Positions 1 through 64,000 of a DNA stretch of 64,000 nucleotides are shown here, in pieces. The notes under the pieces are model-generated. The model was not told the origin of the DNA. It searched no databases and saw only the letters and a list, made by a program, of their open reading frames with translations. Made by a program: the position numbers and the translations under genes. Numbering within the stretch: the first letter of the stretch is position 1; each line of letters opens with the position of its first letter. The stretch comes from an uncultured Eubacteriales bacterium (lineage in GTDB: Bacteria; Bacillota; Clostridia; Christensenellales; Aristaeellaceae): NCBI GenBank assembly GCA_900320085.1, contig ONRC01000002.1, positions 62,001 through 126,000 on the forward strand, given 5' to 3'.

Positions 1-7
1 CATAGAG

Positions 8-90
8 TTTTTAGTTCTACGTTCTAAGTTCCAAGTTCTAAGCATATACAGCATATTCCATAAAACAGCTTAGAACTTAGAACTATGATC
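8..90. repeat. Heptamer inverted repeat, family A (GTTCTAA unit)
   Basis: The left arm (about 8-42) is a run of 7-base units GTTCTAC, GTTCTAA, GTTCCAA, GTTCTAA. The right arm (67-84) is the reverse complement, TTAGAAC twice. The loop of about 25 bases is AT-rich. The right arm ends 4 bases from the stop codon of the DUF1538 gene on the minus strand. It shares the architecture, but not the unit sequence, of the repeats near 4.1, 13.6, 18.4, 32.3, 45.4, 51.7, 54.5 and 55.2 kb. It could act as an mRNA 3' hairpin or be a non-autonomous mobile repeat; neither is shown. Confidence 0.8.
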
Positions 91-1651
91 ACACATCAAA
101 GATTTCATCGTCCGCCGCGGCCTGGGCTTCCTCCTGTTTGGCGGCGTGCATCTTGCTGCGGTAGACGAGGCCCAGGCCCTGAATAGCCACCAGCGGGGTC
201 ATGGCCACCATGGCCACCACGCCGAAGGCGTCCTCCAGAATGTTGCCGCCGAGGGCCCCGCAGGCACCCATGAAGAGCGGCAGAATGAAGGCCGCGGTCA
301 TGGGGCCGGAGGCCACGCCGCCGGAGTCAAAGGCGATGGCGGTGAAGATGGGGTCCACGAAGAAGGTCAGCCCCAGCGCCAGCGCGTAGCCCGGAATCAG
401 CAGCCACCAGATGGAAAAGCCCAGCAGCATCCTGAGCATCGACAGACCGATGGACACGGAAACGCCCACGGACATGGTTTTCATCATCACGTCTTTGGCC
501 ACCGCGCCGGAAGTCACCTGCTCCACCTGCTCGTTGAGCACGTGCACCGCCGGTTCCGCGGCCACCACCAGATAGCCCAGCAGCATCCCCAGCGGCACCA
601 GCGTCCAGCGCCATTCCGATCCGCCGATGATGCGGCCCAGGGTGTCGCCCATGGGCAAAAAGCCGATGTTCACGCCCGACAGGAACAGCACAAGGCCCAC
701 ATAGGTGTACACCGTGCCAATGAAAATCCGGTTCAGCTCAAAGCCCGGCAGGCGCAGGGTGAAGGCCTGGAAGGTGAAAAACAATACCACGATGGGGCTG
801 AGCGCCACCAGCACTTCCAGTAGATAGGACGGCAGCCCCTGGCCGTAGGTCAGCGTCACGTCCCGGGTGGTCTGCACCGCGGCGGCGGCGGTTTCCTGGG
901 GCACGTTGGTAAGCCGCGGGAAGAACAGGCTGATCAGCATAATGCTCAGCACCGGGCCGATGGAGCACAGCGCCACCAGGCCGAAGGAATCGTCCTGGGC
1001 GTTCTTGCTGGCGCTCACGTTCGCCACGCCCACGCCCAGGGCCAGGATGAAGGGCACCGTCATGGGCCCGGTGGTCACGCCGCCGGAATCAAAGGCCATG
1101 GGCACAAATTCCGGTTTGATCAGCGCCCCCAGCAGAAACACCAGCCCGTACAGACCCAGCAGCATCCATTTGAGGGGCCAGCGGAACAGGATGCGCAGCA
1201 GCGCCACCACCAGGAACAGACCCACGCCCACCGCCACGGTCAGGATCAGGGCCAGGTTGGGCACGCCCTGCACCTGGTTAGCCAGCACGGTCAGGTCCGG
1301 CTCCGCCATGGTGATCAGCAGGCCTACCGCGAAGGCGACGATCACCAGGAATTTCACGCTTTTTTTCCGGGTCAGCATGGCGCCCATGTGAGTGCCCATG
1401 GGCAGCATGGCGGTATCCGCGCCGAGGGTGAACAGCCCCATGCCCACGATCAGCAGCGCTGCTCCGAACAGAAACAGGCTCATGGTGCTCAGGTCAATGG
1501 GCACGAAGATCAGGCTCATGGCCAGCACCAGCAGGGAAATGGGCAGCACGGAGGACACGGCCTCCATCGTTTTTTCTTTTAATTTCTTACTGGTCGTTTT
1601 CCTTTCCGGCACCAGCCGGTCGGTTGGCGTCGTCTGACGCTTCCTGGGCAT
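89..1651 (-). CDS. DUF1538 family integral membrane protein
   Basis: A 520-residue polytopic membrane protein made of two homologous halves. The signature FDSGGVTTGPMT near residue 187 recurs as FDSGGVASGPMT near residue 442, each within a hydrophobic block, which is the hallmark of DUF1538 proteins. The function of the family is not established; an inverted-topology transporter is plausible from the internal duplication. I place the start at 1651 because GGAGGGG lies 6 bases upstream; an ATG at 1675 is in frame but lacks such a site. The gene overlaps the end of the upstream flippase-like gene by about 65 bases, so the two are co-transcribed and probably translationally coupled. The highly charged N-terminal 25 residues are cytoplasmic. 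Confidence 0.85.
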   Translation of the reverse strand: MPRKRQTTPTDRLVPERKTTSKKLKEKTMEAVSSVLPISLLVLAMSLIFVPIDLSTMSLFLFGAALLIVGMGLFTLGADTAMLPMGTHMGAMLTRKKSVKFLVIVAFAVGLLITMAEPDLTVLANQVQGVPNLALILTVAVGVGLFLVVALLRILFRWPLKWMLLGLYGLVFLLGALIKPEFVPMAFDSGGVTTGPMTVPFILALGVGVANVSASKNAQDDSFGLVALCSIGPVLSIMLISLFFPRLTNVPQETAAAAVQTTRDVTLTYGQGLPSYLLEVLVALSPIVVLFFTFQAFTLRLPGFELNRIFIGTVYTYVGLVLFLSGVNIGFLPMGDTLGRIIGGSEWRWTLVPLGMLLGYLVVAAEPAVHVLNEQVEQVTSGAVAKDVMMKTMSVGVSVSIGLSMLRMLLGFSIWWLLIPGYALALGLTFFVDPIFTAIAFDSGGVASGPMTAAFILPLFMGACGALGGNILEDAFGVVAMVAMTPLVAIQGLGLVYRSKMHAAKQEEAQAAADDEIFDV

Positions 1652-2705
1652 CCGTTTCCCCTCCTTCTCCCGCATGGCGGATGTTCCACGCGCTGTCGTA
1701 TAACACTGCGCCGAAGCACACGATCATGGTGAAATAGTAGGTAAAGAACCGCCACAGCAGCAGCGCGCCCACCAGCTTATCCGCCGGGAACACGTTCTGG
1801 AAAAACACATAAAAGCCGCCCTCCTGCGCGCCGGAGGAGCCGGGCAGCGGCGTAAACGACGCGGCGATGAACAGGAGGAACTGCAATGTCAGTATATCAA
1901 AATAGGAATATTCGTTCATCCCCAGCGCCCGGTACACGCAGTAGGCAATACTCATCAGCCCCAGCACCTGCAGGCAGGAAATCAGGAACAGATGAAACAG
2001 GCGGATGGGATGGTGGGTCAGCATATCCACCGAGCTGTGGAAATCCCCGATGGCCTTTTCGGCGCGGGCTTCCATCTTTTGCTTGTCCTTGATCAAATGG
2101 AGTTTGTGGCCCACGTTGATGATAAACCGCAGCACACCGCGGACGATATTCTTGTTGATCGCCAGCAGCACCACCGCCGCCACCGACAGACCGTTGATGA
2201 AATATCCCACCGCCGTGACCCAGATCGCCTCCCGGGGGCATTCAGAAAGCGGGCCGGGATTGAAAATCCACAGCAGCGCTCCCAGGGTCAGCAGCGCCAT
2301 TTGGAATGTAAAAAACTTGACCGCCAGGCCGGAGGAGGACAGCCCCGAGGAATAGCCGCGCTTGCGCAGCGCCAGCACCTGCATGGGCTGGCCGCCCGTG
2401 GCCGCCGGGGTGACGGCGGAATAAAAGCTGCCGATCATGCCGATCAAAATGGACAGGCCCAATTTGATTTTGACCTTTTGCTGATGAAAGAAAACATGCA
2501 GCCCCAGGCTTTCAAACAGCATGAACACGCACCAGGACAGAAGCGCGGCCCCGATCCAGAAAGGATTCGCCGAGCGAAGCGCCGTCCAGGCGTCGTTCAG
2601 GTCGCCGCCCTGGGCGCTGATCAAAAGCACCGCGCCCAGCGTGACCACGATGACAGCGGCGTTGAGAAGATAACTGCGGGTTTGTTTGGAAATCCGTTTG
2701 GACAT
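1587..2705 (-). CDS. YbhN/AglD-type flippase-like membrane protein
   Basis: A protein of about 372 residues with 7-8 predicted membrane segments. It matches the lysylphosphatidylglycerol synthase transmembrane-region family (flippase-like domain); visible landmarks are the SAVTPAATGGQPMQ and PGSSGAQEGGF stretches typical of that family. Members move or modify lipid-linked compounds, but this one lacks the soluble MprF synthase domain, so no substrate can be given. The start is uncertain: MSKRIS at 2705 is preferred; an in-frame ATG at 2750 coincides with the predicted transcription start and has no ribosome site; a TTG at 2717 is also possible. The C-terminal tail is hydrophilic (acidic, then Ala/Gly-rich) and its coding sequence overlaps the start of the DUF1538 gene. 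Confidence 0.8.
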   Translation of the reverse strand: MSKRISKQTRSYLLNAAVIVVTLGAVLLISAQGGDLNDAWTALRSANPFWIGAALLSWCVFMLFESLGLHVFFHQQKVKIKLGLSILIGMIGSFYSAVTPAATGGQPMQVLALRKRGYSSGLSSSGLAVKFFTFQMALLTLGALLWIFNPGPLSECPREAIWVTAVGYFINGLSVAAVVLLAINKNIVRGVLRFIINVGHKLHLIKDKQKMEARAEKAIGDFHSSVDMLTHHPIRLFHLFLISCLQVLGLMSIAYCVYRALGMNEYSYFDILTLQFLLFIAASFTPLPGSSGAQEGGFYVFFQNVFPADKLVGALLLWRFFTYYFTMIVCFGAVLYDSAWNIRHAGEGGETDAQEASDDANRPAGAGKENDQ

Positions 2706-2755
2706 GATTTTCAAGGTGCATCCTTTTCTTGTCGTGCGGAAAACCGCCATCTAAC

Positions 2756-2785
2756 AGTATACCATACTTGCCCCTTTTTTGTCAT
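2756..2785 (-). promoter_or_regulatory. Sigma-A promoter for flippase/DUF1538 operon
   Basis: On the minus strand, ATGACA (2785-2780) is separated by 18 bases from TATACT (2761-2756), which is preceded by TGG, an extended -10. Transcription would begin near 2749. Confidence 0.6.
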
Positions 2786-2883
2786 CTTTTTTCTTTTTGG
2801 TTCGCCGTGCCATTTGAGGCGACGCAGCCGGATATGTGTTTGTCCAATCTGGCTGATTTATGCCTGAAAAGGGAAACTTTTGC

Positions 2884-2912
2884 TTGACAACCCGTCCCCG
2901 CGCGGCTATAAT
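2884..2912 (+). promoter_or_regulatory. Consensus sigma-A promoter for the ABC importer
   Basis: A perfect TTGACA (2884-2889), a 17-base spacer and a perfect TATAAT (2907-2912). A short hairpin GACGG/CCGTC (2923-2935) lies near the predicted 5' end of the transcript. No clear operator was seen. Confidence 0.88.
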
Positions 2913-2969
2913 GAACGATGAAGACGGAACCCGTCAAATTCCATATTTACCTGCAAGGAGGCTTTTGAC

Positions 2970-4058
2970 ATGAAAAAGTTTTTGGCATTCCTGCTGATCG
3001 CCGTAATGGCGCTTTCCTGCGTGTCCTTCGCCGCGGCGGAAGACCGTGTGGGCGCTGACCCCGAACTGGTCGCCGCCGCTCAGGCTGAGGGCGAACTGGT
3101 GGTGTACGGCTCCTGCGAAGAAGAATATCTCCAGGCTGCCTGCGACGGCTTTGAAAAGCTGTACGGCATCAAGGTGACCCATCAGCGCCTGTCCACCGGC
3201 GAAGTGCAGGCCAAGATCGAAGAAGAAAACGGCAATCCCTCCGCGGACGTCTGGTTCGGCGGCACCACCGATCCTTACAACATCTGCGCCAAGGAAGGCC
3301 TGCTCATGCCCTACGAAGCCAAGAACGCCGCCCATCTGCTGGGCCCCGCCTACCGCGACGCGGACGGCTGCTGGTACGGCATTTACAAGGGCATCCTGGG
3401 CTTCATGGTGAACACCGAAGAGCTGGAACGCATGAAGCTGGAAATCCCCCAGGATTGGGCCGACCTGCTCAAGCCCGAATATAAAGGCCTGATCTGGCTG
3501 TCCAACTACAACACCGCCGGCACCGCCAAGCTGGTCATCAACACCATGATCCAGAAGTACGGCCATGACGAAGGCATCAAGTACCTGGTGGACCTGGACA
3601 AGAACATTCAGGTGTACACCAAGTCCGGCTCCGGCCCCAGCAAGAACGTGGGCACTGGTGAATGCGTCATCGGTATCGGCTTCCTGCATGATGGCATTTA
3701 CCAGATCGTGGACAACGGCTATGACAACATCGGCCTGGTGATCCCCTCCTCCGGCACTTCCTTTGAAATCGGCGCTACCGCCATCTTCAAGGGCGCCAAG
3801 CACGAGGCCGCTGCCAAGCTGTGGATCGAATACGCCCTGAGCCCCGAATGCGTGGAGCAGGCTGACGAATTCGGTTCCTATCAGTTCCTGGTGATCGACA
3901 ACGCCGAGCAGCCCAAGCAGGCTGCCGAATTCGGCCTCGATCCCGAAAACGTGATGGATTATGACTTCGAGGACGCCAAGGAAAACACCACCAAGTACAT
4001 CGGCGAAGTGATGGATGCCCTGGGCGCTGCCGCGGACGATCGTTTCCAGACCAACTGA
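2970..4058 (+). CDS. ABC transporter substrate-binding protein (Fbp/Afu type)
   Basis: A 362-residue secreted binding protein. The Lys-rich start and hydrophobic core (residues 1-23) end in FAAAED, a signal peptidase I site; there is no good lipobox although one Cys lies in the h-region. The mature part resembles the bacterial solute-binding family that includes the FbpA iron(III) and AfuA proteins, with ELVVYGSCEEE near the mature N-terminus. An AGGAGG lies 7 bases before the ATG. It is followed by a permease and an ATPase gene, giving a complete importer. Substrate is uncertain: ferric ion, hexose phosphate, polyamine and phosphonate importers all share this layout. A terminator-like hairpin and a heptamer repeat separate it from the permease, which fits higher expression of the binding protein. 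Confidence 0.85.
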   Translation: MKKFLAFLLIAVMALSCVSFAAAEDRVGADPELVAAAQAEGELVVYGSCEEEYLQAACDGFEKLYGIKVTHQRLSTGEVQAKIEEENGNPSADVWFGGTTDPYNICAKEGLLMPYEAKNAAHLLGPAYRDADGCWYGIYKGILGFMVNTEELERMKLEIPQDWADLLKPEYKGLIWLSNYNTAGTAKLVINTMIQKYGHDEGIKYLVDLDKNIQVYTKSGSGPSKNVGTGECVIGIGFLHDGIYQIVDNGYDNIGLVIPSSGTSFEIGATAIFKGAKHEAAAKLWIEYALSPECVEQADEFGSYQFLVIDNAEQPKQAAEFGLDPENVMDYDFEDAKENTTKYIGEVMDALGAAADDRFQTN

Positions 4059-4080
4059 TAACTTTTCCAGGGGAATTCTG

Positions 4081-4112
4081 CGGGGGATGGCGCTTGCACC
4101 ATTCCCCGTTTT
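4081..4112 (+). terminator. Attenuator-like hairpin after binding-protein gene
   Basis: A ten-base-pair stem CGGGGGATGG / CCATTCCCCG with one wobble pair, an 8-base loop and TTTT. It sits 23 bases after the binding-protein stop and before the permease gene, so it probably gives partial termination. Confidence 0.7.
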
Positions 4113-4127
4113 CGTAGGGAATGAGAA

Positions 4128-4237
4128 GAGAGAACAGAGTGCAGAGTTCAGAGTTCAGATCAGAAATGCTCCACCACGATAAAGGCGTCTTGTAGTCTGT
4201 TTTCATCTGATTTCTGTACTCTGCACTCTGAAATCTC
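4128..4237. repeat. Heptamer inverted repeat, family C, copy 1
   Basis: The left arm reads AGAGTGC AGAGTTC AGAGTTC AGA (4128-4163). The right arm carries TCTGTAC TCTGCAC TCTG (4205-4237). The arms pair over about 25 bases with three mismatches around a loop of about 42 bases. It lies between the binding-protein and permease genes, 70 bases after the stop codon and after a terminator-like hairpin. Confidence 0.85.
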
Positions 4238-4259
4238 ATATAGAAGGGGGGATCTGGCT

Positions 4260-5975
4260 ATGGCCAAGGGCCAAAGCGCGCAGCTGGACAGGAAAAAGCT
4301 GATGGCCGATCCGGTGATGATGACCACCATCGTGCTGTTGATCGTGTTCCTGTCCCTGTTCATCCTGTATCCGCTGGCCATCCTGCTGGTGGACAGCGTG
4401 TATTCCCAGGGCACGGGACTGACGCTCCAGTTTTTCCGGGAGAGCTTTTCCAAATATACCTTCATCCGCGCCATAACAAACACGCTCAAGGTGGGCTTCC
4501 TGGTGGGCATCCTGTCCGCGGCGGTGGGGCTGCTGTTCGCGTATGTGGAAGTGTATGTGAAGGTCAAAACCAAATTCATGGCCGGGCTGTTCAAGGTGGT
4601 CAGCATGCTGCCCGTGGTGTCGCCGCCCTTTGTGCTTTCCCTGTCCATGATCATGCTGTTCGGCAAGGCGGGCATCATTACCCGTCATTTGCTGGGCATC
4701 TATGACAACAACGTGTACGGCTTCTGGGGCATTACCATCGTGCAGACGATGACCTTCTTCCCCGTCTGCTACATGATGTTCCGCGGCCTGCTCAAGAATA
4801 TCGACCCCTCCATGGAGGAGGCGGCCCGGGATATGGGGGCCAGCCGGTTCAAGGTGTTCACCTCCGTGACCTTGCCTCTGCTGCTGCCCGGCATCGGCAA
4901 CGCGTTCCTGGTCACGTTCATCGAATCCATCGCCGACTTCGCCAACCCCATGATCATTGGCGGCAGCTACGACACCCTGGCCACCACGATCTATTTGCAG
5001 ATCACCGGCGCGTACGATAAGAACGGCGCCTGCGCCATGGCCGTGGTGCTGCTGGCGATCACCATGCTCATGTTCGCGGTGCAGAAGTATTATCTGGAGC
5101 GCAAGACGGCCGCCACCCTGACCGGCAAGGCCAGCCGCGCCCGGATGCTGATCGAGGACAAATCCGTTACCGTGCCGCTGACGGTGTTCTGTTCGCTGGT
5201 GGCGCTGTTCGTGATTTTGATGTACGTGTGCGTGCCCTTCGGCGCGCTGTTCAAGACCTGGGGCCGCGATTTCACCCTGACCACCAAGTGGTTCGAGCAG
5301 GTGTTCACCCGCTACAAGGGCCTGAAAGCCTTCCAGGATTCCTTCATGCTCTCGCTCATCGCCGCGCCCATTACGGCGCTGCTGTCCATGATCATCAGCT
5401 ATCTGGTGGTCAAGCGCAAATTCAAGGCCAAGGGCTTCATTGAATTCGTGTCCATGCTGGCCATGGCCGTGCCCGGCACCGTGCTTGGTATCGGCTACAT
5501 CCGCGGCTTCGCGGGCGGCGTGTTCCATTCCGGGTTCCTGCAGGGGATTTACGGAACGGGCGTCATCCTGGTGATCGTGTTCGTGGTGCGCTCCCTGCCC
5601 ACCGGCACCCGCAGCGGTATTTCTGCCCTGCGGCAGATCGACAAGTCCATCGAGGAAAGCGCCTATGATATGGGCGCGGGCAGCCTGAAGGTGTTCACCT
5701 CCGTGACCCTGCCGCTGATCAAGGATTCCTTCCTTTCCGGCCTGGTCACCGCGTTCGTGCGCTCCATCACCGCCATTTCCGCCATCATCCTGCTGGTCAC
5801 CCCCAGCTATCTGCTCATCACCGTGCAGATCAACGAATTCGCGGAGAAGGGCTCCTATGGCATCGCCTGCGCGTTTGCCACCATCCTGATTGCCATTACC
5901 TACGGCAGCGTGCTGCTCATGAACCTGATCATCAAGTTCTTCGGCACCAGCAGAAAAATCAAGGAGGCTGAATAA
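4260..5975 (+). CDS. ABC transporter permease, fused two-domain (FbpB type)
   Basis: A 571-residue inner-membrane permease with about 12 membrane segments. Two binding-protein-dependent permease domains are fused: EAA loops occur near residue 185 (EEAARDMGASRFKVF) and near residue 465 (EESAYDMGAGSLKVF). The EAA loops dock onto the ATPase encoded immediately downstream. This fused arrangement is typical of iron(III)-type importers, where one gene replaces the usual permease pair. A purine-rich AAGGGGGG lies about 8 bases before the ATG. The gene follows the binding-protein gene after a terminator-like hairpin and a heptamer inverted repeat, and ends 2 bases before the ATPase gene, so the last two are one translational unit. 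Confidence 0.9.
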   Translation: MAKGQSAQLDRKKLMADPVMMTTIVLLIVFLSLFILYPLAILLVDSVYSQGTGLTLQFFRESFSKYTFIRAITNTLKVGFLVGILSAAVGLLFAYVEVYVKVKTKFMAGLFKVVSMLPVVSPPFVLSLSMIMLFGKAGIITRHLLGIYDNNVYGFWGITIVQTMTFFPVCYMMFRGLLKNIDPSMEEAARDMGASRFKVFTSVTLPLLLPGIGNAFLVTFIESIADFANPMIIGGSYDTLATTIYLQITGAYDKNGACAMAVVLLAITMLMFAVQKYYLERKTAATLTGKASRARMLIEDKSVTVPLTVFCSLVALFVILMYVCVPFGALFKTWGRDFTLTTKWFEQVFTRYKGLKAFQDSFMLSLIAAPITALLSMIISYLVVKRKFKAKGFIEFVSMLAMAVPGTVLGIGYIRGFAGGVFHSGFLQGIYGTGVILVIVFVVRSLPTGTRSGISALRQIDKSIEESAYDMGAGSLKVFTSVTLPLIKDSFLSGLVTAFVRSITAISAIILLVTPSYLLITVQINEFAEKGSYGIACAFATILIAITYGSVLLMNLIIKFFGTSRKIKEAE

Positions 5976-5977
5976 CG

Positions 5978-7066
<1,089 letters not shown>

Positions 7067-7076
7067 TCCCTTAGCA

Positions 7077-7113
7077 AAAGAACCCGTCAAGCCAGCGGGT
7101 TCTTTTTCTTTTT
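7077..7113 (+). terminator. Rho-independent terminator of the ABC importer operon
   Basis: A perfect ten-base-pair stem AAAGAACCCG / CGGGTTCTTT with a 9-base loop, followed by TCTTTTTG. Confidence 0.92.
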
Positions 7114-7126
7114 GGGCGTTTCACCC

Positions 7127-7155
7127 TTGCCCTTTCCTGCGTTATCTGGTAAAAT
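7127..7155 (+). promoter_or_regulatory. Probable promoter of ROK kinase gene
   Basis: TTGCCC (7127-7132), a 17-base spacer and TAAAAT (7150-7155), about 55 bases before the start codon. Confidence 0.55.
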
Positions 7156-7211
7156 ACAGCTGGAATACAACAGCACATTCAGGAATGATTGCACAAACGG
7201 AGGAACGGAAC

Positions 7212-8138
7212 ATGAAACTGAGGGTAGGGGTTGACCTGGGCGGCATGAGCGCCAAATTGGGCGTGGTAAATGAAAACAATGAAATCGTGGATCGCAAGGT
7301 GATCCCAACGGAAAAGGGCATTACATTTGAGGAAACCATCGCCAAGCTGGCCGACGGTATTCTGAGTCTGGGCGACGTGGGCATGGTGGGCTTCGGCGTG
7401 CCCAGCAGCCTGATGCCGGGCACGGATATCGTGATTTACGCCAATAACCTGGGATGGAAAAACAAGGACATCAAATCCGAGCTGGCCAAGCACCTGGGGG
7501 ATATTCCCGTTTATATCGCCAACGACGCCGACTCCGCCACCGTGGGTGAATACTTCCAGGGCGCGGGCCGCGGCTATCAGAGCGTGCTCATGCTGACGCT
7601 GGGTACCGGCGTGGGCGGCGGATTTATTTATAACGGCCACCTGTACCGCGGCGGCAACGGCTGCGGCTTTGAGCCGGGGCACATGACCATCCGCATGGAC
7701 GGCGTGCCCTGCACCTGCGGGAAGAAGGGATGCCTGGAAAGCTACGCCTCCGCCTCCGCCATTATCCGGGAACTGAGCAACAGCGAAAATCCCGCCCTGA
7801 AATCGTTCATCGCCGAGAACGGCGGCAAGCCCACCGCCCGGATGCTGTTTGACGCCGTGCGTCAGGGCAACGCCGCGGCCCAGGATATCCTGGACGACTA
7901 TGTGAAAGCCCTGGCTGTGGGCATCGGTTCCCTGGTCACCATCCTGCGGCCCCAGATCGTGCTGCTGGGCGGCGGTGTGAGCGCCGCGGGCGATCTGCTG
8001 TATCGGCCGCTGCGGGCCCAGATGAAGGACACCGTGTTCGGCTATGACGTGATCGGGTGCCCCGAAATCGTGCCCGCCACCCTGGGCAACGACGCGGGCA
8101 TCATCGGCGCGGCGATGCTGGATCACGTGCTGCTGTAA
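7212..8138 (+). CDS. ROK family sugar kinase (glucokinase-like)
   Basis: A 308-residue cytoplasmic kinase of the ROK family, which phosphorylates glucose, ManNAc, fructose or related sugars with ATP. The N-terminal phosphate-binding loop is VDLGGMSAKLG (family form DxGGTxxK/G). The zinc-binding ROK signature is present as GHMTIRMDG followed by CTCGKKGCLE near residue 170. No helix-turn-helix is present, so it is an enzyme rather than a NagC-type repressor. The start is set at 7212 because GGAGG lies 8 bases upstream; an upstream in-frame codon at 7185 would lie before the ribosome site. It is monocistronic or followed by the small helical-protein gene after 136 bases. Glucokinase is the likeliest role by similarity. 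Confidence 0.88.
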   Translation: MKLRVGVDLGGMSAKLGVVNENNEIVDRKVIPTEKGITFEETIAKLADGILSLGDVGMVGFGVPSSLMPGTDIVIYANNLGWKNKDIKSELAKHLGDIPVYIANDADSATVGEYFQGAGRGYQSVLMLTLGTGVGGGFIYNGHLYRGGNGCGFEPGHMTIRMDGVPCTCGKKGCLESYASASAIIRELSNSENPALKSFIAENGGKPTARMLFDAVRQGNAAAQDILDDYVKALAVGIGSLVTILRPQIVLLGGGVSAAGDLLYRPLRAQMKDTVFGYDVIGCPEIVPATLGNDAGIIGAAMLDHVLL

Positions 8139-8274
8139 AGACAAATCAGCAGGGAATTTGTGGTTTTTATCCTTTGAGCCGGGACAAGCGCGCGGAATTG
8201 TGCCATAATAATTCCGTGGTCAGGCAAACGGCGGAAAGCCGCCTGACGCATTGGGCTGAAAGGAGGATATATCA
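8139..8274 (+). other. Leader region with a hairpin before small protein gene
   Basis: This 136-base gap holds an imperfect palindrome GGAATT/AATTCC (8195-8216) and a hairpin GTCAGGC/GCCTGAC (8219-8247), with an AAAGGAGG ribosome site at the end. The hairpin has no T-run, so it is not a terminator. No known riboswitch was recognised. Confidence 0.4.
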
Positions 8275-8730
8275 ATGGATCAGATTGCCAACGAGCTGAA
8301 AAAAATAGTCAAGGCAGGGATCGGCGCGGTCGCCGCCGGAATGGAAAAGACCCAGGAAGCCATCAATGGCTTTGCCCAAAAAGGCGAGCCGATCTATCAG
8401 CAGGCTAAGACGGCCGTAACAGACGCTGCGGACAAGGTCAAGCAAACCGTGAGCGACGGTATCCAGGGCATCAGCCGCAAACCCGGAGTGGAGGAGCTGA
8501 TCAGCAGGATAAAGACCCTGTCCCAGGACGAATGGGAACAGCTTCGCGGCGCGGCGGACGATTTCTTCGCCCAAGCCCGCCATACCGAAGACACTCCCGA
8601 CGGCGCGGCGGACGTCGAAAACACCAAAGCGCCCGAGGCCGGGGAAGATCCCGCAAGCGCCGTCGATCCCATGGACATTGCGGAGGATATGCGAACCACG
8701 GACACGGCGGATAACCGCCCGGAAGAATAA
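8275..8730 (+). CDS. Small helical protein, phasin/apolipoprotein-like
   Basis: 151 residues, not assigned to a family. Residues 1-75 form long amphipathic helices with repeated Ala/Lys/Gln heptad patterns (for example AKTAVTDAADKVKQTV), like phasins, polyhydroxyalkanoate granule proteins or poly(hydroxyalkanoate)-inclusion-type proteins in Firmicutes. Residues 105-151 are acidic, Pro/Ala-rich and probably disordered. There is no signal peptide or membrane segment. A strong AAAGGAGG lies 10 bases before the ATG and a strong terminator follows, so it is a discrete expressed unit. The similarity is compositional and may be only convergence. Confidence 0.65.
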   Translation: MDQIANELKKIVKAGIGAVAAGMEKTQEAINGFAQKGEPIYQQAKTAVTDAADKVKQTVSDGIQGISRKPGVEELISRIKTLSQDEWEQLRGAADDFFAQARHTEDTPDGAADVENTKAPEAGEDPASAVDPMDIAEDMRTTDTADNRPEE

Positions 8731-8737
8731 CGGAAAA

Positions 8738-8780
8738 AACAAAGGAGCGCTTCCCGTTGGTGAAGCGCTCCTTTGTTTTA
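8738..8780 (+). terminator. Strong terminator after small helical protein
   Basis: A perfect 16-base-pair stem from 8738-8753 and 8762-8777 (core AAAGGAGCGCTTC) with an 8-base loop and a T-rich tail. Its A-rich left flank would also give a T-run on the other strand. Confidence 0.95.
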
Positions 8781-8850
8781 TACTGTTCCTCTTCTAAAAA
8801 TTTTAACAGTGTTTTTTCTCAAGGCAGACTATGAACCCAACAAAGGGAAC

Positions 8851-8910
8851 GCAGGGGCTGCGCGCCCCCAGACCTGCGCCAGGGCGGTGAGGGTCCGCAC
8901 AGGCCCCTGC
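8851..8910. repeat. Imperfect palindrome downstream of PBP gene
   Basis: GCAGGGGC (8851-8858) and GCCCCTGC (8903-8910) are inverted around GC-rich sequence that pairs further. It lies 40 bases beyond the stop of the minus-strand PBP gene. It could be a weak terminator or another dispersed intergenic repeat; no second copy was seen here. The remaining gap (8781-8850) shows nothing else. Confidence 0.5.
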
Positions 8911-8949
8911 TTCGTCGTTAGCCTTTGCAATATGACTGTGATGAAGGTA

Positions 8950-11910
8950 TTACCAGCTTCCCTGGGCGTTGGCCATAGCCTGGGTCAGCGCGCCCATGGC
9001 GGCAGCGAGGACATCGCTGGAGCCCCCGGAGGACAGGGCGCCGCTCAGATTCTCGATGGCGTAATACAGCGCCGCATACCCCGGATGCTCCTGCGGCAGA
9101 TTGGCCAACAGCTGCCGGGCCACGTCCAGCAGCCGCTGGGCGTCGGAAACCATCTGCTGATTGACCAGCGTCTGCTCTGTATAGAACACAGGCGTCTGAT
9201 GCAGCATGCAGGTGCGGCTTTGCAGCATCGCGTCGTTGGCGCTGCTGTCGCTGGTCAGGCGCAGGCTGGCGTATTCGCCCAGGTAATCCGTCAAAACGTT
9301 TTGGTAACTGGTTCCGGTAAAGTCATACAGCGGATGGCCGATGGGCAGGATCACCACGCCCTTGCTGCTGTGGGCAGGGCAGAAGCCCGTGGCCAGCATC
9401 CCGCTCTGGTCGCACACATCCAGGACATAGTGCATCTGGCAGGTGACGGTGGGCACGCTGTCCGCGGGCCAGTAATCGGTGGTGGTGCCATAGCCCATCA
9501 CATCGTAGCGGCAGGCGTCGGAGGCCAGCTGGCCGGACACGTTGCAGGTGGTCACCTTGACCAAACCGTAGTCGGAGGCGCTGCCTTCCATGATGTCCCG
9601 GTTGTCCAGACCCTGGTGGATAGGCTGCATGAACGCCTTCCACAGCTTCGCGGCGCTGTTGCCGCCGGTGGTCTTGGAGGACAGGGCCTTGTAGTTATCG
9701 TGGCCGATCCAGACAGTGCCGCAGTACCAGCCGGTGAGCCCGGCGAAGAACACGCCCTTCTGGTCGGAGTTGGTGCCGGTTTTGCCCGCCACGGTCTGGC
9801 CGGAGATTTTGGCAGCGGTTCCGGTGCCGGAGGACACGACGTCCTTCATCATGTCCACGGTCAGCCAGGCGGTGGAGGCTTTGAACACCTGCCGCCGGGT
9901 CTGGTTGGCGTGGGAATCGTAGATGATCCTTTGGTTGCTGTCGGCAATGCCCTTGAAGGTGATGGGGCTTTGGTACACGCCGCCGTTGCCCAGCACGCCG
10001 AAGGCCACGGCCATTTCCACGGGAGAAATGCCGCTGCTGCCCAGGGCCAGGCCGAAGGGCGTCCGGTTGATGTGCTCCTCCGATACGCCCAGCCGCAGCA
10101 GGAAGTCCGCCGAGCGCTCCACGCCCACAAAGTTCATCAGGGCGTAGGCCGCCGCGGTGTTGTCGCTGCGGGTGATGGCGGTGCGCATGGTTTCAGGGCC
10201 GCGGTAGGAGGAGCCGCCGTAGTTCTGGGGCCAGGAGTCCTTGCCATCGCTGCCGCGCCAGCCGGCGATGGGCAGGGGCATATTATACAGGATAGAGCCC
10301 GCCCCCGCGCCCATTTCGATGGCCGGGGCGTAGACCGCGATGGGCTTGATGGAGGAGCCCACGGGCATGTTCATGTCCGAAGCGCGGTTCAGTGTCTTTC
10401 GTTTGGTGGGCGGCGTGCGGCTGCCCACGATGGCCTTGAGCTCGCCCGTGCGGTAATCCAGCACCACCGCCGCGGCCTGAGGCTGGATGATTTCGTCATA
10501 GGTGCCGTCAGCGTTCCGGGCGCGGTAAATCTTGTCCGACGGGTCGCGCAGGGCGGGATAGTCGGAATACGTCTCCAGCGTCTGCTCCACGATCTGCTGG
10601 ATGCGCGTATCCAAGGCCAGATAAACGTGGTAGCCGCCGGTGCGCAATTGCTGCTCCATCTTCGCCCGGTTCTGGGAGGTGTCCTCCAGGCCGTTGATGG
10701 AAAGCAGGGTTTTGATCACGTCCCGGATGGCGTATTCCACGTAATGAGCGTAGGGGTAGAGCGCCGTGGAGGAGGGGGACTTTTCCAGCACCGTGGCTTT
10801 GGCGGTGTCCAGGGCTTCCATGTATTGGTCGTAGGATATGAACTGGTTTTCGTACATGCAGCGCAGCACGTAGTCCGTCCGGTCGTTGGTGATCTTCTTA
10901 TAATCGGTGGTGTCGCTCTGGCGGGTATAATAATTCCGGCGGGGATTATAATAGTAGGGGTTCCGCGTCATGCCCGCCAGCATGGCGCATTCCCGCAGAC
11001 TCAGGTCGTTCAGGTTGTCTTTGCCGAAATAGTTGTAGGCGGCCACCTTCACGCCGTAATAGTCCTCGCCCAGGTAAATGGTGTTCAGGTAGGATTCCAG
11101 GATTTCGTTTTTTGTGTACCGGGTTTCCAGCTGCATGGCCAGATAGGCTTCCTGAATTTTGCGCTTGTAGGACTGCTCGCTGGACAGCAGCGTGTTCTTG
11201 ATCAATTGTTGGGTGATGGTGGAGCCACCCTGCTGCCCGCCGGTGACGAAATTGCTGATGAACGCGCCGACGATGCGCTTGACGTCGATGCCGTTGTGGG
11301 TGTAAAACCGCGCGTCCTCCACCGCCACAAAGGCGTTGCGCAGCTGCATGGGCATCGTGTCGATACTTACCATGATGCGGTTTTCCGTGCCCTTGTAGTC
11401 GGTGATCAGGTTGCCCTCCGCGTCATAGATGAAAGAGGTCTGGGCCTGCTCGTCGATGGCGGTCAGGTCCAGGGTAGGCGCGGTTTCCATATACGCCTTC
11501 GCCACGCCGATCACCGCGCCCAGCCCCGCCAGCATAAAAATCAGCGTCAGCAGGATCAGGGTACGGAAAGCGTTCACCGCCACCGCCAGAATAAAGGAAG
11601 GCTTGCGGGTGCGGGGCTTAAAAATGGTATGCTTGGGAAGCTGCTCCTCGTCCTCGTCATACTGGTCCTCCCCCAGCCATTCGCTGGAGAAGCCCTGGTT
11701 TTCCGCCGCGATATAGGGAGAAGAAACATCCGGGATGTATTCGCCGTCGGTTTCTTCCGGGGCATAGTCGTATTGCTCCTGCTCGGCCAGAGCTTCCTCA
11801 TCAAAGCCGTCATCCGCAGGATATGCTTCTTCTCCGGCAGCGCCGTCCATCGCATCTTCCGGTATCAGACCGCCGTTGGGCGCATCCGGTTCAGTCCAGT
11901 TTTTTTTCAC
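8950..11910 (-). CDS. Class A penicillin-binding protein (transglycosylase/transpeptidase)
   Basis: A 986-residue bifunctional peptidoglycan synthase. An acidic cytoplasmic tail (about residues 1-110, many Asp/Glu/Tyr) precedes one membrane anchor (about 115-140). The GT51 glycosyltransferase domain follows, with EDARFYTHNGID (catalytic Glu), GGSTITQQLIKN and the KIQEAYLAMQLE stretch. The transpeptidase domain has the active-site SSIKP near residue 521, SDN near 590 and KTG near 708. A C-terminal extension of about 200 residues has a few Cys and is helical at the end. The start is GTG with AAGGAGA 7 bases upstream. The gene is transcribed alone from its own promoter. It is longer than typical PBP1a (700-850 residues) because of both tails. 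Confidence 0.95.
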   Translation of the reverse strand: MKKNWTEPDAPNGGLIPEDAMDGAAGEEAYPADDGFDEEALAEQEQYDYAPEETDGEYIPDVSSPYIAAENQGFSSEWLGEDQYDEDEEQLPKHTIFKPRTRKPSFILAVAVNAFRTLILLTLIFMLAGLGAVIGVAKAYMETAPTLDLTAIDEQAQTSFIYDAEGNLITDYKGTENRIMVSIDTMPMQLRNAFVAVEDARFYTHNGIDVKRIVGAFISNFVTGGQQGGSTITQQLIKNTLLSSEQSYKRKIQEAYLAMQLETRYTKNEILESYLNTIYLGEDYYGVKVAAYNYFGKDNLNDLSLRECAMLAGMTRNPYYYNPRRNYYTRQSDTTDYKKITNDRTDYVLRCMYENQFISYDQYMEALDTAKATVLEKSPSSTALYPYAHYVEYAIRDVIKTLLSINGLEDTSQNRAKMEQQLRTGGYHVYLALDTRIQQIVEQTLETYSDYPALRDPSDKIYRARNADGTYDEIIQPQAAAVVLDYRTGELKAIVGSRTPPTKRKTLNRASDMNMPVGSSIKPIAVYAPAIEMGAGAGSILYNMPLPIAGWRGSDGKDSWPQNYGGSSYRGPETMRTAITRSDNTAAAYALMNFVGVERSADFLLRLGVSEEHINRTPFGLALGSSGISPVEMAVAFGVLGNGGVYQSPITFKGIADSNQRIIYDSHANQTRRQVFKASTAWLTVDMMKDVVSSGTGTAAKISGQTVAGKTGTNSDQKGVFFAGLTGWYCGTVWIGHDNYKALSSKTTGGNSAAKLWKAFMQPIHQGLDNRDIMEGSASDYGLVKVTTCNVSGQLASDACRYDVMGYGTTTDYWPADSVPTVTCQMHYVLDVCDQSGMLATGFCPAHSSKGVVILPIGHPLYDFTGTSYQNVLTDYLGEYASLRLTSDSSANDAMLQSRTCMLHQTPVFYTEQTLVNQQMVSDAQRLLDVARQLLANLPQEHPGYAALYYAIENLSGALSSGGSSDVLAAAMGALTQAMANAQGSW

Positions 11911-11971
11911 CGTGTGTCTCCTTAATCATCATCAAACGCCGCAGCGTTTTTGAAGGCGCATTTCCTTGTTC

Positions 11972-12001
11972 AGTATACCACAACCACAGGGGAAAAAACA
12001 A
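11972..12001 (-). promoter_or_regulatory. Promoter of the PBP gene
   Basis: On the minus strand, TTGTTT (12001-11996), an 18-base spacer and TATACT (11977-11972), about 62 bases upstream of the GTG start. Confidence 0.6.
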
Positions 12002-12026
12002 TCCCCGCAGTGATACAACGAAGGAG

Positions 12027-12047
12027 GAACGGCAAATCGTGCCGTTC
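12027..12047. other. Hairpin in the PBP-glmM intergenic region
   Basis: A perfect 8-base-pair stem GAACGGCA / TGCCGTTC with a 5-base loop, between two divergent promoters (gap 11911-12264). A ribosome-site-like AAGGAGG precedes it, but no reading frame follows. Role unknown; it may be a protein-binding palindrome. Confidence 0.35.
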
Positions 12048-12145
12048 AAGCGATAAACAAGCAGGCACAATCAGAGCGATAATTATCATTTACAAGCATT
12101 TAGGTGCAAAGTTTAGCATGTCATTTGATTGAAATTGGCAACATT

Positions 12146-12195
12146 TGTTGAAACTGGTCAACAGTCTTGACATCCAATTTCAGGTAGATTATAAT
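12146..12195 (+). promoter_or_regulatory. glmM promoter with an adjoining perfect palindrome
   Basis: A perfect TTGACA (12167-12172), 17-base spacer and TATAAT (12190-12195). Just upstream, TGTTGA (12146-12151) and TCAACA (12158-12163) form a perfect inverted repeat with a 6-base centre, ending 4 bases before the -35. That position suits an operator or activator site, but no regulator is identified. Confidence 0.85.
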
Positions 12196-12264
12196 GTCTG
12201 CGTTCATTTTATGAACAAGAAACGCGCCGGAAACAAAGCAAACGGCGCAAGGAGGACGCAAGGT

Positions 12265-13611
12265 ATGGGCAAGTATTTCGGCACGGACGGGTTCCGTGGG
12301 GAAGCGAACGTCAACCTGACCGTGGAACATGCTTTTAAGGTAGGACGCTATATTGGTTATTATTACGGACGGGGCCACAAAGCCCGCATCGTCATCGGCA
12401 AGGACACCCGCCTGTCCAGCTATATGTTTGAATACGCCCTGGCCGCGGGCCTGACCGCCAGCGGCGCGGACGTGTACCTGCTGCACGTGACCACCACGCC
12501 TTCTGTGGCCTATGTGACCCGCAGCGAACGGTTTGACTGCGGTATTATGATCTCCGCCAGCCACAACCCTTATTATGACAACGGCATCAAGCTGATCAAC
12601 GGCAACGGTGAAAAGATGGCCGACGAAGTGACCGCCCAGATCGAAAAGTACATCGACGGCGAGCTGCCCGAAGCGCCCTACGCCACCCGGGACAATATTG
12701 GCCGCACCATCGACTACGCCGCAGGCCGCAACCGCTACATCGGTTATTTGATCTCCCTGGCCCGCTTCTCCTTCAAGGGTGTGAAGGTAGGCCTGGACTG
12801 CGCCAACGGCTCCACCTGGATGATCGCCAAATCCGTGTTCGAGGCTCTCGGCGCGGAAACCTACGTGATCAACAACCATCCCGACGGCGTGAACATCAAC
12901 ACCAACTGCGGCTCCACCCACATCGAGGGCCTGCAAAAGTACGTGCTGGAAAACCATCTGGACGTGGGCTTTGCCTACGACGGCGACGCCGACCGCTGCC
13001 TGGCTGTGGACGAAAAGGGCAACCTGATCGACGGCGACCTGATCCTGTACATCTACGGCACCTATATGAAGCAGCGCGACAAGCTGACCACCAACACGGT
13101 CGTATCCACCATGATGAGCAACTACGGCTTCACCAAGGCGCTCAAGGAAGCGGGCATCGACTGGATGCAGACCCAGGTGGGCGACCGGTTCGTGTATGAG
13201 TGCATGCGCCAGGGCGGCCATCTGCTGGGCGGCGAGGAAAGCGGTCACATCATCTTCGCCAAGTACGCCACCACCGGCGACGGCGTGCTGACCTCCATCA
13301 AGCTCATGCAGGCCATGCTGGACCAGAAGCTGCCGCTTTCCAAGCTGGCGGAGCCCGTGACTCTGTATCCCAAGGTTTTGAAGAATGTCCGCGTCACCGA
13401 CAAGGACGAAGCCATCAACAACCCCGCCGTGCAGGCGGCCTATGACCGCGTGCAAAAGGAGCTGGAAGGCGACGGCCGCGCGCTGCTGCGCAAGAGCGGC
13501 ACCGAGCCGGTCATCCGCGTGATGGTGGAAGCCAGCGAAAAGGAAACCTGCCAGAAGTGGGTGGACTATATCGTGGACGCGATGAAGCAGGAAAAGCTGA
13601 TCAAAGAATAA
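12265..13611 (+). CDS. glmM: Phosphoglucosamine mutase
   Basis: 448 residues, the usual GlmM length. It interconverts glucosamine-6-phosphate and glucosamine-1-phosphate for UDP-GlcNAc and so for peptidoglycan. The N-terminus KYFGTDGFRGEAN, the phosphoserine loop SASHNPYYDNG near residue 97, the metal loop DGDADRCLAVD near 240 and the substrate loop GEESGHI are all present, with the C-terminal phosphate-binding RKSGTEPVIRVM. The start at 12265 has AAGGAGG upstream; earlier in-frame codons run back through the promoter and are rejected. In many Firmicutes glmM follows cdaA-cdaR; here those genes are 25 kb away. A GlmU-like acyltransferase gene follows after a heptamer repeat. Confidence 0.96.
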   Translation: MGKYFGTDGFRGEANVNLTVEHAFKVGRYIGYYYGRGHKARIVIGKDTRLSSYMFEYALAAGLTASGADVYLLHVTTTPSVAYVTRSERFDCGIMISASHNPYYDNGIKLINGNGEKMADEVTAQIEKYIDGELPEAPYATRDNIGRTIDYAAGRNRYIGYLISLARFSFKGVKVGLDCANGSTWMIAKSVFEALGAETYVINNHPDGVNINTNCGSTHIEGLQKYVLENHLDVGFAYDGDADRCLAVDEKGNLIDGDLILYIYGTYMKQRDKLTTNTVVSTMMSNYGFTKALKEAGIDWMQTQVGDRFVYECMRQGGHLLGGEESGHIIFAKYATTGDGVLTSIKLMQAMLDQKLPLSKLAEPVTLYPKVLKNVRVTDKDEAINNPAVQAAYDRVQKELEGDGRALLRKSGTEPVIRVMVEASEKETCQKWVDYIVDAMKQEKLIKE

Positions 13612-13616
13612 ATTCA

Positions 13617-13727
13617 GGTAGGAGGTATGAGGTAGGAAGTAGGAGGTTTATATTGTTAAGCGATCAAGCGTTAGATCGTACTTGTATATAAAACCTCCTA
13701 CCTCCTCCTTCCTACCTCCTACCTTTG
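13617..13727. repeat. Heptamer inverted repeat, family B, copy 1
   Basis: The left arm has GTAGGAG GTATGAG GTAGGAA GTAGGAG then TTTATA (13617-13652). The right arm has TATAAAA then CTCCTAC-type units (13687-13727). The loop is about 34 bases. The arm starts 5 bases after the glmM stop codon, and the next gene in the same direction starts 27 bases after the element. The purine arm contains several AGGAGGT cores that resemble ribosome sites but have no start codon in place. Confidence 0.88.
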
Positions 13728-13753
13728 TCTAAAACTGTATTGAGGTGAATGAC

Positions 13754-14416
13754 ATGTATAAGACCGCAGACTTATTTGACCTTTCCCACACCCTGGCCGC
13801 GCCCCTTTTGGAAAAGACCGAATACCCCTGGGAAGCGCTGGATGGGATCAAGGACTTTATTCTGGCGCTGGGGCCGACGCTGCCCAAAGACGAATACGAC
13901 GAAGTGAAGCCCGACGTATGGGTGGCGAAGGACGCGACGGTGTATCCTTCCGCGCTGCTGAACCCGCCCTGCATCATCGGGCACAAGACCGAAGTGCGCC
14001 ACTGCGCGTTCATCCGCGGCAGCGCGCTGGTGGGCGACGGCGCGGTGGTGGGGAACTCTGTGGAAATCAAAAACGCCATCCTGTTTGACGGTGTTCAGGT
14101 GCCCCACTTCAATTATGTGGGCGACTCCGTGATGGGCTACAAGAGCCACATGGGCGCGGGCTCCGTCACCTCCAACGTCAAGAGCGACAAGACCCTGGTG
14201 GTGGTGAAGGACGGCAAAGAGGAAATCGCCACGGGCCGCAAGAAGTTCGGCGCCATGGTGGGCGATTTTGTGGAAGTGGGCTGCAACAGCGTGCTGAACC
14301 CCGGCACCGTGCTGGGAAAGCGGGCCAGCGTGTATCCCACCTCCTGTGTCCGCGGCGTCATTCCCGCCGACCATATCTTTAAAAACAAAAACGAAATCGT
14401 CCTGCGGAAAAAGTAA
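13754..14416 (+). CDS. Left-handed beta-helix acyltransferase, GlmU C-domain-like
   Basis: A 220-residue protein with hexapeptide-repeat (left-handed beta-helix) pattern from about residue 55 to the end, matching proteins often named UDP-N-acetylglucosamine pyrophosphorylase in gut Firmicutes. It lacks a nucleotidyltransferase domain, so it is at most the acetyltransferase half of GlmU. Landmarks are PPCIIGHKTEVRHCAFIRG, YVGDSVMGYKSHMGAGSV and ATGRKKFGAMVGD. Its place right after glmM suggests acetylation of glucosamine-1-phosphate. The ATG at 13754 has GAGGTG 6 bases upstream and is preferred to a GTG at 13745. A terminator follows. The exact substrate is inferred. Confidence 0.82.
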   Translation: MYKTADLFDLSHTLAAPLLEKTEYPWEALDGIKDFILALGPTLPKDEYDEVKPDVWVAKDATVYPSALLNPPCIIGHKTEVRHCAFIRGSALVGDGAVVGNSVEIKNAILFDGVQVPHFNYVGDSVMGYKSHMGAGSVTSNVKSDKTLVVVKDGKEEIATGRKKFGAMVGDFVEVGCNSVLNPGTVLGKRASVYPTSCVRGVIPADHIFKNKNEIVLRKK

Positions 14417-14429
14417 GCGCAGGCAAAGC

Positions 14430-14457
14430 AAGGCAGCGGCAAATGCCCTGCCTTTTT
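14430..14457 (+). terminator. Terminator after GlmU-like gene
   Basis: AAGGCAG / CTGCCTT with an inner GGC/GCC pairing and a TTTTT tail. Confidence 0.75.
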
Positions 14458-14497
14458 CTATGCTTTTCTGTATCTGTTCAGATGTGTCTGTTATATG

Positions 14498-14802
14498 GCT
14501 ACTTTAAATCACGAACACAAGTTTGAAAGGTAACTCCTAAAGCCTTCCCCTCACAGGGGAAGGTGTCAGGCGCGAAGCCAAGATAGAAAGTGTGTTCAAG
14601 CCAATTCGCGCCTGACGGATGAGGTGCTCCTCCCTGTTGCTTGTTCATATATTGTCGGGTGAGTTTACCTCATCCGTGCCGTGCGAAAAGGCTTGACTTC
14701 TCTCTCAATCTTGCTTTCGCGCGGCCCACCTTCCCCTGCGAGGGGAAGGCTTTTGGGTTGGTTCCCTTCAGCTTACATTAAGAGTTAGTGATTTAAAGTG
14801 CC
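14498..14802. repeat. Multi-stem intergenic element, family D, copy 1
   Basis: The 500-base gap 14417-14928 is largely this element. The core (about 14524-14760) has two halves in inverted orientation. Each half starts with a terminal hairpin (CCTTCCCCT/AGGGGAAGG), then a second GC stem, then CGGATGAGGT facing a central loop. The left second stem is TCAGGCGCGAA/TTCGCGCCTGA; the right one is GGCCGCGCG with a partner. The core is flanked by a perfect 12-base inverted repeat ACTTTAAATCAC (14501-14512) and its complement (14788-14799). A second copy lies in the opposite orientation near 59.75 kb. I recall similar CCTTCCCCT-type palindromes in other gut Clostridia, but cannot search here. Confidence 0.82.
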
Positions 14803-14840
14803 TTTTCAAGTATCGGCCGCATCGTTGCGTTTTTCTTTGC

Positions 14841-14870
14841 TTTACAGAAAACGGGTTCCCGTGATATAAT
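14841..14870 (+). promoter_or_regulatory. Promoter of ybaB-recR-tdk operon
   Basis: TTTACA (14841-14846), an 18-base spacer and a perfect TATAAT (14865-14870). Confidence 0.8.
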
Positions 14871-14928
14871 AACCGGGTGAGAATAAAAAGCGCAAACGCG
14901 CGTTGTGAGTTTAAGGAGGAAAACCATT

Positions 14929-15270
14929 ATGGCACGGAATCAATTCGCCGGGTTCGGCGGCGGCCCCAACATTCAGCAGCTGATGCGCCAGGCCCAAAAG
15001 ATGCAGGAGCAGATGACCAAGGCCCAGGAAGAGCTGGACGAAAAAGTATACGAAGCCAGCGCGGGCGGCGGGATGGTGACCTGCAAGGTTTCCGGCAAGC
15101 GGGAGCTGCTGGAGCTGACCATCAAGCCCGAAGCCGTGGACCCCGACGATGTGGAAATGCTTCAGGACATGATCATGGCCGCGGTGAACGAAGCGCTGCG
15201 CACCGGCGAACAGACCCGGGAGGAAACCATGGAAAAAATGGCCCCCGCCGGCATGGGCAGGATGTTCTGA
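14929..15270 (+). CDS. ybaB: YbaB/EbfC nucleoid-associated protein
   Basis: A 113-residue DNA-binding protein of the YbaB/EbfC family, which forms tweezer-like dimers. Features are the helical N-terminus (NIQQLMRQAQKMQEQMTKAQ), the GGGMVTCKVSGKREL beta region and the conserved DPDDVEMLQDMI stretch. A Phe/Gly-rich N-terminus and a Met/Gly C-terminus are normal. AAGGAGG lies 9 bases before the ATG. It is the first gene of the operon; the recR start lies 1 base after its stop, the usual ybaB-recR pairing. dnaX, often the preceding gene, is absent here. Confidence 0.93.
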   Translation: MARNQFAGFGGGPNIQQLMRQAQKMQEQMTKAQEELDEKVYEASAGGGMVTCKVSGKRELLELTIKPEAVDPDDVEMLQDMIMAAVNEALRTGEQTREETMEKMAPAGMGRMF

Positions 15271-15271
15271 G

Positions 15272-15871
15272 ATGGCGGAAGCGAATGATCCCATCGCCCG
15301 GATGGCGCTGCAATTATCGCGCCTGCCGGGCATCGGGCAAAAGAGCGCCCAGCGCCTGGCCTATCATATCGCCGGGATGCCGCTGGACGATGTGAAGGAG
15401 CTGGCCGCCGCCCTGTGGCAGGGGCGGAAGGCCCTTCGTTTTTGCGCCCGCTGCGGTAACTATACCCAGGAGGAATTCTGTCCCATCTGCCTGAACGAGG
15501 AACGGCACAACGGCCAGATCTGCGTGGTGCGCGACGCCCGGGACGTGGCCGCCGTGGAGCGGATGCGGGATTTTAAGGGCCTCTACCACGTGCTGGGGGG
15601 CACCCTGTCGCCCATGAACGGCATCGGCCCGGACGACATCCGCATCAAGGAACTGCTCCAAAGGCTGGGTACCGAGGACGTGCAGGAAGTGATCCTGGCT
15701 ACCAACCCGGATATCGAGGGCGAAGCCACCGCCGCTTATCTCGCCCGGCTCATCAAGCCCATGGGCGTGAAGGTGAGCCGCATTTCCTACGGCGTGCCCG
15801 TGGGCAGCGACCTGGAATACGCGGACGAAGTAACGCTGGCCAAGGCGATGGAAGGACGGCGGGAACTGTAA
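15272..15871 (+). CDS. recR: Recombination mediator protein RecR
   Basis: 199 residues, the standard length. RecR works with RecF and RecO to load RecA at gaps. The N-terminal helix-hairpin-helix region has LSRLPGIGQKSAQRLAYH, the zinc finger is CARCGNYTQEEFCPIC (about residues 57-72), and the Toprim domain includes the VVRDARDVAAVERM and LATNPDIEGEATA segments. The C-terminal Walker-B-like ISYGVPVGSDLEYADE is intact. It is translationally coupled to ybaB upstream and to tdk downstream (TAATG overlap). Confidence 0.97.
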   Translation: MAEANDPIARMALQLSRLPGIGQKSAQRLAYHIAGMPLDDVKELAAALWQGRKALRFCARCGNYTQEEFCPICLNEERHNGQICVVRDARDVAAVERMRDFKGLYHVLGGTLSPMNGIGPDDIRIKELLQRLGTEDVQEVILATNPDIEGEATAAYLARLIKPMGVKVSRISYGVPVGSDLEYADEVTLAKAMEGRREL

Positions 15872-16461
15872 TGCTCCATTTTTATCATGGCGTGATGGGC
15901 TCCAGCAAAACGGCGCAATTGCTCATGCAGCGCTATAATTATATGCAATTGGGCCTCAAGGTGGCGCTGGTGAAGCCTGCCGTGGATACGCGCATCTCCG
16001 TGAACACGGTGTATTCCCGCGTAGGGCTCCAGGCGGAAGCCGACCTGGTGCTGGCGGCGGGCCACAGCTTCCGGGAGCAGGTGAACTGGCTGGCGGTGCA
16101 GCACGCGCATTCGGACTTTCAATATGTGTTCGTGGACGAAGCGCAGTTTCTGACCGAAGACCAGGTGCAGGAAATGGCCGACATGGCCGATGACCTGGAG
16201 ATCTTCTGCTACGGCCTGAAAACGGACTTCATGGGCCAGTTCTTCCCCGGCTCGGCGGCGCTGCTGCGGCTGGCGGAGGACATCCAGGAGGTCACCGGCT
16301 CCCTGTGCTGGTGCGGCAAAAAGGCCACCATGAACACCCGCGTGGACGGCAAGGGAAACGTGATCAAGCAGGGCGCGCAGGTATTGATCGACAATCAGAA
16401 CGAAATTCGCTATATCGGCCTGTGCTACCAGCATTGGCGGGATGGAAAATCCCACGCCTGA
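15871..16461 (+). CDS. tdk: Thymidine kinase (type II)
   Basis: A 196-residue salvage enzyme that phosphorylates thymidine to dTMP. The P-loop reads GVMGSSKTA, close to the E. coli form (AMNAGKS) rather than the GPMFSGKT form of Bacillus. VDEAQFL holds the catalytic Glu, and the lasso region carries GKGNVIKQGAQVLI. Zinc ligands are CWC (about residue 148) and the C-terminal CYQHW; the second zinc pair looks partly replaced by His. The start overlaps the recR stop by one base, so translation is coupled. Length and motifs agree with a functional enzyme. Confidence 0.93.
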   Translation: MLHFYHGVMGSSKTAQLLMQRYNYMQLGLKVALVKPAVDTRISVNTVYSRVGLQAEADLVLAAGHSFREQVNWLAVQHAHSDFQYVFVDEAQFLTEDQVQEMADMADDLEIFCYGLKTDFMGQFFPGSAALLRLAEDIQEVTGSLCWCGKKATMNTRVDGKGNVIKQGAQVLIDNQNEIRYIGLCYQHWRDGKSHA

Positions 16462-16480
16462 GACGAAAGGACGTGACCGG

Positions 16481-17248
16481 ATGAAAATCGGTTTTTGCGC
16501 CAAGATCGACCGCATCGGCGAAATCGCCGGAGCGGGGTATGATTATATTGAAATGCCCGTCACCGCGGCGGCAGACTGGACGGATGAAGAATTTGAACGG
16601 AATCTGAAAATCCTTCAAACAGCGGGCATCCCCGCGCCCGCGTTCAACGTGCTGTTTCCGGGTGGCATCGCCCTGCTTTCTCCTGACACGAAGGACGAAG
16701 TGATCACCGACTATCTGCATCGTGCGCTGGCCCGCGTGCAGGCGTTGGGCGGAAAGACCGTGGTGTTTGGCAGCGGCAAAAGCCGTATGCATCCGGAGGA
16801 GGTATCCTATGACGCGGCCTTCCGCCGCCTGATCGACGTGACCCGCCTGATCGGGGACGCGGCGGCAAAGCACGATATCACCATCGTGATCGAGCCATTG
16901 AACCGGGGAGAGACCAACATGATCAATTCCGTGGCCGAAGGCGCGTGCCTGCGGGCGGCGGTGAACCATCCCAACGTGCAGCTGCTGGCGGACTATTACC
17001 ACATCGCCCTGGAGCGTCACGACCCCGCGGACCTCAAGCGGCTGGGCGGCATCGCCCACTGCCATCTTGCCACGGAGATCGGGCGGAAAGCGCCGCTGGA
17101 AGCCGAACCGGGCTTTTCAGCTTTGTTCTCCGCCATGAAGCAAACCGGCTATCCGGGCCTCGTCAGCGTGGAAGGCCGCTGCGACGATCTGTCCAAGGAC
17201 GGCCCCGCCACGGTGGCGCTGCTCAAACGGCTGTGGGAAGAAGCCTGA
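16481..17248 (+). CDS. Sugar phosphate isomerase/epimerase-type TIM barrel
   Basis: A 255-residue AP-endonuclease-2/xylose-isomerase-like TIM barrel. Metal ligands are probably the Glu of VIEPLNRGETN, the Asp/His of LLADYYHI, the His of IAHCHLAT and the Glu of VSVEGRCDD. The family includes hydroxypyruvate isomerase, tagatose-3-epimerase-like and inosose dehydratase-type proteins; the substrate cannot be told. The start at 16481 has AAAGGACG 8 bases upstream; an in-frame ATG at 16442 lies inside tdk. It follows tdk by 19 bases, so it belongs to the same operon although unrelated in function. A convergent terminator follows. Confidence 0.82.
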   Translation: MKIGFCAKIDRIGEIAGAGYDYIEMPVTAAADWTDEEFERNLKILQTAGIPAPAFNVLFPGGIALLSPDTKDEVITDYLHRALARVQALGGKTVVFGSGKSRMHPEEVSYDAAFRRLIDVTRLIGDAAAKHDITIVIEPLNRGETNMINSVAEGACLRAAVNHPNVQLLADYYHIALERHDPADLKRLGGIAHCHLATEIGRKAPLEAEPGFSALFSAMKQTGYPGLVSVEGRCDDLSKDGPATVALLKRLWEEA

Positions 17249-17269
17249 TTTTTTATAATGTAATCGCAC

Positions 17270-17300
17270 AAAAGCGGAAGGCAACGCGCCTTCCGCTTTT
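17270..17300. terminator. Bidirectional terminator between convergent genes
   Basis: A 13-base-pair stem AAAAGCGGAAGGC / GCCTTCCGCTTTT with a 5-base loop. A-rich and T-rich flanks serve both the isomerase operon and the rubrerythrin gene. Confidence 0.93.
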
Positions 17301-17315
17301 GCTGTACAGAAATAA

Positions 17316-17849
17316 TCAATAGTTTTCCGCCTTGACCTGGAAATAGGCCTGGGGATGGGCGCAGACGGGGCAAACTTCGGGGGCCTGCTTGCCCACGACG
17401 ATGTGGCCGCAGTTGCTGCACTGCCAGATCATGTCGCCGTCCTTGGAGAAGACCAGGCCGCCTTCCACGTTGGCCAGCAGCTTGCGGTAGCGTTCTTCAT
17501 GCTCTTTCTCAATCGCGCCGACGCCCTCAAACAGCTTGGCGATGTCCTCAAAGCCTTCTTCCCGGGCTTCCTTGGCGAAGGTGGCGTACATGTCGGTCCA
17601 CTCATAGTTTTCGCCCTCGGCGGCGGCCAGCAGGTTTTCGGCGGTGGTGCCGATGCCGCCCAGGAGCTTGAACCAGATTTTGGCGTGCTCTTTTTCGTTG
17701 TCGGCGGTTTCGGTGAAAATATTTGCGATCTGGACGAAGCCTTCCTTCTTGGCCTTGGAAGCGAAATAGGTGTACTTGTTGCGGGCCTGGCTTTCGCCGG
17801 CAAACGCGGTGCGCAGGTTTTGTTCGGTCTTGCTGCCTTTCAGTTCCAT
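17316..17849 (-). CDS. rbr: Rubrerythrin
   Basis: A 177-residue non-haem di-iron peroxide reductase protecting anaerobes from oxidative stress. The ferritin-like domain shows [41 protein letters not shown] and [12 protein letters not shown], giving the ExxH and Glu ligands of the diiron site. The C-terminal rubredoxin-like FeS4 module has CSNCG and [12 protein letters not shown]. The ATG at 17849 is chosen because AGGAGG lies 9 bases before it; the in-frame ATG at 17858 directly abuts the ribosome site. The gene is monocistronic. No clear promoter or PerR-like box could be assigned in the 86-base gap upstream. Confidence 0.96.
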
Positions 17850-17935
17850 GGGAATCATCCTCCTTTATGATTTGTACCTGTTATTCTTTCCTTCACGGGG
17901 TGCTTTTATTATTCGCGGCCCTGGCACAAAATCCT

Positions 17936-18376
17936 CTATTTTTCCAGCGCCTTTGCCATATAGTTTTCATCCTGTTCATATTCATAGCCGAAATGCCGGT
18001 AAAACAACCGGGACGCTTCGTAGCCCGGTCCGCCCAGATGAATGAGAATCCGCTTTTTTCCGATGCTTCGCAGGTAATCTTCCGCGGTCAAATACAGCTT
18101 TGTCCCGATTCCCTGCCGCTTCATGGACGCTTTCACGTAGAACCGGTGCAGCCGCACATCGTCTGTGCCGGGGATGGCGCTGTATCCAATCGACCCGATG
18201 ACCCGGTCATCCTCTGAAACGGCCAGCCAGAACATATCGCCCTTGTCCAGATAATTCTTTCGGATATCCAGCAAATCCGCGTTCAGCCCCGGCACCCGGC
18301 CCAGCGCGTCCTTGGCCTCCAGGATCATGAAGATCATGTCATCGCGGTACTTGGCTTCATAAGGGATGATGCGCAA
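17936..18376 (-). CDS. GNAT family N-acetyltransferase
   Basis: A 146-residue acetyltransferase. The acetyl-CoA binding motif A is seen as LHRFYVKASMKRQGIGTKLY (RQGIGT forms the pyrophosphate loop), and motif B as ASRLFYRHFGYEYE. The acceptor cannot be predicted. I choose a TTG start at 18376 because GGAGG lies 8 bases upstream; a longer in-frame reading to 18496 would translate the heptamer repeat next to it and is rejected. It is transcribed away from the ABC exporter gene; the family C repeat occupies the region between. Confidence 0.82.
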   Translation of the reverse strand: MRIIPYEAKYRDDMIFMILEAKDALGRVPGLNADLLDIRKNYLDKGDMFWLAVSEDDRVIGSIGYSAIPGTDDVRLHRFYVKASMKRQGIGTKLYLTAEDYLRSIGKKRILIHLGGPGYEASRLFYRHFGYEYEQDENYMAKALEK

Positions 18377-18408
18377 GCAAATCACCTCCGGCAAAAAGAA
18401 AGAATACG

Positions 18409-18516
18409 AGAGAACAGAGTACAGAGTACAGATTATTTTGCGGGAATATATGGCAGCTAAAGTTCTTGATGGACTATATAAATCTGAACTCTGCACTCTG
18501 TACTCTGAACTCTCTT
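18409..18516. repeat. Heptamer inverted repeat, family C, copy 2
   Basis: The left arm has AACAGAGTACAGAGTACAGA (18412-18431). The right arm (18475-18514) has four units GAACTCT, GCACTCT, GTACTCT, GAACTCT, one more than the left, so the arms differ in copy number. The loop is about 35-40 bases. A T-run follows on the plus strand. This is the only copy lying between divergent genes rather than after a stop codon. Confidence 0.87.
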
Positions 18517-18591
18517 TTTTTCTCTTTCTTCCTGATTCTACAAAGGAACCGCTTTCCTGTCAACCTAATCCTTTCTTTTCGCCGCTTTCTG

Positions 18592-18623
18592 TTCATAGTT
18601 TCTTTACATTTCTTTGCTATAAT
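18592..18623 (+). promoter_or_regulatory. Extended -10 promoter of the ABC exporter gene
   Basis: TGC precedes a perfect TATAAT (18618-18623). The -35 is weak (TTCATA at 18592-18597), as is common with extended -10 promoters. Confidence 0.65.
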
Positions 18624-18664
18624 ACACCGTCATCCTGTAACGGTACAGGGAAAGGAGCAAGATC

Positions 18665-21328
18665 ATGCTGGTTTTAAAAGGCATTGAGAAGGATTATCAG
18701 GCGGGCGATACGAAGGTGGAGGCCCTGCGGGGTATCGACCTGCAATTCCGGGAAAAGGAATTCGCCGCCATTCTGGGCCCCTCGGGCTGCGGCAAAACGA
18801 CTTTATTGAACATTATCGGCGGGCTGGACCAGTACAGCCGGGGCGACCTGATCATCAACGGCCGCTCCACCAAGCAATTCAAGGACAGCGATTGGGACAC
18901 CTACCGCAATCATTCCATCGGCTTCGTGTTCCAGAGCTACAACCTGATTCCCCATCAGACGGTGCTGTCCAACGTGGAACTGGCCCTGACCCTCTCCGGT
19001 GTCAGCCGGGAGGAGCGCCGCCGCCGCGCCATCGAGGCGCTGGAAAAGGTGGGGCTGAAAGACCAGATCAAAAAGAAGCCCAACCAGATGAGCGGCGGCC
19101 AGATGCAGCGCGTGGCCATCGCCCGGGCGCTGGTGAACGACCCGGATATTTTATTGGCCGACGAGCCCACCGGCGCGCTGGACAGCGAAACCAGCGTGCA
19201 GGTGATGGAGATCTTAAAGGAAATCTCCAAAGACAAGCTGGTCATCATGGTCACCCATAACCCCGAACTGGCCGACACCTACGCCAGCCGCATCATCCGC
19301 CTGCTGGACGGCAAAGTGGTCAGCGATTCCCAGCCCTGCGCCGACACGGAAGAAAAAACGGGAGAAACGGCCCGGCAGAAAAAGCCCTCCATGAGCTTCG
19401 CCACCGCCCTGTCCCTGTCCCTCAACAACCTGATGACCAAGAAGGGCCGCACCATCCTGACCGCCTTCGCGGGCTCCATCGGCATCATCGGCATCGCGCT
19501 GATCCTGTCCCTGTCCGCCGGCGTGGACATGTTCATCGAGCGGGTGGAGCGGGACACCCTGTCCTCCTACCCCCTGGAAATCGACGAGCGCACCATCGAC
19601 ATGACCGACATGATGACCGGCATGATGGACATTTCCTCCGACAGCCGGGAGCATGAGGAGGGCAAGGTTTATTCCGGCAGCCGCATGACCAAGCTGATGA
19701 GCGGCTGGATGAGCGGCGTGACGGAAAACAACCTGACCAGCTTCAAGAAATACCTGGACAGCCGGGCGGACGAGGTGAACACCCTGGTCAGCGGTATCCA
19801 ATACGAATACAGCACCCCCCTGACCCTCTACCGCGTCACCGACGACGGCCAGACCATCCAGGTCAACCCCTCCACCACGCTGGAATCCACCGGCATGATG
19901 AGCATGATGAGCATGATGGGCGGCGGGGCCAGCGGCATCCAGGAAACCATGATGAACGCCACCATGACGCGGATGAACGCCTTCCAGCCGCTGCTTGACA
20001 ACGACGAGCTGCTCAAAGCCCAGTATCAGGTGCTGGCGGGCCGCATGCCGGAAAAGCTGGACGAAGTGGTGATCATCGTCAACTCCCGGGACGAGCTGAG
20101 CGACTATGTGCTCTATACCCTGGGCCTCAAGGATCAGGGCGAATTAAAGGGGATGTTTGAGGCGCTCATGAACGGCGAAGCCATCGAGAGCGAGGACCTG
20201 GAATTCACCTACGACGAGCTGATGAACCTGCGCTTCCGCCTGCTGCTGAACACGGACTATTACAGCAAGGAAGGCTCCGCCTGGCGAAGCCGCAAGCGGA
20301 ACGACGATTACATGAAGCAGGTGATCGACAATTCCCTGGAAATCAAGGTGGTAGGCATTTTGAAGCCCGCCGACGGCGCGGTAGCCACCACGGTCAACGT
20401 GGGCGTGGGCTACCGGGTGGAATTGATGGAATACCTGCTGGATCAGGTGAAGAACAGCGAGATCGTGCAGGAGCAATTGGCGCATCCCGAGATCGACGTG
20501 TTCACCGGCCAGCCCTTTGAGACCGACCAGACCGACATGTTCGCCGCCCTGGACAGCATGAGCGTCAGCGAATTCTTTGAAAAGTATGCCGGGATGATGG
20601 GTCTGAACGCGGAAATCCAGAAGCGGGTGGAGCAGATCCCCTCCTTCGCCCTGAACATGGTCAGCAAGGAGGACATCAAGTCCGTCCTGCGCATGGCGAT
20701 GCCGGAAGACCTGAACAACACCCTGCAAAAGAACCTGACCACCCTGGGTGTCAGCGACGTGGACTCCCCCAGCGCGATCTTCCTTTATCCCAAAAACTTT
20801 GAATCCAAGGCCAAGCTGACCGAAATCATCAATGCCTACAACGCCGCCGCGGAGGAAAAGGACGTGATCCGCTACACCGACTATGTGGGCCTGCTCATGT
20901 CCTCCATCACCACCATCATCAACGCCATCAGCTACGTGCTGATCGCATTCGTGGCCATTTCCCTGGTGGTGTCCTCCATCATGATCGGCATCATCACCTA
21001 CATCAGCGTGCTGGAACGCACCAAGGAAATCGGCATCCTGCGGGCCATCGGCGCCAGCAAGCGGGACATTTCCCGGGTGTTCAACGCAGAAACGCTCATT
21101 GTCGGCTTTGTCGCCGGGTTCATCGGCATCGCCGTCACCCTGCTGCTGGTGCTGCTGATCAACTTCATCATCTATTCCCTCACCGATATTCCCAACCTGG
21201 CCAACCTGCCGCCCGTGGCAGGCGCGATCCTGGTGGTCATCTCCATGGTGCTCACCTTCATCGCCGGCCTCATTCCTTCCCGCATGGCCGCCAAGAAAGA
21301 CCCCGTGGTCGCCCTGCGGACGGAGTGA
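18665..21328 (+). CDS. MacB-like ABC exporter, ATPase fused to FtsX-type permease
   Basis: An 887-residue single-chain exporter. Residues 1-225 are a LolD/MacB-type ATPase with Walker A GPSGCGKTTLLN, FVFQSYNLIPHQTVLSN, signature MSGGQMQRVAIARAL and LADEPTGALDSET. A first membrane segment lies near residues 265-285, followed by a periplasm-like extracellular domain of about 450 residues rich in Met near 405-425 (three MMSM/MSM repeats), and three more membrane segments from about 745 to the end, including the FtsX motif ERTKEIGILRAIGASKRDI. Firmicute relatives are linked to antimicrobial peptide export or envelope stress, but no two-component system is adjacent. AAAGGAG precedes the ATG by 7 bases. 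It is monocistronic with a strong terminator. Confidence 0.92.
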   Translation: MLVLKGIEKDYQAGDTKVEALRGIDLQFREKEFAAILGPSGCGKTTLLNIIGGLDQYSRGDLIINGRSTKQFKDSDWDTYRNHSIGFVFQSYNLIPHQTVLSNVELALTLSGVSREERRRRAIEALEKVGLKDQIKKKPNQMSGGQMQRVAIARALVNDPDILLADEPTGALDSETSVQVMEILKEISKDKLVIMVTHNPELADTYASRIIRLLDGKVVSDSQPCADTEEKTGETARQKKPSMSFATALSLSLNNLMTKKGRTILTAFAGSIGIIGIALILSLSAGVDMFIERVERDTLSSYPLEIDERTIDMTDMMTGMMDISSDSREHEEGKVYSGSRMTKLMSGWMSGVTENNLTSFKKYLDSRADEVNTLVSGIQYEYSTPLTLYRVTDDGQTIQVNPSTTLESTGMMSMMSMMGGGASGIQETMMNATMTRMNAFQPLLDNDELLKAQYQVLAGRMPEKLDEVVIIVNSRDELSDYVLYTLGLKDQGELKGMFEALMNGEAIESEDLEFTYDELMNLRFRLLLNTDYYSKEGSAWRSRKRNDDYMKQVIDNSLEIKVVGILKPADGAVATTVNVGVGYRVELMEYLLDQVKNSEIVQEQLAHPEIDVFTGQPFETDQTDMFAALDSMSVSEFFEKYAGMMGLNAEIQKRVEQIPSFALNMVSKEDIKSVLRMAMPEDLNNTLQKNLTTLGVSDVDSPSAIFLYPKNFESKAKLTEIINAYNAAAEEKDVIRYTDYVGLLMSSITTIINAISYVLIAFVAISLVVSSIMIGIITYISVLERTKEIGILRAIGASKRDISRVFNAETLIVGFVAGFIGIAVTLLLVLLINFIIYSLTDIPNLANLPPVAGAILVVISMVLTFIAGLIPSRMAAKKDPVVALRTE

Positions 21329-21365
21329 GGATATCCACGGTCGTATCCGTTTCAGAGCAAATAGC

Positions 21366-21408
21366 AAAGGAACCGCTGAGGCGCGTAACCTCAGCGGTTC
21401 CTTTTTAT
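21366..21408 (+). terminator. Terminator after the ABC exporter gene
   Basis: A perfect 16-base-pair stem (21366-21381 with 21389-21404, core GGAACCGCTGAGG) with a 7-base loop and a TTTTT tail. It may also serve the minus-strand Sel1 gene that ends at 21446. Confidence 0.93.
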
Positions 21409-21445
21409 ACTGGCATCTTAACGCTTCGCAGAGACAGCGCAAAGA

Positions 21446-24052
21446 TTATTTCCACTGTTCGTTCAGGGTGGTCAGGCGCGCCTGCGCTTCGGGGACGCCC
21501 GCGGCGATGGCTTTCCGGTACCACGCGGCGGCGAGGGCAGGGTCAGCATTCACGCCGATGCCGTCCCGGTAGGCGTCACCCACCAGGAGCATGGAAGGCG
21601 CGTGGCCCGCGTCCGCAGCCTTTCTGTACCAGGCAACGGACTGCGCTTCATCGCGGATTTCCTCAAAGTAGTCATACAGACTGCCCAGGCGCTTCATGGA
21701 CTCCACGTCCTTAAGCGCCGCGGCCTGTTCATAATAGGAGATGGCTTTCTGCAAATCCAGCATCCCATAGCCTTCGTAGCTGTACAGGTCGCCCAGGCGC
21801 TGGATAGCGTTCACCTGGCCCTTGCCCGCCGCCTGTTCGTAATACGCGACGGCCCGTGTCAGATCCACCATGCCATAGTGATCATAGCTGCACAGGTCGC
21901 CCGCGCGCTTTGCCGCATCGGCGCTGCCTGCTTCCGCCGCCTCGCCATAGCACCGCAGCGCTTCGGCAGTATCCTGCGTCACGCTGTCGCCGTACTGGTA
22001 CACCGTGCCCAGCTTCATCCAGGCATCCGCGTCGCCCATTTCCGCCGCTTTCCGATACCAGCCAATGGCGGCCTCCACGTCGCGGATGGCGGGGCAGCTC
22101 CACAGCAGGTCGGCCAGGCGCTTGACGGCGCTCAGATCATCCAACCGCGCGGCGCGCTCGTAATACGCCGCGGCTTTTTTCAGGTTCAGGATGCCGCCGT
22201 CCACGCCGCTGTACAAATCGCCCAGGCGGCGCATGGCTTTCAGGTCGCCGCAGTTTTCCACGGCCTGTTCGTAATACTGCACGGCTTTGGCCGTATCCTG
22301 CCATTCACTGTCCGGGTCGCTGTACAGGTCGCCCAGACGAACGGCGGCGGATTCGATCCCCTGGTGCAGCGCGACGGTCAGGAAGTTCTTCGCCCACTCG
22401 TCGTTCTTTTTGCCATAGGCTTCGTCCAGGTACATTTCTCCCAGCAGGCTGATGGCGTCGATGCTGCCCATGCCTGCGGCGGTCTGCAAATTCTTTTCCG
22501 CGGCGTCCACGTCCTGGATGCCAAAGTCCTTGCCCAGCAAAAGATTTCCCAGCCGCTCATAAGCTTCCATACTGCCCGCGTCGGCGGCTTTTTGCAGCGC
22601 GTCGGCGGCTTTCGCATACTCGCCCAGGTTGGTATACACCCGGCCCAGGCCGGTATATGCCTCAGAGACGCCCGCTTCCGCCGCCTGCTCGTAATACGCC
22701 TGGGCGGTGTTCAGGTTCGCGCTCTCGCCAATCCCGTTTTCATAGCCGTATCCCGCTTTGTAGCTGGCTGCCGCGTGGCCCAGCGCCGCCGCCTGGCAAT
22801 AGTTTTCCAGGGCGTTGCGGTCGTCCTGCCGGACCCCCTGGCCCGCTTCGTCCATCAGGCCCAGCCGGTAATACGCTTCGGCCACGCCACCCTCCGCCGC
22901 CTGACGGTAAAGACTGAGGGCCTTCATGAAGTCGGAATTGGTTCCCCGGCCCGTCTCATAGAAAACCGCCAGATTGTAGGCCGCCCAGGCAACCCCGGCA
23001 TCCGCCGCCTGTTCATAGCAGGCAAACGCCTGCTGGTCATCCTGTGCCGTCCCCTTTCCGTTGGCGTAAGCCAAGCCCAGCTTCGCCATGGCTTCGGCAT
23101 TCCCCAGCTGTGCGGCAATGCGGTAATTCCGGAACGCTTCGCTGTCGCTCTGCTCCACTTCCCAGCCTGTTTCATAGTACAAGCCGAGGGTGTAATACGC
23201 CGAGTCCACAGCTTTTTCAGCCGCCTGACGGTAGTATTCCAAAGCCTTTTCGTCGTCCTGCGGCACCGTTTTGCCAATGCTGTAATAATGCCCCGCCTTT
23301 ACGCTGGCTTGCCCGTGACCCAAGGCCGCGGCCCGCTCAAAGTACCGGAGCGCTTCGCTGTCGCTTTGCTCCGCGAGGCCGCCCTGCTCATACGCCAGGC
23401 CCACCTGATACAGCGCATCCGGGCAGTCCGCTTCGGCGGCTTTCCGGTACGCCTCCAGGGCTTTTTTCTCGTCCTTTTCCGCGTAATACCGGGCAGCGTT
23501 GGCATAGGCCCAGGTATAGCCCGCTTCGGCGGCTTTCTCGTAATACGCCAGCGCCTTTGCGTCATCCTGGGGAACCGATACGCCGTTCTGGTAATAGTGG
23601 GCGATCATCCAGCAGGCATCGGCGTTGCCGTTCTCGGCGGAGGCCAGATAGCATTCCGCCGCCCGGTCCAGGTTCACCTTTTCTCCGCCCAATCCCTTGG
23701 AGAAATATTCGCCCCAAACGAACAGCGCGCCGCCGTGCCCTCCTTCCGCCGCATAGCGGATGGCAGGCAGCGCTTCCGCATACCGCCCCTGGTCATACAA
23801 TTTCCTGCCCGCCTCGTACGCGGACACGAGCCTGGGCTTGCCGCAGTTGGTGCAGAACTTGGTCTCATTCACATGGCCGCATCCGTGGCACTGCCAAGCG
23901 CCGCGGGCAAACCCGCACTCACCGCAGTAATTGCCTTCATTTTCCGTCCAGCAGTTCAGGCACTGCCAGCCTTCCTCCGCCAGCGTCAATACCGGGCAGG
24001 CAAGGGCCAGCGCGCACACGAGGCAAATCAGCGCAGTCCAGTTTCTTTTCAT
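21446..24052 (-). CDS. Secreted zinc-ribbon and Sel1-repeat protein
   Basis: An 868-residue protein. A signal peptide (residues 1-25, cleavage near LTLAEE) is followed by two zinc-ribbon-like units, CLNC...CGECG and CHGCGHVNETKFCTNCGKP (about 29-71). The rest is roughly 21-22 Sel1-like repeats of about 36 residues (pattern A..YY..AA..G...A...LG..Y..G), a solenoid for protein-protein contact. Putting zinc ribbons on the exported side of a signal peptide is odd, since such ribbons are usually cytosolic. It is the last gene of the darA-holB-ricT-deacetylase unit, 34 bases after the deacetylase gene. No catalytic motif is visible. Binding partners are unknown. Confidence 0.88.
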   Translation of the reverse strand: MKRNWTALICLVCALALACPVLTLAEEGWQCLNCWTENEGNYCGECGFARGAWQCHGCGHVNETKFCTNCGKPRLVSAYEAGRKLYDQGRYAEALPAIRYAAEGGHGGALFVWGEYFSKGLGGEKVNLDRAAECYLASAENGNADACWMIAHYYQNGVSVPQDDAKALAYYEKAAEAGYTWAYANAARYYAEKDEKKALEAYRKAAEADCPDALYQVGLAYEQGGLAEQSDSEALRYFERAAALGHGQASVKAGHYYSIGKTVPQDDEKALEYYRQAAEKAVDSAYYTLGLYYETGWEVEQSDSEAFRNYRIAAQLGNAEAMAKLGLAYANGKGTAQDDQQAFACYEQAADAGVAWAAYNLAVFYETGRGTNSDFMKALSLYRQAAEGGVAEAYYRLGLMDEAGQGVRQDDRNALENYCQAAALGHAAASYKAGYGYENGIGESANLNTAQAYYEQAAEAGVSEAYTGLGRVYTNLGEYAKAADALQKAADAGSMEAYERLGNLLLGKDFGIQDVDAAEKNLQTAAGMGSIDAISLLGEMYLDEAYGKKNDEWAKNFLTVALHQGIESAAVRLGDLYSDPDSEWQDTAKAVQYYEQAVENCGDLKAMRRLGDLYSGVDGGILNLKKAAAYYERAARLDDLSAVKRLADLLWSCPAIRDVEAAIGWYRKAAEMGDADAWMKLGTVYQYGDSVTQDTAEALRCYGEAAEAGSADAAKRAGDLCSYDHYGMVDLTRAVAYYEQAAGKGQVNAIQRLGDLYSYEGYGMLDLQKAISYYEQAAALKDVESMKRLGSLYDYFEEIRDEAQSVAWYRKAADAGHAPSMLLVGDAYRDGIGVNADPALAAAWYRKAIAAGVPEAQARLTTLNEQWK

Positions 24053-24086
24053 TCTCCGTTATCCTTCTTTCCGCGGGAGGCGCGCC

Positions 24087-25796
24087 TCACTGCCAGTCAA
24101 TATGCTCCAGGAAATCGTTCTTCTGCTCGTCGGGTCCGACAGCGGTAAAGTACAGGCCAAAGCGGGAATTATCGTATTCCTTGTCCGATTTCTGAATGCT
24201 GAAATACGCTTGCTGGGTGCGATGTTTATCATAGGCTTCCTTGGTGAGAAACAGCGGGGTAATCACCCCGGTTTCATCCAGGGGCCGGTTCCAATCCATC
24301 ACGACCACATTTTCCTTGTAGCAATGGATATACAGCTTTTTCACCTGCCAGGTGCCATACAGCTGAACGGATTCCGGGTCGTAATTGGGGTCAGCCGCCA
24401 GGGCAACGCCCGCCGCCGTCATGCTGACCGTGGCTTTGTGCTGGCCATGGCCGTATTCGCCATTAAAATCCTGGGTGACGATCACCTCGGGCTTGTATTG
24501 CCGGAAGGCCCGCACCAGCAACTTCTGCGGTTCATACTTTTCCCACCGGGACGCCGCCTGGGTTTCGCTCATGCTCATTTCGTCCGGCAGGCCCAGCACA
24601 ATGGGGTATCCTCTCAGGCCCGCCGTCCACAGTCCGTCCAGCGCCTCCCGCATCCGCATCCGTTCACCCTCGGCGGTATAGAGCACGTTCACCTTGGCCC
24701 CGCGCGCCGCGTAGTCCGCCAGCGTGCCGCCCAGAAACAAAAGCTCATCGTCCTGGTGGGTGCTGACCAGCAGCAGGTCGAGCTTGTCCGGGCTCTCCTG
24801 CCAGGTCTGCACCGCGTGGCGCGGATAATCGTCGGCGTACACCCGCACGGTGGACAGGCTCACATCCTGCCCCGCAGGCGTGATCACGGCGCGGCACGTA
24901 TCGGGCGTAAGGGAAATCCAGTCATTATAAAACACATGGGTGTGTTCCTGAGAAGAAAGCAGCTGACCCGCCGCGTCAAACAGCTCCGCCGTGAAGGAAT
25001 CCGGCCGGACGTTCCACTCTATCGTCAGCAGCACAGCCTGTGCCGCCGGGGGAATGTCCACCGTCACGCTGCCCCGGGCGACAGTGCTCAGCTTCGTGTC
25101 CCGCAGGTTGTCCGGCAGGCCGCACTGGGCGGTCACATTTTTGGGCTCGCTGTTCTCCCCGAAAATATACACGGGCGACCGGAACAGCACCATTCGCTTC
25201 CCGTCGGCGCTGCCCTGAATGGTCAGGGTTTTTCTGCCGCCCTTCCACTTGGTCAGGTTCAGCGCTTTTTTCAGCTTTGCGGGGCTGATGGTATCGGTGG
25301 GCTTATCCAGCGCCAGGAGCGAGGTGGACTCCACTTCATAAGTGCGCTCGTCCCACAGGTACAGGTACACCGTGTCCAGCTTATCCGGCGCGTGGATGGA
25401 GCCGGCCAGTTCCAGATGGGTTTCCTTTCGGAAGGGAACGGCATCCACGAGGGCCGCATTTTCGTCGATGGCTTCCCCGATCTCCCCGGTACCGGGCGCA
25501 GCGCTGAGCTTCACTTTTTCATGCAGCACATACCCGCGCTGTTCCTCAGCCTCCACCAGATAATACTTTCCGGTATCCCCCACCACGGTCAGCGTCTCCC
25601 CCTCTGACAAGGTCATCAGCTTGTCCGACGAGGTTTTGGGCTGGCTGTACACCGGCGCGCTTCGCTCTCCCCTGGCGGGTGAGCACAGGGTATCAAAGGC
25701 GCGGGGCACTGGCACCTCCTCCGCCAGCGCCGCAGACACTCCCAGCAGTACAGCCAGGCAGGAAATCATCCGCAAAATCAATTTGATGCTTTTCAT
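24087..25796 (-). CDS. Secreted PIG-L family deacetylase with SH3-like domain
   Basis: A 569-residue exported protein. The signal peptide (1-25) ends in ALAEE. An SH3-like cell-wall-binding module lies at about 40-95 (GETLTVVGDTGKYYLVEA). A beta-rich region runs to about 335, and the PIG-L/LmbE deacetylase domain from about 340 begins with STHQDDELLFLGG. Families of this type normally read HPDDE; here Pro is replaced by Gln while the zinc-binding His and the Asp-Asp are kept. TQDFNGEYGHGQHKAT supplies the downstream His ligands. The likely substrate is an N-acetylglucosamine-containing glycan or glycolipid. The start overlaps the ricT stop by 4 bases (ATGA). Confidence 0.9.
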   Translation of the reverse strand: MKSIKLILRMISCLAVLLGVSAALAEEVPVPRAFDTLCSPARGERSAPVYSQPKTSSDKLMTLSEGETLTVVGDTGKYYLVEAEEQRGYVLHEKVKLSAAPGTGEIGEAIDENAALVDAVPFRKETHLELAGSIHAPDKLDTVYLYLWDERTYEVESTSLLALDKPTDTISPAKLKKALNLTKWKGGRKTLTIQGSADGKRMVLFRSPVYIFGENSEPKNVTAQCGLPDNLRDTKLSTVARGSVTVDIPPAAQAVLLTIEWNVRPDSFTAELFDAAGQLLSSQEHTHVFYNDWISLTPDTCRAVITPAGQDVSLSTVRVYADDYPRHAVQTWQESPDKLDLLLVSTHQDDELLFLGGTLADYAARGAKVNVLYTAEGERMRMREALDGLWTAGLRGYPIVLGLPDEMSMSETQAASRWEKYEPQKLLVRAFRQYKPEVIVTQDFNGEYGHGQHKATVSMTAAGVALAADPNYDPESVQLYGTWQVKKLYIHCYKENVVVMDWNRPLDETGVITPLFLTKEAYDKHRTQQAYFSIQKSDKEYDNSRFGLYFTAVGPDEQKNDFLEHIDWQ

Positions 25797-26818
25797 TGTT
25801 TTTCCGTATTATCCTGTTCATCGGCGTCTGAAACAGCGTCGGCCATTTCTTCCTCCGCGCTGTCTTCTTCGGCAAACTCTTCGATTTCGGCCAGCGCCTC
25901 ATCAGGGGTCAGGCCTTCTTCGCCCGCGTACTCTTCCACAGACGCTTCGTCAGGCGTATTCGTGTCATCGTCGTTCTCTTCGTTCCGCTGTTTTTTGGCT
26001 GGCCGGGCGGACTGCACGCGCTGCACCTGCTCCAGGGGATAATCCTTCTGCTCCGCGCTGTCGCCCTTGGGGATGCGCACGCGAACCGTTTCCTTGAGGA
26101 TGTTCAGGTCCACCACTGTGCCGTTTCCGTCGGGCGTCACGACCTCGCGGCCCACCCGGGGCATCCGCTTGCGGGTGGCTTCGTAGTGGTCCTCCTCATA
26201 TTTGAGGCAGCACATCAGCCGCCCACAGATGCCGGAAATCTTGGTGGGGTTTAAGGACAGGTTCTGTTCCTTGGCCATCTTGATGGACACGGGCTGGAAA
26301 TCGCCCAAAAACTGAGCGCAGCAAACGGGCCTGCCGCACATGCCCAGGCCGCCCATCATCTTGGCTTCGTCCCGCACGCCGATCTGGCGCAGCTCGATGC
26401 GGGTGTGGAACGCCGCGGCCAGATCCTTGACCAGGGCGCGGAAATCCACCCGCTTGTCGGACGTAAAATAAAACAGAATTTTGCTGTTGTCAAAGGTGTA
26501 TTCGCAGCCCACCAGCTTCATCTGCAATTTATGCTCCTGCACCTTTTTCTGGCACAGGGCCAGGGCGTCCTTTTCCCGGGCGCGGTTTTCCGCGTCATGC
26601 TGGGCGTCGTCCGCCGTAGCGATGCGGATGACCTTTTTGAGCGGCGGGGTGATCAGCTCGTCGCTGACCTCCTTCACGCCCGTCACCACCTCGCCGTATT
26701 CGATGCCGCGCACCGTTTCCACGATCACCGCGTCGCCCGCCGTGGGCCAGAACACGCCGGGATCAAAATAATAGAGCTTGCCCGCGTTCTTGAACCGAAC
26801 GCCGATCACACTTGCCAT
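25793..26818 (-). CDS. ricT: PSP1-domain protein RicT (YaaT)
   Basis: 341 residues. The PSP1 domain covers about residues 1-250 and holds the cysteine-rich motif MCGRPVCCAQFL and CGRLMCCLKYE, typical of RicT. In Bacillus subtilis RicT joins RicF (YlbF) and RicA (YmcA) in a Fe-S complex that promotes mRNA maturation by RNase Y; a YlbF family gene is in this window at 51.3 kb. The C-terminal 100 residues are acidic and probably disordered. The start MASVIG at 26818 has GGAGG 10 bases upstream and overlaps the holB end by 13 bases. darA-holB-ricT order is common in Firmicutes. Confidence 0.94.
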   Translation of the reverse strand: MASVIGVRFKNAGKLYYFDPGVFWPTAGDAVIVETVRGIEYGEVVTGVKEVSDELITPPLKKVIRIATADDAQHDAENRAREKDALALCQKKVQEHKLQMKLVGCEYTFDNSKILFYFTSDKRVDFRALVKDLAAAFHTRIELRQIGVRDEAKMMGGLGMCGRPVCCAQFLGDFQPVSIKMAKEQNLSLNPTKISGICGRLMCCLKYEEDHYEATRKRMPRVGREVVTPDGNGTVVDLNILKETVRVRIPKGDSAEQKDYPLEQVQRVQSARPAKKQRNEENDDDTNTPDEASVEEYAGEEGLTPDEALAEIEEFAEEDSAEEEMADAVSDADEQDNTEKQ

Positions 26819-27819
26819 GCTTTCGCTTCCTCCGATATGGTCTGCATAAGTCCTTCCGACAGCGCCGCCCAGCCCACGTTGGCGTTTTTCCATTGACGGG
26901 CGGTTAAAATGGCTTCCAGTATTCTGCGCAGGGAAGCCGGGGGCGCGCTTTGCCAGGCGGGGGGAAAATCATCCGCCCGGTCGGAATCGCCCTGAATTTT
27001 CGCGTGCAGCAGGGCGCGGATCTCCTGTTCCAGGATATCCAGCAGCCTGTCCCCGTTGTCCTTTTGGTCCTTGAGGGCCTGCGCCGCACCGGGCAGCGAC
27101 GACGTGCCGCGCACCGATAAAAAGCTGCGCTTCACCGTTTCCCGGGCCTGCCAGTAGGAGGCGTCCTCCTGCATCTGCAAAGCCCTCCCCAGGCTGCCTT
27201 CGCAGTAAGCGGACAGCGCATTGGCCCGGTCCTGCGGGATGCCGCGCTTTAACAGCGCCTGCTCGATCTTTCCCGCCTCCCAGGGCTGCACCCGCACGCA
27301 CCGGCAGCGGGAACGGATGGTAGGCAGCACCGCCGATTCCACGTCGCAGGTGAGCAGAAAATAGGTGTCTGCCGCCCCGTCCTCCAGGGTTTTGAGCAGG
27401 CAGTTCTGAGCCTGGGGCGTCATCTTTTCGGCGTTTTCGATCACCACCACCCGCCGGCCGCCCTCCAGACTGTGGCGGCTCAGGGTGTCGATCATGCCGC
27501 GCAGGGCGTCAATCTTGATGGTCTTTTCCTTGGCCAGCGGCGCGGGAAACAGGGCGTCCGGGTGCGTGCGCGAAAGGAAGCGCCTGCATTCCCGGCATTC
27601 GCCGCAGGGTTTTTTTTCCTCATTGTCCGTGCCTTTGCATAAAAGGGCCTGGGCCAGCAGCCGCGCAAACGTGCGCTTGCCCACGCCGCTTTCCCCGATC
27701 AGCAGCACCGCCGGGGCCATGCGTCCGTTCAAAAAATCGCGCCAAAGGGCGAGGAGGGTTTCACTCCCCGCCGCGCATTGCCGGAGCGTCAGCGCCCCTG
27801 TTTCATCAATACTTGACAA
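26806..27819 (-). CDS. holB: DNA polymerase III delta' subunit
   Basis: A 337-residue clamp-loader subunit of the replisome. The P-loop region GESGVGKRTFARLLAQAL (about 42-59) is followed by the zinc module CGECRECRRF and the IDALRGMIDTL stretch. SRC in PTIRSRCRCVRV is the arginine-finger motif. The C-terminal collar domain is present. The start overlaps the end of darA by 14 bases, so the two are translationally coupled. Chromosomal pairing with darA and ricT supports the call over the DnaX subunit, as does the short length. Confidence 0.93.
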   Translation of the reverse strand: MSSIDETGALTLRQCAAGSETLLALWRDFLNGRMAPAVLLIGESGVGKRTFARLLAQALLCKGTDNEEKKPCGECRECRRFLSRTHPDALFPAPLAKEKTIKIDALRGMIDTLSRHSLEGGRRVVVIENAEKMTPQAQNCLLKTLEDGAADTYFLLTCDVESAVLPTIRSRCRCVRVQPWEAGKIEQALLKRGIPQDRANALSAYCEGSLGRALQMQEDASYWQARETVKRSFLSVRGTSSLPGAAQALKDQKDNGDRLLDILEQEIRALLHAKIQGDSDRADDFPPAWQSAPPASLRRILEAILTARQWKNANVGWAALSEGLMQTISEEAKAWQV

Positions 27820-28135
27820 ACTGATCCACCGCTAAAATGAACACCGTCGCGCCGCCCACCGTCACTTCGATGGGATAGGAGGCGTACATGCCGGAGGAGC
27901 CGCCCATGGTGACCGGGGACGTGGCGATCTGCTTGCGGCTCTTGCATACCTTTTCAATAATGTCCAGGCAGTCCTGCACACGGCTGTCCTCCACGCCCGC
28001 CAGAATGGTGGTGTTTCCGGATTTCAGAAAGCCGCCGGTGGTGGCCAGCTTGGTCACGCTGAACCCGTCGTTCATCAAGTTTCCGATCAGGCGGGAAGCG
28101 TCCTCATCCTGAACGATCGCAATAATCAGTTTCAC
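27806..28135 (-). CDS. darA: Cyclic-di-AMP receptor DarA (PstA, DUF970)
   Basis: A 109-residue PII-like signalling protein that forms trimers and binds c-di-AMP. KLIIAIVQDEDASRLIGNLM forms the first strand and helix, and VTKLATTGGFLKSGNTT is the conserved ligand-binding loop, followed by GGATVFILAVDQF at the end. The GTG start at 28135 has AAGGAG 8 bases upstream; in-frame extension to 28225 has no such site. It leads the holB-ricT-deacetylase-Sel1 operon. The synthesising enzyme CdaA is encoded at 40 kb in this window. Confidence 0.94.
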   Translation of the reverse strand: MKLIIAIVQDEDASRLIGNLMNDGFSVTKLATTGGFLKSGNTTILAGVEDSRVQDCLDIIEKVCKSRKQIATSPVTMGGSSGMYASYPIEVTVGGATVFILAVDQFVKY

Positions 28136-28246
28136 TTTGATCTCTCCTTTCGGGATTGCTGTATCGCGGCGCAGCTTAAAATGCACGCCTGCCGCTTTTC
28201 CGAAGCGCCTGGCTTCGCTCGTCAAAAAACCTTTGCTTCCACTTTT

Positions 28247-28275
28247 ATTATACTACATCATCCCGGAAATATCAA
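28247..28275 (-). promoter_or_regulatory. Promoter of darA-holB-ricT operon
   Basis: On the minus strand, TTGATA (28275-28270), a 17-base spacer and TATAAT (28252-28247). The -10 lies in the string TAGTATAATAA that recurs at two other promoters of this window. Confidence 0.82.
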
Positions 28276-28350
28276 CTGTTCCGCCGATTCCGGTCAGGGC
28301 AAACGCTTACGAAACAAGATGAGACGTGGAATGAACAACCTTGCCATTGC

Positions 28351-28372
28351 AGGGGCGGATATCATCCGCCCG
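28351..28372. repeat. GGGCGGAT palindrome, family E, copy 1 (single arm)
   Basis: GGGCGGAT (28353-28360) and ATCCGCCC (28364-28371) are inverted around ATC. It matches one arm of the 100-base element at 53256-53355. It lies 25 bases beyond the GH106-like gene stop, in the 262-base gap that otherwise holds the darA promoter. Confidence 0.75.
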
Positions 28373-28397
28373 AAACCTGGATCATCATTCATGTATG

Positions 28398-30497
28398 TCA
28401 ATTCGGAGTCGCTTCCTCCAGCCCATAGGACACGGGTCTGCCGTACTGGTTGGCTTTGCTGCCGGTAACGGTCAGACGCAGGTCGTTTTGCGGCTGATTC
28501 AGCGTGCCGGCAGGCAGAAGGAAGGTGTGGGGGTTCCAGAAGGACACGCCGACGAAGCTGCCGTTGACATACAGTTCTGCCATTTCCTCCGCCTGAACGC
28601 TGACCGTCACATCGGTATCCTGATATGGGACCGACGCGGTATAGGTTTTCTGTATTGCTTCCGGGTTTTCCTCCGTCAGCGCAAAGGAGGGGCGCAGCTG
28701 CGGCGGCTCCCGCTTTTCCGGCAGTGCAGCCCAGGCCGCTTTGCTGTCGCAGGCAAACAGCAGCAGGCTTTCGCGGCGGCCAAGGCACAGCCGGAAAGAA
28801 GCTCTTCCTTCGCCGATATGGGCCTCCAACCGATTGACCTGTCCATTCCACAGGTCGTACTGCGCCAGCGGCAGGCAGGCGTTGACCGTTGCTTCCGTGT
28901 CGATTGGGTCCTCTCCCTCGTTGGTCAGCAGCCAGCAGGCGACGCCGTCCCGGATGAAGCGCGCGCAGCGCAGGAAGGGCTGGGGCGAAGCGCAGACAAT
29001 ATCCGCCTCCACAGCATCGGCATCATGGAGGACGCTCGGCCACTGTTCCTCGGGAGCGATGACGGCGCGGTACTCCCTTCCCCGGCAGATCAGCTTTCCA
29101 TCCGCTTCCCGGCATTCGGGCCATACGCTTTCCGGCAGGTATTGGAAGCCTCGCTGGGATTCCAGCAGCGGCTTCACCAGCTCGGGGTGCAAATCCCGGT
29201 TGCGGCAGGCCACGGCAATTTCGGCGGACAATTCCAGATCGGTCATCAGCCAGGACAAGCGGGTCATATAGTCCGCCCACAAACGGTAATGGGGCCACCA
29301 GATGCTGCCCGGCCCCACGTCCGGGGGACGCTCCTGGCTCCGGGCGCCCGCCAGGCTGTAATAGAACGCATGCGGGATAAACAGATTTACGCCCCGAACG
29401 GCCAGCCAGTCGATGTACCATTTCATGTCCGACCCGGTAAAATGCCAGGGGTTGCCGTTCCGGTTGCAGGTGCCGAAGCACTCGTTGCTGTTGCGGCGGC
29501 GTCCCATCAGCCGGGCCGCGTCGGCGGAGCATTTGCCCATCACGCTGTCCATGCCTATCGCGCCGCCCGTTTCCGGCGCGACCCAGCGGAACACCAGGTC
29601 CTGGCCCGGCGTGTGGAAATAACGCAGCGCCTCGATGTCGTCGCTCTGGTGGGGGTGGCCCATGAGGGCGATGCCATGGGCTTCGCACCAGGCGGACAGC
29701 GCGGCGTAATATACGTTTCCTTCCCGCTCCAGGATCAGGCGGTGATACAGTTTCGTGCCCTCGTTTTCTTCCCCGGAAAACAGGGCGGTCAGATCGGACA
29801 GTTTTCCGTCCGCGGCGGTGAACACGGCGTCAAAGCCCTTGCTCCAGGGGAACAAATCCCGGACGTTTCTGCCCAGGATGCTGGGCTCGTCGGTAAAGAA
29901 GCCGATGACCGTTTTGCCGAAATGCTCCCCCAGCTCCCGAGCATAGGCTTCATGGGTCAGCTCGATGAAGCGCCTGACTGCCCGGGGGTTGAGAATATCG
30001 GCGCTGGGCGGGGCGTTTTCTTCGCCGTCGTCCTCGCCGAAGTGCACGCCCCGGATGGTGCCCCCGCTGAACCGCTCCACCAGGAAGCCGTTATCCGTTT
30101 CCGCCAGTACCCGATCGCCGGGTTCGGGTGTTCGCGTCAGCCCCAGGCCACGGCTGGCCAGGTCGGGATTTTCCCGCACGATCAGGCCTCCCGCCGATCC
30201 GGAGGGATACATGCCTTCGTCGTACAGAATAACCTGCATTCCCAGGTCCGCCGCCGTTTCCACCACCGTGCGGATATAGGAAAAGAATGTGGGTGACAGA
30301 TATGCGATCCGGTCGCTCAGTCCCATCCGGGGATGCGGCACCACGCCATATACCCCATGATCCCGGAACGCCCGCAGCTGCCGCCGGATCTCCGCATGAG
30401 ACAAATCGTCATTCAGGAACCAGAACGGGACAGGGGTAAACTCACGGGGAGGGTTGGCCAAATCCTGGAGCAAGGAGTTTTGTTTATCTGGTTTCAT
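28398..30497 (-). CDS. GH106-like glycoside hydrolase (alpha-L-rhamnosidase type)
   Basis: A 699-residue cytoplasmic protein without signal peptide. The N-terminus PVPFWFLNDDLSHAEIRRQL followed by HGVYGVVPHPRMGLS matches the glycosyl hydrolase 106 pattern. Further landmarks are YDEGMYPSGSAGG, TDEPSILG (probable acidic catalytic region near residue 215) and a C-terminal beta-sandwich (last 120 residues). GH106 enzymes release L-rhamnose from plant pectin or glycosides. The cytoplasmic location fits import of oligosaccharide by the neighbouring LplABC-type importer. The start MKPDKQ at 30497 has AAGGAA 8 bases upstream. It has its own promoter. It is shorter than many secreted GH106 enzymes, so substrate assignment is tentative. 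Confidence 0.75.
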   Translation of the reverse strand: MKPDKQNSLLQDLANPPREFTPVPFWFLNDDLSHAEIRRQLRAFRDHGVYGVVPHPRMGLSDRIAYLSPTFFSYIRTVVETAADLGMQVILYDEGMYPSGSAGGLIVRENPDLASRGLGLTRTPEPGDRVLAETDNGFLVERFSGGTIRGVHFGEDDGEENAPPSADILNPRAVRRFIELTHEAYARELGEHFGKTVIGFFTDEPSILGRNVRDLFPWSKGFDAVFTAADGKLSDLTALFSGEENEGTKLYHRLILEREGNVYYAALSAWCEAHGIALMGHPHQSDDIEALRYFHTPGQDLVFRWVAPETGGAIGMDSVMGKCSADAARLMGRRRNSNECFGTCNRNGNPWHFTGSDMKWYIDWLAVRGVNLFIPHAFYYSLAGARSQERPPDVGPGSIWWPHYRLWADYMTRLSWLMTDLELSAEIAVACRNRDLHPELVKPLLESQRGFQYLPESVWPECREADGKLICRGREYRAVIAPEEQWPSVLHDADAVEADIVCASPQPFLRCARFIRDGVACWLLTNEGEDPIDTEATVNACLPLAQYDLWNGQVNRLEAHIGEGRASFRLCLGRRESLLLFACDSKAAWAALPEKREPPQLRPSFALTEENPEAIQKTYTASVPYQDTDVTVSVQAEEMAELYVNGSFVGVSFWNPHTFLLPAGTLNQPQNDLRLTVTGSKANQYGRPVSYGLEEATPN

Positions 30498-30538
30498 TTT
30501 GGTATTCCTTTCAGGCTCGTTCCTATGATTCATTTTTC

Positions 30539-30567
30539 ATTATACCAACTGCCGCCCGCCGTGTCCA
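30539..30567 (-). promoter_or_regulatory. Promoter of the GH106-like gene
   Basis: On the minus strand, TGGACA (30567-30562), a 17-base spacer and TATAAT (30544-30539) preceded by TGG. Confidence 0.82.
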
Positions 30568-30589
30568 GAAAAACATCGGCCCGGAACGC

Positions 30590-30617
30590 AGAAAAGCCGG
30601 GGCCCTGTGGCCCCGGC
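30590..30617 (-). terminator. Terminator after carbohydrate binding-protein gene
   Basis: A 9-base-pair stem GCCGGGGCC / GGCCCCGGC with a CTGT loop and TTTT on the minus strand. It separates the importer genes from the GH106-like gene. Confidence 0.88.
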
Positions 30618-30639
30618 CATGGTTGTACCGGAGAAAGAC

Positions 30640-32274
30640 TTACTTGCCCAGGTCCACTTCGGTGGCGGTCTGGTTCAGCATATGGGTGGAATTGCCCGCT
30701 TCATAAGCGGCGGCGCGTTCGTCGATGACTTCCTGATAACCGGCATCCAGGTATTCCTGAGCAAACTGCTGATACAGAGCGTCGAATTCCTCGGGCGCGC
30801 ACATGGTCAGCTTGTCGCGGTATTCCTTGTACTTTTCGGTCAGCACCTTCTGGTACTCGGCTTCGGCTTCCATGGTGACGGAGTACAGGGCGTTGGCGAT
30901 GGCCCAGCCCGCATCCCTCACGGCGACCTTGTCATGATACCAGTTGATGACATCCTGGGTGAAGTCCTGAGGCAGGTCGTGGGGCATGTTGTTGCTGATC
31001 ACGTCCTCGATGGTACCGGCCTGGCGGGCTTCGATGGTGATGCACCAGTAGTCCTTGTTGTTGGAGAAGCCCATCTTATAGTCGCCGTTGTAGTCGCTGA
31101 CGGAGACGGGCAGCTTGTTCTCGTCATAGTTGAAGTTTTCGCCCTCGATGCCCCACTGGAAGGTGAACAGGTTTTCAGGCTGGGTCAGCCATTCCATGTA
31201 CATCCAGGCGGCCTTGATCTGGTCTTCGCTGGCGAAGGCGGAGAAGCCCACCATCATGCCGAAGGGGTTGTCAGTGCGGTAGCCGGGGTTGCTGCCGGTT
31301 TCGGGATCGATCTTGCCGTTGACGGGCACGATGGCCAGCTCGGCGTCGGGATTGGCTTCATAGAACGCGGTCAGCCAGTCCATATTGGCGGAGATGTAGC
31401 CGCCGTACTGATAGTTCTTGCCGTTGATGAAGTTGGTCTTGTCGTCTTCGGTGCCGGTCAGGTAGTATTCGGGGTTCAGGATGCCGGCGTTGTAGCGGTA
31501 GTTTTCGTTCTTGAGCAGCTTATAGTTGGGTTCCCAGCCCAGGGAAGGAATGTTGTAGTCGCCGTACATGGCCCATTCTTTTTCGTCCAGGGGCCAGGTG
31601 CGCCAGCTGTAGTTCTGGTCGGAGCCCACGCCGGTGATCATGGTGCCACCGGCAGGATATTCGGCAATGCCCGCTTCCTTGATCTTGAGCATGGCATCGT
31701 TGAATTCACTGGTGGTGAGGGGGATGTGGTCATAGCCGATCTGCTTCAGCCAGTCCATACGGACGAAGTTCTGGAACGTATAGGAGGTGTCATAGTAGGG
31801 ACGCAGGGCGGCCACGAAGTAGGTGTCGCCGTTGATCTGGGTGTAGGTCAGCTGGTTGTTTTCCACCATCCGGTTGTAGTAGGTGGGAGCGATGGCGGCG
31901 AAGTCATCCATGTTGAAGGTGGCCAGATAGCCGTCGCCCGCCCACTGGGTGACCTTGGGATAGTCATATTCCATCAGCACGGTGGGCAGGTCCTGAGCCG
32001 CCGCCAGCATGGAATACTTGGTCAGCACGTCGCTGCGGGGGATGGCGACGTAGTTCACGGTGATGTTGTACTTGTCGCCGAAGTTTTCCTGGATCCACTT
32101 GGTCCAGTAGTTGTCTTCCACGTTGGGCACGCCCGCCTGACCGCGGTCATACACCGGGATGGTGATGCTGACGTTCTCGGCAAAGGGCTCCCACGCGGGC
32201 GTTTCCGCGGACGCGAAGGACGCGATGCTCAGCAGCATGACCGCTGCCAGCGCCAGGGCAAGGATCTTTTTCAT
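30640..32274 (-). CDS. Carbohydrate ABC transporter substrate-binding protein
   Basis: A 544-residue secreted binding protein of the large LplA type, which binds oligosaccharides. The signal peptide MKKILALALAAVMLLSIASF ends near ASAE with no lipobox Cys, so release or another anchoring mode is implied. Aromatic-rich segments such as EDNYWTKWIQENFGDKYN fit sugar binding. The start at 32274 has AGGAGG about 8 bases upstream; the longer in-frame reading to 32412 runs through a heptamer repeat and is rejected. It follows the two permease genes and is separated from them by that repeat. No ATPase gene is present; such importers usually share a MsmX-type ATPase encoded elsewhere. Confidence 0.9.
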   Translation of the reverse strand: MKKILALALAAVMLLSIASFASAETPAWEPFAENVSITIPVYDRGQAGVPNVEDNYWTKWIQENFGDKYNITVNYVAIPRSDVLTKYSMLAAAQDLPTVLMEYDYPKVTQWAGDGYLATFNMDDFAAIAPTYYNRMVENNQLTYTQINGDTYFVAALRPYYDTSYTFQNFVRMDWLKQIGYDHIPLTTSEFNDAMLKIKEAGIAEYPAGGTMITGVGSDQNYSWRTWPLDEKEWAMYGDYNIPSLGWEPNYKLLKNENYRYNAGILNPEYYLTGTEDDKTNFINGKNYQYGGYISANMDWLTAFYEANPDAELAIVPVNGKIDPETGSNPGYRTDNPFGMMVGFSAFASEDQIKAAWMYMEWLTQPENLFTFQWGIEGENFNYDENKLPVSVSDYNGDYKMGFSNNKDYWCITIEARQAGTIEDVISNNMPHDLPQDFTQDVINWYHDKVAVRDAGWAIANALYSVTMEAEAEYQKVLTEKYKEYRDKLTMCAPEEFDALYQQFAQEYLDAGYQEVIDERAAAYEAGNSTHMLNQTATEVDLGK

Positions 32275-32318
32275 TGGGTTATCCTCCTTTATTATTAGGG
32301 CATTCCGCCCTTGGGAAC

Positions 32319-32446
32319 GTAGGTGAGGTAGGAAGTAGGAGGTGGGAGGTAGGAGGTGAAGTTTGAATAAAACAGTGCCGCTTGAACCCAGCGGATAGAA
32401 CTGGCATTTCAAACCTCCTACCTCCTACTTTCAACCTCCTACCTGT
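32319..32446. repeat. Heptamer inverted repeat, family B, copy 2
   Basis: The left arm (32319-32367) holds about six units near GTAGGAG, and the right arm (32407-32445) four to five CTCCTAC units; the loop is about 39 bases and unrelated to other copies. It starts 7 bases after the permease stop codon (minus strand) and separates it from the binding-protein gene. Confidence 0.87.
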
Positions 32447-32451
32447 TGTTA

Positions 32452-33369
32452 TCACCCTTTCACCGCGCCGACCATGACGCCCTTGACGAAGTACTTTTGC
32501 AGGAAGGGGTAGATGCAGATGATCGGGATGGTGGCGAACATGATGCAGGCGGCCTGGAGCACCTCGGGGGTGCTGGTCACTTCGATGGCTTCGGACAGGG
32601 TGGCGGTCTGGGCTTCGGTGGCGGAGGCCACCAGCTGGTACAGCTTGTACTGGATCATCTTGAGGGCTTCTTTGGTGATGTAGTATTTATTGTCCGCGTA
32701 GCTGTTCCAACGGCCCACGGCGTAGAACAGAGAAAGCGTGGCGATGATGGGCATGGACAGGGGCAGCACGATCTGGAACAGGATCTGGAAGTTGCTGGCC
32801 CCGTCCAGGAACGCCGCCTCCTCCAGGCTGTCCGGGATGGAGGACTGGAAGTAGTTCTTCATGATCAGCATGTTATAGGAAGAATAGATCAGCGGCAGGA
32901 TCAGCACCCACATGGTGTTGAGCAGGTTCAGATCCTTGTACAGCAGGTAGGTGGGGATCAGACCGGCGCTGAAATACATGGGGATCATGAGCAGGAAGGT
33001 AAAGAACGCGCGACCCTTCAGGCGCTTTTTGGAAAGCGGATAAGCGGCGCAGGTGCACACGATCATGCCCATCAGGGTGAAGATGGCCACCACTTCCACG
33101 CTGTACAGGAAGGAGTGCACCAGGGTGCCGTCCTGGAAAATGGAGGTGTAAGCGTCAAAGTTGATGCCTTTGGGCCAGAGCACCACGGACTTTTGCATCA
33201 CGGCGGTGTTGCTGGAAATGGACTTGGCCGCCAGGTGGATGAAGGGCAGGATGCAGGTCAGGCACAGCAGCACCAGCACGAAGATGATGATGAAGTCGCC
33301 GATGGAAAATTTTCGGATGGCATGGGAACCGTCGTTGATGGTGTCGAAGTCTTTTTCTTTCTTTGCCAT
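32452..33369 (-). CDS. Carbohydrate ABC transporter permease (LplC/YtcP type)
   Basis: A 305-residue inner-membrane permease with six predicted segments. The EAA loop is present as SLEEAAFLDGASNFQILFQIVLP near residue 190, contacting a shared ATPase. The N-terminal cytosolic region and FINFDAYTSIF-like outward segment match LplC/YtcP members. The ATG at 33369 has AAGGGGG about 9 bases upstream; the in-frame GTG at 33378 is less well placed. It lies 13 bases after the partner permease, so both are one translational unit. The C-terminus FVKGVMVGAVKG is the usual end of the family. Confidence 0.93.
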   Translation of the reverse strand: MAKKEKDFDTINDGSHAIRKFSIGDFIIIFVLVLLCLTCILPFIHLAAKSISSNTAVMQKSVVLWPKGINFDAYTSIFQDGTLVHSFLYSVEVVAIFTLMGMIVCTCAAYPLSKKRLKGRAFFTFLLMIPMYFSAGLIPTYLLYKDLNLLNTMWVLILPLIYSSYNMLIMKNYFQSSIPDSLEEAAFLDGASNFQILFQIVLPLSMPIIATLSLFYAVGRWNSYADNKYYITKEALKMIQYKLYQLVASATEAQTATLSEAIEVTSTPEVLQAACIMFATIPIICIYPFLQKYFVKGVMVGAVKG

Positions 33370-33382
33370 ACGTCCCACCCCC

Positions 33383-34333
33383 TTACAGCAAGCCGTCTTC
33401 GCCCATTGCTTTGGCGAAGCGGTCGCTCAGCAGCACCAGCATCAGCCCCACCAGGCTCTGGAACAGACCCACGGCGGTGGCCATGCTGAACTTGGAGCTT
33501 GCCAGACCTTTTTCATAAATATAAATGGCAAGCTGATATTGGTAATCGCGCACCTGGGTGTTGGCGAACACGTCCAGGCGCTCGAAGTTGCTGCCCATGA
33601 TTTTGCCCAGGTTCATGATCAAAAGCACCACGATGGTGGAGCGGATGCCGGGCAGGGTGATATGCCAGATGCGCTGCATGCGGCTGGCGCCGTCGATCAT
33701 GGCGGCCTCGTAGAGCTCGCCGCTGATGCCGGTGATGGCGGCCAGGTAAATGATGGTGCCCCAGCCCATGCCCTGCCACACGCCGATGAGCAGGTAGGTG
33801 ACGGCCCAATGGTTCTTTTCCGTCAGGAAGGGGATGCCTTCCTTGATCCAGCCCCAGTTCATCATCAGCACGTTCACGATGCCGGTGGAGGGCTTGAACA
33901 GCTGATACGCCACAGACCCGATGATGACCCAGCTGAGGAAGTGAGGCAGGTACAGCACTGTCTGGGTGACCTTTTTGAACCGGGGGAAGCGCAATTCGTT
34001 CAGCATCAGCGCCAGGATGATGGGCATGGGGAAGCTGACCAGCAGGTCCATCAGGTTGAACACGATGGAGTTTTTCAGGGCGCGGAGGAAGTCCTTGTCC
34101 TTGAACACCTTCTGGAAGGTTTCCCAGCCGACCCACTTGCTGCCCGCGTAGCCCTTGGCGGGCTTGTAATCCATAAAGACCATGCGCAGGCCCGGATATG
34201 CCGCGTAGTTAAAAATGATCACCAGCGCCACGGGAAGCAGCAGCATCAGATACAGATGCCAGTCCCGACTGAGCGCTTTGCCCCAGCTGGTATGCTCCCG
34301 CAGCGAGGGCGCTTTCACCGTTTTTGTGCTCAT
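33383..34333 (-). CDS. Carbohydrate ABC transporter permease (LplB/YteP type)
   Basis: A 316-residue inner-membrane permease with six segments. The EAA loop is ELYEAAMIDGASRMQRIWHI near residue 215. LplB/YteP members form heterodimers with LplC-type permeases, here encoded next. AAGGGGAG lies 8 bases before the ATG. It is the first gene of the importer operon; upstream the divergent AraC family gene probably regulates it. The predicted promoter has a good -10 but poor -35, which fits activator dependence. Confidence 0.93.
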   Translation of the reverse strand: MSTKTVKAPSLREHTSWGKALSRDWHLYLMLLLPVALVIIFNYAAYPGLRMVFMDYKPAKGYAGSKWVGWETFQKVFKDKDFLRALKNSIVFNLMDLLVSFPMPIILALMLNELRFPRFKKVTQTVLYLPHFLSWVIIGSVAYQLFKPSTGIVNVLMMNWGWIKEGIPFLTEKNHWAVTYLLIGVWQGMGWGTIIYLAAITGISGELYEAAMIDGASRMQRIWHITLPGIRSTIVVLLIMNLGKIMGSNFERLDVFANTQVRDYQYQLAIYIYEKGLASSKFSMATAVGLFQSLVGLMLVLLSDRFAKAMGEDGLL

Positions 34334-34582
34334 TAACGTTCTCCCCTTTGGTTCATGATCGTGACGTTTGACGCACCTTGCATTTTTTCTTAGCCTACGG
34401 TTATTATACTATATCGGGAAAGGCGATTCTATCTGGTTTCAATTCATTTCTGACTGATTTCAACAATTAACTCCTTCAAATATGAAAGATATGGAAAATC
34501 CAAGACCGAATTTGCGCATGACTGATCATTTGCTGTAAAGTGAATAAATATGTAATCATACGATGAAACTATCCGACCACGC
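34334..34582. promoter_or_regulatory. Divergent AT-rich control region of the sugar locus
   Basis: On the minus strand a perfect TATAAT (34408-34403) has only a weak -35 (TAGAAT at 34431-34426). The block 34430-34560 is clearly richer in A and T than its surroundings and is the probable site for the AraC-type regulator. No clear repeated operator could be picked out by eye. Confidence 0.5.
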
Positions 34583-34611
34583 TTGCCAAATCCGCTGCCG
34601 CAGGGTATAAT
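34583..34611 (+). promoter_or_regulatory. Promoter of the AraC family gene
   Basis: TTGCCA (34583-34588), a 17-base spacer and TATAAT (34606-34611). Transcription would begin near 34618, within the ribosome site, giving a leader of about 16 bases. Confidence 0.75.
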
Positions 34612-34633
34612 CAGGGAAAGGAGGATACGCGCC

Positions 34634-35617
34634 ATGGCCAGACCCAAGCAGCCCGTGATCGAATACCGCAGCTATGAGCTGCCGCCGGATTTTCCCCTGA
34701 TCGCGCTCACCGGCGATCAATGGCATATCAGCCCGGTGCCCAGCAAGCGGCTGCATTTTCATAACTGCCTGGAAATTGGCGTCTGCCATGCCGAAAGCGG
34801 CAGCATGATTTTAGGCGGTGAACAGCGCGCGTTTCGCAGCGGGTTTGTCACCTGCATCGCCCGGAACGTGCCCCATACCACCTGGTCCTCCCCCGGCGAG
34901 CACAGCCTGTGGAGTTATCTGTATGTGGACCCGGAAGCGCTGATCGGCCGCAGCGGCCTGGCGGTGATACCGGATCTGAATGAGTTCAACCGGCTGCTCT
35001 CCAGCTGCTGCCTGCTGCTCAGCCCGGAGGAGCATCCCTGGGCCATGCCGATGGTGCTGGACATTCTGAAGGAATGCGAAGCCCAGGCAGAGGGCTGCCG
35101 CGTGTGCGTGCGGGCGCTGTTCCTGGCACTGATGATCCGGCTGCTGCGGATTTTTTCCCGGGACCGCAAGGCCGAACCGGAAAAGAACCTGACCGTTCTG
35201 GCCCCGGCGCTTGATTATCTTTACGCGCATTACAACCAAACCTTTCCTCTGGAAACGCTGGCCGACGTATGCCACATGAGCCCCGCCAATTTCCGGCTGC
35301 TGTTTCACGCGCAGCTGGGCACCAACCCGCTCAATTTCCTACATCAGATGCGGATATTGAAAAGCTGCACCTATCTTCGCACCTCCAAGCGCAGCGTGTC
35401 AGACGTGGCCGCCCAGGTGGGCTATGCGTCCCTGAGCTGCTTCAATCAGCATTTTCAGCGGGTCATGGGCTGTACGCCGTCGGTGTGGCGCAGATCCGGC
35501 GCTTCGGTCCGCCCTTCGCTGGTGCAGCGCAGCGGCTGGCTGGAGGCGGAGGAGCCGGAGGACGCCGCTGTGAATCCTGCGGGAAAGGAGCAAAGCCAGG
35601 TCCCTCAGGAAGTATAA
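34634..35617 (+). CDS. AraC family transcriptional regulator
   Basis: A 327-residue regulator. The N-terminal cupin-like sensor domain (about 25-130) has LHFHNCLEIGVCHAESGSM, a usual sugar-binding form. The C-terminal DNA-binding domain of two helix-turn-helix motifs spans about 200-300 (FPLETLADVCHMSPANFRLL and RSVSDVAAQVGYASLSCFNQ). A tail of about 35 residues follows. The start at 34634 has GGAAAGGAGG upstream. The adjacent divergent importer and GH106-like genes are the obvious targets, presumably activated by a rhamnose- or pectin-derived sugar; this is inferred from position. Confidence 0.9.
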   Translation: MARPKQPVIEYRSYELPPDFPLIALTGDQWHISPVPSKRLHFHNCLEIGVCHAESGSMILGGEQRAFRSGFVTCIARNVPHTTWSSPGEHSLWSYLYVDPEALIGRSGLAVIPDLNEFNRLLSSCCLLLSPEEHPWAMPMVLDILKECEAQAEGCRVCVRALFLALMIRLLRIFSRDRKAEPEKNLTVLAPALDYLYAHYNQTFPLETLADVCHMSPANFRLLFHAQLGTNPLNFLHQMRILKSCTYLRTSKRSVSDVAAQVGYASLSCFNQHFQRVMGCTPSVWRRSGASVRPSLVQRSGWLEAEEPEDAAVNPAGKEQSQVPQEV

Positions 35618-35713
35618 CGGCTCAATCCGCGCCGAGTCCGTGCCGGGCGATATCTTCCGCTGCATCCGGATGGAAAAAGACCTATAGCCCATGAAAACAG
35701 GAGAACAGAAAAG

Positions 35714-36454
35714 ATGGACATTTTTGACGATCAGACGCGGCTGAGCGCCGTGCTGGAAAGACCGGACAGGGAGCGCTGCCCGCTGGTGATTTTCATTCAC
35801 GGCTTTTCCAGCACAAAAGACAAGCCCCACAACATCGCTTCCTGCGAGGCGATGCGTGAGGCGGGCTTTGCCACCCTGCGGGTGGATATGTACGGCCACG
35901 GGGAAAGCGACGGAACCTTTCGGAACCATACCTTATTCCGCTGGGTATCGGGTATTCTGGCCGCGATGGATTACGCCAAGGGCCTGGATTGGGTGACCGG
36001 CCTGTACCTTTCCGGCCATTCCCAGGGCGGGCTGACGGCGGCGCTGGCCGCCGGGATGGCGCCTGACCTTGTGCGGGGCCTGATCCTCCGCGCGCCTGCC
36101 TTCATGATTCCCCGCTGTGCAAGGGAAGGCAGCATGCTGGGCCGCAGCCTGGATCCCCACCATGTGCCGGATGAAATCCCGCTTTACGGCGGGCTGGTGC
36201 TGAGCGGAAACTATGTGCGCACGGCGCAGACGGTCCATGTGGAGGAAGCCATCGACCGCTTCCCAGGCCCCGTGCTGATTCTGCATGGCGACGAGGACGA
36301 CATGGTGCCGCTCCAGGATTCCGTGGACGCGGCGAAACGCTATCGGGATGCGCGCCTGGAAGTGATGCGCGGCGAAACGCACCACTTTGACCGGCATCCC
36401 GAAATCATGAAGGCCCTCATCCGTTCCTGGCTGATTGCCCAAAGCGAGGCCTGA
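35714..36454 (+). CDS. Alpha/beta hydrolase (esterase-like)
   Basis: A 246-residue cytoplasmic serine hydrolase. The nucleophile elbow is LSGHSQGG near residue 100, with HGFSST (oxyanion loop) near 35, the acid in LILHGDEDDMVPL near 195 and the catalytic His probably in ETHHFDRHPE near 222. It resembles acyl or feruloyl/cinnamoyl esterases (Est1E-like) found with plant cell-wall genes, in keeping with the nearby rhamnosidase and importer. AGGAG precedes the ATG by 9 bases. It follows the AraC gene by 96 bases and converges with rsmF at 36458. Confidence 0.85.
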   Translation: MDIFDDQTRLSAVLERPDRERCPLVIFIHGFSSTKDKPHNIASCEAMREAGFATLRVDMYGHGESDGTFRNHTLFRWVSGILAAMDYAKGLDWVTGLYLSGHSQGGLTAALAAGMAPDLVRGLILRAPAFMIPRCAREGSMLGRSLDPHHVPDEIPLYGGLVLSGNYVRTAQTVHVEEAIDRFPGPVLILHGDEDDMVPLQDSVDAAKRYRDARLEVMRGETHHFDRHPEIMKALIRSWLIAQSEA

Positions 36455-36457
36455 TGG

Positions 36458-37786
36458 TCAATACCGCCTGAGTCCCTTGGGATAATGGTTTTTCAGCTGT
36501 CCATCGCTGGCCTTGGCCCAGCCGAGGGCCAGGTCGTCCAGCATGGGGGTGCAAAAGCCCCGCAGGGCTTCAGGCGCTGGCAGGGTCTGACCGGCCTGGT
36601 ACAGCCGCGCCTCGTCTTCCGAAAGCGCCACATAGGAACAACTCGCGCGGTACAGCGCCAGGGCGTGGTCCGGCACGAACACCCGACCCTTCATCTCCCC
36701 CAGCTGCAGCCCCACCCGCAGCGTTTTCACCCCCTGCAGCGGGGGCAGGGGATCGGGAGCCTGGATGATTTTCCCCGCAAACAGGGCGTCGGGGGAAAAC
36801 GGAAGATCATAATGCTCTTTCAGGAAAGCGGAAGCGGCGGCGGCTTCGGCTTTTCCGACAGCGGGAAGGGAAGGCATGTCCTGCCCCTTCTTTTTCTTTT
36901 CGGGAAGGGCCGCGTCTTCCTCATCCTTTCGCAGCAGCGCTACAAAATGACCCTCCCCGCGGATTTGATGGGGCCAAAGGCGCAGCGTGCCGCCACATTC
37001 CGGCAGCCCGGGCAGGGAAAAAGGAACCGGAGAAAACCCCGGATGCTCCCGCAGAAACCCTTCGATAACGCCTTCGTTTTCAATGGGGTTAAAGGTGCAC
37101 GTGCTGTAGGCCAGCATCCCGCCGGGCCGCAGCATCAGGGCGGCATGGCGCAGGATATGGCTTTGCCGCTGGGCACAGCCCGCGGGGGATGCAGGCGTCC
37201 ATTCCTGCCGGGTCTCGGGATGACGGCGGAACATGCCCTCCCCAGAACAAGGCGCGTCCACCAGGATTTTGTCAAAAAAGCCCGGCCACCGGCCGCTGAG
37301 CTGTTCGGGCAGCATACTGACCACCACGGCGTTGGGTACGCCCATGCGTTCGATGTTCCGGGACAGAATCTGGGCCCGGCCGGGTACGGGTTCATTGCAC
37401 ACCAGCAGCCCGTCATTCCGCAAATACGCGGCCAGCTGCGTGCTTTTCCCGCCCGGCGCGGCGCACAAATCCAGCACCCGCTCCCCGGGCTGGGGATGCA
37501 GCGCCGCGGCTGCGGCCATGGCGCTGGGCTCCTGCAAATAATACGCCCCCGCTTCGTGCAGCGGGTGCGCGCCGAAAGCGGAATCAAGCGGCATATAATA
37601 GGCGTTCTCCGCCCAAGGCACGGGCTCCCCCACCTCCGCCGGGGGCTGAGTTTCCGTTCTGACCCGCAGGCCTCGGGCGGGCGGTTCCTCATAACTGTGC
37701 AAAAAATCGGGCAGCGAAGGCCCCAAAAGGGGCATGAGCTGCTCGATCCATCCCTGAGGGAAATCCCTATTCACATCATTGATCAT
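36458..37786 (-). CDS. rsmF: 16S rRNA m5C methyltransferase (RsmF/YebU-like)
   Basis: A 442-residue SAM-dependent enzyme that methylates cytosine in 16S rRNA. The Rossmann SAM motif is LDLCAAPGGKSTQLA near residue 105. The two catalytic Cys are in DAPCSGEG (about 178) and YSTCTFNP (about 229). The C-terminal region from about 330 is the PUA-like RNA-binding part. The start overlaps the stop of the upstream unknown gene by 4 bases and lacks a ribosome site of its own, indicating translational coupling. The exact position methylated is not determined by sequence; RsmB and RsmF are relatives, and the short N-terminus favours RsmF. Confidence 0.85.
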   Translation of the reverse strand: MINDVNRDFPQGWIEQLMPLLGPSLPDFLHSYEEPPARGLRVRTETQPPAEVGEPVPWAENAYYMPLDSAFGAHPLHEAGAYYLQEPSAMAAAAALHPQPGERVLDLCAAPGGKSTQLAAYLRNDGLLVCNEPVPGRAQILSRNIERMGVPNAVVVSMLPEQLSGRWPGFFDKILVDAPCSGEGMFRRHPETRQEWTPASPAGCAQRQSHILRHAALMLRPGGMLAYSTCTFNPIENEGVIEGFLREHPGFSPVPFSLPGLPECGGTLRLWPHQIRGEGHFVALLRKDEEDAALPEKKKKGQDMPSLPAVGKAEAAAASAFLKEHYDLPFSPDALFAGKIIQAPDPLPPLQGVKTLRVGLQLGEMKGRVFVPDHALALYRASCSYVALSEDEARLYQAGQTLPAPEALRGFCTPMLDDLALGWAKASDGQLKNHYPKGLRRY

Positions 37787-38580
37787 TTTCTGTAACTGCC
37801 CTCCGCGGACTGCCCGGCCTCCGGCGGCTGCCAGCCGGTATCAGCGCCGGTATAGTTCTGCATGGGATACACCGGGTCATGAAACGCCTTTTTCCGGTCC
37901 ACGGCCGGGGGCAGGCTGTCCAGCAGGGAATCCTCCTCGACCTCCCGGATCATCAGCTTGTTGGTCCAGGCCGGTTTGCTGGAAACGTTTTTTTCGCTGC
38001 GCCGTTTGCGCCGGACAGGAGCGCTGGTTTTTTTCTGATACGCGCCGCTCAGCCAGGAGGCCGTCACCATGGGCGGCGGCTCGTAGCCCTCCTGATCGTC
38101 CTGCCGCGCGCGTCCCTGACGTTCCGGCACCGCGCCGCTGAAATTTTCGTCGTAGATCAACTGCTCGGTAAACGAATGGGTATTGTCCGGCGGATCCTGG
38201 GGCCACATCGGTTCCTGCCATTCTACCTGAGATGCCGGTTCCTTCGGCGCGTCGTCCTGCTGCATATCCAGCGCCACGCCGCCCTTGTAGCCCTTTTCAA
38301 ACCGCCTGTTGGGCGCGGTCTGATTTCCCCGCACCCAACGGCCCAGCTGCCGCAGCCTGGTTTTCCATACCAGGTAGGGCTGCCAGCGGAACAGCCACAC
38401 CAGGAGATCCGCCGCCGTTCCGGCCAGCGCCAATCCAACGGCCAGAAACACCCAATGATCCCCCAGCCAGGTGAAAAAGCCGTTGAAATGGCCGGAGGCG
38501 GAGCTGCTCCACACATGCTGAATGATCGTGCGCGACCAGCCGAACAGCATGGTAAACAAAGAATTTGCAAAATGGTTCAT
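37783..38580 (-). CDS. Uncharacterised membrane-anchored protein in the cda operon
   Basis: 265 residues, not recognised. One or two membrane segments lie near residues 35-65 (WVFLAVGLALAGTAADLLVWLF), followed by a basic stretch and a long cytoplasmic, Pro/Asp/Gln-rich tail with probable disorder. The tail has RRKRRSEK near residue 190 and short acidic motifs. There is no recognisable enzyme domain. It sits directly between cdaR and rsmF, with its start 7 bases past the cdaR stop and no clear ribosome site, so it is probably coupled. A role linked to c-di-AMP or envelope is suggested only by position. Confidence 0.75.
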   Translation of the reverse strand: MNHFANSLFTMLFGWSRTIIQHVWSSSASGHFNGFFTWLGDHWVFLAVGLALAGTAADLLVWLFRWQPYLVWKTRLRQLGRWVRGNQTAPNRRFEKGYKGGVALDMQQDDAPKEPASQVEWQEPMWPQDPPDNTHSFTEQLIYDENFSGAVPERQGRARQDDQEGYEPPPMVTASWLSGAYQKKTSAPVRRKRRSEKNVSSKPAWTNKLMIREVEEDSLLDSLPPAVDRKKAFHDPVYPMQNYTGADTGWQPPEAGQSAEGSYRK

Positions 38581-38586
38581 GGTATA

Positions 38587-39702
38587 TTACGGGTTGCTGT
38601 CGGTGGACAGCTTCACGAATTCCTCCGGCAGGATGGTGACCACCACCTGCACGGTGTTGTTGCTGATATAGTCCATATTGCCGGGGGTATTGAGATACAG
38701 CAGCTGGCTGACGGTGCGGCTTTGTCCGCTGATATCCACCGGGTCATAGGGGAAGAGCGCCGCGCCTTCCTCCAGGTAAGGCGCAATGGCCACTTCGCTG
38801 CCCGCCAGAGTGATGCTGGTAGGGATCACGCGGATATTGCTGACGGCGTAGCCCTCGGCCGGTTCGCCGCGCAGGAGCGAATTTTCGTCCACCTTCACCC
38901 GGGTCATGGCGTACACATTCTGGGTCAGGGTGATGCGCTGAATCGCGGTGACCTGCCCGCGCGGGGTGGCGGTGATGTTCGTGCCATCCAGCACGTTGCC
39001 CTCCGCGTCCTCAAAGTAGAACGGCAGAGTGACGGTGTTGGGGGAATTGCTCAGGCTCAAAGTACTCTGGTCATATTCCACCACGCAGCGCGCGGCTTTT
39101 TCCACGATGGACTTGGGCCCGCTGATGTCCACGAGCTCCGTGCTGCGGGTGATCGAGGTGGCGTAGATGCCCTCCGGCACGTCGCCCAAACGGCGCACCT
39201 CCACCGGCACGCCGGACAGGGTGCCGTACTCCTCCACGACCAGCTTCACATCGGGGTTCAGAACCTCCAGCACCGTGCCGTACTGGGAGGTGTTGGAGGC
39301 GGTGGCGGTGATTTTCAGGGTCTGTTCGCCGGCGCTCTGAATCTGGGAAACATCAAGGCGGGCAATGTAGTTGGAGGCGGCGACGGTATTGTAATTGCGC
39401 TGGGGTACGCTGGCCCGCAGGCTGACCGTATCCAGGTTTTCCAGACCGGAAACCACGATCAGCCCGTTGGATCGCAGCGTCGTAGCGTTGGTGACGGACA
39501 CGCGCACGCCCTCGATGGTTTTGGTGCGGGGCAGGGAGGTATCCTGGGTGATCAGAACGCCCCACAGGCAAACCGCCAGGGCCAGGCTGGCCACCTTCCA
39601 GCCCCAGTTATGGATGAGCGCATTCAGCAGTCTGCGGCCGATGCTCTGTTCCTTCTTTTTCTCCTGCTCGGACGGAGAGGGGGCGGCGTCATTCTTCATC
39701 AT
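38587..39702 (-). CDS. cdaR: CdaA regulator CdaR (YbbR-domain protein)
   Basis: A 371-residue extracellular protein anchored by one N-terminal membrane segment (about 35-55). It carries three to four YbbR repeats, beta-rich modules of about 80 residues such as VSVTNATTL and GVPVEVRRLGDVPEG. CdaR binds CdaA and modulates its cyclase. The ATG at 39702 has AAAGGAG 9 bases upstream and overlaps the cdaA end by 14 bases; a second ATG follows directly. In Bacillus glmM follows cdaR, but here an unknown membrane protein and rsmF follow instead. Confidence 0.93.
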   Translation of the reverse strand: MMKNDAAPSPSEQEKKKEQSIGRRLLNALIHNWGWKVASLALAVCLWGVLITQDTSLPRTKTIEGVRVSVTNATTLRSNGLIVVSGLENLDTVSLRASVPQRNYNTVAASNYIARLDVSQIQSAGEQTLKITATASNTSQYGTVLEVLNPDVKLVVEEYGTLSGVPVEVRRLGDVPEGIYATSITRSTELVDISGPKSIVEKAARCVVEYDQSTLSLSNSPNTVTLPFYFEDAEGNVLDGTNITATPRGQVTAIQRITLTQNVYAMTRVKVDENSLLRGEPAEGYAVSNIRVIPTSITLAGSEVAIAPYLEEGAALFPYDPVDISGQSRTVSQLLYLNTPGNMDYISNNTVQVVVTILPEEFVKLSTDSNP

Positions 39703-40558
39703 TGCCCGTTTCTCCTTTCCGCGCCCCGCGCAGGTGGTGGGTGAAGCGCCACAGGCGGGTATGCTCCTCATGATACATTTCGCGCAGCACCTTGCGCAGC
39801 CCTTCGGCGTCCAGGTGCCGGGTCAGCTTGCCGCCCCGGGCCATGGAGATGATGCCCGTTTCCTCGCTCACGATGAGCACGATGGCGTCCGTGGTTTCGG
39901 TCACGCCGACGCCCGCCCGGTGGCGGGTGCCCAGGTCGCGGCTGATGGCGCGGTTGTCGCTGGCCAGGTTCAGCACACAGGCGGCGGACACGATCCGTGT
40001 CCCGCGAATAATGACAGCGCCGTCATGCAAAGGGGTGTTGGGCTCAAAAATGTTTTCCAGCAGCGGGGCGGAAATGATGGAGTCGATCTCGGTGCCGCTG
40101 CTCTCGGTGATGTCCTTGAGGCCGGTCTGCTGCTCAAACACGATCAGCGCGCCGACGCGGCGGCGGGACAGGCGCAGCAGGCACTGGGTGATTTCATCCA
40201 CGATGCGCTCGCTCTCGTCCCGCTGGGCGGACCGATCCAGCTTCGCCGTGCGTCCGATCTGCTCCAGCGCCTTTCTCAGTTCCGGCTGGAACAGGATCAT
40301 CAGGGCGATCACGCCGTTGTTCAGGATGCTCCTGAGTACCCAGTTCAGCGTGGTCAGGCCCATCAGCTCGCTTACATAGCTGGCCACGATGATGATCGCC
40401 AAGCCCTTTATAACCTGAATGGCCCGGGTCTGCCGGGTGATGGTCACCAGCTGGTAAATCAGAAAGGCAATAATGATTATATCCAGATAATCGATCCATG
40501 TGGGCCGATGAATGATGTTCCAAAAAAAGGTCTGCACCTGCTGCCAGAAGCCTGTCAA
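39689..40558 (-). CDS. cdaA: Diadenylate cyclase CdaA
   Basis: A 289-residue membrane enzyme that makes c-di-AMP from two ATP. Three membrane segments lie within residues 1-80. The DAC domain (about 100-270) has the catalytic DGA in LHDGAVII near residue 178 and the RHR in GTRHRAGVG near 213. c-di-AMP controls osmolyte import and wall integrity in Firmicutes. The start is TTG at 40558, with GAGGGCGG upstream; no ATG is near. It heads the operon cdaA-cdaR-unknown-rsmF. The receptor DarA is encoded at 28 kb. Confidence 0.95.
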   Translation of the reverse strand: MTGFWQQVQTFFWNIIHRPTWIDYLDIIIIAFLIYQLVTITRQTRAIQVIKGLAIIIVASYVSELMGLTTLNWVLRSILNNGVIALMILFQPELRKALEQIGRTAKLDRSAQRDESERIVDEITQCLLRLSRRRVGALIVFEQQTGLKDITESSGTEIDSIISAPLLENIFEPNTPLHDGAVIIRGTRIVSAACVLNLASDNRAISRDLGTRHRAGVGVTETTDAIVLIVSEETGIISMARGGKLTRHLDAEGLRKVLREMYHEEHTRLWRFTHHLRGARKGETGNDEE

Positions 40559-40596
40559 GCCGAACCGCCCTCACTTTCGCATGGGTTTACAGATTT

Positions 40597-40602
40597 ATTA
40601 TA
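40597..40602 (-). promoter_or_regulatory. -10 box of the cdaA operon
   Basis: TATAAT on the minus strand within TAGTATAATAA. No convincing -35 was found at the usual distance. Confidence 0.55.
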
Positions 40603-40732
40603 CTACAAAACTCCCTCCCCGCCTATCCCTTTTTTGCATTTTCTTCACAATTTTTTACGATTGTTTTACAGCACCCATAAATTTCCTCTTTGGAAGGCAA
40701 CAGATATGAAACAGAAAAAAAGCATTTCCCCC

Positions 40733-40761
40733 GTGACGGCAGAGCGGATTCGTGATATAAT
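40733..40761 (+). promoter_or_regulatory. Promoter of the C11 peptidase gene
   Basis: GTGACG (40733-40738), a 17-base spacer, then TGA and TATAAT (40756-40761), an extended -10. Confidence 0.75.
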
Positions 40762-40822
40762 GAAAAAGTCAATCAGCAGGGCCTCCCTGCGCAGAAAAAT
40801 ATAGATAAAGAAGGGATGGAAT

Positions 40823-43800
40823 ATGCAAGGAAACGGCCCCTTGAACCGGAAAAAGAATGTGACCGGTACGGCGAGCGAAGACAGTATGAAAACAGAAGGC
40901 CCCGGCATGGGTACCGGCCCGGTGGGCGACCAGGACGGTTATCAGGAACGAAAGGAGCAGCAGGCGAATCACGGCGCGCCGGGACGCATGACCAACCGGC
41001 CCGCGCAGACGCCGCTGAACCGGCCCAAGCAGGTGACCGGCCAGGCCACGGGCAGCATGAACACCCAGGGCACGGGCATCGGTGCGTCTCCCCAGCAGGC
41101 GCGGCCTCAGAACCCCGGCGCACAGCAAAGCCGCCCCAATCCTTTTTTGAATCAGCAGCAGGCCCGGCCGCAGCAGACCCAGCAGCAAACGAATCCGTTT
41201 ATGAATCAGCAGCGGCCTCAGCAAAGCCAGCAGCGCCCGCAGCAGCAGATTCCCCAGCAGCAGGCCAGGCCGCAGCAAACCTTTGGCGGCGGCACCCCTG
41301 CTTCCTCCGGAAACCAGCAGAACAGAGCATCGGGCGGCAAAAAGAGTCCGCTCCTGCTCATCATCGCCGCGGTGGCGGTGCTGCTCCTGGGCGGCGGCGG
41401 TCTGGGCGGCCTGTTCGGCGGCGGAAACTCGAACTCCTCCTCCGGCTCTTCCTCCGGGCTGGGCTCCATGCTCAATGAACTGGCGGGCGGCAGTTCTTCT
41501 TCCTCCTCCGGTTTGGAAAGTCTGTTGGGCGGAGGCACTTCTTCCTCCTCTTCAGGACTTGAAAGTCTCCTGGGCGGTGGTTCTTCCTCTACCTCGTCCG
41601 GCCTGGAAAGCCTGCTGGGGGGTGGCTCCTCTTCCAGTTCCTCCGGCGTGGGCGACCTGCTCAGCTCTTCTTCCTCCGGCGGCGTGGGCAGCCTGCTCAG
41701 CGGACTGCTGGGCGGCTACAGCTCCGATTCCCTTTCCGATATTCTGGGCGGCAGCTGGTTCAGCAGCCAGACGGGCTACGGCGCCAGCGACAATACCTAT
41801 AACGCCTATAACCTGAATCAGACCACCCCCATTTCCTCCTACTCCGGCAACCTGAACCGCAAGGTGGCCGCGGGCAGCCGCGACAAGTACACCTCCATCG
41901 TGGGTAATGGCAAGGACAAGGTGACGGTCATGGTGTACCTGTGCGGCGCGGACCTGGAAAGCCGCAGCGGTATGGCCACAAAGGACCTGCAGGAAATGCT
42001 GAACGCCAGCTTCAGCAAGAACCTGCGCCTGATCGTGTACACCGGCGGCTGCTCCAATTGGCGCAATAACCAGGTATCCAGCCGGGTCAACCAGGTTTGG
42101 CAGGTGGAAAACGGCAAGCTGAACTGCCTCATCGACAACGCGGGCACCAGCGCCATGACCAACCCGGACACCCTGGCTTCCTTCATTCAATACTGCGCCA
42201 AGAATTACAAGGCCAACCGCTACGCCCTGATCCTGTGGGACCATGGTTCCGGTTCCGTCAGCGGCTACGGCTACGACGAGCGCAATCCCCGTTCCGGCTC
42301 CATGAGCCTGGCGGGCCTCAACCAGGCGTTCCAGAACGGCGGCGTGAAGTTCGATTTCATCGGCTTCGATACCTGCCTGATGGGCACTGTGGAAAACGCC
42401 ATGATGTGCAGCAAGTACGCCGATTACCTGATCGCCTCCGAGGAAACCGAGCCCGGCATTGGCTGGTACTACACAGACTGGCTGACCGCCTGGGGCAGCA
42501 ACACCTCCATGGAGACCCTGGACATCGGCAAGCAGATCTGTGACGATTTCGTTTCCAAGTGCGCCACCTCCTGCCGCGGCCAGCAGACCACCCTGTCTCT
42601 GATCGACCTGGCGGAACTGGAGCACACCATTCCCTCCAAGCTGAAAACCTTCTCTCAGTCTGTTACTTCCCTGATCTCTGAAAAGCAGTACAAGACCGTC
42701 TCCAACGCCCGCAACGGCAGCCGCGAATTCGGCTCCTCCGCCAGCGTGGACATGGTGGACCTGACCGATCTGTGCAACAAGCTGAACACCCAGGAAAGCG
42801 CCGCGCTGGCCAAGGTGATCCAGTCCGCGGTCAAGTACAACCGCACGGGCAACATATCCAGCGCCTACGGCCTGAGCATTTACTTCCCCTACAAGAAGAT
42901 GTCCAACGTGGACAAGGCCGTCAGCACCTACGCCGCCATCGGCATGGACGCCGATTACGCCAAGGCCATCCGCGCCTTCGCCCAGGTGGAAGCCAGCGGC
43001 CAGGCGGTCAGCGGCGGCGTTTCCTCCGCCATGCCCTCCCTGTTTGATCTGCTGGGCGGCTCCGGATCTTCCTCCGGCTCGTACAGCTCCGGCAGCAGCT
43101 CTTCCTCCGGCGACCTGATGAGCGACCTGCTCTCCTCCTTCCTGGGCGGCGGCTATGGCCGCATCGGCCTGACGGACGACAACAGCGGCTTCCTGACAAA
43201 TCGTGAATTGACTGACAACGTCGTGACCGAGTTCCTGGCGGACAATATGCTGGATGCCTCCGCCCTGCGCTTTGAGGCGGACGGAAACGGCAGCTACGTG
43301 CTGGATATGAAGCCTGAAAACTGGGCGCTCGTCACCAATGTGGATCAGAACATCTTCTACGACAACGGCGAAGGCTACGTCGATCTGGGCCGGGATAACC
43401 TGTTCACCTTCGACGACCAGGGCCGCATGGTGGCCGACATGGACGGCACCTGGCTGGCGCTGAACGGTCAGCCTGTGCCCTACTACCGCGAAACTGCCCA
43501 GTACCTGGACAATGGCGGCTGGATCATCACGGGCCGCGTGCCCGCCCTGCTCAACGGCGACCGGGTCGATCTGCTGCTCGTGTTTGACAACGAGAATGAA
43601 AACGGCTATGTGGCCGGCGCCCGCGCCGTGTACGGCGACGAAACCGACATGGTGGCCAAGGCGATCACCGAGCTTCAGGACGGCGACACCATCATCCTCC
43701 TGGCCGACCGGTACGACTATCAGCAAAACTATGAGGACAGCTACCACTTCGGCAAGCCCCTCACCGTCAGCGGCGACTTGCAGGTGAGCAACGTGTACCT

Positions 43801-43885
43801 GCCCGACAAGACCAAGGCCCTCGTCACCTACCGCTTCACCGACATCTACAATCAGAATTACTGGACCCCCATCATCGGCAAATAA
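40823..43885 (+). CDS. Membrane-anchored clostripain-family (C11) cysteine peptidase
   Basis: A 1020-residue protein of unusual build. Residues 1-165 are Gln/Pro/Asn-rich and disordered with no signal peptide, so probably cytosolic. A membrane segment lies at about 171-195. A Ser/Gly linker (about 200-305) carries four near-copies of an unit containing SSSSSGLESLLGGG. The C11 peptidase domain (about 365-735) has VTVMVYLCGADLESRSGM, WDHGSGS (catalytic His near 474) and FDTCLMGTVENA (catalytic Cys near 517). A second Ser/Gly linker is followed by a beta-rich C-terminal domain from about 785. Enzymes of this family cleave after Arg or Lys. AAGGGATG lies 5-8 bases before the ATG. Confidence 0.92.
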   Translation: MQGNGPLNRKKNVTGTASEDSMKTEGPGMGTGPVGDQDGYQERKEQQANHGAPGRMTNRPAQTPLNRPKQVTGQATGSMNTQGTGIGASPQQARPQNPGAQQSRPNPFLNQQQARPQQTQQQTNPFMNQQRPQQSQQRPQQQIPQQQARPQQTFGGGTPASSGNQQNRASGGKKSPLLLIIAAVAVLLLGGGGLGGLFGGGNSNSSSGSSSGLGSMLNELAGGSSSSSSGLESLLGGGTSSSSSGLESLLGGGSSSTSSGLESLLGGGSSSSSSGVGDLLSSSSSGGVGSLLSGLLGGYSSDSLSDILGGSWFSSQTGYGASDNTYNAYNLNQTTPISSYSGNLNRKVAAGSRDKYTSIVGNGKDKVTVMVYLCGADLESRSGMATKDLQEMLNASFSKNLRLIVYTGGCSNWRNNQVSSRVNQVWQVENGKLNCLIDNAGTSAMTNPDTLASFIQYCAKNYKANRYALILWDHGSGSVSGYGYDERNPRSGSMSLAGLNQAFQNGGVKFDFIGFDTCLMGTVENAMMCSKYADYLIASEETEPGIGWYYTDWLTAWGSNTSMETLDIGKQICDDFVSKCATSCRGQQTTLSLIDLAELEHTIPSKLKTFSQSVTSLISEKQYKTVSNARNGSREFGSSASVDMVDLTDLCNKLNTQESAALAKVIQSAVKYNRTGNISSAYGLSIYFPYKKMSNVDKAVSTYAAIGMDADYAKAIRAFAQVEASGQAVSGGVSSAMPSLFDLLGGSGSSSGSYSSGSSSSSGDLMSDLLSSFLGGGYGRIGLTDDNSGFLTNRELTDNVVTEFLADNMLDASALRFEADGNGSYVLDMKPENWALVTNVDQNIFYDNGEGYVDLGRDNLFTFDDQGRMVADMDGTWLALNGQPVPYYRETAQYLDNGGWIITGRVPALLNGDRVDLLLVFDNENENGYVAGARAVYGDETDMVAKAITELQDGDTIILLADRYDYQQNYEDSYHFGKPLTVSGDLQVSNVYLPDKTKALVTYRFTDIYNQNYWTPIIGK
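41470..41720 (+). repeat. In-frame coding repeat of the C11 peptidase linker
   Basis: Four units of about 60 bases encode variants of Ser-rich then GLESLLGGG, ending in a degenerate GVGDLL unit. Coding repeats like this may vary in number between strains. Confidence 0.75.
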
Positions 43886-43900
43886 TCCCCAGACACAGCG

Positions 43901-43942
43901 ACGCCCGCCTTTCCCGGATGTACGGGAAGGGCGGGCGTTTTG
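43901..43942 (+). terminator. Terminator after C11 peptidase gene
   Basis: A 16-base-pair stem (43901-43916 with 43923-43938, core CGCCCGCC) with one wobble pair, a 6-base loop and TTTT. Confidence 0.9.
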
Positions 43943-43952
43943 CTGCATGAAA

Positions 43953-43978
43953 ACAGGGAGCGGATGATCTCCGCTCCC
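43953..43978 (-). terminator. Terminator after ppiC gene (minus strand)
   Basis: A 9-base-pair stem GGGAGCGGA / TCCGCTCCC with a 5-base loop; the minus strand then reads TGTTTTC. It closes the long minus operon. Confidence 0.75.
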
Positions 43979-44001
43979 CGCATATTCCGTTGCTTCGCAG
44001 A

Positions 44002-45306
44002 TTATTTCAGCCGATCCAGGAAAGTGGTCACCTTCGCTTCACTCACCCACTGCTGGATGGTGGAGTCGGTCAGTTCATTCTTCTTGGTGGTCAGCAGTTC
44101 ATTGGAAATGCTTTCGCGCACGGTTTCCAGATCCACGGGGCCTTCCTGCACGTCAGAAACGTACTTGATGATGTGGTAGCCGTAGGTGGATTCCACAGGC
44201 TCGCTCACGTCGCCCACGTTGGCAAGCGCCATGGCGCCGGTGACAAAGGGCTCCACGAAGTAAGCGTAGCCTTCCCGGATGGCATAGCCTTCCTCAGGCA
44301 TATGGTCGGTGCTGTATTCGGTGATCAGGGCGTCAAAGTCCGCGCCTTCGGCGGTCGCTTTGGCGTACACTTCGTCGGCCTTCACCTTCGCGTTGGCCAG
44401 TCCGACGGCCTTGGTGGAGTCATAAGTGGCCTGAGCGGCGTCCACGGCGGCCTGCAGGGCGTCCTTATCGGCGTCCGCGGCGGCGTTGGTCAGGGCGTCC
44501 TGGGCTTCGGAAAGAGCGGTCTGGGCATCGTCAGCGGCCTTGGTGTCCTCGTCGGAAATACCCACCAGGATGTGCTTGACCATGCGGTAGCCAGCGGGAG
44601 CGTAATATACCGCGGTGCCGTTCATCAGGTTATAGCCGTAGGTGTCGGGATTGGATTCCATGGTGGCCTTGGCGGCTTCCACCTTGGCGTCGTAATCGGC
44701 TTTGATCTCTTCTTCGGTCACGGCCACGTCCTTCACGATGTCTTCCCGCACCTTTTCCACCGCCACTTCTTCCATCGCGGCGTTCAGGAAATCTTCATAG
44801 GTGGCGCGTCCATCCACGGTCTTGACATCGCTGTGCTCGGAAACGTACTTTTCGGCGGCGGCGGTCAGCTCATCGCCTTCCAGGCCGCTGTTGGGCATGT
44901 AAGAGCTGATGACGGACTGGAGGAAGGAATCGTAGTATTCCTTGGCGTGCTCTTCGGCGTGGGCCTTTTCTTCATCGGTCAATTCCGTCATGCCCAGGGC
45001 CGCGGCCTTCTGCTTGAGCACCAGGTTCTGGGTGTACGCCTCGACGACCTGGTTGGTCACGGTCGCTTCGTCAGTGGGATACATGGCGCCGTAGCCATAG
45101 TAAGAGGAGAAGAGCTGATTGTAATACTCGTTCTGGGCGATCTGGTTCTGCACGGCGGCGGAAATAACCCGCTTGGTCACGGTTTCGCCGTTCACGTCGA
45201 TAATGACGCGGGCGTTATCCTTTTCTTCATCCTTGGACACCAGCGCGCAGCCGCTGAGCACCATCATGACAGCCAGCAGCAGGGCCAGCACACTCTTTTT
45301 CCGCAT
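44002..45306 (-). CDS. Lipoprotein foldase, parvulin-type peptidyl-prolyl isomerase
   Basis: A 434-residue lipoprotein. The signal peptide ends in the lipobox LSGC (Cys at residue 20). A SurA/PrsA-like N-terminal region (about 40-240) is followed by the PPIC domain, which starts at HILVGI near 244 and ends at YGYHIIKYV near 378. An Ala-rich coiled-coil of about 50 residues (about 250-302) is inserted inside the PPIC domain, after the first strand; PrsA lacks it. The gene helps fold exported proteins. It is the last gene of the mutS-mutL unit, separated by a heptamer repeat, and also has its own promoter. AGGAG lies 12 bases before the ATG. Confidence 0.88.
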   Translation of the reverse strand: MRKKSVLALLLAVMMVLSGCALVSKDEEKDNARVIIDVNGETVTKRVISAAVQNQIAQNEYYNQLFSSYYGYGAMYPTDEATVTNQVVEAYTQNLVLKQKAAALGMTELTDEEKAHAEEHAKEYYDSFLQSVISSYMPNSGLEGDELTAAAEKYVSEHSDVKTVDGRATYEDFLNAAMEEVAVEKVREDIVKDVAVTEEEIKADYDAKVEAAKATMESNPDTYGYNLMNGTAVYYAPAGYRMVKHILVGISDEDTKAADDAQTALSEAQDALTNAAADADKDALQAAVDAAQATYDSTKAVGLANAKVKADEVYAKATAEGADFDALITEYSTDHMPEEGYAIREGYAYFVEPFVTGAMALANVGDVSEPVESTYGYHIIKYVSDVQEGPVDLETVRESISNELLTTKKNELTDSTIQQWVSEAKVTTFLDRLK

Positions 45307-45349
45307 GGTAAAAACATCTCCTAACGTATTTGTTCAGGGCAACGACCCT

Positions 45350-45378
45350 ATTATACAGGAAAGAAGCCAAAACAGCAA
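45350..45378 (-). promoter_or_regulatory. Promoter of the ppiC gene
   Basis: On the minus strand, TTGCTG (45378-45373), a 17-base spacer and TATAAT (45355-45350). Confidence 0.75.
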
Positions 45379-45397
45379 GCACTTTTTTAGGTAAAAG

Positions 45398-45520
45398 GCT
45401 GGAGGTAGGAAGTAGGAGGTAGGAGGTTTATTTTGATCCAATAATTCAGAAAGTGAATCTGCAAAGTGTGGTTATAACAATATCAACCTCCTACCTCCTA
45501 CTTCCAACCTCCTACCTCAG
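45398..45520. repeat. Heptamer inverted repeat, family B, copy 3
   Basis: The left arm (45401-45435) has GGTAGGA-type units ending in GGTTTATTTTG; the right arm (45481-45516) has CTCCTAC-type units. The loop is about 45 bases. The mutL stop codon (45517-45519) lies at the arm edge. The ppiC promoter is just to its left. Confidence 0.88.
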
Positions 45521-47469
45521 CTTTGTATTCTCCTGAACCGCTTATCCAGCTCCGCGTGGGTGAGCTGCACCATGAGGGGGCGGCCATGGGGGCAGGTGGG
45601 CGTGACCTTCTGGTCGATCACGTCCCGGATGAGCTGGACCACGCTGTCCTCCGGCAGGCGTTCGCCGCCCTTGACCGCATGCTTGCAGGCCATCTGGATG
45701 ACCCGGCTGGTGCGGTCGGCGGGCGTTGCGGAGGGGTTGTCCATCAGTTCATCCAGCGCTTCCCGCAGGCAGGTTTCCGCCTGGGGCTGGCCCAGGATGA
45801 TGGGCACGCCGCGCAGCTGCACGGAGGTGTCGCCGAAGGGCGACAGGTCAAAGCCCGCTTTCATCAGCGTTTCCTGGTTTTCCTCAAAGCAGGCGTATTC
45901 CTGGGGGCTCAGGTTGATCACCTGCGGGATCAGCATGGCCTGGCTGGCAGGCGCGGCGGCGGTTTCCTTCATGAACTTTTCGTATAAAAGCCGCTCGTGC
46001 ACCGCGTGCTGGTCGGAGAGGATCAGCAGGTCGCCGTACTCCATGATGATGTAGGTGTTGAACGCCACGCCCAGCACCCGGATGGGCTTTTGCCGGAATT
46101 GCTGCTCCACCATCGGCTGCTCCATTTGCTCAGCTTCCGGCTCCTTTGGAAGGGGTATCGGCTTTTGTTCCGGGATCGGTTCAGGCCGCCGGGGCGGCAG
46201 GACGGAACCGGCGGACTCATGCAGGGAATAAGGAGCGGGCCGTTCGATGGGCCGGAGCGGCAGCGGTTCCCGTTCGCGCGGCGGCAGGGCGGGAGAAAAG
46301 GAGGGAAGCGCGCCGTCCTCGGTGAAGGCGCTGAGGCGGCTGTCCCTGACCTGCTTCATCACCGGCGCGTCCTCCGGGGGCGGCACCGGTTCGCTGACCT
46401 GGATTTTCGCCGGGGCCGGGCTCACCTTGTCGGGCTGCACAAACATGGGCGGGATGGGCGGCGCTTCGTTGGTCTTTTCCAGCGTTTCAAACACGATGGT
46501 TTCCACCGCTTCCCGCACGCCGCGTTCGTCCTGGAACCGCACCTCCCACTTGTTGGGGTGCACGTTCACGTCGGCGTTTTCAAAGGGCATGGTCAGATGC
46601 AGCACGCACATGGGGAAGCGTCCGATGGTCACCCGCTGGCGGCAGGCGTTTTCCAGCGCAGTAGACAGCAGCGGGCTTTTCATGGCGCGGCCGTTCAGAT
46701 AAAAATGCTCATGGCTGCGGTTGCCGCGCCCCGCGTCCCCCACGCCCACGTAGCCCGACAGCATCACGCCGTTCATGTTCCCGTCGATCTTGGTGAGCAG
46801 CTTCAAGGTGTCCGTGCCGTAGACGCTCATGATGGCGCTGTCCAGCCGCCCGTCCCCCGCGCTGAAATAGACCAGCTTGCCGTCCGCCATGAAACGGAAG
46901 GAAATATTGGGGTGGCTTAGAATCATCCGGGCCATAAGTTCGCTGACGGCGGCGGTTTCGGTGGCGGGCTTTTTGAGGAACTTACGGCGCACCGGGGCAT
47001 TATAAAACAGCTCCTTCACGGTGAAGGTGGTGCCCTCCGGGCAGGCGGCGTCCTGAATGTCCAGAATGTCCCCGCCCTCGTTGCGCACCATCACGCCCAT
47101 CTCCTGCCCCTTGGCGCGGGTCTGGCAGGTGACCTTGCTGACCGCCGCGATGGAGGCCAGCGCCTCCCCCCGGAACCCCAGGGAGCGCACGCCATACAGG
47201 TCCTCCGCTGTGCGGATCTTGCTGGTGGCGTGGCGGGCGAAGGCCAGGCGGATGTCGCTGGGCTGGATGCCGCTGCCGTTGTCCGCCACCCGGAAGGAAG
47301 CAAGGCCTCCTTCCTTAATGTCCACGGTCACCGCTGTCGCTCCGGCGTCCATGCTGTTTTCCACCAGTTCTTTGATGGCCGCCGCCGGCCGTTCAACGAC
47401 TTCGCCCGCGGCGATCTGGCCGATCACTTCGGGGGGAAGCTGGCGGATGTGGTTCTGATTTTGTTCCAT
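45517..47469 (-). CDS. mutL: DNA mismatch repair protein MutL
   Basis: A 650-residue mismatch repair ATPase and endonuclease. The GHKL ATPase N-terminus has IAAGEVVERPAAAIKELVEN, DNGSGI and TSKI/GFRGEALASI motifs. A Pro-rich linker covers about 350-450. The C-terminal domain bears the latent endonuclease motif DQHAVHERLLYE (about 486) with CKHAVKGG and CPHGRP metal ligands, so it belongs to the nicking MutL class used by organisms without MutH. GGAGC lies 4 bases before the ATG. It follows mutS by 16 bases. Confidence 0.97.
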   Translation of the reverse strand: MEQNQNHIRQLPPEVIGQIAAGEVVERPAAAIKELVENSMDAGATAVTVDIKEGGLASFRVADNGSGIQPSDIRLAFARHATSKIRTAEDLYGVRSLGFRGEALASIAAVSKVTCQTRAKGQEMGVMVRNEGGDILDIQDAACPEGTTFTVKELFYNAPVRRKFLKKPATETAAVSELMARMILSHPNISFRFMADGKLVYFSAGDGRLDSAIMSVYGTDTLKLLTKIDGNMNGVMLSGYVGVGDAGRGNRSHEHFYLNGRAMKSPLLSTALENACRQRVTIGRFPMCVLHLTMPFENADVNVHPNKWEVRFQDERGVREAVETIVFETLEKTNEAPPIPPMFVQPDKVSPAPAKIQVSEPVPPPEDAPVMKQVRDSRLSAFTEDGALPSFSPALPPREREPLPLRPIERPAPYSLHESAGSVLPPRRPEPIPEQKPIPLPKEPEAEQMEQPMVEQQFRQKPIRVLGVAFNTYIIMEYGDLLILSDQHAVHERLLYEKFMKETAAAPASQAMLIPQVINLSPQEYACFEENQETLMKAGFDLSPFGDTSVQLRGVPIILGQPQAETCLREALDELMDNPSATPADRTSRVIQMACKHAVKGGERLPEDSVVQLIRDVIDQKVTPTCPHGRPLMVQLTHAELDKRFRRIQS

Positions 47470-47485
47470 AATTGCTCCGTTCTTG

Positions 47486-50083
47486 TTAAAGTTTCATCGC
47501 CTTTTCTTTCAGCAAAAACAGTTGGTTCAGCGCATCGATGGGCGTCATGGCCATCACGTCCAGCTTGCGGATTTCCTCGATGAATTCCGTCTTGGGGTAC
47601 TCCATCAAATCCACCTGCTCGTTCTTTTTCTTATGGCCCGCGCCTAAAATGTTCTGGCCGATGGTGTTGTTGGTCACGTCGTTGACCTGCAAGCGGGCCA
47701 TGATCTCCTGGGCCCGCGCCACCACGGGCCGGGGCACGCCGGCCAAATGGGCCACATAAATGCCGAAGCTCTTGTCCGCGCCGCCGGGCACGATCTTGCG
47801 CAGGAAGATGACCTCCTCCCCATGCTCCTTGACGGACACGCAGAAATTGTTGACCCCCTCCAGATGCCCCTCCAGCTCGGACAGCTCATGATAGTGGGTG
47901 GCGAACAGGGTCTTGGCCCCGGACTTCTTTTTATCGGCCAGGTATTCCACTGCCGCCCAGGCGATGGACAGGCCATCGAAGGTGGAGGTGCCGCGGCCGA
48001 TCTCGTCCAGGATGACCAGGGACTTGTTCGTGGCGTTCCGCAAAATATACGCCATTTCGCTCATTTCCACCATGAAGGTGGATTGGCCCGTAGCCAGATC
48101 GTCCGACGCGCCGACCCGGGTGTACACCCCGTCCACCAGGGAAATGCTGGCGGACTTGGCGGGCACGAAGGAGCCCATGTGGGCCATCAGCGTGATCAGC
48201 GCCACCTGGCGCATATAGGTGCTCTTGCCCGCCATGTTGGGGCCGGTGATGATCTGCACCCGCTTTTCGTCCCCGTCCAGGTGGGTGTCGTTGGGCACGA
48301 AGCCCTGGTCCGGCATGGACGCCTCCACCACGGGATGACGGCCTTCCTCAATGTCGATCGCCCCGTCCTCGGTAATTGCGGGCCGCACATAATGGTTGAT
48401 GAGCGCCACCCGGGCCAGGGACAAAAGCGCGTCCAGCGTCTTGTAAGCCAGGGCGGTGGACTGGAGCCGGGCCATGTTGGCGCTGATCTCGTCCCGGATG
48501 CCGTCAAACAGGACGATTTCCAGCCGCGCGGCCTTTTCCTGCGCGCCGGTGACCTTGCGCTCGATCTTCTGCAGTTCTTCGGTGGTGAAGCGCTCGGAAT
48601 TCGCCAGCGTCTGACGGGGGATATAGCGCAGGGGCACTTTGTCCCAATAAGACTTGGTGACCTCGATATAATAGCCGAACACCCGGTTGAAGCTGATGCG
48701 CAGGTTCTTGATGCCGGTTTCCTCCCGCTCCTTGGCTTCCAGCTCAGCAATCCACGCCTTGCCGTCGGAGGCGGCTTCCCGGTATTCGTCCAGCTCCTGG
48801 TTGTACCCAGCGCGGATGAAATTGCCGTCGGACAAAAGCAGCGGCGCGTCGGGGGAAATGCCCCGGCGCAGAAGGTCGGTCAGTTCCGGCAGGGGGTCCA
48901 GCAGGTCCTTGAGGAAGGACAGCGAATCGTCCGCCACGCCGGACAAAAGGTTCAGCACCTCCGGTGCCTTTTCCAGGGAACGCAGCAGGCTCAGGCAGTC
49001 CCGGGCGTTCAAGGTGTGGTAGCTTACCTTGGACAGCAGCCGCTCCATGTCGTACACTTGAGAAAGCTGCTCCCGCAGGTTTTCGGACAGCACATGCTGC
49101 TTGTACAGCGCTTCCACGGCGGACAGCCGGGCCTCGATTTTTTCCTTGTTCACCAGCGGCTTTTCCACCCAGGAACGCAGCAGCCGCCCGCCCATGGCCG
49201 TGACGGTCTGATCCAGGATGGAGAGCAGCGACCCCTTCATGGACCGGCCCCGGATGGTTTCGGTCAGCTCCAGGTTGCGGCGGGTGGAGGCGTCGAGGGG
49301 CATAATGTCGTTCTTTTCCAGCACGCGGACGCGGGAGATATGCTGCAACGCGTTTTTCTGCGTTTCGCTCAGATACCGCATCAGCGCGCCTGCCGCCTGG
49401 GCCGCCACGGACAGGGAAGCGTCCAGCCCCAGGGCCGTCATGGAATGCACCTGGAAATGGGAAAGCAGCGTTTCCTTCGCGTTGGCGCTCTGGTAAGCCG
49501 CGGCGGTATAATTCCGGCAAACGAGGGAGGAAGCGGGCTGCACGGCCTCCGGGCTGTTGGTGATGATTTCGCCGGGCGTCAGGGCGTCCAGGGCGGATTT
49601 GATGGCCTGGGGGGTATTTTCCACCTGCTGGGCGTAAAACTCGCCGGTGCTCACGTCACAGGCTGCGATGCCGCAGCGCCTGCCGTTGACGCAGACAGAG
49701 CACAGGAAGTTATTCCGCTTTTCGCCGATGACCGCGGAATCCGTCAGGGTGCCCGCCGTGACGATGCGGATAATGTCCCGCTCCACCAGGCCCTTGGCCA
49801 GGGCCGGGTCCTGCATCTGCTCGCCGATGGCCACCCGATACCCACGCTCCACCAGCCGCGCCACGTAGGTGTCCACCGCGTGGTAGGGCACGCCGCACAT
49901 GGGCGCCCGCTCCTCCAGGCCGCAGTCCTTGCCCGTCAGGGTCAGCTCCAATTCCCGGCTGGCGGTAATGGCGTCGTCAAAGAACATTTCGTAAAAATCC
50001 CCGACCCGGAAAAATAGCAGGGTGTCGGGGTTCTGTTCCTTGAGCTTCATATATTGCTGCATCATCGGAGACAGAGTCGCCAT
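47486..50083 (-). CDS. mutS: DNA mismatch repair protein MutS
   Basis: 865 residues, normal length. It recognises mismatches and recruits MutL. The mismatch-binding domain holds the Phe-x-Glu motif in FFRVGDFYEMF (residues 25-35). The ATPase domain has Walker A GPNMAGKSTYMRQV near 617, the EIGRGTSTFDGLSIAWA Walker B region and FATHYHELSELE. AAAGGAG lies 8 bases before the ATG. It precedes mutL in the minus operon, after gtrA. Confidence 0.97.
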   Translation of the reverse strand: MATLSPMMQQYMKLKEQNPDTLLFFRVGDFYEMFFDDAITASRELELTLTGKDCGLEERAPMCGVPYHAVDTYVARLVERGYRVAIGEQMQDPALAKGLVERDIIRIVTAGTLTDSAVIGEKRNNFLCSVCVNGRRCGIAACDVSTGEFYAQQVENTPQAIKSALDALTPGEIITNSPEAVQPASSLVCRNYTAAAYQSANAKETLLSHFQVHSMTALGLDASLSVAAQAAGALMRYLSETQKNALQHISRVRVLEKNDIMPLDASTRRNLELTETIRGRSMKGSLLSILDQTVTAMGGRLLRSWVEKPLVNKEKIEARLSAVEALYKQHVLSENLREQLSQVYDMERLLSKVSYHTLNARDCLSLLRSLEKAPEVLNLLSGVADDSLSFLKDLLDPLPELTDLLRRGISPDAPLLLSDGNFIRAGYNQELDEYREAASDGKAWIAELEAKEREETGIKNLRISFNRVFGYYIEVTKSYWDKVPLRYIPRQTLANSERFTTEELQKIERKVTGAQEKAARLEIVLFDGIRDEISANMARLQSTALAYKTLDALLSLARVALINHYVRPAITEDGAIDIEEGRHPVVEASMPDQGFVPNDTHLDGDEKRVQIITGPNMAGKSTYMRQVALITLMAHMGSFVPAKSASISLVDGVYTRVGASDDLATGQSTFMVEMSEMAYILRNATNKSLVILDEIGRGTSTFDGLSIAWAAVEYLADKKKSGAKTLFATHYHELSELEGHLEGVNNFCVSVKEHGEEVIFLRKIVPGGADKSFGIYVAHLAGVPRPVVARAQEIMARLQVNDVTNNTIGQNILGAGHKKKNEQVDLMEYPKTEFIEEIRKLDVMAMTPIDALNQLFLLKEKAMKL

Positions 50084-50120
50084 GTTGGATTGCTCCTTTG
50101 CGTTGGTATAGGGGAATGGT

Positions 50121-50531
50121 TCACGCTTTCTTTCTGAACACGATCAGCTTGCTGGCCACATAGTTCAGCACGATCACGACGATGTTCACCGCGATTTTCA
50201 CGATCAGGTCGTTCCAATGCAGCACGTCCACCATCACATACATCCCCAGCCAGTCCAGCACGCCGGTGCCCAGGCGGCACAGATAGAAGGAAACACCTTC
50301 TTTGATGATTTCATTCCGGGTCTTTGCTTCGCTGTGGAACACCCATTTGCGGTTGGTCACATAGGCGAACAGCACTGCCAGCACCCAGGCGATTACGGTG
50401 CTTGGCACCGTGGGCAGCCCCAGCGGGTGAGCCAAAAGCCAGTACGCGGCAATGTTGACCAGCGTGGTCAGCACGCCGAAGATCATGTAGGGAATCATGT
50501 CGCGGTACTTGTCATAGAGTTGTTTGAACAT
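50121..50531 (-). CDS. GtrA-like membrane protein
   Basis: A 136-residue protein with four membrane segments and the GtrA signature TNRKWVFHSEA, plus the terminal NYVASKLIVFRKK. GtrA members flip or support transfer of a polyprenyl-linked sugar in cell-envelope glycosylation. The start MFKQLY at 50531 has GAGG upstream. It follows a GT2 glycosyltransferase gene by 16 bases; such GT2-GtrA pairs make and move undecaprenyl-phosphate-sugar. It sits between that gene and mutS, in an otherwise DNA-repair operon. Confidence 0.9.
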   Translation of the reverse strand: MFKQLYDKYRDMIPYMIFGVLTTLVNIAAYWLLAHPLGLPTVPSTVIAWVLAVLFAYVTNRKWVFHSEAKTRNEIIKEGVSFYLCRLGTGVLDWLGMYVMVDVLHWNDLIVKIAVNIVVIVLNYVASKLIVFRKKA

Positions 50532-50547
50532 TTCTTTCCTCGTTCTG

Positions 50548-51273
50548 TCAGGCCTGCACATTGTCCTTCATGTTCTTGCGCAGCCTGCTGAAATCCTTCA
50601 TAGCCTGCCATCCGATCTTCACAATCCGCTTCAGATTCAGGGAGTTTTTTCCCTTGACGCGGGGTTTGAAGGAGATGGGCAGGAATTTCAGCTTTTCCTG
50701 ATACCGGGCGAAATAGGCCGTCAGCATGATGTTGGGGATATAAAAATCCCAGGGCAGGCGGACGATATATTTTTTGACGATTTCCGTCCGCATCAGGCGG
50801 AAGGGCGCGTTGGCGTCCGGCACCTTCACGCCGAAGTAGAGCCGCAGCAGCAGGCAGACCACTTTTTCCACAAACGCCCGCTGCGCCCCGTCGCCGCGCT
50901 TGGTTCGATAGCCGATCACTGCGTCGTATTGATTCCGCTCGTTCCAGAAACCATCAAACTCGCCGGGATTCGTCTGGCCGTCGGCATCCGTCTGAAAGAC
51001 CCAATCCGCGCCGTGTTCGATGGCATAGCGATAGCCATACAGCACCGCGGAGCCATGGCCCCCGTTTGTCTTCGTGAGCGGGATAAGCAGCGGCCTGTCC
51101 TTGGCCATGTCGCAAAGCAGCGCATTGGTATCGTCCTTTGACCCGTCGTCGATCACGACCAGGCGCGAGCCCTCTCCCCCATACCGCTCCACGATGGGAT
51201 ACCAGTCCGCCACGCAGGCGGTGATGTTTTCCGCTTCGTTGTAAGCGGGAATGACAATGTATAGCGTATCCAT
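50548..51273 (-). CDS. GT2 family glycosyltransferase (DPM/GtrB-like)
   Basis: A 241-residue family 2 glycosyltransferase. VIPAYNEAENI at residues 8-18, the nucleotide-binding VIDDGSKDDT, and TDADGQ (DxD motif) near 96 match polyprenyl-phosphate glycosyltransferases. No C-terminal membrane segments are present; the GtrA partner supplies them. AAGG lies 6 bases before the ATG. The gene lies between ylbF and gtrA. The sugar added cannot be told. Confidence 0.9.
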   Translation of the reverse strand: MDTLYIVIPAYNEAENITACVADWYPIVERYGGEGSRLVVIDDGSKDDTNALLCDMAKDRPLLIPLTKTNGGHGSAVLYGYRYAIEHGADWVFQTDADGQTNPGEFDGFWNERNQYDAVIGYRTKRGDGAQRAFVEKVVCLLLRLYFGVKVPDANAPFRLMRTEIVKKYIVRLPWDFYIPNIMLTAYFARYQEKLKFLPISFKPRVKGKNSLNLKRIVKIGWQAMKDFSRLRKNMKDNVQA

Positions 51274-51285
51274 TTTATGCCTTGA

Positions 51286-51681
51286 TCAGCCGCATCCGCC
51301 GCAGGCAGAGCAGTTGCCGCTGCAGCCGCCCTGGCTGCCGCCGGGATTCAGCGCGGCGGAGAGCTCGCCGTTGACCGCGCTCATCATGTCCGAAAAGCCC
51401 TTCCGCGCCTGCTGCAAAGCCTGGTACAGGGGCTGGGTCTTGATCTGCTGCTGCACCTCGTCCAGGTCGCGGGTCAGGGAACCGATCTTGTCAAAGTCCG
51501 GTTCGTTCTTGAGGGTCGCGTCCTCGATGTCCCGATGGATGCTGTCGTACTGCTTAAAGAGTTCCTGCAACCCCTCGTCCTGCCCGGCGGCGTCCTCGGT
51601 GGCGCGCATGGTGATGTATTCGGGGGACTGGGCGATGATGGATGCCAATTCCTTGGCCTTTTCGATAACGGCTTGGCTCAT
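51286..51681 (-). CDS. ylbF: YlbF/YmcA (RicF/RicA) family protein
   Basis: A 131-residue helical protein of the YlbF/YmcA family. Its C-terminal tail CSGNCSACGGCG is Cys-rich, as in Bacillus RicF, where such residues bind a 4Fe-4S cluster in the Ric complex. The helical core with QAVIEKAKELASIIAQSPEY and the GLQELFKQYDSI part is typical. The partner RicT is encoded at 26 kb. GGAGCAACG precedes the ATG by about 8 bases. A second family member (RicA) is not in this window. Confidence 0.88.
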   Translation of the reverse strand: MSQAVIEKAKELASIIAQSPEYITMRATEDAAGQDEGLQELFKQYDSIHRDIEDATLKNEPDFDKIGSLTRDLDEVQQQIKTQPLYQALQQARKGFSDMMSAVNGELSAALNPGGSQGGCSGNCSACGGCG

Positions 51682-51716
51682 TTTTTCGTTGCTCCTTCTA
51701 AAATGATTGTTGGGGT

Positions 51717-51823
51717 GAGAGTTCAGAGTACAGAGTGAAGATGTTTTAGTGTGTCCGCTTGTCGGTCTGTGATTGTGATAAACGATATAAATCTGAAGTC
51801 TGTACTCTGAACTCTGCGCTCTG
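51717..51823. repeat. Heptamer inverted repeat, family C, copy 3
   Basis: The left arm (51717-51742) has GAGAGTTC AGAGTAC AGAGTGA; the right arm (51785-51823) has GTACTCT, GAACTCT and GCGCTCT units. The right arm abuts the miaB stop codon (51824-51826). The loop is about 42 bases. Confidence 0.87.
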
Positions 51824-53227
51824 TTAGATTTTGCCTTTCAGCGTCGTTTTGCTGGCCGCGGTGATTTTGACTGGTACGATCCTGCCGATCATGTCCGCGC
51901 TGCCCTCAAAGTTGACGCTGATATTGCGGGAGGTTTTGCCGGTGAACTGGCTTTCGTCGCGCTTGCTCTGGCCCGTCACCAGCACGCTTTCGGTTCTGCC
52001 GATCATCTCCGCAAAGCGCATTTGGGTCATTTCCTCCTGGAGGGCGATCAGGCGCTCGATGCGTTCCGTGGCCAGGGCGGGGTCGATGCGGCCCGACATC
52101 TCGGCGGCGCGGGTGCCCACCCGGGGAGAATAGATGAAGGTAAAGGCGCTGTCGTAACCCACCTGCCGCACCAAGTCCATGGTATCCTCAAAGTCCCGGT
52201 CCGTTTCGCCGGGGAAGGCCACGATGATGTCCGTGGTCAGGCCCACATCCGGGGCCGCCTTGCGGATCTTTTCCACCTTCTCCAGGTAGCTTTCCCGGGT
52301 GTATTTCCGGTTCATGGCCTGCAAAATGGCGTTGCTGCCGCTTTGCACGGGCAAATGCAGATGGCGGCACAGGGCGGGGTTTTCCGCCATTTCCGCAATC
52401 AGCTCGTCGGATAAATCCTTGGGGTGACTGGTCATGAACCGCACCCGGGGAATGCCCGTTTCGGTCACGCGGCGAAGCAGCTGCGGGAAGGTGACGCCGC
52501 CCGGCACGTCGTTGCCGTAGGAATTCACGTTCTGCCCCAGCAGCATGATTTCCTGAACGCCCTGTTTTTTCAGCGCTTCCACCTCGCGCACGATGTCGTC
52601 CGCCGTGCGGCTGCGCTCCCGGCCCCGTACGTAAGGCACGATGCAGTAGGAGCAGAAGTTGTTGCAGCCGTACATGATGGTCACATAGGACTGGAAGAGG
52701 CTTTCCCTGCGGATGGGCAGGTCCTCGGCGATGGTGCTCTGCTCCTCCGGCACGGCCACCACCCGGCGGCGGGTTTCCGCGGCGCGGTACAAAAGCTCCG
52801 GCAGCTGGTGAATGTTGCCGGTGCCGAAGGCCACGTCCACGAAGGGGTACTGCCGCAGCAGCTTTTCCGCCATGCCCGGCTCCTGCACCATGCAGCCGCA
52901 TACGCCGATGAGCATGTGGGGCCGCTCCTTTTTGACCTCCTTGAGCCAGGTCACGTTGCCCAGGGCCTTGCGCTCGGCGTTGTCCCGGATGCAGCAAGTG
53001 TTGTGCAGCACGAAGTCCGCTTCTTCCTTCCGGGGGGCGGGCGTCATCCCCATGCCGTCCAGCATCCCCGCCAGCTTTTCGGAATCGTGGGCGTTCATCT
53101 GGCAGCCGTAGGTGACGATAAAGTAGGTTTGGGGGCGTTCGGGAAGCTGTTTGAATTCCTCCGCGAACTGCCGCTGGGACAGGAGTTCTTCTTCTGGAAT
53201 GTGGATGATTTCATCGCGCTTGTTCAT
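51824..53227 (-). CDS. miaB: tRNA 2-methylthio-N6-dimethylallyladenosine synthase MiaB
   Basis: A 467-residue radical SAM methylthiotransferase that modifies A37 of tRNAs already isopentenylated by MiaA (encoded at 58.8 kb). The N-terminal UPF0004 domain has TYGCQMN, NTCCIRDNA and GVCGCM with three Fe-S cysteines. The radical SAM CxxxCxxC is in YGCNNFCSYCIVPY. A C-terminal TRAM domain is present. GAGG lies 6 bases before the ATG. It begins 29 bases from the palindromic element that abuts the rng end. Confidence 0.96.
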   Translation of the reverse strand: MNKRDEIIHIPEEELLSQRQFAEEFKQLPERPQTYFIVTYGCQMNAHDSEKLAGMLDGMGMTPAPRKEEADFVLHNTCCIRDNAERKALGNVTWLKEVKKERPHMLIGVCGCMVQEPGMAEKLLRQYPFVDVAFGTGNIHQLPELLYRAAETRRRVVAVPEEQSTIAEDLPIRRESLFQSYVTIMYGCNNFCSYCIVPYVRGRERSRTADDIVREVEALKKQGVQEIMLLGQNVNSYGNDVPGGVTFPQLLRRVTETGIPRVRFMTSHPKDLSDELIAEMAENPALCRHLHLPVQSGSNAILQAMNRKYTRESYLEKVEKIRKAAPDVGLTTDIIVAFPGETDRDFEDTMDLVRQVGYDSAFTFIYSPRVGTRAAEMSGRIDPALATERIERLIALQEEMTQMRFAEMIGRTESVLVTGQSKRDESQFTGKTSRNISVNFEGSADMIGRIVPVKITAASKTTLKGKI

Positions 53228-53255
53228 CGTTTACCTCAATTATCATGCTTTTCCC

Positions 53256-53355
53256 GTAGGGGCGGATATCATCCGCCCGCCCAAGTCGGACAGCTGACTG
53301 TCAATTGTCATCCATAAAATCTACAGGTTTTCGGGCGGATAATATCCGCCCCTAC
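53256..53355. repeat. GGGCGGAT inverted-repeat element, family E, copy 2
   Basis: A 100-base element with 24-base inverted ends: left GTAGGGGCGGATATCATCC..., right ...ATATCCGCCCCTAC; each arm is itself palindromic. The middle has smaller palindromes (GACAGCTGACTGTC). The right end lies 1 base from the rng stop codon. No clear target-site duplication was seen. A single arm occurs at 28351. Confidence 0.87.
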
Positions 53356-53356
53356 A

Positions 53357-54436
53357 TTACTGCCCTTTTTTCCTGGTCATCTCGACAAGCCCCAGGCTGG
53401 TGAAGCCATGCACAACGGCCTTGACCGGGTCGTCCTTCAACGCTTCTTCCAGGGCATTCTTGACCGCTTCCCGGCTTTCCTCGTTCTGCATGTCCACAAA
53501 GTCGATGATGACGATGCCGCCGATATTGCGAAGCCGGAGCAGCCTGGCGATTTCCTTTGCCGCTTCCAGGTTCAGCTTTAAAAAGGTGTTTTCGGTGCCA
53601 GTTTTGCTGCCGGTGAATTTGCCGCTGTTCACATCGATTACGGTCATGGCCTCGGTGGGATCGATGATCAGGTACCCGCCGCAGTCCAGCCAGACCTTGC
53701 GGTTCAGGGATTTTTCCAGCTTGGCGGAAACATTGTACAGGTCAAAGGGGTTGGGGCAGCTTTGAACCGGCACGCTGACCCCGGGGATTTCCTCCGGCTG
53801 GTCGGTCAGGATGGTTTCGATTTGTCCGTGCTCGTCCCGCAGGAGGCGAAGCAGCGCGTCCTCCCGGCCCTTCAATAGCCCCGGCTCGGTGGTTTCCGCG
53901 CGCCGCCGCAGCACTTCTTCCCAGGAGCCTTTCAGCGCTTCCACGTCTTCGGCGATGGCCGCTTCCTCCGCCTCCGCGCTTTCTGTGCGCATCACCAAGC
54001 CCATGCCCTCCGGCGCGACGCGGGCAGCCAAGTCACTTAGGCGGCTTCGCGTTTCCTCGTCCTCAATTTTCTTGGACACCGCGAACCGGCGGGTGAAGGG
54101 CGTCAGCAGAACGAACCGCCCGGCCAGGGCAATGTCCTCCGTCAGGTACGCGGCCTTTTCTCCCACGGGCGGCTTTTTCACCTGCACGAGGATCTTGTTG
54201 CCCGAGCGCGGCTTTTCCCTGCATTCGCTGAAGGGCAGGAAACCGATCACATCCCCGCCCAGCCTGACGAACGCCGCCTCCATGCCCTTGACGATGCGGT
54301 CCACCCGGCCCAGATAGATCTGCTCCGCCGCGATGCTGCCGCCCTCGTCCCGCCCAAAATGCAGCAGCCGCTTCCCGTCCATCAGGGCGAATTCACGCTG
54401 GCCTTTTTCATGCCGAATCAAGATCGTTTTACTCAT
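53357..54436 (-). CDS. rng: Ribonuclease E/G family protein, C-terminally short
   Basis: A 359-residue protein of the RNase E/G family, which processes RNA. The S1-like region is at about 35-95, and the catalytic core has MTVIDVNSGKFTG (Asp near 265) and IVIIDFVDMQ (Asp near 310). It stops at LVEMTRKKGQ, where other members continue with TRKR, the zinc-link CPxC and a dimer domain, for a usual length near 470-490. The stop codon is 1 base from a repeat element, so truncation by insertion or rearrangement is likely. Without the zinc-link, tetramer assembly may fail. The start at 54436 has a GGGGTGG stretch upstream. It could still be a short natural variant. Confidence 0.82.
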   Translation of the reverse strand: MSKTILIRHEKGQREFALMDGKRLLHFGRDEGGSIAAEQIYLGRVDRIVKGMEAAFVRLGGDVIGFLPFSECREKPRSGNKILVQVKKPPVGEKAAYLTEDIALAGRFVLLTPFTRRFAVSKKIEDEETRSRLSDLAARVAPEGMGLVMRTESAEAEEAAIAEDVEALKGSWEEVLRRRAETTEPGLLKGREDALLRLLRDEHGQIETILTDQPEEIPGVSVPVQSCPNPFDLYNVSAKLEKSLNRKVWLDCGGYLIIDPTEAMTVIDVNSGKFTGSKTGTENTFLKLNLEAAKEIARLLRLRNIGGIVIIDFVDMQNEESREAVKNALEEALKDDPVKAVVHGFTSLGLVEMTRKKGQ

Positions 54437-54454
54437 AGTCCACCCCACAAAATG

Positions 54455-54540
54455 CGTTCAGAGCACAGACCATATCGTTCATTCCAATTTTATAGAGTAT
54501 AAAAATCTGAACTCTGTACTCTGAACTCTGCACTCTGTTT
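54455..54540. repeat. Heptamer inverted repeat, family C, copy 4
   Basis: The left arm is short (GTTCAGAGCACAGA, 54456-54469). The right arm (54498-54537) has four units GAACTCT, GTACTCT, GAACTCT and GCACTCT. It lies between rng and DUF2344, 3 bases from the DUF2344 stop codon. The loop is about 27 bases. Confidence 0.85.
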
Positions 54541-55203
54541 TTACATTTCCTCCAGCGGATAGAACACGCCGTCCTTTTCGCCCAGCATTTGGGTGCGGGT
54601 AACGATCATGTGGGGGCGCTCCAGCTTGGCGAATTCAAACAGGGTGGAGAGCAGCAGTTCGGGCTTGCAGGTGGCCTTTTCGCAAAGGGCCAGGGTCATG
54701 CGCAGGGTATCGCCGGCCAGAGCAAGATCGTAGATCATAGGCCGGATGTCGCAGGGCTTCATGCCGGTTTTGGTCTTGCGGATGGCGGGGATTTCGGTTT
54801 GCGCCAGAAACGCGGGAATCGCTTCCGCCAGTCCCTCCGGCGCCTCGTCCAGCTTCGCTTCGTACATGGCGGCGGCCAACTGGGCCATGGGGGCGGGGTG
54901 GCGGTCGTCCACCGCCCGGGCGGAAATACAGGGCAGCTCCGGCGGCAGGGCGGGCCGCAGCCTGTCCAGAAACGCCTGAGCCGTCATTTCCCCCTCGATG
55001 GGCACCTCCATGATTTCCCTGCGTCCCGGCATCCCCACGGACAGAGGCGCGGCGAAGGTCAACAGGATATGGGGATTGAACCCCTGGGAATACCGCAGCG
55101 GCAGTCCGCTCCGGCGCAAAGCCCGCTGCATGGCCCGCATCAGGTCCAGATGCCCGATGTGGCGCAGGCGGGGAGTTTTTTCAAAAACAACAATCAACTT
55201 CAT
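54541..55203 (-). CDS. DUF2344 protein (TIGR03936)
   Basis: A 220-residue protein of the DUF2344 family, of unknown function, always found with the radical SAM TIGR03960 gene. KLIVVFEKTPRLRHIGHLDLM near the start and LPLRYSQGFNPHILLTFAAPL are the family signatures. The start MKLIVV at 55203 has AAAGG 9-10 bases upstream; a longer in-frame reading goes through a heptamer repeat and is rejected. It sits between the radical SAM and rng genes, the usual order in Firmicutes. Confidence 0.93.
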   Translation of the reverse strand: MKLIVVFEKTPRLRHIGHLDLMRAMQRALRRSGLPLRYSQGFNPHILLTFAAPLSVGMPGRREIMEVPIEGEMTAQAFLDRLRPALPPELPCISARAVDDRHPAPMAQLAAAMYEAKLDEAPEGLAEAIPAFLAQTEIPAIRKTKTGMKPCDIRPMIYDLALAGDTLRMTLALCEKATCKPELLLSTLFEFAKLERPHMIVTRTQMLGEKDGVFYPLEEM

Positions 55204-55228
55204 AATCCATTGCCTTTCGGTTGTTTGA

Positions 55229-55333
55229 AAAGAGAGTGCAGAGTACAGATCATATAGTGTAACCAAGAAACAAAACCGCTGATTGGTTGAGAAATCAATC
55301 TGTACTCTGCACACTGTACTCTGTACTCTTAAT
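55229..55333. repeat. Heptamer inverted repeat, family C, copy 5
   Basis: The left arm (55229-55250) has GAGAGTGC AGAGTAC AGA. The right arm (55297-55330) has GTACTCT, GCACACT, GTACTCT, GTACTCT; one unit carries a mutation (ACACT). The right arm overlaps the radical SAM stop codon (55329-55331). Confidence 0.87.
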
Positions 55334-57230
55334 CAGCAAGCGGCGCGGCGGTCTGTGCTTTTCCCTTGAGCGGCGGGTTCTTCACCCAGTCGCACACGCC
55401 CCAGGTGTTCAGGCCGCAGCCGTTGCAGCCGTGGCGGCAGTCGGGGGTGGTTTGGGTCTGCTTGGCTTTTTCGTTTTCGCGCTTTAAATAAGCCATGCTC
55501 ACGCCCGCGTCAATGAATTCCCAGGGCAAAAGCTCGTCATAGGGGCGTTCCCGGTGGGCGTAGAAGGCGGGGTCAAGGCCGCAGTCCTGGAACGCGCCCA
55601 GCCACTGGTCAAACTTGAAATGTTCGTTCCAGCTGTCCAGGCGGCAGCCCCGCTTCCAGGCGGCGTAAATCACCTCGCCGATGCGCCGATCGCCCCGGGA
55701 GATGCAGGCTTCCAGCATGCTCAGCTCGCTTTCGTGCCAGTTGAAATGCACGTTCTTGAGCTTTAAATACTGCCGCAGGGCCGCCTGCTTTTCGTGCACG
55801 GTGTCGATGGTATCCTGGGCGGCCCACTGGAAGGGGGTGAAGGGCTTGGGCACGAACACGCTGGCTGAGGCCGTCACGCGCACGCCGCTCTTGGCCCGCT
55901 GCTCCTTGGGCACACGGTAGAAGGCGTCCACCACCTTCTTCGCCAGGTCGCCGATGCCGCGCAGGTCTTCGTCCGTCTCGGTGGGCAGGCCCATCATGAA
56001 GTACAGCTTCACCGTGCTCCAGCCACATTCAAAGGCGTCGGTGACGGAGCGGATCAAATCCTCCTCCGTCACGCCCTTGTTGATCACGTCGCGCAGGCGC
56101 TGGGTGCCCGCTTCGGGGGCCAGGGTCAGGCCGGATTTTTTCACCTGCTGGGTTTCTTCCAGGGATTGCTTCACGATGTTGTCGATGCGCATGCTGGGCA
56201 GGGACACGCTGACGCGCTTGTCCTTATACCTGTCCATCAATGCCTGAATCAACTGGGGCAGACAGGGATAGTCGCCGCTGGAGAGGGAGGAGAGGCTCAT
56301 TTCCTCATAGCCTGTGGACTGCTGTAATTTATCCGCCAACTCCAACAAACGCTCCATGCTGCGCTCCCGCACCGGGCGGTACAGCATGCCCGCCTGGCAG
56401 AAGCGGCAGCCCCGGGTGCAGCCCCGCATGATTTCCAGCACCATCCGGTCGTGGACGATTTCGGTGTAGGGCACGGGGATGGATTCAGGATAGACCGCGT
56501 TGGTCAGATCCTTCACCACCCGCTTTTTCACCTTGGCGGGGGCGGCGGGGTCGTTGGGCGCAAAGGATTTGAGCGTGCCGTCCTCGTTGTAGGCTACGTC
56601 ATAAAACGCCGGAACGTACACTCCTTCCAGCTTCGCCAGGTTCCGCAGGATATCCATGCGCGGAAGGCCCGCCTCCCGCCCGTCCCGGATCACGTCGATC
56701 AATTCGTGCATCACGTCCTCGCCGTCACCGATCATAAAGGCGTCGATGAAGGGGGCCAGGGGTTCGGGGTTAAAGGCGCAGGGGCCGCCCGCCACCACGA
56801 TGGTGTCTTTTTCGGCGCGGTCCTCCCGGCGGATGGGCACCCGGCCCAGGTCCAGCATCTCCAGGATGTTGGTATAGCTCATTTCGTATTGCAGGGTGAA
56901 GCCGATGATATCAAATTCGTTCAGCGCCGCCCGGCTTTCCAGGGAAAAGAGGGGCACCCCGGTTTCCCGCATCTTGTCCGCCATGTCGGCGTCGGGCATG
57001 AACAGGCGCTCGCAAAGGGCGTCCTCCCGCTGATTGATGAGATAATACAATATTTTCATGCCAAGGTGGCTCATGCCGATTTCATAGGTGTCGGCAAAGC
57101 AGAAGCCAAAGGTGCAGCGCACGCTGTTCCAATCCTTGCACACGGCGTTCATTTCCCCGCCGGTATAGCGCGCGGGGCGCTGAACCGTTTCCAGCAGTTC
57201 TTCCAGCTTCCTGTTTTCCAGGTCGTTCAA
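55329..57230 (-). CDS. TIGR03960 family radical SAM protein
   Basis: A 633-residue protein. The N-terminal B12-binding-like domain (about 1-210) precedes a radical SAM core with the Cys cluster MRGCTRGCRFCQAGMLYRP near 270. It is paired with the DUF2344 protein and rng in most Firmicutes, and the function is unknown (a possible RNA or protein modifier). The C-terminal CRHGCNGCG near the end adds Cys for a second cluster. The start is TTG at 57230 with GGGAGGG 8-9 bases upstream. It is the first gene of the long minus operon, with its own promoter. Confidence 0.93.
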   Translation of the reverse strand: MNDLENRKLEELLETVQRPARYTGGEMNAVCKDWNSVRCTFGFCFADTYEIGMSHLGMKILYYLINQREDALCERLFMPDADMADKMRETGVPLFSLESRAALNEFDIIGFTLQYEMSYTNILEMLDLGRVPIRREDRAEKDTIVVAGGPCAFNPEPLAPFIDAFMIGDGEDVMHELIDVIRDGREAGLPRMDILRNLAKLEGVYVPAFYDVAYNEDGTLKSFAPNDPAAPAKVKKRVVKDLTNAVYPESIPVPYTEIVHDRMVLEIMRGCTRGCRFCQAGMLYRPVRERSMERLLELADKLQQSTGYEEMSLSSLSSGDYPCLPQLIQALMDRYKDKRVSVSLPSMRIDNIVKQSLEETQQVKKSGLTLAPEAGTQRLRDVINKGVTEEDLIRSVTDAFECGWSTVKLYFMMGLPTETDEDLRGIGDLAKKVVDAFYRVPKEQRAKSGVRVTASASVFVPKPFTPFQWAAQDTIDTVHEKQAALRQYLKLKNVHFNWHESELSMLEACISRGDRRIGEVIYAAWKRGCRLDSWNEHFKFDQWLGAFQDCGLDPAFYAHRERPYDELLPWEFIDAGVSMAYLKRENEKAKQTQTTPDCRHGCNGCGLNTWGVCDWVKNPPLKGKAQTAAPLAD

Positions 57231-57273
57231 AGGTCGTTCCCTCCCAATAAGAATCCATACAAAGCCAAGTTAC

Positions 57274-57302
57274 AGTATAGCATTTTTCCTGCCGTTTGTC
57301 CA
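57274..57302 (-). promoter_or_regulatory. Promoter of the radical SAM to ppiC operon
   Basis: On the minus strand, TGGACA (57302-57297), a 17-base spacer and TATACT (57279-57274) preceded by TGC. Confidence 0.82.
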
Positions 57303-57337
57303 TGTTTTCAGCGGAAAAACGAAAGCGGATTTCATGA

Positions 57338-57366
57338 TTGAACATTTGGCCCGGGAATGGTATAAT
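57338..57366 (+). promoter_or_regulatory. Promoter of MATE-miaA operon
   Basis: TTGAAC (57338-57343), a 17-base spacer and TATAAT (57361-57366) preceded by TGG. It is divergent from the promoter for the radical SAM gene. Confidence 0.83.
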
Positions 57367-57401
57367 TGATCTGATTGATACAGAAAGCAGGGATGCTTGC
57401 G

Positions 57402-58808
57402 ATGCCAAAGGCGGCAGTGAACAAAAAAGAAATGTTTGAAACCATGCCGGTGCCCAAAGCCCTTCTGTCCATGGCGGTGCCGACCATCATCAGCCAGTTG
57501 ATCACCTTGATCTACAACATGGTGGACGCCTTCTTTATCGGCCAGACGGGCAACTCCTTCATGGTGGCAGCGATTTCGCTGACGCTGACGCTGGTGATCA
57601 TGCTGACGTCGCTTTCCAATCTCTTCGGCGTGGGCGGCGGCAGCCTGACCGCCCGGCTGATGGGCGTGAGCCAGGAGGAGGAAGCCCGGCGGGTCAGCGC
57701 CTTCAGCGTGTACGGGGCCATCGCCGTGGTGCTGAGCTATTCCCTGCTGATCGGCCTATTCATGAATCCGCTGCTGCGGTTCCTGGGCGCGTCGGAGCAG
57801 ACGATCGAATATGCCCGGCAGTACACCTTCCTCGTGATCGTGCTGGGTGGCGGGTTCAGCATGGTGAGCATGACGCTGGCGCACCTGCTTCGCAACGCGG
57901 GCTATTCCGGCAAGGCCAGCATGGGGCTGAGCCTGGGCGGTGTGCTGAACATGGCGCTGGACCCCCTGTTCATGTTCGTGCTGCTGCCCCGGGGCAGCGA
58001 GGTCGTGGGCGCGGCGCTGGCGACGCTGCTGTCCAATATCGTTTCCTGCGGGTTTCTGCTGCTTGCTTATCAGAAGGCGACCCGTACCGCCTCCCTCAGC
58101 CTGAGTCTGAATCAAGCGCGGAAGATCAAAAGGGACAGCGTGAAAAAGGTATTCGCCGTGGGCGTGCCCTCCGCCATTCTGACGGGGCTGTTCGACCTGG
58201 CGAACGTGTGCGTGAACATGCTGGCCTCGGCCCACAGCGATCTGGCGCTGGCGGGCATGGGTATCGTGATGAAGGTGGAGCGGGTGCCCAACGCCGTCAA
58301 CATCGGCATCTGCCAGGGGGCCATGCCCATCATCGCCTACAACTATTCCGCCGGCAATATCGGCCGCATGAAAAAGACCGTGAACACCGCGCGGCTGTGG
58401 GGGCTGATCGTCTCCTTCGTTTCCATCGCGCTGTTTGAGCTCTTCGCCGGGGACGTGACGCGTTTGTTTATGAGCACCTCCCGGGGCGACGCGGAAAACG
58501 CCCTGCGCACCGTGTCCTACGCCACGCTGTTCCTGAGCATCCGGTGTCTGGCCTCCCCCTTCCAGTTCCTCAACTACCACACCTCCTTCTCCATGCAGGC
58601 CATGGGCAACGGCAAGGCCACCATGCTTCACGCCTTCGTGCGGGAGATCTTGTTCTATATCCCCTTCATGTTCCTGCTGGACAGGCTGTTTGGCGAAACC
58701 GGCCTGGCCTGGGCCTTGGTGGCGGGTGAAGGCTGCGGGGCCATGTTCGCGCTGTGGCTGATGCGCCGGGCCATGAAGCAGGCGGAAGAACGAAAGGCGG
58801 CCCCATGA
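57402..58808 (+). CDS. MATE family efflux transporter
   Basis: A 468-residue membrane protein with 12 predicted segments. The two MatE halves begin with SMAVPTIISQLITLIYNMVDAF (about 24) and AVGVPSAILTGLFD (about 255). MATE proteins use Na+ or H+ gradients to expel drugs or toxic metabolites. The start at 57402 is chosen (GCAGGGATG upstream); in-frame ATG at 57393 and TTG at 57375 are possible. It precedes miaA with a 4-base overlap. Confidence 0.9.
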   Translation: MPKAAVNKKEMFETMPVPKALLSMAVPTIISQLITLIYNMVDAFFIGQTGNSFMVAAISLTLTLVIMLTSLSNLFGVGGGSLTARLMGVSQEEEARRVSAFSVYGAIAVVLSYSLLIGLFMNPLLRFLGASEQTIEYARQYTFLVIVLGGGFSMVSMTLAHLLRNAGYSGKASMGLSLGGVLNMALDPLFMFVLLPRGSEVVGAALATLLSNIVSCGFLLLAYQKATRTASLSLSLNQARKIKRDSVKKVFAVGVPSAILTGLFDLANVCVNMLASAHSDLALAGMGIVMKVERVPNAVNIGICQGAMPIIAYNYSAGNIGRMKKTVNTARLWGLIVSFVSIALFELFAGDVTRLFMSTSRGDAENALRTVSYATLFLSIRCLASPFQFLNYHTSFSMQAMGNGKATMLHAFVREILFYIPFMFLLDRLFGETGLAWALVAGEGCGAMFALWLMRRAMKQAEERKAAP

Positions 58809-59719
58809 AAAAGCGCGTGATCGGCATCGTCGGCCCCACGGCCAGCGGAAAAACCGCGCTGTCGCTGCTGGTGGGCAAGCGGCTGGGCGGGGACATCCTG
58901 TGCATGGATTCCATGCAGATTTATAAGGGGATGGACATCGGCACCGCCAAGCCAACAAAGGAAGAACAAGCAGTGGTTCCCCATCACCTGCACAGCTTCC
59001 TGGCGCCGACGGAGAGCTTTTCGGTATCCCAGTACGCGGAAAAAGCCAGAGAAGTGATTGACCGGGTGAATGTGCCCATCCTGGTGGGCGGCACGGGGAT
59101 GTATCTGCAATCGCTGTCCCTGCCGATGGATTACGGCGCGGTGGGCGGGGATGAAGGTATCCGGAAGCATTACCATGAAATCGCCGACACCCAGGGAGCC
59201 GAAGCGCTGCACCGGATTTTGGAGCGGGTTGACCCCGCGTCGGCGGCACGGCTGCACCCCAACGACATCCGCCGGGTGGTGCGGGCGCTGGAGGTGTACG
59301 ACCTGACGGGTACGCCGCTCTCCGCCCAGAGGATGCCGGGGCCGGAGGATGCGCCTTATGATTTCCAGCTCTACGCGCTGGACATGCCAAGGGAGATACT
59401 GTACAGCCGGGTCGATCAGCGGGTGGATCAGATGATGCGGGACGGGCTGCTGGACGAGGTGAAACGGTTAAAGGACAGCGGCGTACCTGCCGACGCCCAG
59501 TCCATGCAGGGCCTGGAGTACAAAGAACTGCTGCCCGTGCTGGACGGGAAAGCGTCCTTGGAGGAAGCTGTGTCCCTAATCAAGCTCCGCACCCGGCACT
59601 ACGCTAAGCGGCAGCTGACCTGGTTCAAGCGGGATGAGCGAATTCGGTGGATACCCTTCAAGCCCGGGGACGCGCTTGGGCCGATTGCGGAATTGATATG
59701 CAAATCGTTTTCCGGATGA
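58805..59719 (+). CDS. miaA: tRNA dimethylallyltransferase MiaA
   Basis: A 304-residue enzyme that adds the dimethylallyl group to A37 of tRNAs, the substrate for MiaB. The P-loop GPTASGKTALS is at residues 8-18, and DSMQIYKGMDIGTAKPT is the substrate-binding motif, followed by VGGTGMYLQSL and RRVVRALEVYDLTG. The start overlaps the MATE stop by 4 bases (ATGA). Downstream lies the structured repeat, so the operon ends here. Confidence 0.96.
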   Translation: MKKRVIGIVGPTASGKTALSLLVGKRLGGDILCMDSMQIYKGMDIGTAKPTKEEQAVVPHHLHSFLAPTESFSVSQYAEKAREVIDRVNVPILVGGTGMYLQSLSLPMDYGAVGGDEGIRKHYHEIADTQGAEALHRILERVDPASAARLHPNDIRRVVRALEVYDLTGTPLSAQRMPGPEDAPYDFQLYALDMPREILYSRVDQRVDQMMRDGLLDEVKRLKDSGVPADAQSMQGLEYKELLPVLDGKASLEEAVSLIKLRTRHYAKRQLTWFKRDERIRWIPFKPGDALGPIAELICKSFSG

Positions 59720-59735
59720 ATGATCCACAGACTAA

Positions 59736-59960
59736 TGAAAGGTGACTCCAAAAGCCTTCCCCTCGCAGGGGAAGGTGGGCCGCGCGGAACCAAGAGCTGG
59801 AGAGGGAAATCAAGCAATTTCGCGCGGCTCGGATGAGGTGAACTCACCCGATAATATGTGAACATGCGGCCGGGAGTAGCACCTCATTCGTCAGGCGCGA
59901 ATTGACTTGATCACACTTTCTGTCTTGATTCCGCGCCTGACACCATCCGGGGCTGCCGCC
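59736..59960. repeat. Multi-stem intergenic element, family D, copy 2 (inverted)
   Basis: The same element as at 14.5 kb but reversed. Its left half (GGCCGCGCGGAA stem) matches the right half of copy 1 in reverse complement, and its right half (TCAGGCGCG stem) matches the left half of copy 1. The central loop also matches. The right terminal hairpin is replaced by CCGGGGCTGCCGCCCGG. Stem sequences differ between copies but keep pairing. It starts about 17 bases after the miaA stop. Confidence 0.85.
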
Positions 59961-60106
59961 CGGCCTTCGCTGAAAACAGTCCACGGGTGAATGGTGATAA
60001 AGAACCTTCTGAGAGAACTTCAACAATAAGCCGACAGGCCGTAGTGCTGAACCCAAGGAAAATCAAGCATTTACAGGAAGATCAGCAATTGAAGGAGGAA
60101 CAGAAG

Positions 60107-60457
60107 ATGAATATCACCTATCACGAAGAGAACGGTTACCTGCTCCCCAACATCGTAGTTGGCTGCGATACCAGCCGTCCCATTGGGAAATATGGCCGGA
60201 TGCGGCGGAAATACCTACAGGAACACCGCCTAATTTTGTTCAGCGTCATGGTCCAAGACGGCACGCTCTTTGAGCATCTGGCCGAGGTCGAGGATGCCGC
60301 GCAAACCAGGCTGGAAACCATCGTCCCTGCCTTAGCCAAGGCAGCGGGAGCTACCGAAGCGCTCAAGGCTGCTGATCCGATGAAATGGGTCGGCATCATG
60401 AACGCCTGCAAAGCCCAGGCGGAGGAGATCATCTTCCAGGAAATTGTTTACGCATAA
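60107..60457 (+). CDS. tnpV: TnpV family transposon-encoded protein
   Basis: A 116-residue protein that matches the TnpV family of Clostridia transposons (Tn4451-like): NITYHEENGYLLPNIVV at the start, GKYGRMRRKYLQEHR and the MKWVGIMNACKAQAEEI end. Its function is unknown. No recombinase or other transposon gene is here, so it is probably a remnant or cargo. The start at 60107 has GAAGGAGG 6-7 bases upstream. The stretch 59961-60106 holds nothing else that I recognise. A small terminator follows. Confidence 0.85.
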   Translation: MNITYHEENGYLLPNIVVGCDTSRPIGKYGRMRRKYLQEHRLILFSVMVQDGTLFEHLAEVEDAAQTRLETIVPALAKAAGATEALKAADPMKWVGIMNACKAQAEEIIFQEIVYA

Positions 60458-60484
60458 AGCATAGCAGTTGGTAGTGTATCTGTC

Positions 60485-60522
60485 AAGCCGTTGGGATAGC
60501 GTATGCGCCTGACGGCTTTTTT
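60485..60522 (+). terminator. Terminator after tnpV
   Basis: AAGCCGT / ACGGCTT with a 20-base loop and a TTTTTT tail. The stem is short, so efficiency is uncertain. Confidence 0.6.
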
Positions 60523-60526
60523 GACT

Positions 60527-63500
60527 TTATTTCATCACCTTATCCATCAAATCCTGATAGTTCTTCACCCCGCTGAACTTCACCAGCCCATTTGACAGCT
60601 TACAAAACAGCTTTTCCGCGCAATCAATTTTCGCTTTTTCAATGTGGCGCAAATCCATTGTCTGCATTGAACCTTTCGTTTCCGCCACGAAGTAAATATG
60701 CTTGATATGCCCTTCGTGGAACACGATAGCCCAGTCCGGTGAATAGTGTCCCACCGGCGTGGGAATAGCAAACCCCTTGGGCAGCTTGGCATAGATGTTC
60801 ACATCCTGCGAACCATCAAGCGCTTTCACAAATCTGCGTTCCACGCTGTCCTCCGCGGTGCCGTCGGTAAACACATATTCCTGAATCGCTTTTGTGGCAT
60901 GGAATGCCTGGGCAAAGGTTTTCCCATGCTTCTCTGCTGTGAAGATGCTGCTGTCGTAGATTCCCTCAATCGTGTCATAGGTAATATGATCCACGATGAT
61001 GGTCGCTTTCTGTTCCCTGATCAGGCGGATTACTTTGGTAATAAATTCCTCTGGGTTGTTCTGGAACTTGGCAAAAGTATTGGGTTTGATGCCTTTCAGG
61101 ATTGCAGCGGCAGTCCTTCGGGTCAGCACGGTTCCGTCGGCGATTTTTCCAACCAAATCATATTTGATTTGGCTGACCTCCGTGTGCCTCAGCGTATTGG
61201 TTTTCGTCTTAACCGCTTCAAAGCTATCGCCACCTCGCATCATGTCCGCGTCAATGGTTTTCCGCTGGCTGGCGACAGATACCGTATATTGAAGCTGGCT
61301 CACATCCAGGTGCTTGTCAATCTCATCAATTGCCTTCCGAATCAATTCATCGGAATCGAAGTCCACCGTATAGGCATATTTGTGATTGATCGTATTCCAC
61401 AGCGTTTGAAACGCTTCCTTATAGAACCGTTCATTCAGCGGGTTCTCCGGCGCGGGCGTGCGGTTGCCGTCCTCAAACATGTCAGCCAGCACGCTGTCAT
61501 CGAAGATGGCCTGCACCAGTTTATGAACGCTGTCCCGCATCGGCTGCAACGCGGCGGACACAGGCCGCAGTGTATTCATGCGGGCGTCATCCCGGTATTC
61601 CTGCGTAACGTTTTCGTTCTCGTCGATATAGCCATTAAGCAGCAGATATTGATAGATCTGCACCGCCTGGGTGCGGCTGATCTTCGCCCGCGTACCGTCG
61701 GCCAGAACGACATTCTTCCCTTCAAAGTATTCAATCGAAGCCTTCCGGGGCCGGTCATACAGCACAGCCCTGGTCTGATCCTGCAAATCCTTCACAAAGG
61801 AAGCATATCCTTCGCTGGCAATTACGGTCAGTGTGTTCAGTTCCTGCACCCGCTGCTCGCCCACGGTTTCCGCATCCATGCGGTCGCCCGCCTGGTTGAC
61901 GCACAGGCGCAGCCCGCGTCCCACTTCCTGCCGCTTCTGCGTGGTGCTGTCGCCGCCGTGTTTGAGCGTGCAAATCTGGAACACGTTCGGGTTGTCCCAG
62001 CCTTCCCGCAGGGCGGAGTGCGAGAAAATGAACCGTGTCGGCTCCTCAAAGCTGAGCAGCCGTTCCTTGTTTTTCAGAATCAGATCGTAAGCCGAAATAT
62101 CATCGCTGAACTCGCTGCCCCGTTTTAGGGTGGAGTCCACGGCGCGGCCTGTCTTCTTGTCGATGCTGAAATACCCGCGGTGGGTTTCGTGGGCGGTGAT
62201 GCTGTCCAGATAAGCCAGATAATCCGCGTCCAGGAACGTGCGGTAGTCTTTCAGCACGCTTTCATATTCTTCTTCAAACACCCGGCCATATTCGCCCAGG
62301 GCTTCGTTGCCGTCTTCATCGTATTGGCGGTATTTCGCCACTTCATCAATAAAGAACAGGGACAGCGTTTTGATTCCCTGGCTGAACAGCTCAGCTTCCT
62401 TTTGCAGATGGGAGATAATGGTTTCCCGAATCTGCACCCGGCGCATATGGGCTTCCGAAACGTCGCCCACCACGTCGCCCTTGTGGATCACATCGCCGTT
62501 CAGGAACGTGACGGTTGCCGCGATGGGGTCGATTTGGGCGATGGTGTAGCCGTCCTTGTATTGCTCCATCTCATTCGACACAAAGAACAGATTGTCGCCC
62601 ACGCCGAGCTTATGGGTTTCCCGCTTGATCGGCTGGGTCTTGTGCTGCACCTCCAATTCCAGCCGCGCCATGGGCGGTTTGTTGGGAGACAGCACGATGG
62701 ATTCCAGATACAGATAACTGTTCGTTCCCTTGAAATTCTTCACTTCAAAGCCCTTGACCTCAATGCGCTTGACCAGCCGCTTGTTATAGGCGTCCAGCGC
62801 GTCCAGCACATACACCAGGTTATGCTGTTTCACATGGGTAGCGGAGTAATTCAGCACGAACAGCGGATGAAACTTTGCCAGCGTTTTCTGGGTCACTTCG
62901 CCGCCCATCTTCTGCGGCTCGTCCATGATGATGATCGGCCGGTTGGCGGCGATCACGTCAATGGGACGGCGGCTGCCGAACTCATCCCGCTTGGAGAAGA
63001 TGATGCGCGCGGCGGCGTCCCCCTTGCGGCCCTCTACGTTCTTGTCCTCGTTCATGGAGGCGGCGAACGCCTGGGTATTGATAATCATGACATTGATGCC
63101 GCTGTCGGAAGAAAAACTGTCCAGTTGGTTCAGGTTGCTGCTGGAATAGATGAAGAACCGGGCCTTCTTACCATACAGCTCCATGAAATGATCCTGGGTG
63201 ATTTCAAAGGATTTCTTCACGCCCTCGCGGATGGCGATGGAGGGCACCACCACGATGAATTTGCTCCATCCATACCGCTTGTTCAGCTCAAACATGGTTT
63301 TGATGTATACGTAGGTTTTGCCCGTGCCCGTTTCCATCTCCACGTCCAGACTGCACCGCCCCTGCGCCTTCACCAGCCCGTCGGACAGCCTGATATTGTT
63401 TTCCTGCTGAATGGCGCGGATATTCTCCAACAGTTGCGCATCCGTCAGCATCAGGTTTTCATTCAGAAAACCCGTATCGTCCGGCTCGTCAAACACGCTC

Positions 63501-63679
63501 GTCTGCGGATTAGGCAGCAGCGACATTTGCTGCGGCGCAAAACTGGCCTGAACAGCAGGCGCCACGCCCACATCCCGCCGATAACTGTTTTCGCGGGCAT
63601 AGGGCTGCCCCGCGAACACCCGCACGACGCTTTCCACTGCGTCCGTTTGATACTGTTGGATTTTGAAGCGGAATTTCAT
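60527..63679 (-). CDS. res: Type III restriction enzyme Res subunit
   Basis: A 1050-residue helicase-nuclease. Walker A is in ETGTGKTYVYIKTM near residue 118; the DEAD-type box is IIIMDEPQKMGG near 253; motif VI is in QKRQEVGRGLRLCVNQ near 590. The C-terminal PD-(D/E)xK nuclease has PDWAIVF (Asp near 981) and FVAETKGS (Glu-x-Lys near 1000). The Mod partner that carries methylation and recognition is not in this window; it would lie upstream on the minus strand, beyond 64000. GGGAG lies 9 bases before the ATG. It follows the Abi_C-domain gene by 54 bases. Confidence 0.94.
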   Translation of the reverse strand: MKFRFKIQQYQTDAVESVVRVFAGQPYARENSYRRDVGVAPAVQASFAPQQMSLLPNPQTSVFDEPDDTGFLNENLMLTDAQLLENIRAIQQENNIRLSDGLVKAQGRCSLDVEMETGTGKTYVYIKTMFELNKRYGWSKFIVVVPSIAIREGVKKSFEITQDHFMELYGKKARFFIYSSSNLNQLDSFSSDSGINVMIINTQAFAASMNEDKNVEGRKGDAAARIIFSKRDEFGSRRPIDVIAANRPIIIMDEPQKMGGEVTQKTLAKFHPLFVLNYSATHVKQHNLVYVLDALDAYNKRLVKRIEVKGFEVKNFKGTNSYLYLESIVLSPNKPPMARLELEVQHKTQPIKRETHKLGVGDNLFFVSNEMEQYKDGYTIAQIDPIAATVTFLNGDVIHKGDVVGDVSEAHMRRVQIRETIISHLQKEAELFSQGIKTLSLFFIDEVAKYRQYDEDGNEALGEYGRVFEEEYESVLKDYRTFLDADYLAYLDSITAHETHRGYFSIDKKTGRAVDSTLKRGSEFSDDISAYDLILKNKERLLSFEEPTRFIFSHSALREGWDNPNVFQICTLKHGGDSTTQKRQEVGRGLRLCVNQAGDRMDAETVGEQRVQELNTLTVIASEGYASFVKDLQDQTRAVLYDRPRKASIEYFEGKNVVLADGTRAKISRTQAVQIYQYLLLNGYIDENENVTQEYRDDARMNTLRPVSAALQPMRDSVHKLVQAIFDDSVLADMFEDGNRTPAPENPLNERFYKEAFQTLWNTINHKYAYTVDFDSDELIRKAIDEIDKHLDVSQLQYTVSVASQRKTIDADMMRGGDSFEAVKTKTNTLRHTEVSQIKYDLVGKIADGTVLTRRTAAAILKGIKPNTFAKFQNNPEEFITKVIRLIREQKATIIVDHITYDTIEGIYDSSIFTAEKHGKTFAQAFHATKAIQEYVFTDGTAEDSVERRFVKALDGSQDVNIYAKLPKGFAIPTPVGHYSPDWAIVFHEGHIKHIYFVAETKGSMQTMDLRHIEKAKIDCAEKLFCKLSNGLVKFSGVKNYQDLMDKVMK

Positions 63680-63733
63680 CTCATATTCTCCCTGCTCATT
63701 CTCTTACTTTTATGCTTATTATGTTTTAAGGAA

Positions 63734-64000
63734 TCATTTGCTCTTTTCAGAATATGTATCCCATAAGAATCTAACAAGAGTAATACTTGATCCAACTGCA
63801 AGCCTGGCATATCTAACAGGCAAGCTTTTGAATGAGGCGCTTTTTCCATGCCCGCTTCCATAAGGATTCCTCAACTCGGCCATTCGTAATGCAACTTGTT
63901 GTAGATTCCCAAGAAGCGCTTTTGCAATGATATCAACACTATTCGTTCCTTTGATATTGTCCGGCATCAAACCCAGTTGAAGCATCGTCTGTCCTGAGAG
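63734..64000 (-). CDS. Abortive infection C-terminal domain protein (partial)
   Basis: The last 88 residues or so of a gene whose 5' part is past the window edge; the frame is open through 64000. ALLGNLQQVALRMAELRNPYG followed by SGHGKSASF and RYARLAVGSSITLVRFLWDTY matches the Abi_C family, found in phage-defence proteins. The DNA here is clearly richer in A and T than most of the window, which suggests transfer. It lies directly upstream of res on the same strand, so it may be cargo between mod and res. Confidence 0.7.
   Translation of the reverse strand, partial: LSGQTMLQLGLMPDNIKGTNSVDIIAKALLGNLQQVALRMAELRNPYGSGHGKSASFKSLPVRYARLAVGSSITLVRFLWDTYSEKSK

Follow-up and report, generated by a model that had tools for sequence, protein, structure and literature searches.

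A classic case of layered immunity is that of toxins tied to type I restriction operons. HEPN RNases are found in restriction operons, as with PrrC in EcoprrI (PMC3710099; PMC12707154), and AbiJ solos likewise occur in restriction-modification operons (Anantharaman et al. 2013, PMC3710099). The locus described here resembles EcoprrI/PrrC in that a predicted HEPN RNase gene lies inside a restriction operon, in the order mod, NDT-like gene, Abi_C, res, and a second-line logic is proposed for it. EcoprrI/PrrC is a type IC hsd operon with an anticodon nuclease, whereas the present operon is of type III.

The locus lies at the right-hand end of a window of 64,000 nucleotides from an uncultured Eubacteriales bacterium, corresponding to bases 62001-126000 of contig C47 (131,193 bases). 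The host genome comprises 2.9 Mb in 90 contigs and is 91% complete. Reading was extended 5.2 kb past the window to the end of the contig.

Island borders at the miaA junction

To the right of miaA, the initial annotation had named a repeat of family D, then tnpV, res and an Abi_C gene, and family matches bore out all of them (Table 1). The res product carried both a ResIII helicase domain (PF04851, E 9e-15) and an endonuclease domain (RE_endonuc, PF19778, E 5e-29), and matched PADLOC REase_III at E 1e-289. The 88 aa of Abi_C inside the window matched PF14355 at E 4e-21 and the full gene at E 1e-20. The open frame of tnpV extends over 59987-60457(+) with the PF14198 match on residues 44-154, and ATG 60107 is its likely start. 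The change from core to accessory GC content was also seen (0.61 in miaA, 0.55 in tnpV, 0.54 in res and 0.39 in Abi_C), with Abi_C, directly upstream of res, the lower of the two as described. Within the window, no Rfam family was found at threshold.

Table 1. Features at the right-hand end of the window and beyond it (L002 coordinates are the window coordinate minus 59000)
Feature	Position	Strand	Details
miaA, conserved anchor left of the insertion	58805..59719	+	TIGR00174 E 5e-83
D repeat element, left part, interrupted by the island	59736..59987	+	right part at the end of contig C79
8-bp target duplication TCCACGGG (TCCACTGG at the other border)	59980..59987	.	by comparison with intact D copies L004, L006, L009
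Left 21-bp terminal inverted repeat	59988..60008	+	right one at C79:50891-50911
tnpV	60107..60457	+	PF14198 E 5e-36
res, type III restriction subunit	60527..63679	-	1050 aa; RE_endonuc, ResIII, PADLOC REase_III
Abi_C / AbiJ-like HEPN gene (predicted), 3' part	63734..64000	-	PF14355
Abi_C, full gene	L002 4734-5561	-	275 aa, PF14355
NDT/DNPH1-like gene with Zn-ribbon	L002 5590-6624	-	344 aa
mod	L002 6621-8537	-	638 aa; PF01555 E 6e-39; PADLOC MTase_III E 1e-235
223-aa slot gene	L002 8473-9144	-	no family above cut-off
Truncated DUF4391, C-terminal half	L002 9141-9506	-	121 aa
HTH_3 gene	L002 9579-10181	-	200 aa
End of contig C47	L002 10193		

The D repeats are palindromic and about 200-290 bp long, with 138-149 first-look candidates in this genome; scoring 40 of 138 of these gave 88 matches (E<=1, both strands counted). 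A second copy lies in the window at 14524-14756, and matches were present in 16 of the 29 genomes of the genus, own included. Matches numbered 19 to 63 in the D-rich genomes G004, G014, G007, G010 and G814 and 1 to 5 in the other ten (own excluded). Contigs C20, C52 and C55 terminate inside a D repeat. The structured repeat that had been noted beside miaA proved to be a real D element (folding of 59720-60110, z -4.1; as-good shuffles 0/100), and it is the target of the island rather than a part of it. As part of a defence unit the D element was rejected on its scores of places in the genome and its spread through the genus, and TnpV was rejected on its matches at four places in the genome, i.e., three besides this one, one of them partial.

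On the miaA side the left 240 bp of the element are kept, and its right end is included in the last 229 bp of contig C79, which follow a Met_gamma_lyase gene at C79:49494-50735. By comparison with the three intact copies, the two halves fit as one element split in the palindrome GAAAACAGTCCACTGGACTGTTTTC, and the split is flanked by the 8-bp duplication, with one mismatch between its two sides. Inside the duplication stand the inverted repeats TGAATGGTGATAAAGAACCTT and TGATTGTGGATAAAGAACCTT. The 21-bp repeat had exactly two matches in the genome at <=3 mismatches, both at the island borders (control, 0). The complementary D halves, the duplication and the unique inverted repeats at the borders together argue for an inserted island, 9.2 kb or longer, whose target was a D repeat at the miaA junction. 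With the borders on two contigs, a misassembly or the joining of unrelated pieces was considered; it is unlikely rather than disproved, because the half elements are complementary and the inverted repeat occurs at no third place. The last 107 bases of C47 and the last 66 of C79 had no match to any other contig end.

The miaA region was compared in 14 congeneric genomes, in stretches of differing length. The Met_gamma_lyase gene (PF06838 E 6e-165 in the copy of G010) starts 9-66 nt past the miaA match in 13 of the 14, and the location of the restriction genes beside miaA is thus not conserved across relatives, in line with the accessory boundary initially proposed. The fourteenth congener (L088) has a different open frame after miaA and its contig ends 778 nt further. 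No match to the restriction genes or to the D element was found in the 14 stretches.

The initial annotation had also described a TnpV gene without other transposon genes, and no transposase or large serine recombinase gene was found among the assembled island genes, the middle of the island being absent from the assembly. A tyrosine integrase is one candidate for the recombinase, because congener G003 has such a gene 2.6 kb away from a related operon, and a TnpV gene farther out. The stretch beside the G003 operon (L279 1289-5322) encodes a tyrosine integrase (PF00589 E 6e-21), a small HTH-like protein and TnpV, and looks like an integrative-element module.

The operon and the precise swap in a congener

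The mod gene, expected past the window, was present 1.06 kb beyond the Abi_C start, and its product matched the type III N6/N4 methyltransferase families. On the minus strand, the operon runs HTH_3 (GC 0.53), truncated DUF4391 (0.52), the 223-aa gene (0.30), mod (0.47), the NDT-like gene (0.35), Abi_C and res. It belongs to the helicase-DUF4391-mod-res kind, and this copy is without the helicase and half of DUF4391, covering profile positions 110-230 of 232 only. The copy may be impaired, since the helicase is lost and DUF4391 truncated. Extended to the whole island, this would mean decay, with restriction gone and the remaining genes as remnants. Such a reading draws on the partial DUF4391 and on the comparison with G003 and L233, which both have the helicase and a full-length DUF4391, the homology between the own and G003 operons stopping at L002 9523. 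Against it, mod, res, the NDT-like gene and Abi_C are open and full length, and in classical type III enzymes Mod and Res suffice; decay is considered unlikely.

Matches to res were present in 6 of the 29 genus genomes, own included. The G003 res (C1:57027-60167) is 88% identical, and its operon is on another contig (C1) than the G003 miaA (C76). It consists of a helicase (1080 aa), DUF4391 (200 aa), genes of 282 and 185 aa, mod (714 aa), a 91-aa gene, RhuM (PF13310 E 1e-102) and res. In blastn, the matches between the two operons comprised res with the 26 nt before it (82%), the two ends of mod (88% and 90%) and the end of DUF4391 (74%), and there was no match in the DUF4391-mod gap, the middle of mod or the mod-res gap. 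The exchanged middle of mod is presumably the target recognition region. Both operons have GTGAGGAGGGTRYTGTRATG at the mod end, Shine-Dalgarno-like within the last codons, with a start overlapping the stop, and the genes diverge thereafter. The swap is precise, with the same mod tail and res start and other genes in both slots of G003. Since AGGAGGG stands in the mod tail and the mod stop overlaps the next start as TGATG, ribosomes finishing mod probably go on to translate the first slot gene. With similar mod ends and res and different effectors, the own genome and G003 amount to a natural experiment.

Slots in type III loci and the genes that fill them

A res profile from three genomes gave 80 loci, the best 80 of 582 confirmed, so that the occupied fraction is not a census. 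A mod gene was recognized in 66 of the 80. The 14 loci without a mod match were excluded; nine of them start <250 bp before res, and L110 and L112, with about 10 kb upstream, still showed no mod. The mod-res distance was <200 bp in 40 of the 66 loci, taken as an empty slot, and larger in 26, these gap sizes hinging on the first possible start codon. After removal of L114, in which mod is in two pieces, other genes stood between mod and res in 25 of the 66 loci (among the best 80 of 582). The next ATG overlapped the mod stop in 10 of the 25 occupied loci compared to 3 of the 40 empty ones.

Pfam was searched with 20 of the 32 slot proteins from these 25 loci, and 14 of the 20 matched above cut-off: DUF2971 and SLFN_AlbA_2 (three each), Fic (two), and YhcG, RhuM, AbiJ_NTD3, Abi_C, TPR and Abi_2 (one each). 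Judged from the family names, they are mostly of toxin or defence type. The occupied loci offer candidate effectors, some without any Pfam family, and a defined site of exchange between mod and res, if type III operons possess one, would be a place to discover such effectors.

The DUF4391-mod gap was flagged in 18 of 41 loci and contained other genes in 14 after removal of L179, L181 and L186 (second or broken mod) and L156 (no listed gene); the 41 include L157, in which mod was mistaken for DUF4391. Between helicase and DUF4391, 7 of 39 loci were flagged, L157 included, and a gene of ~122 aa occupied this gap in L121, L133, L138 and L152. The mod-res gap is the most used, yet it is one of several slots. 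Three or four genes are stacked between DUF4391 and mod in L120, L133 and L142, and one gene searched from this gap of L142 had no Pfam match. In L181 (6028-9990) and L186 (6136-9996), tandem mod-like genes, judged by N-terminal sequence, precede a single res.

The Abi_C product contains the R-x(4-6)-H motif as RN-x5-H, with R231, N232 and H238 invariant in 6 of 6 sequences. When the L233 homologue (60% identical) was modelled, HEPN and Csm6 structures ranked first for the C-terminal half (Z 10.1 to 8.3), a ranking to be read with pLDDT <50 at the motif and with the tendency of helical bundles to score high by chance. PADLOC AbiJ matched residues 126-269 only (E 3e-14), no AbiJ_NTD or ABC-ATPase family was found in Pfam up to E 0.5, and the Abi_C profile had no match to solved structures up to E 1. 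The product is probably an AbiJ-like HEPN RNase, predicted to cut RNA.

In L142 (Bacteroidales; Abi_C 52% identical to the own copy), Abi_C is flanked by mod on one side and, with one TPR gene in between, by res on the other, and L233 and L237 from IMG/VR also have it between these two genes; the contig of L227 begins inside Abi_C, and res follows. L233 also carries a DUF2971 gene in its DUF4391-mod slot. The idea of a combined defence locus, put forward from the window, was strengthened by four further loci with Abi_C before a type III res, and the two functions may act jointly. The NDT-like gene, the second slot and the missing helicase lay outside the view of the initial annotation. A survey of 398 genomes of the phylum gave six close relatives of Abi_C (>=50%, own included), two of which adjoin a type III res. 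IMG/VR held eight Abi_C loci, two of the eight (L233 and L237) with the order mod-Abi_C-res, and L234 with a mod-like gene upstream. In L223 (6256-8356) and L224 (7459-9559), a 448-aa gene follows the Abi_C homologue; the L223 copy has AbiJ_NTD3, the family also of the L140 slot gene. A ThsB-type TIR gene (PF08937 E 9e-8) stands directly before an Abi_C homologue split into two frames in L226 (6892-8097).

The NDT-like protein scored 23.5 bits against PF05014, below the curated cut-off of 28.8, and the NDT profile found rat Rcl/DNPH1 at E 3e-4. Glu275, kept in 11 of 11 sequences, aligned with the Glu of the Tyr-Glu in rat Rcl GVGYELG, which we take to be the nucleophile; Asp264 was kept in 11 of 11 as well. 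For the C-terminal domain of the modelled L241 homologue (33% identical), DNPH1 came first (Z 15.5, 2.6 A over 120 residues), with the CMP N-glycosidase MilB at Z 14.4. An NAD-type substrate is also conceivable, because a plant TIR domain was on the same list of 50 structures (Z 11.9, rank 50). The product is probably a DNPH1/MilB-type nucleotide N-glycosidase, as predicted from these likenesses. The titles of the structure entries name DNPH1 with hydroxymethyl-dUMP and MilB with hydroxymethyl-CMP, which suggests modified nucleotides as possible substrates.

Across the order, 18 of 396 genomes carried the NDT gene, at 19 places in all; three of these adjoin type III genes, and 6 of the 19 were viewed with flanks of 1.5 kb or less. 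L097 has the order mod, NDT, DUF2971 gene, res, and in L096 NDT is found directly before res. None of 27 IMG/VR NDT loci had a mod or res match. A plasmid or phage origin was considered and rejected for both genes: of 72,556 plasmid records, 113 matched Abi_C, all at <60% identity (about 27% among 15 listed), and one matched NDT (29%).

Since most of their copies were not seen beside type III genes, neither NDT nor Abi_C needs the restriction enzyme; both recur in the slot as independent effectors rather than obligate partners. The same distribution, together with the many unrelated families in the slot, favours passive cargo, in which self-sufficient defence or toxin genes use the mod-res gap as an expressed, mobile landing place and are not regulated by the restriction enzyme. 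The mostly toxin- or defence-type nature of the nameable cargo and the exchange borders, which keep the mod tail and the overlapping start, speak for a closer tie, although both are compatible with passive cargo too, and we regard it as possible, with some doubt. The two genes could instead form a signalling pair modelled on Thoeris-type systems, in which TIR enzymes signal to effectors; the NDT-like protein would make or remove a nucleotide signal and thereby switch the HEPN RNase, the restriction genes being mere neighbours. The TIR gene before the Abi_C homologue of L226 and the plant TIR domain on the structure list point this way, whereas Abi_C lies between mod and res without NDT in L142, L233 and L237, and NDT occurs without Abi_C in L096 and L097. 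Such a pair is highly improbable.

Proposed second-line immunity and comparison with known systems

The preferred reading, held with middling confidence, is that the type III restriction operon acts as a mobile chassis whose second-line effectors can be interchanged, following a PrrC-like logic. It builds on the observed anatomy, insertion and swap. An island with 21-bp inverted repeats entered the palindromic D centre between miaA and the methionine-gamma-lyase-like gene, carrying an operon whose exchangeable parts are the mod middle, the DUF4391-mod slot and the mod-res slot, the last filled here by a putative NDT/DNPH1-like nucleotide N-glycosidase and a putative AbiJ-like HEPN RNase. Mod-Res would restrict unmodified phage DNA; if this is blocked or overwhelmed, RNA and nucleotides would be cut by the slot enzymes as a second line, which would stop phage growth at the expense of the cell, as PrrC backs up EcoprrI. 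For this course of events we infer the enzyme activities, a single transcript, the coupling and the trigger. Counting against the chassis are the empty mod-res slot in 40 of 66 loci and the copies away from type III genes, i.e., NDT in 16 of the 19 places viewed and 27 of 27 IMG/VR loci, and Abi_C in 4 of 6. A bolder version makes the chassis a plug-in device with the start built into the mod end and the effector under control of the restriction complex, the NDT-like enzyme destroying modified deoxynucleotides of the phage (hydroxymethyl-dUMP/-dCMP) and the HEPN RNase serving as the last resort. It is quite unlikely; if true, phage evasion by base modification would be met by the same operon.

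Among known systems, the island resembles TnpV-bearing transposons of the Tn4451 type in the TnpV gene near one end. It differs in its 21-bp inverted repeats and 8-bp duplication, with no recombinase gene in the assembled part of the island. The operon shares mod and res of the expected families with type III enzymes of the EcoP15I class, from which these loci are set apart by an SNF2-type helicase and DUF4391 upstream, the helicase being lost here, and often by a mod-res insert. The NDT-like protein has the predicted C-terminal fold (Z 15.5 and 14.4) and the conserved Tyr-Glu in common with DNPH1 (Rcl) and MilB, and is distinguished by an extra Zn-ribbon and middle region and by a PF05014 score below cut-off.

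The AbiJ/Abi_C proteins of restriction operons in PMC3710099 share PF14355 and R-x(4-6)-H with the present Abi_C. In the accessible text of that source the whole word Mod does not occur and the two mentions of type III found concern CRISPR, whereas here a defined mod-res exchange slot is described. Compared to EcoprrI/PrrC, no ABC-ATPase family of Pfam matched Abi_C up to E 0.5, and a second, nucleotide-type enzyme is predicted beside it. In the open-access literature searched, no listed title or abstract described effectors encoded in the mod-res gap of type III operons. The finding belongs to a known kind, because HEPN RNases in restriction operons are established; not listed in the literature searched is the use of the mod-res gap for exchange, seen here in two congeners whose operons share their ends but differ in cargo, along with a DNPH1-like candidate effector.
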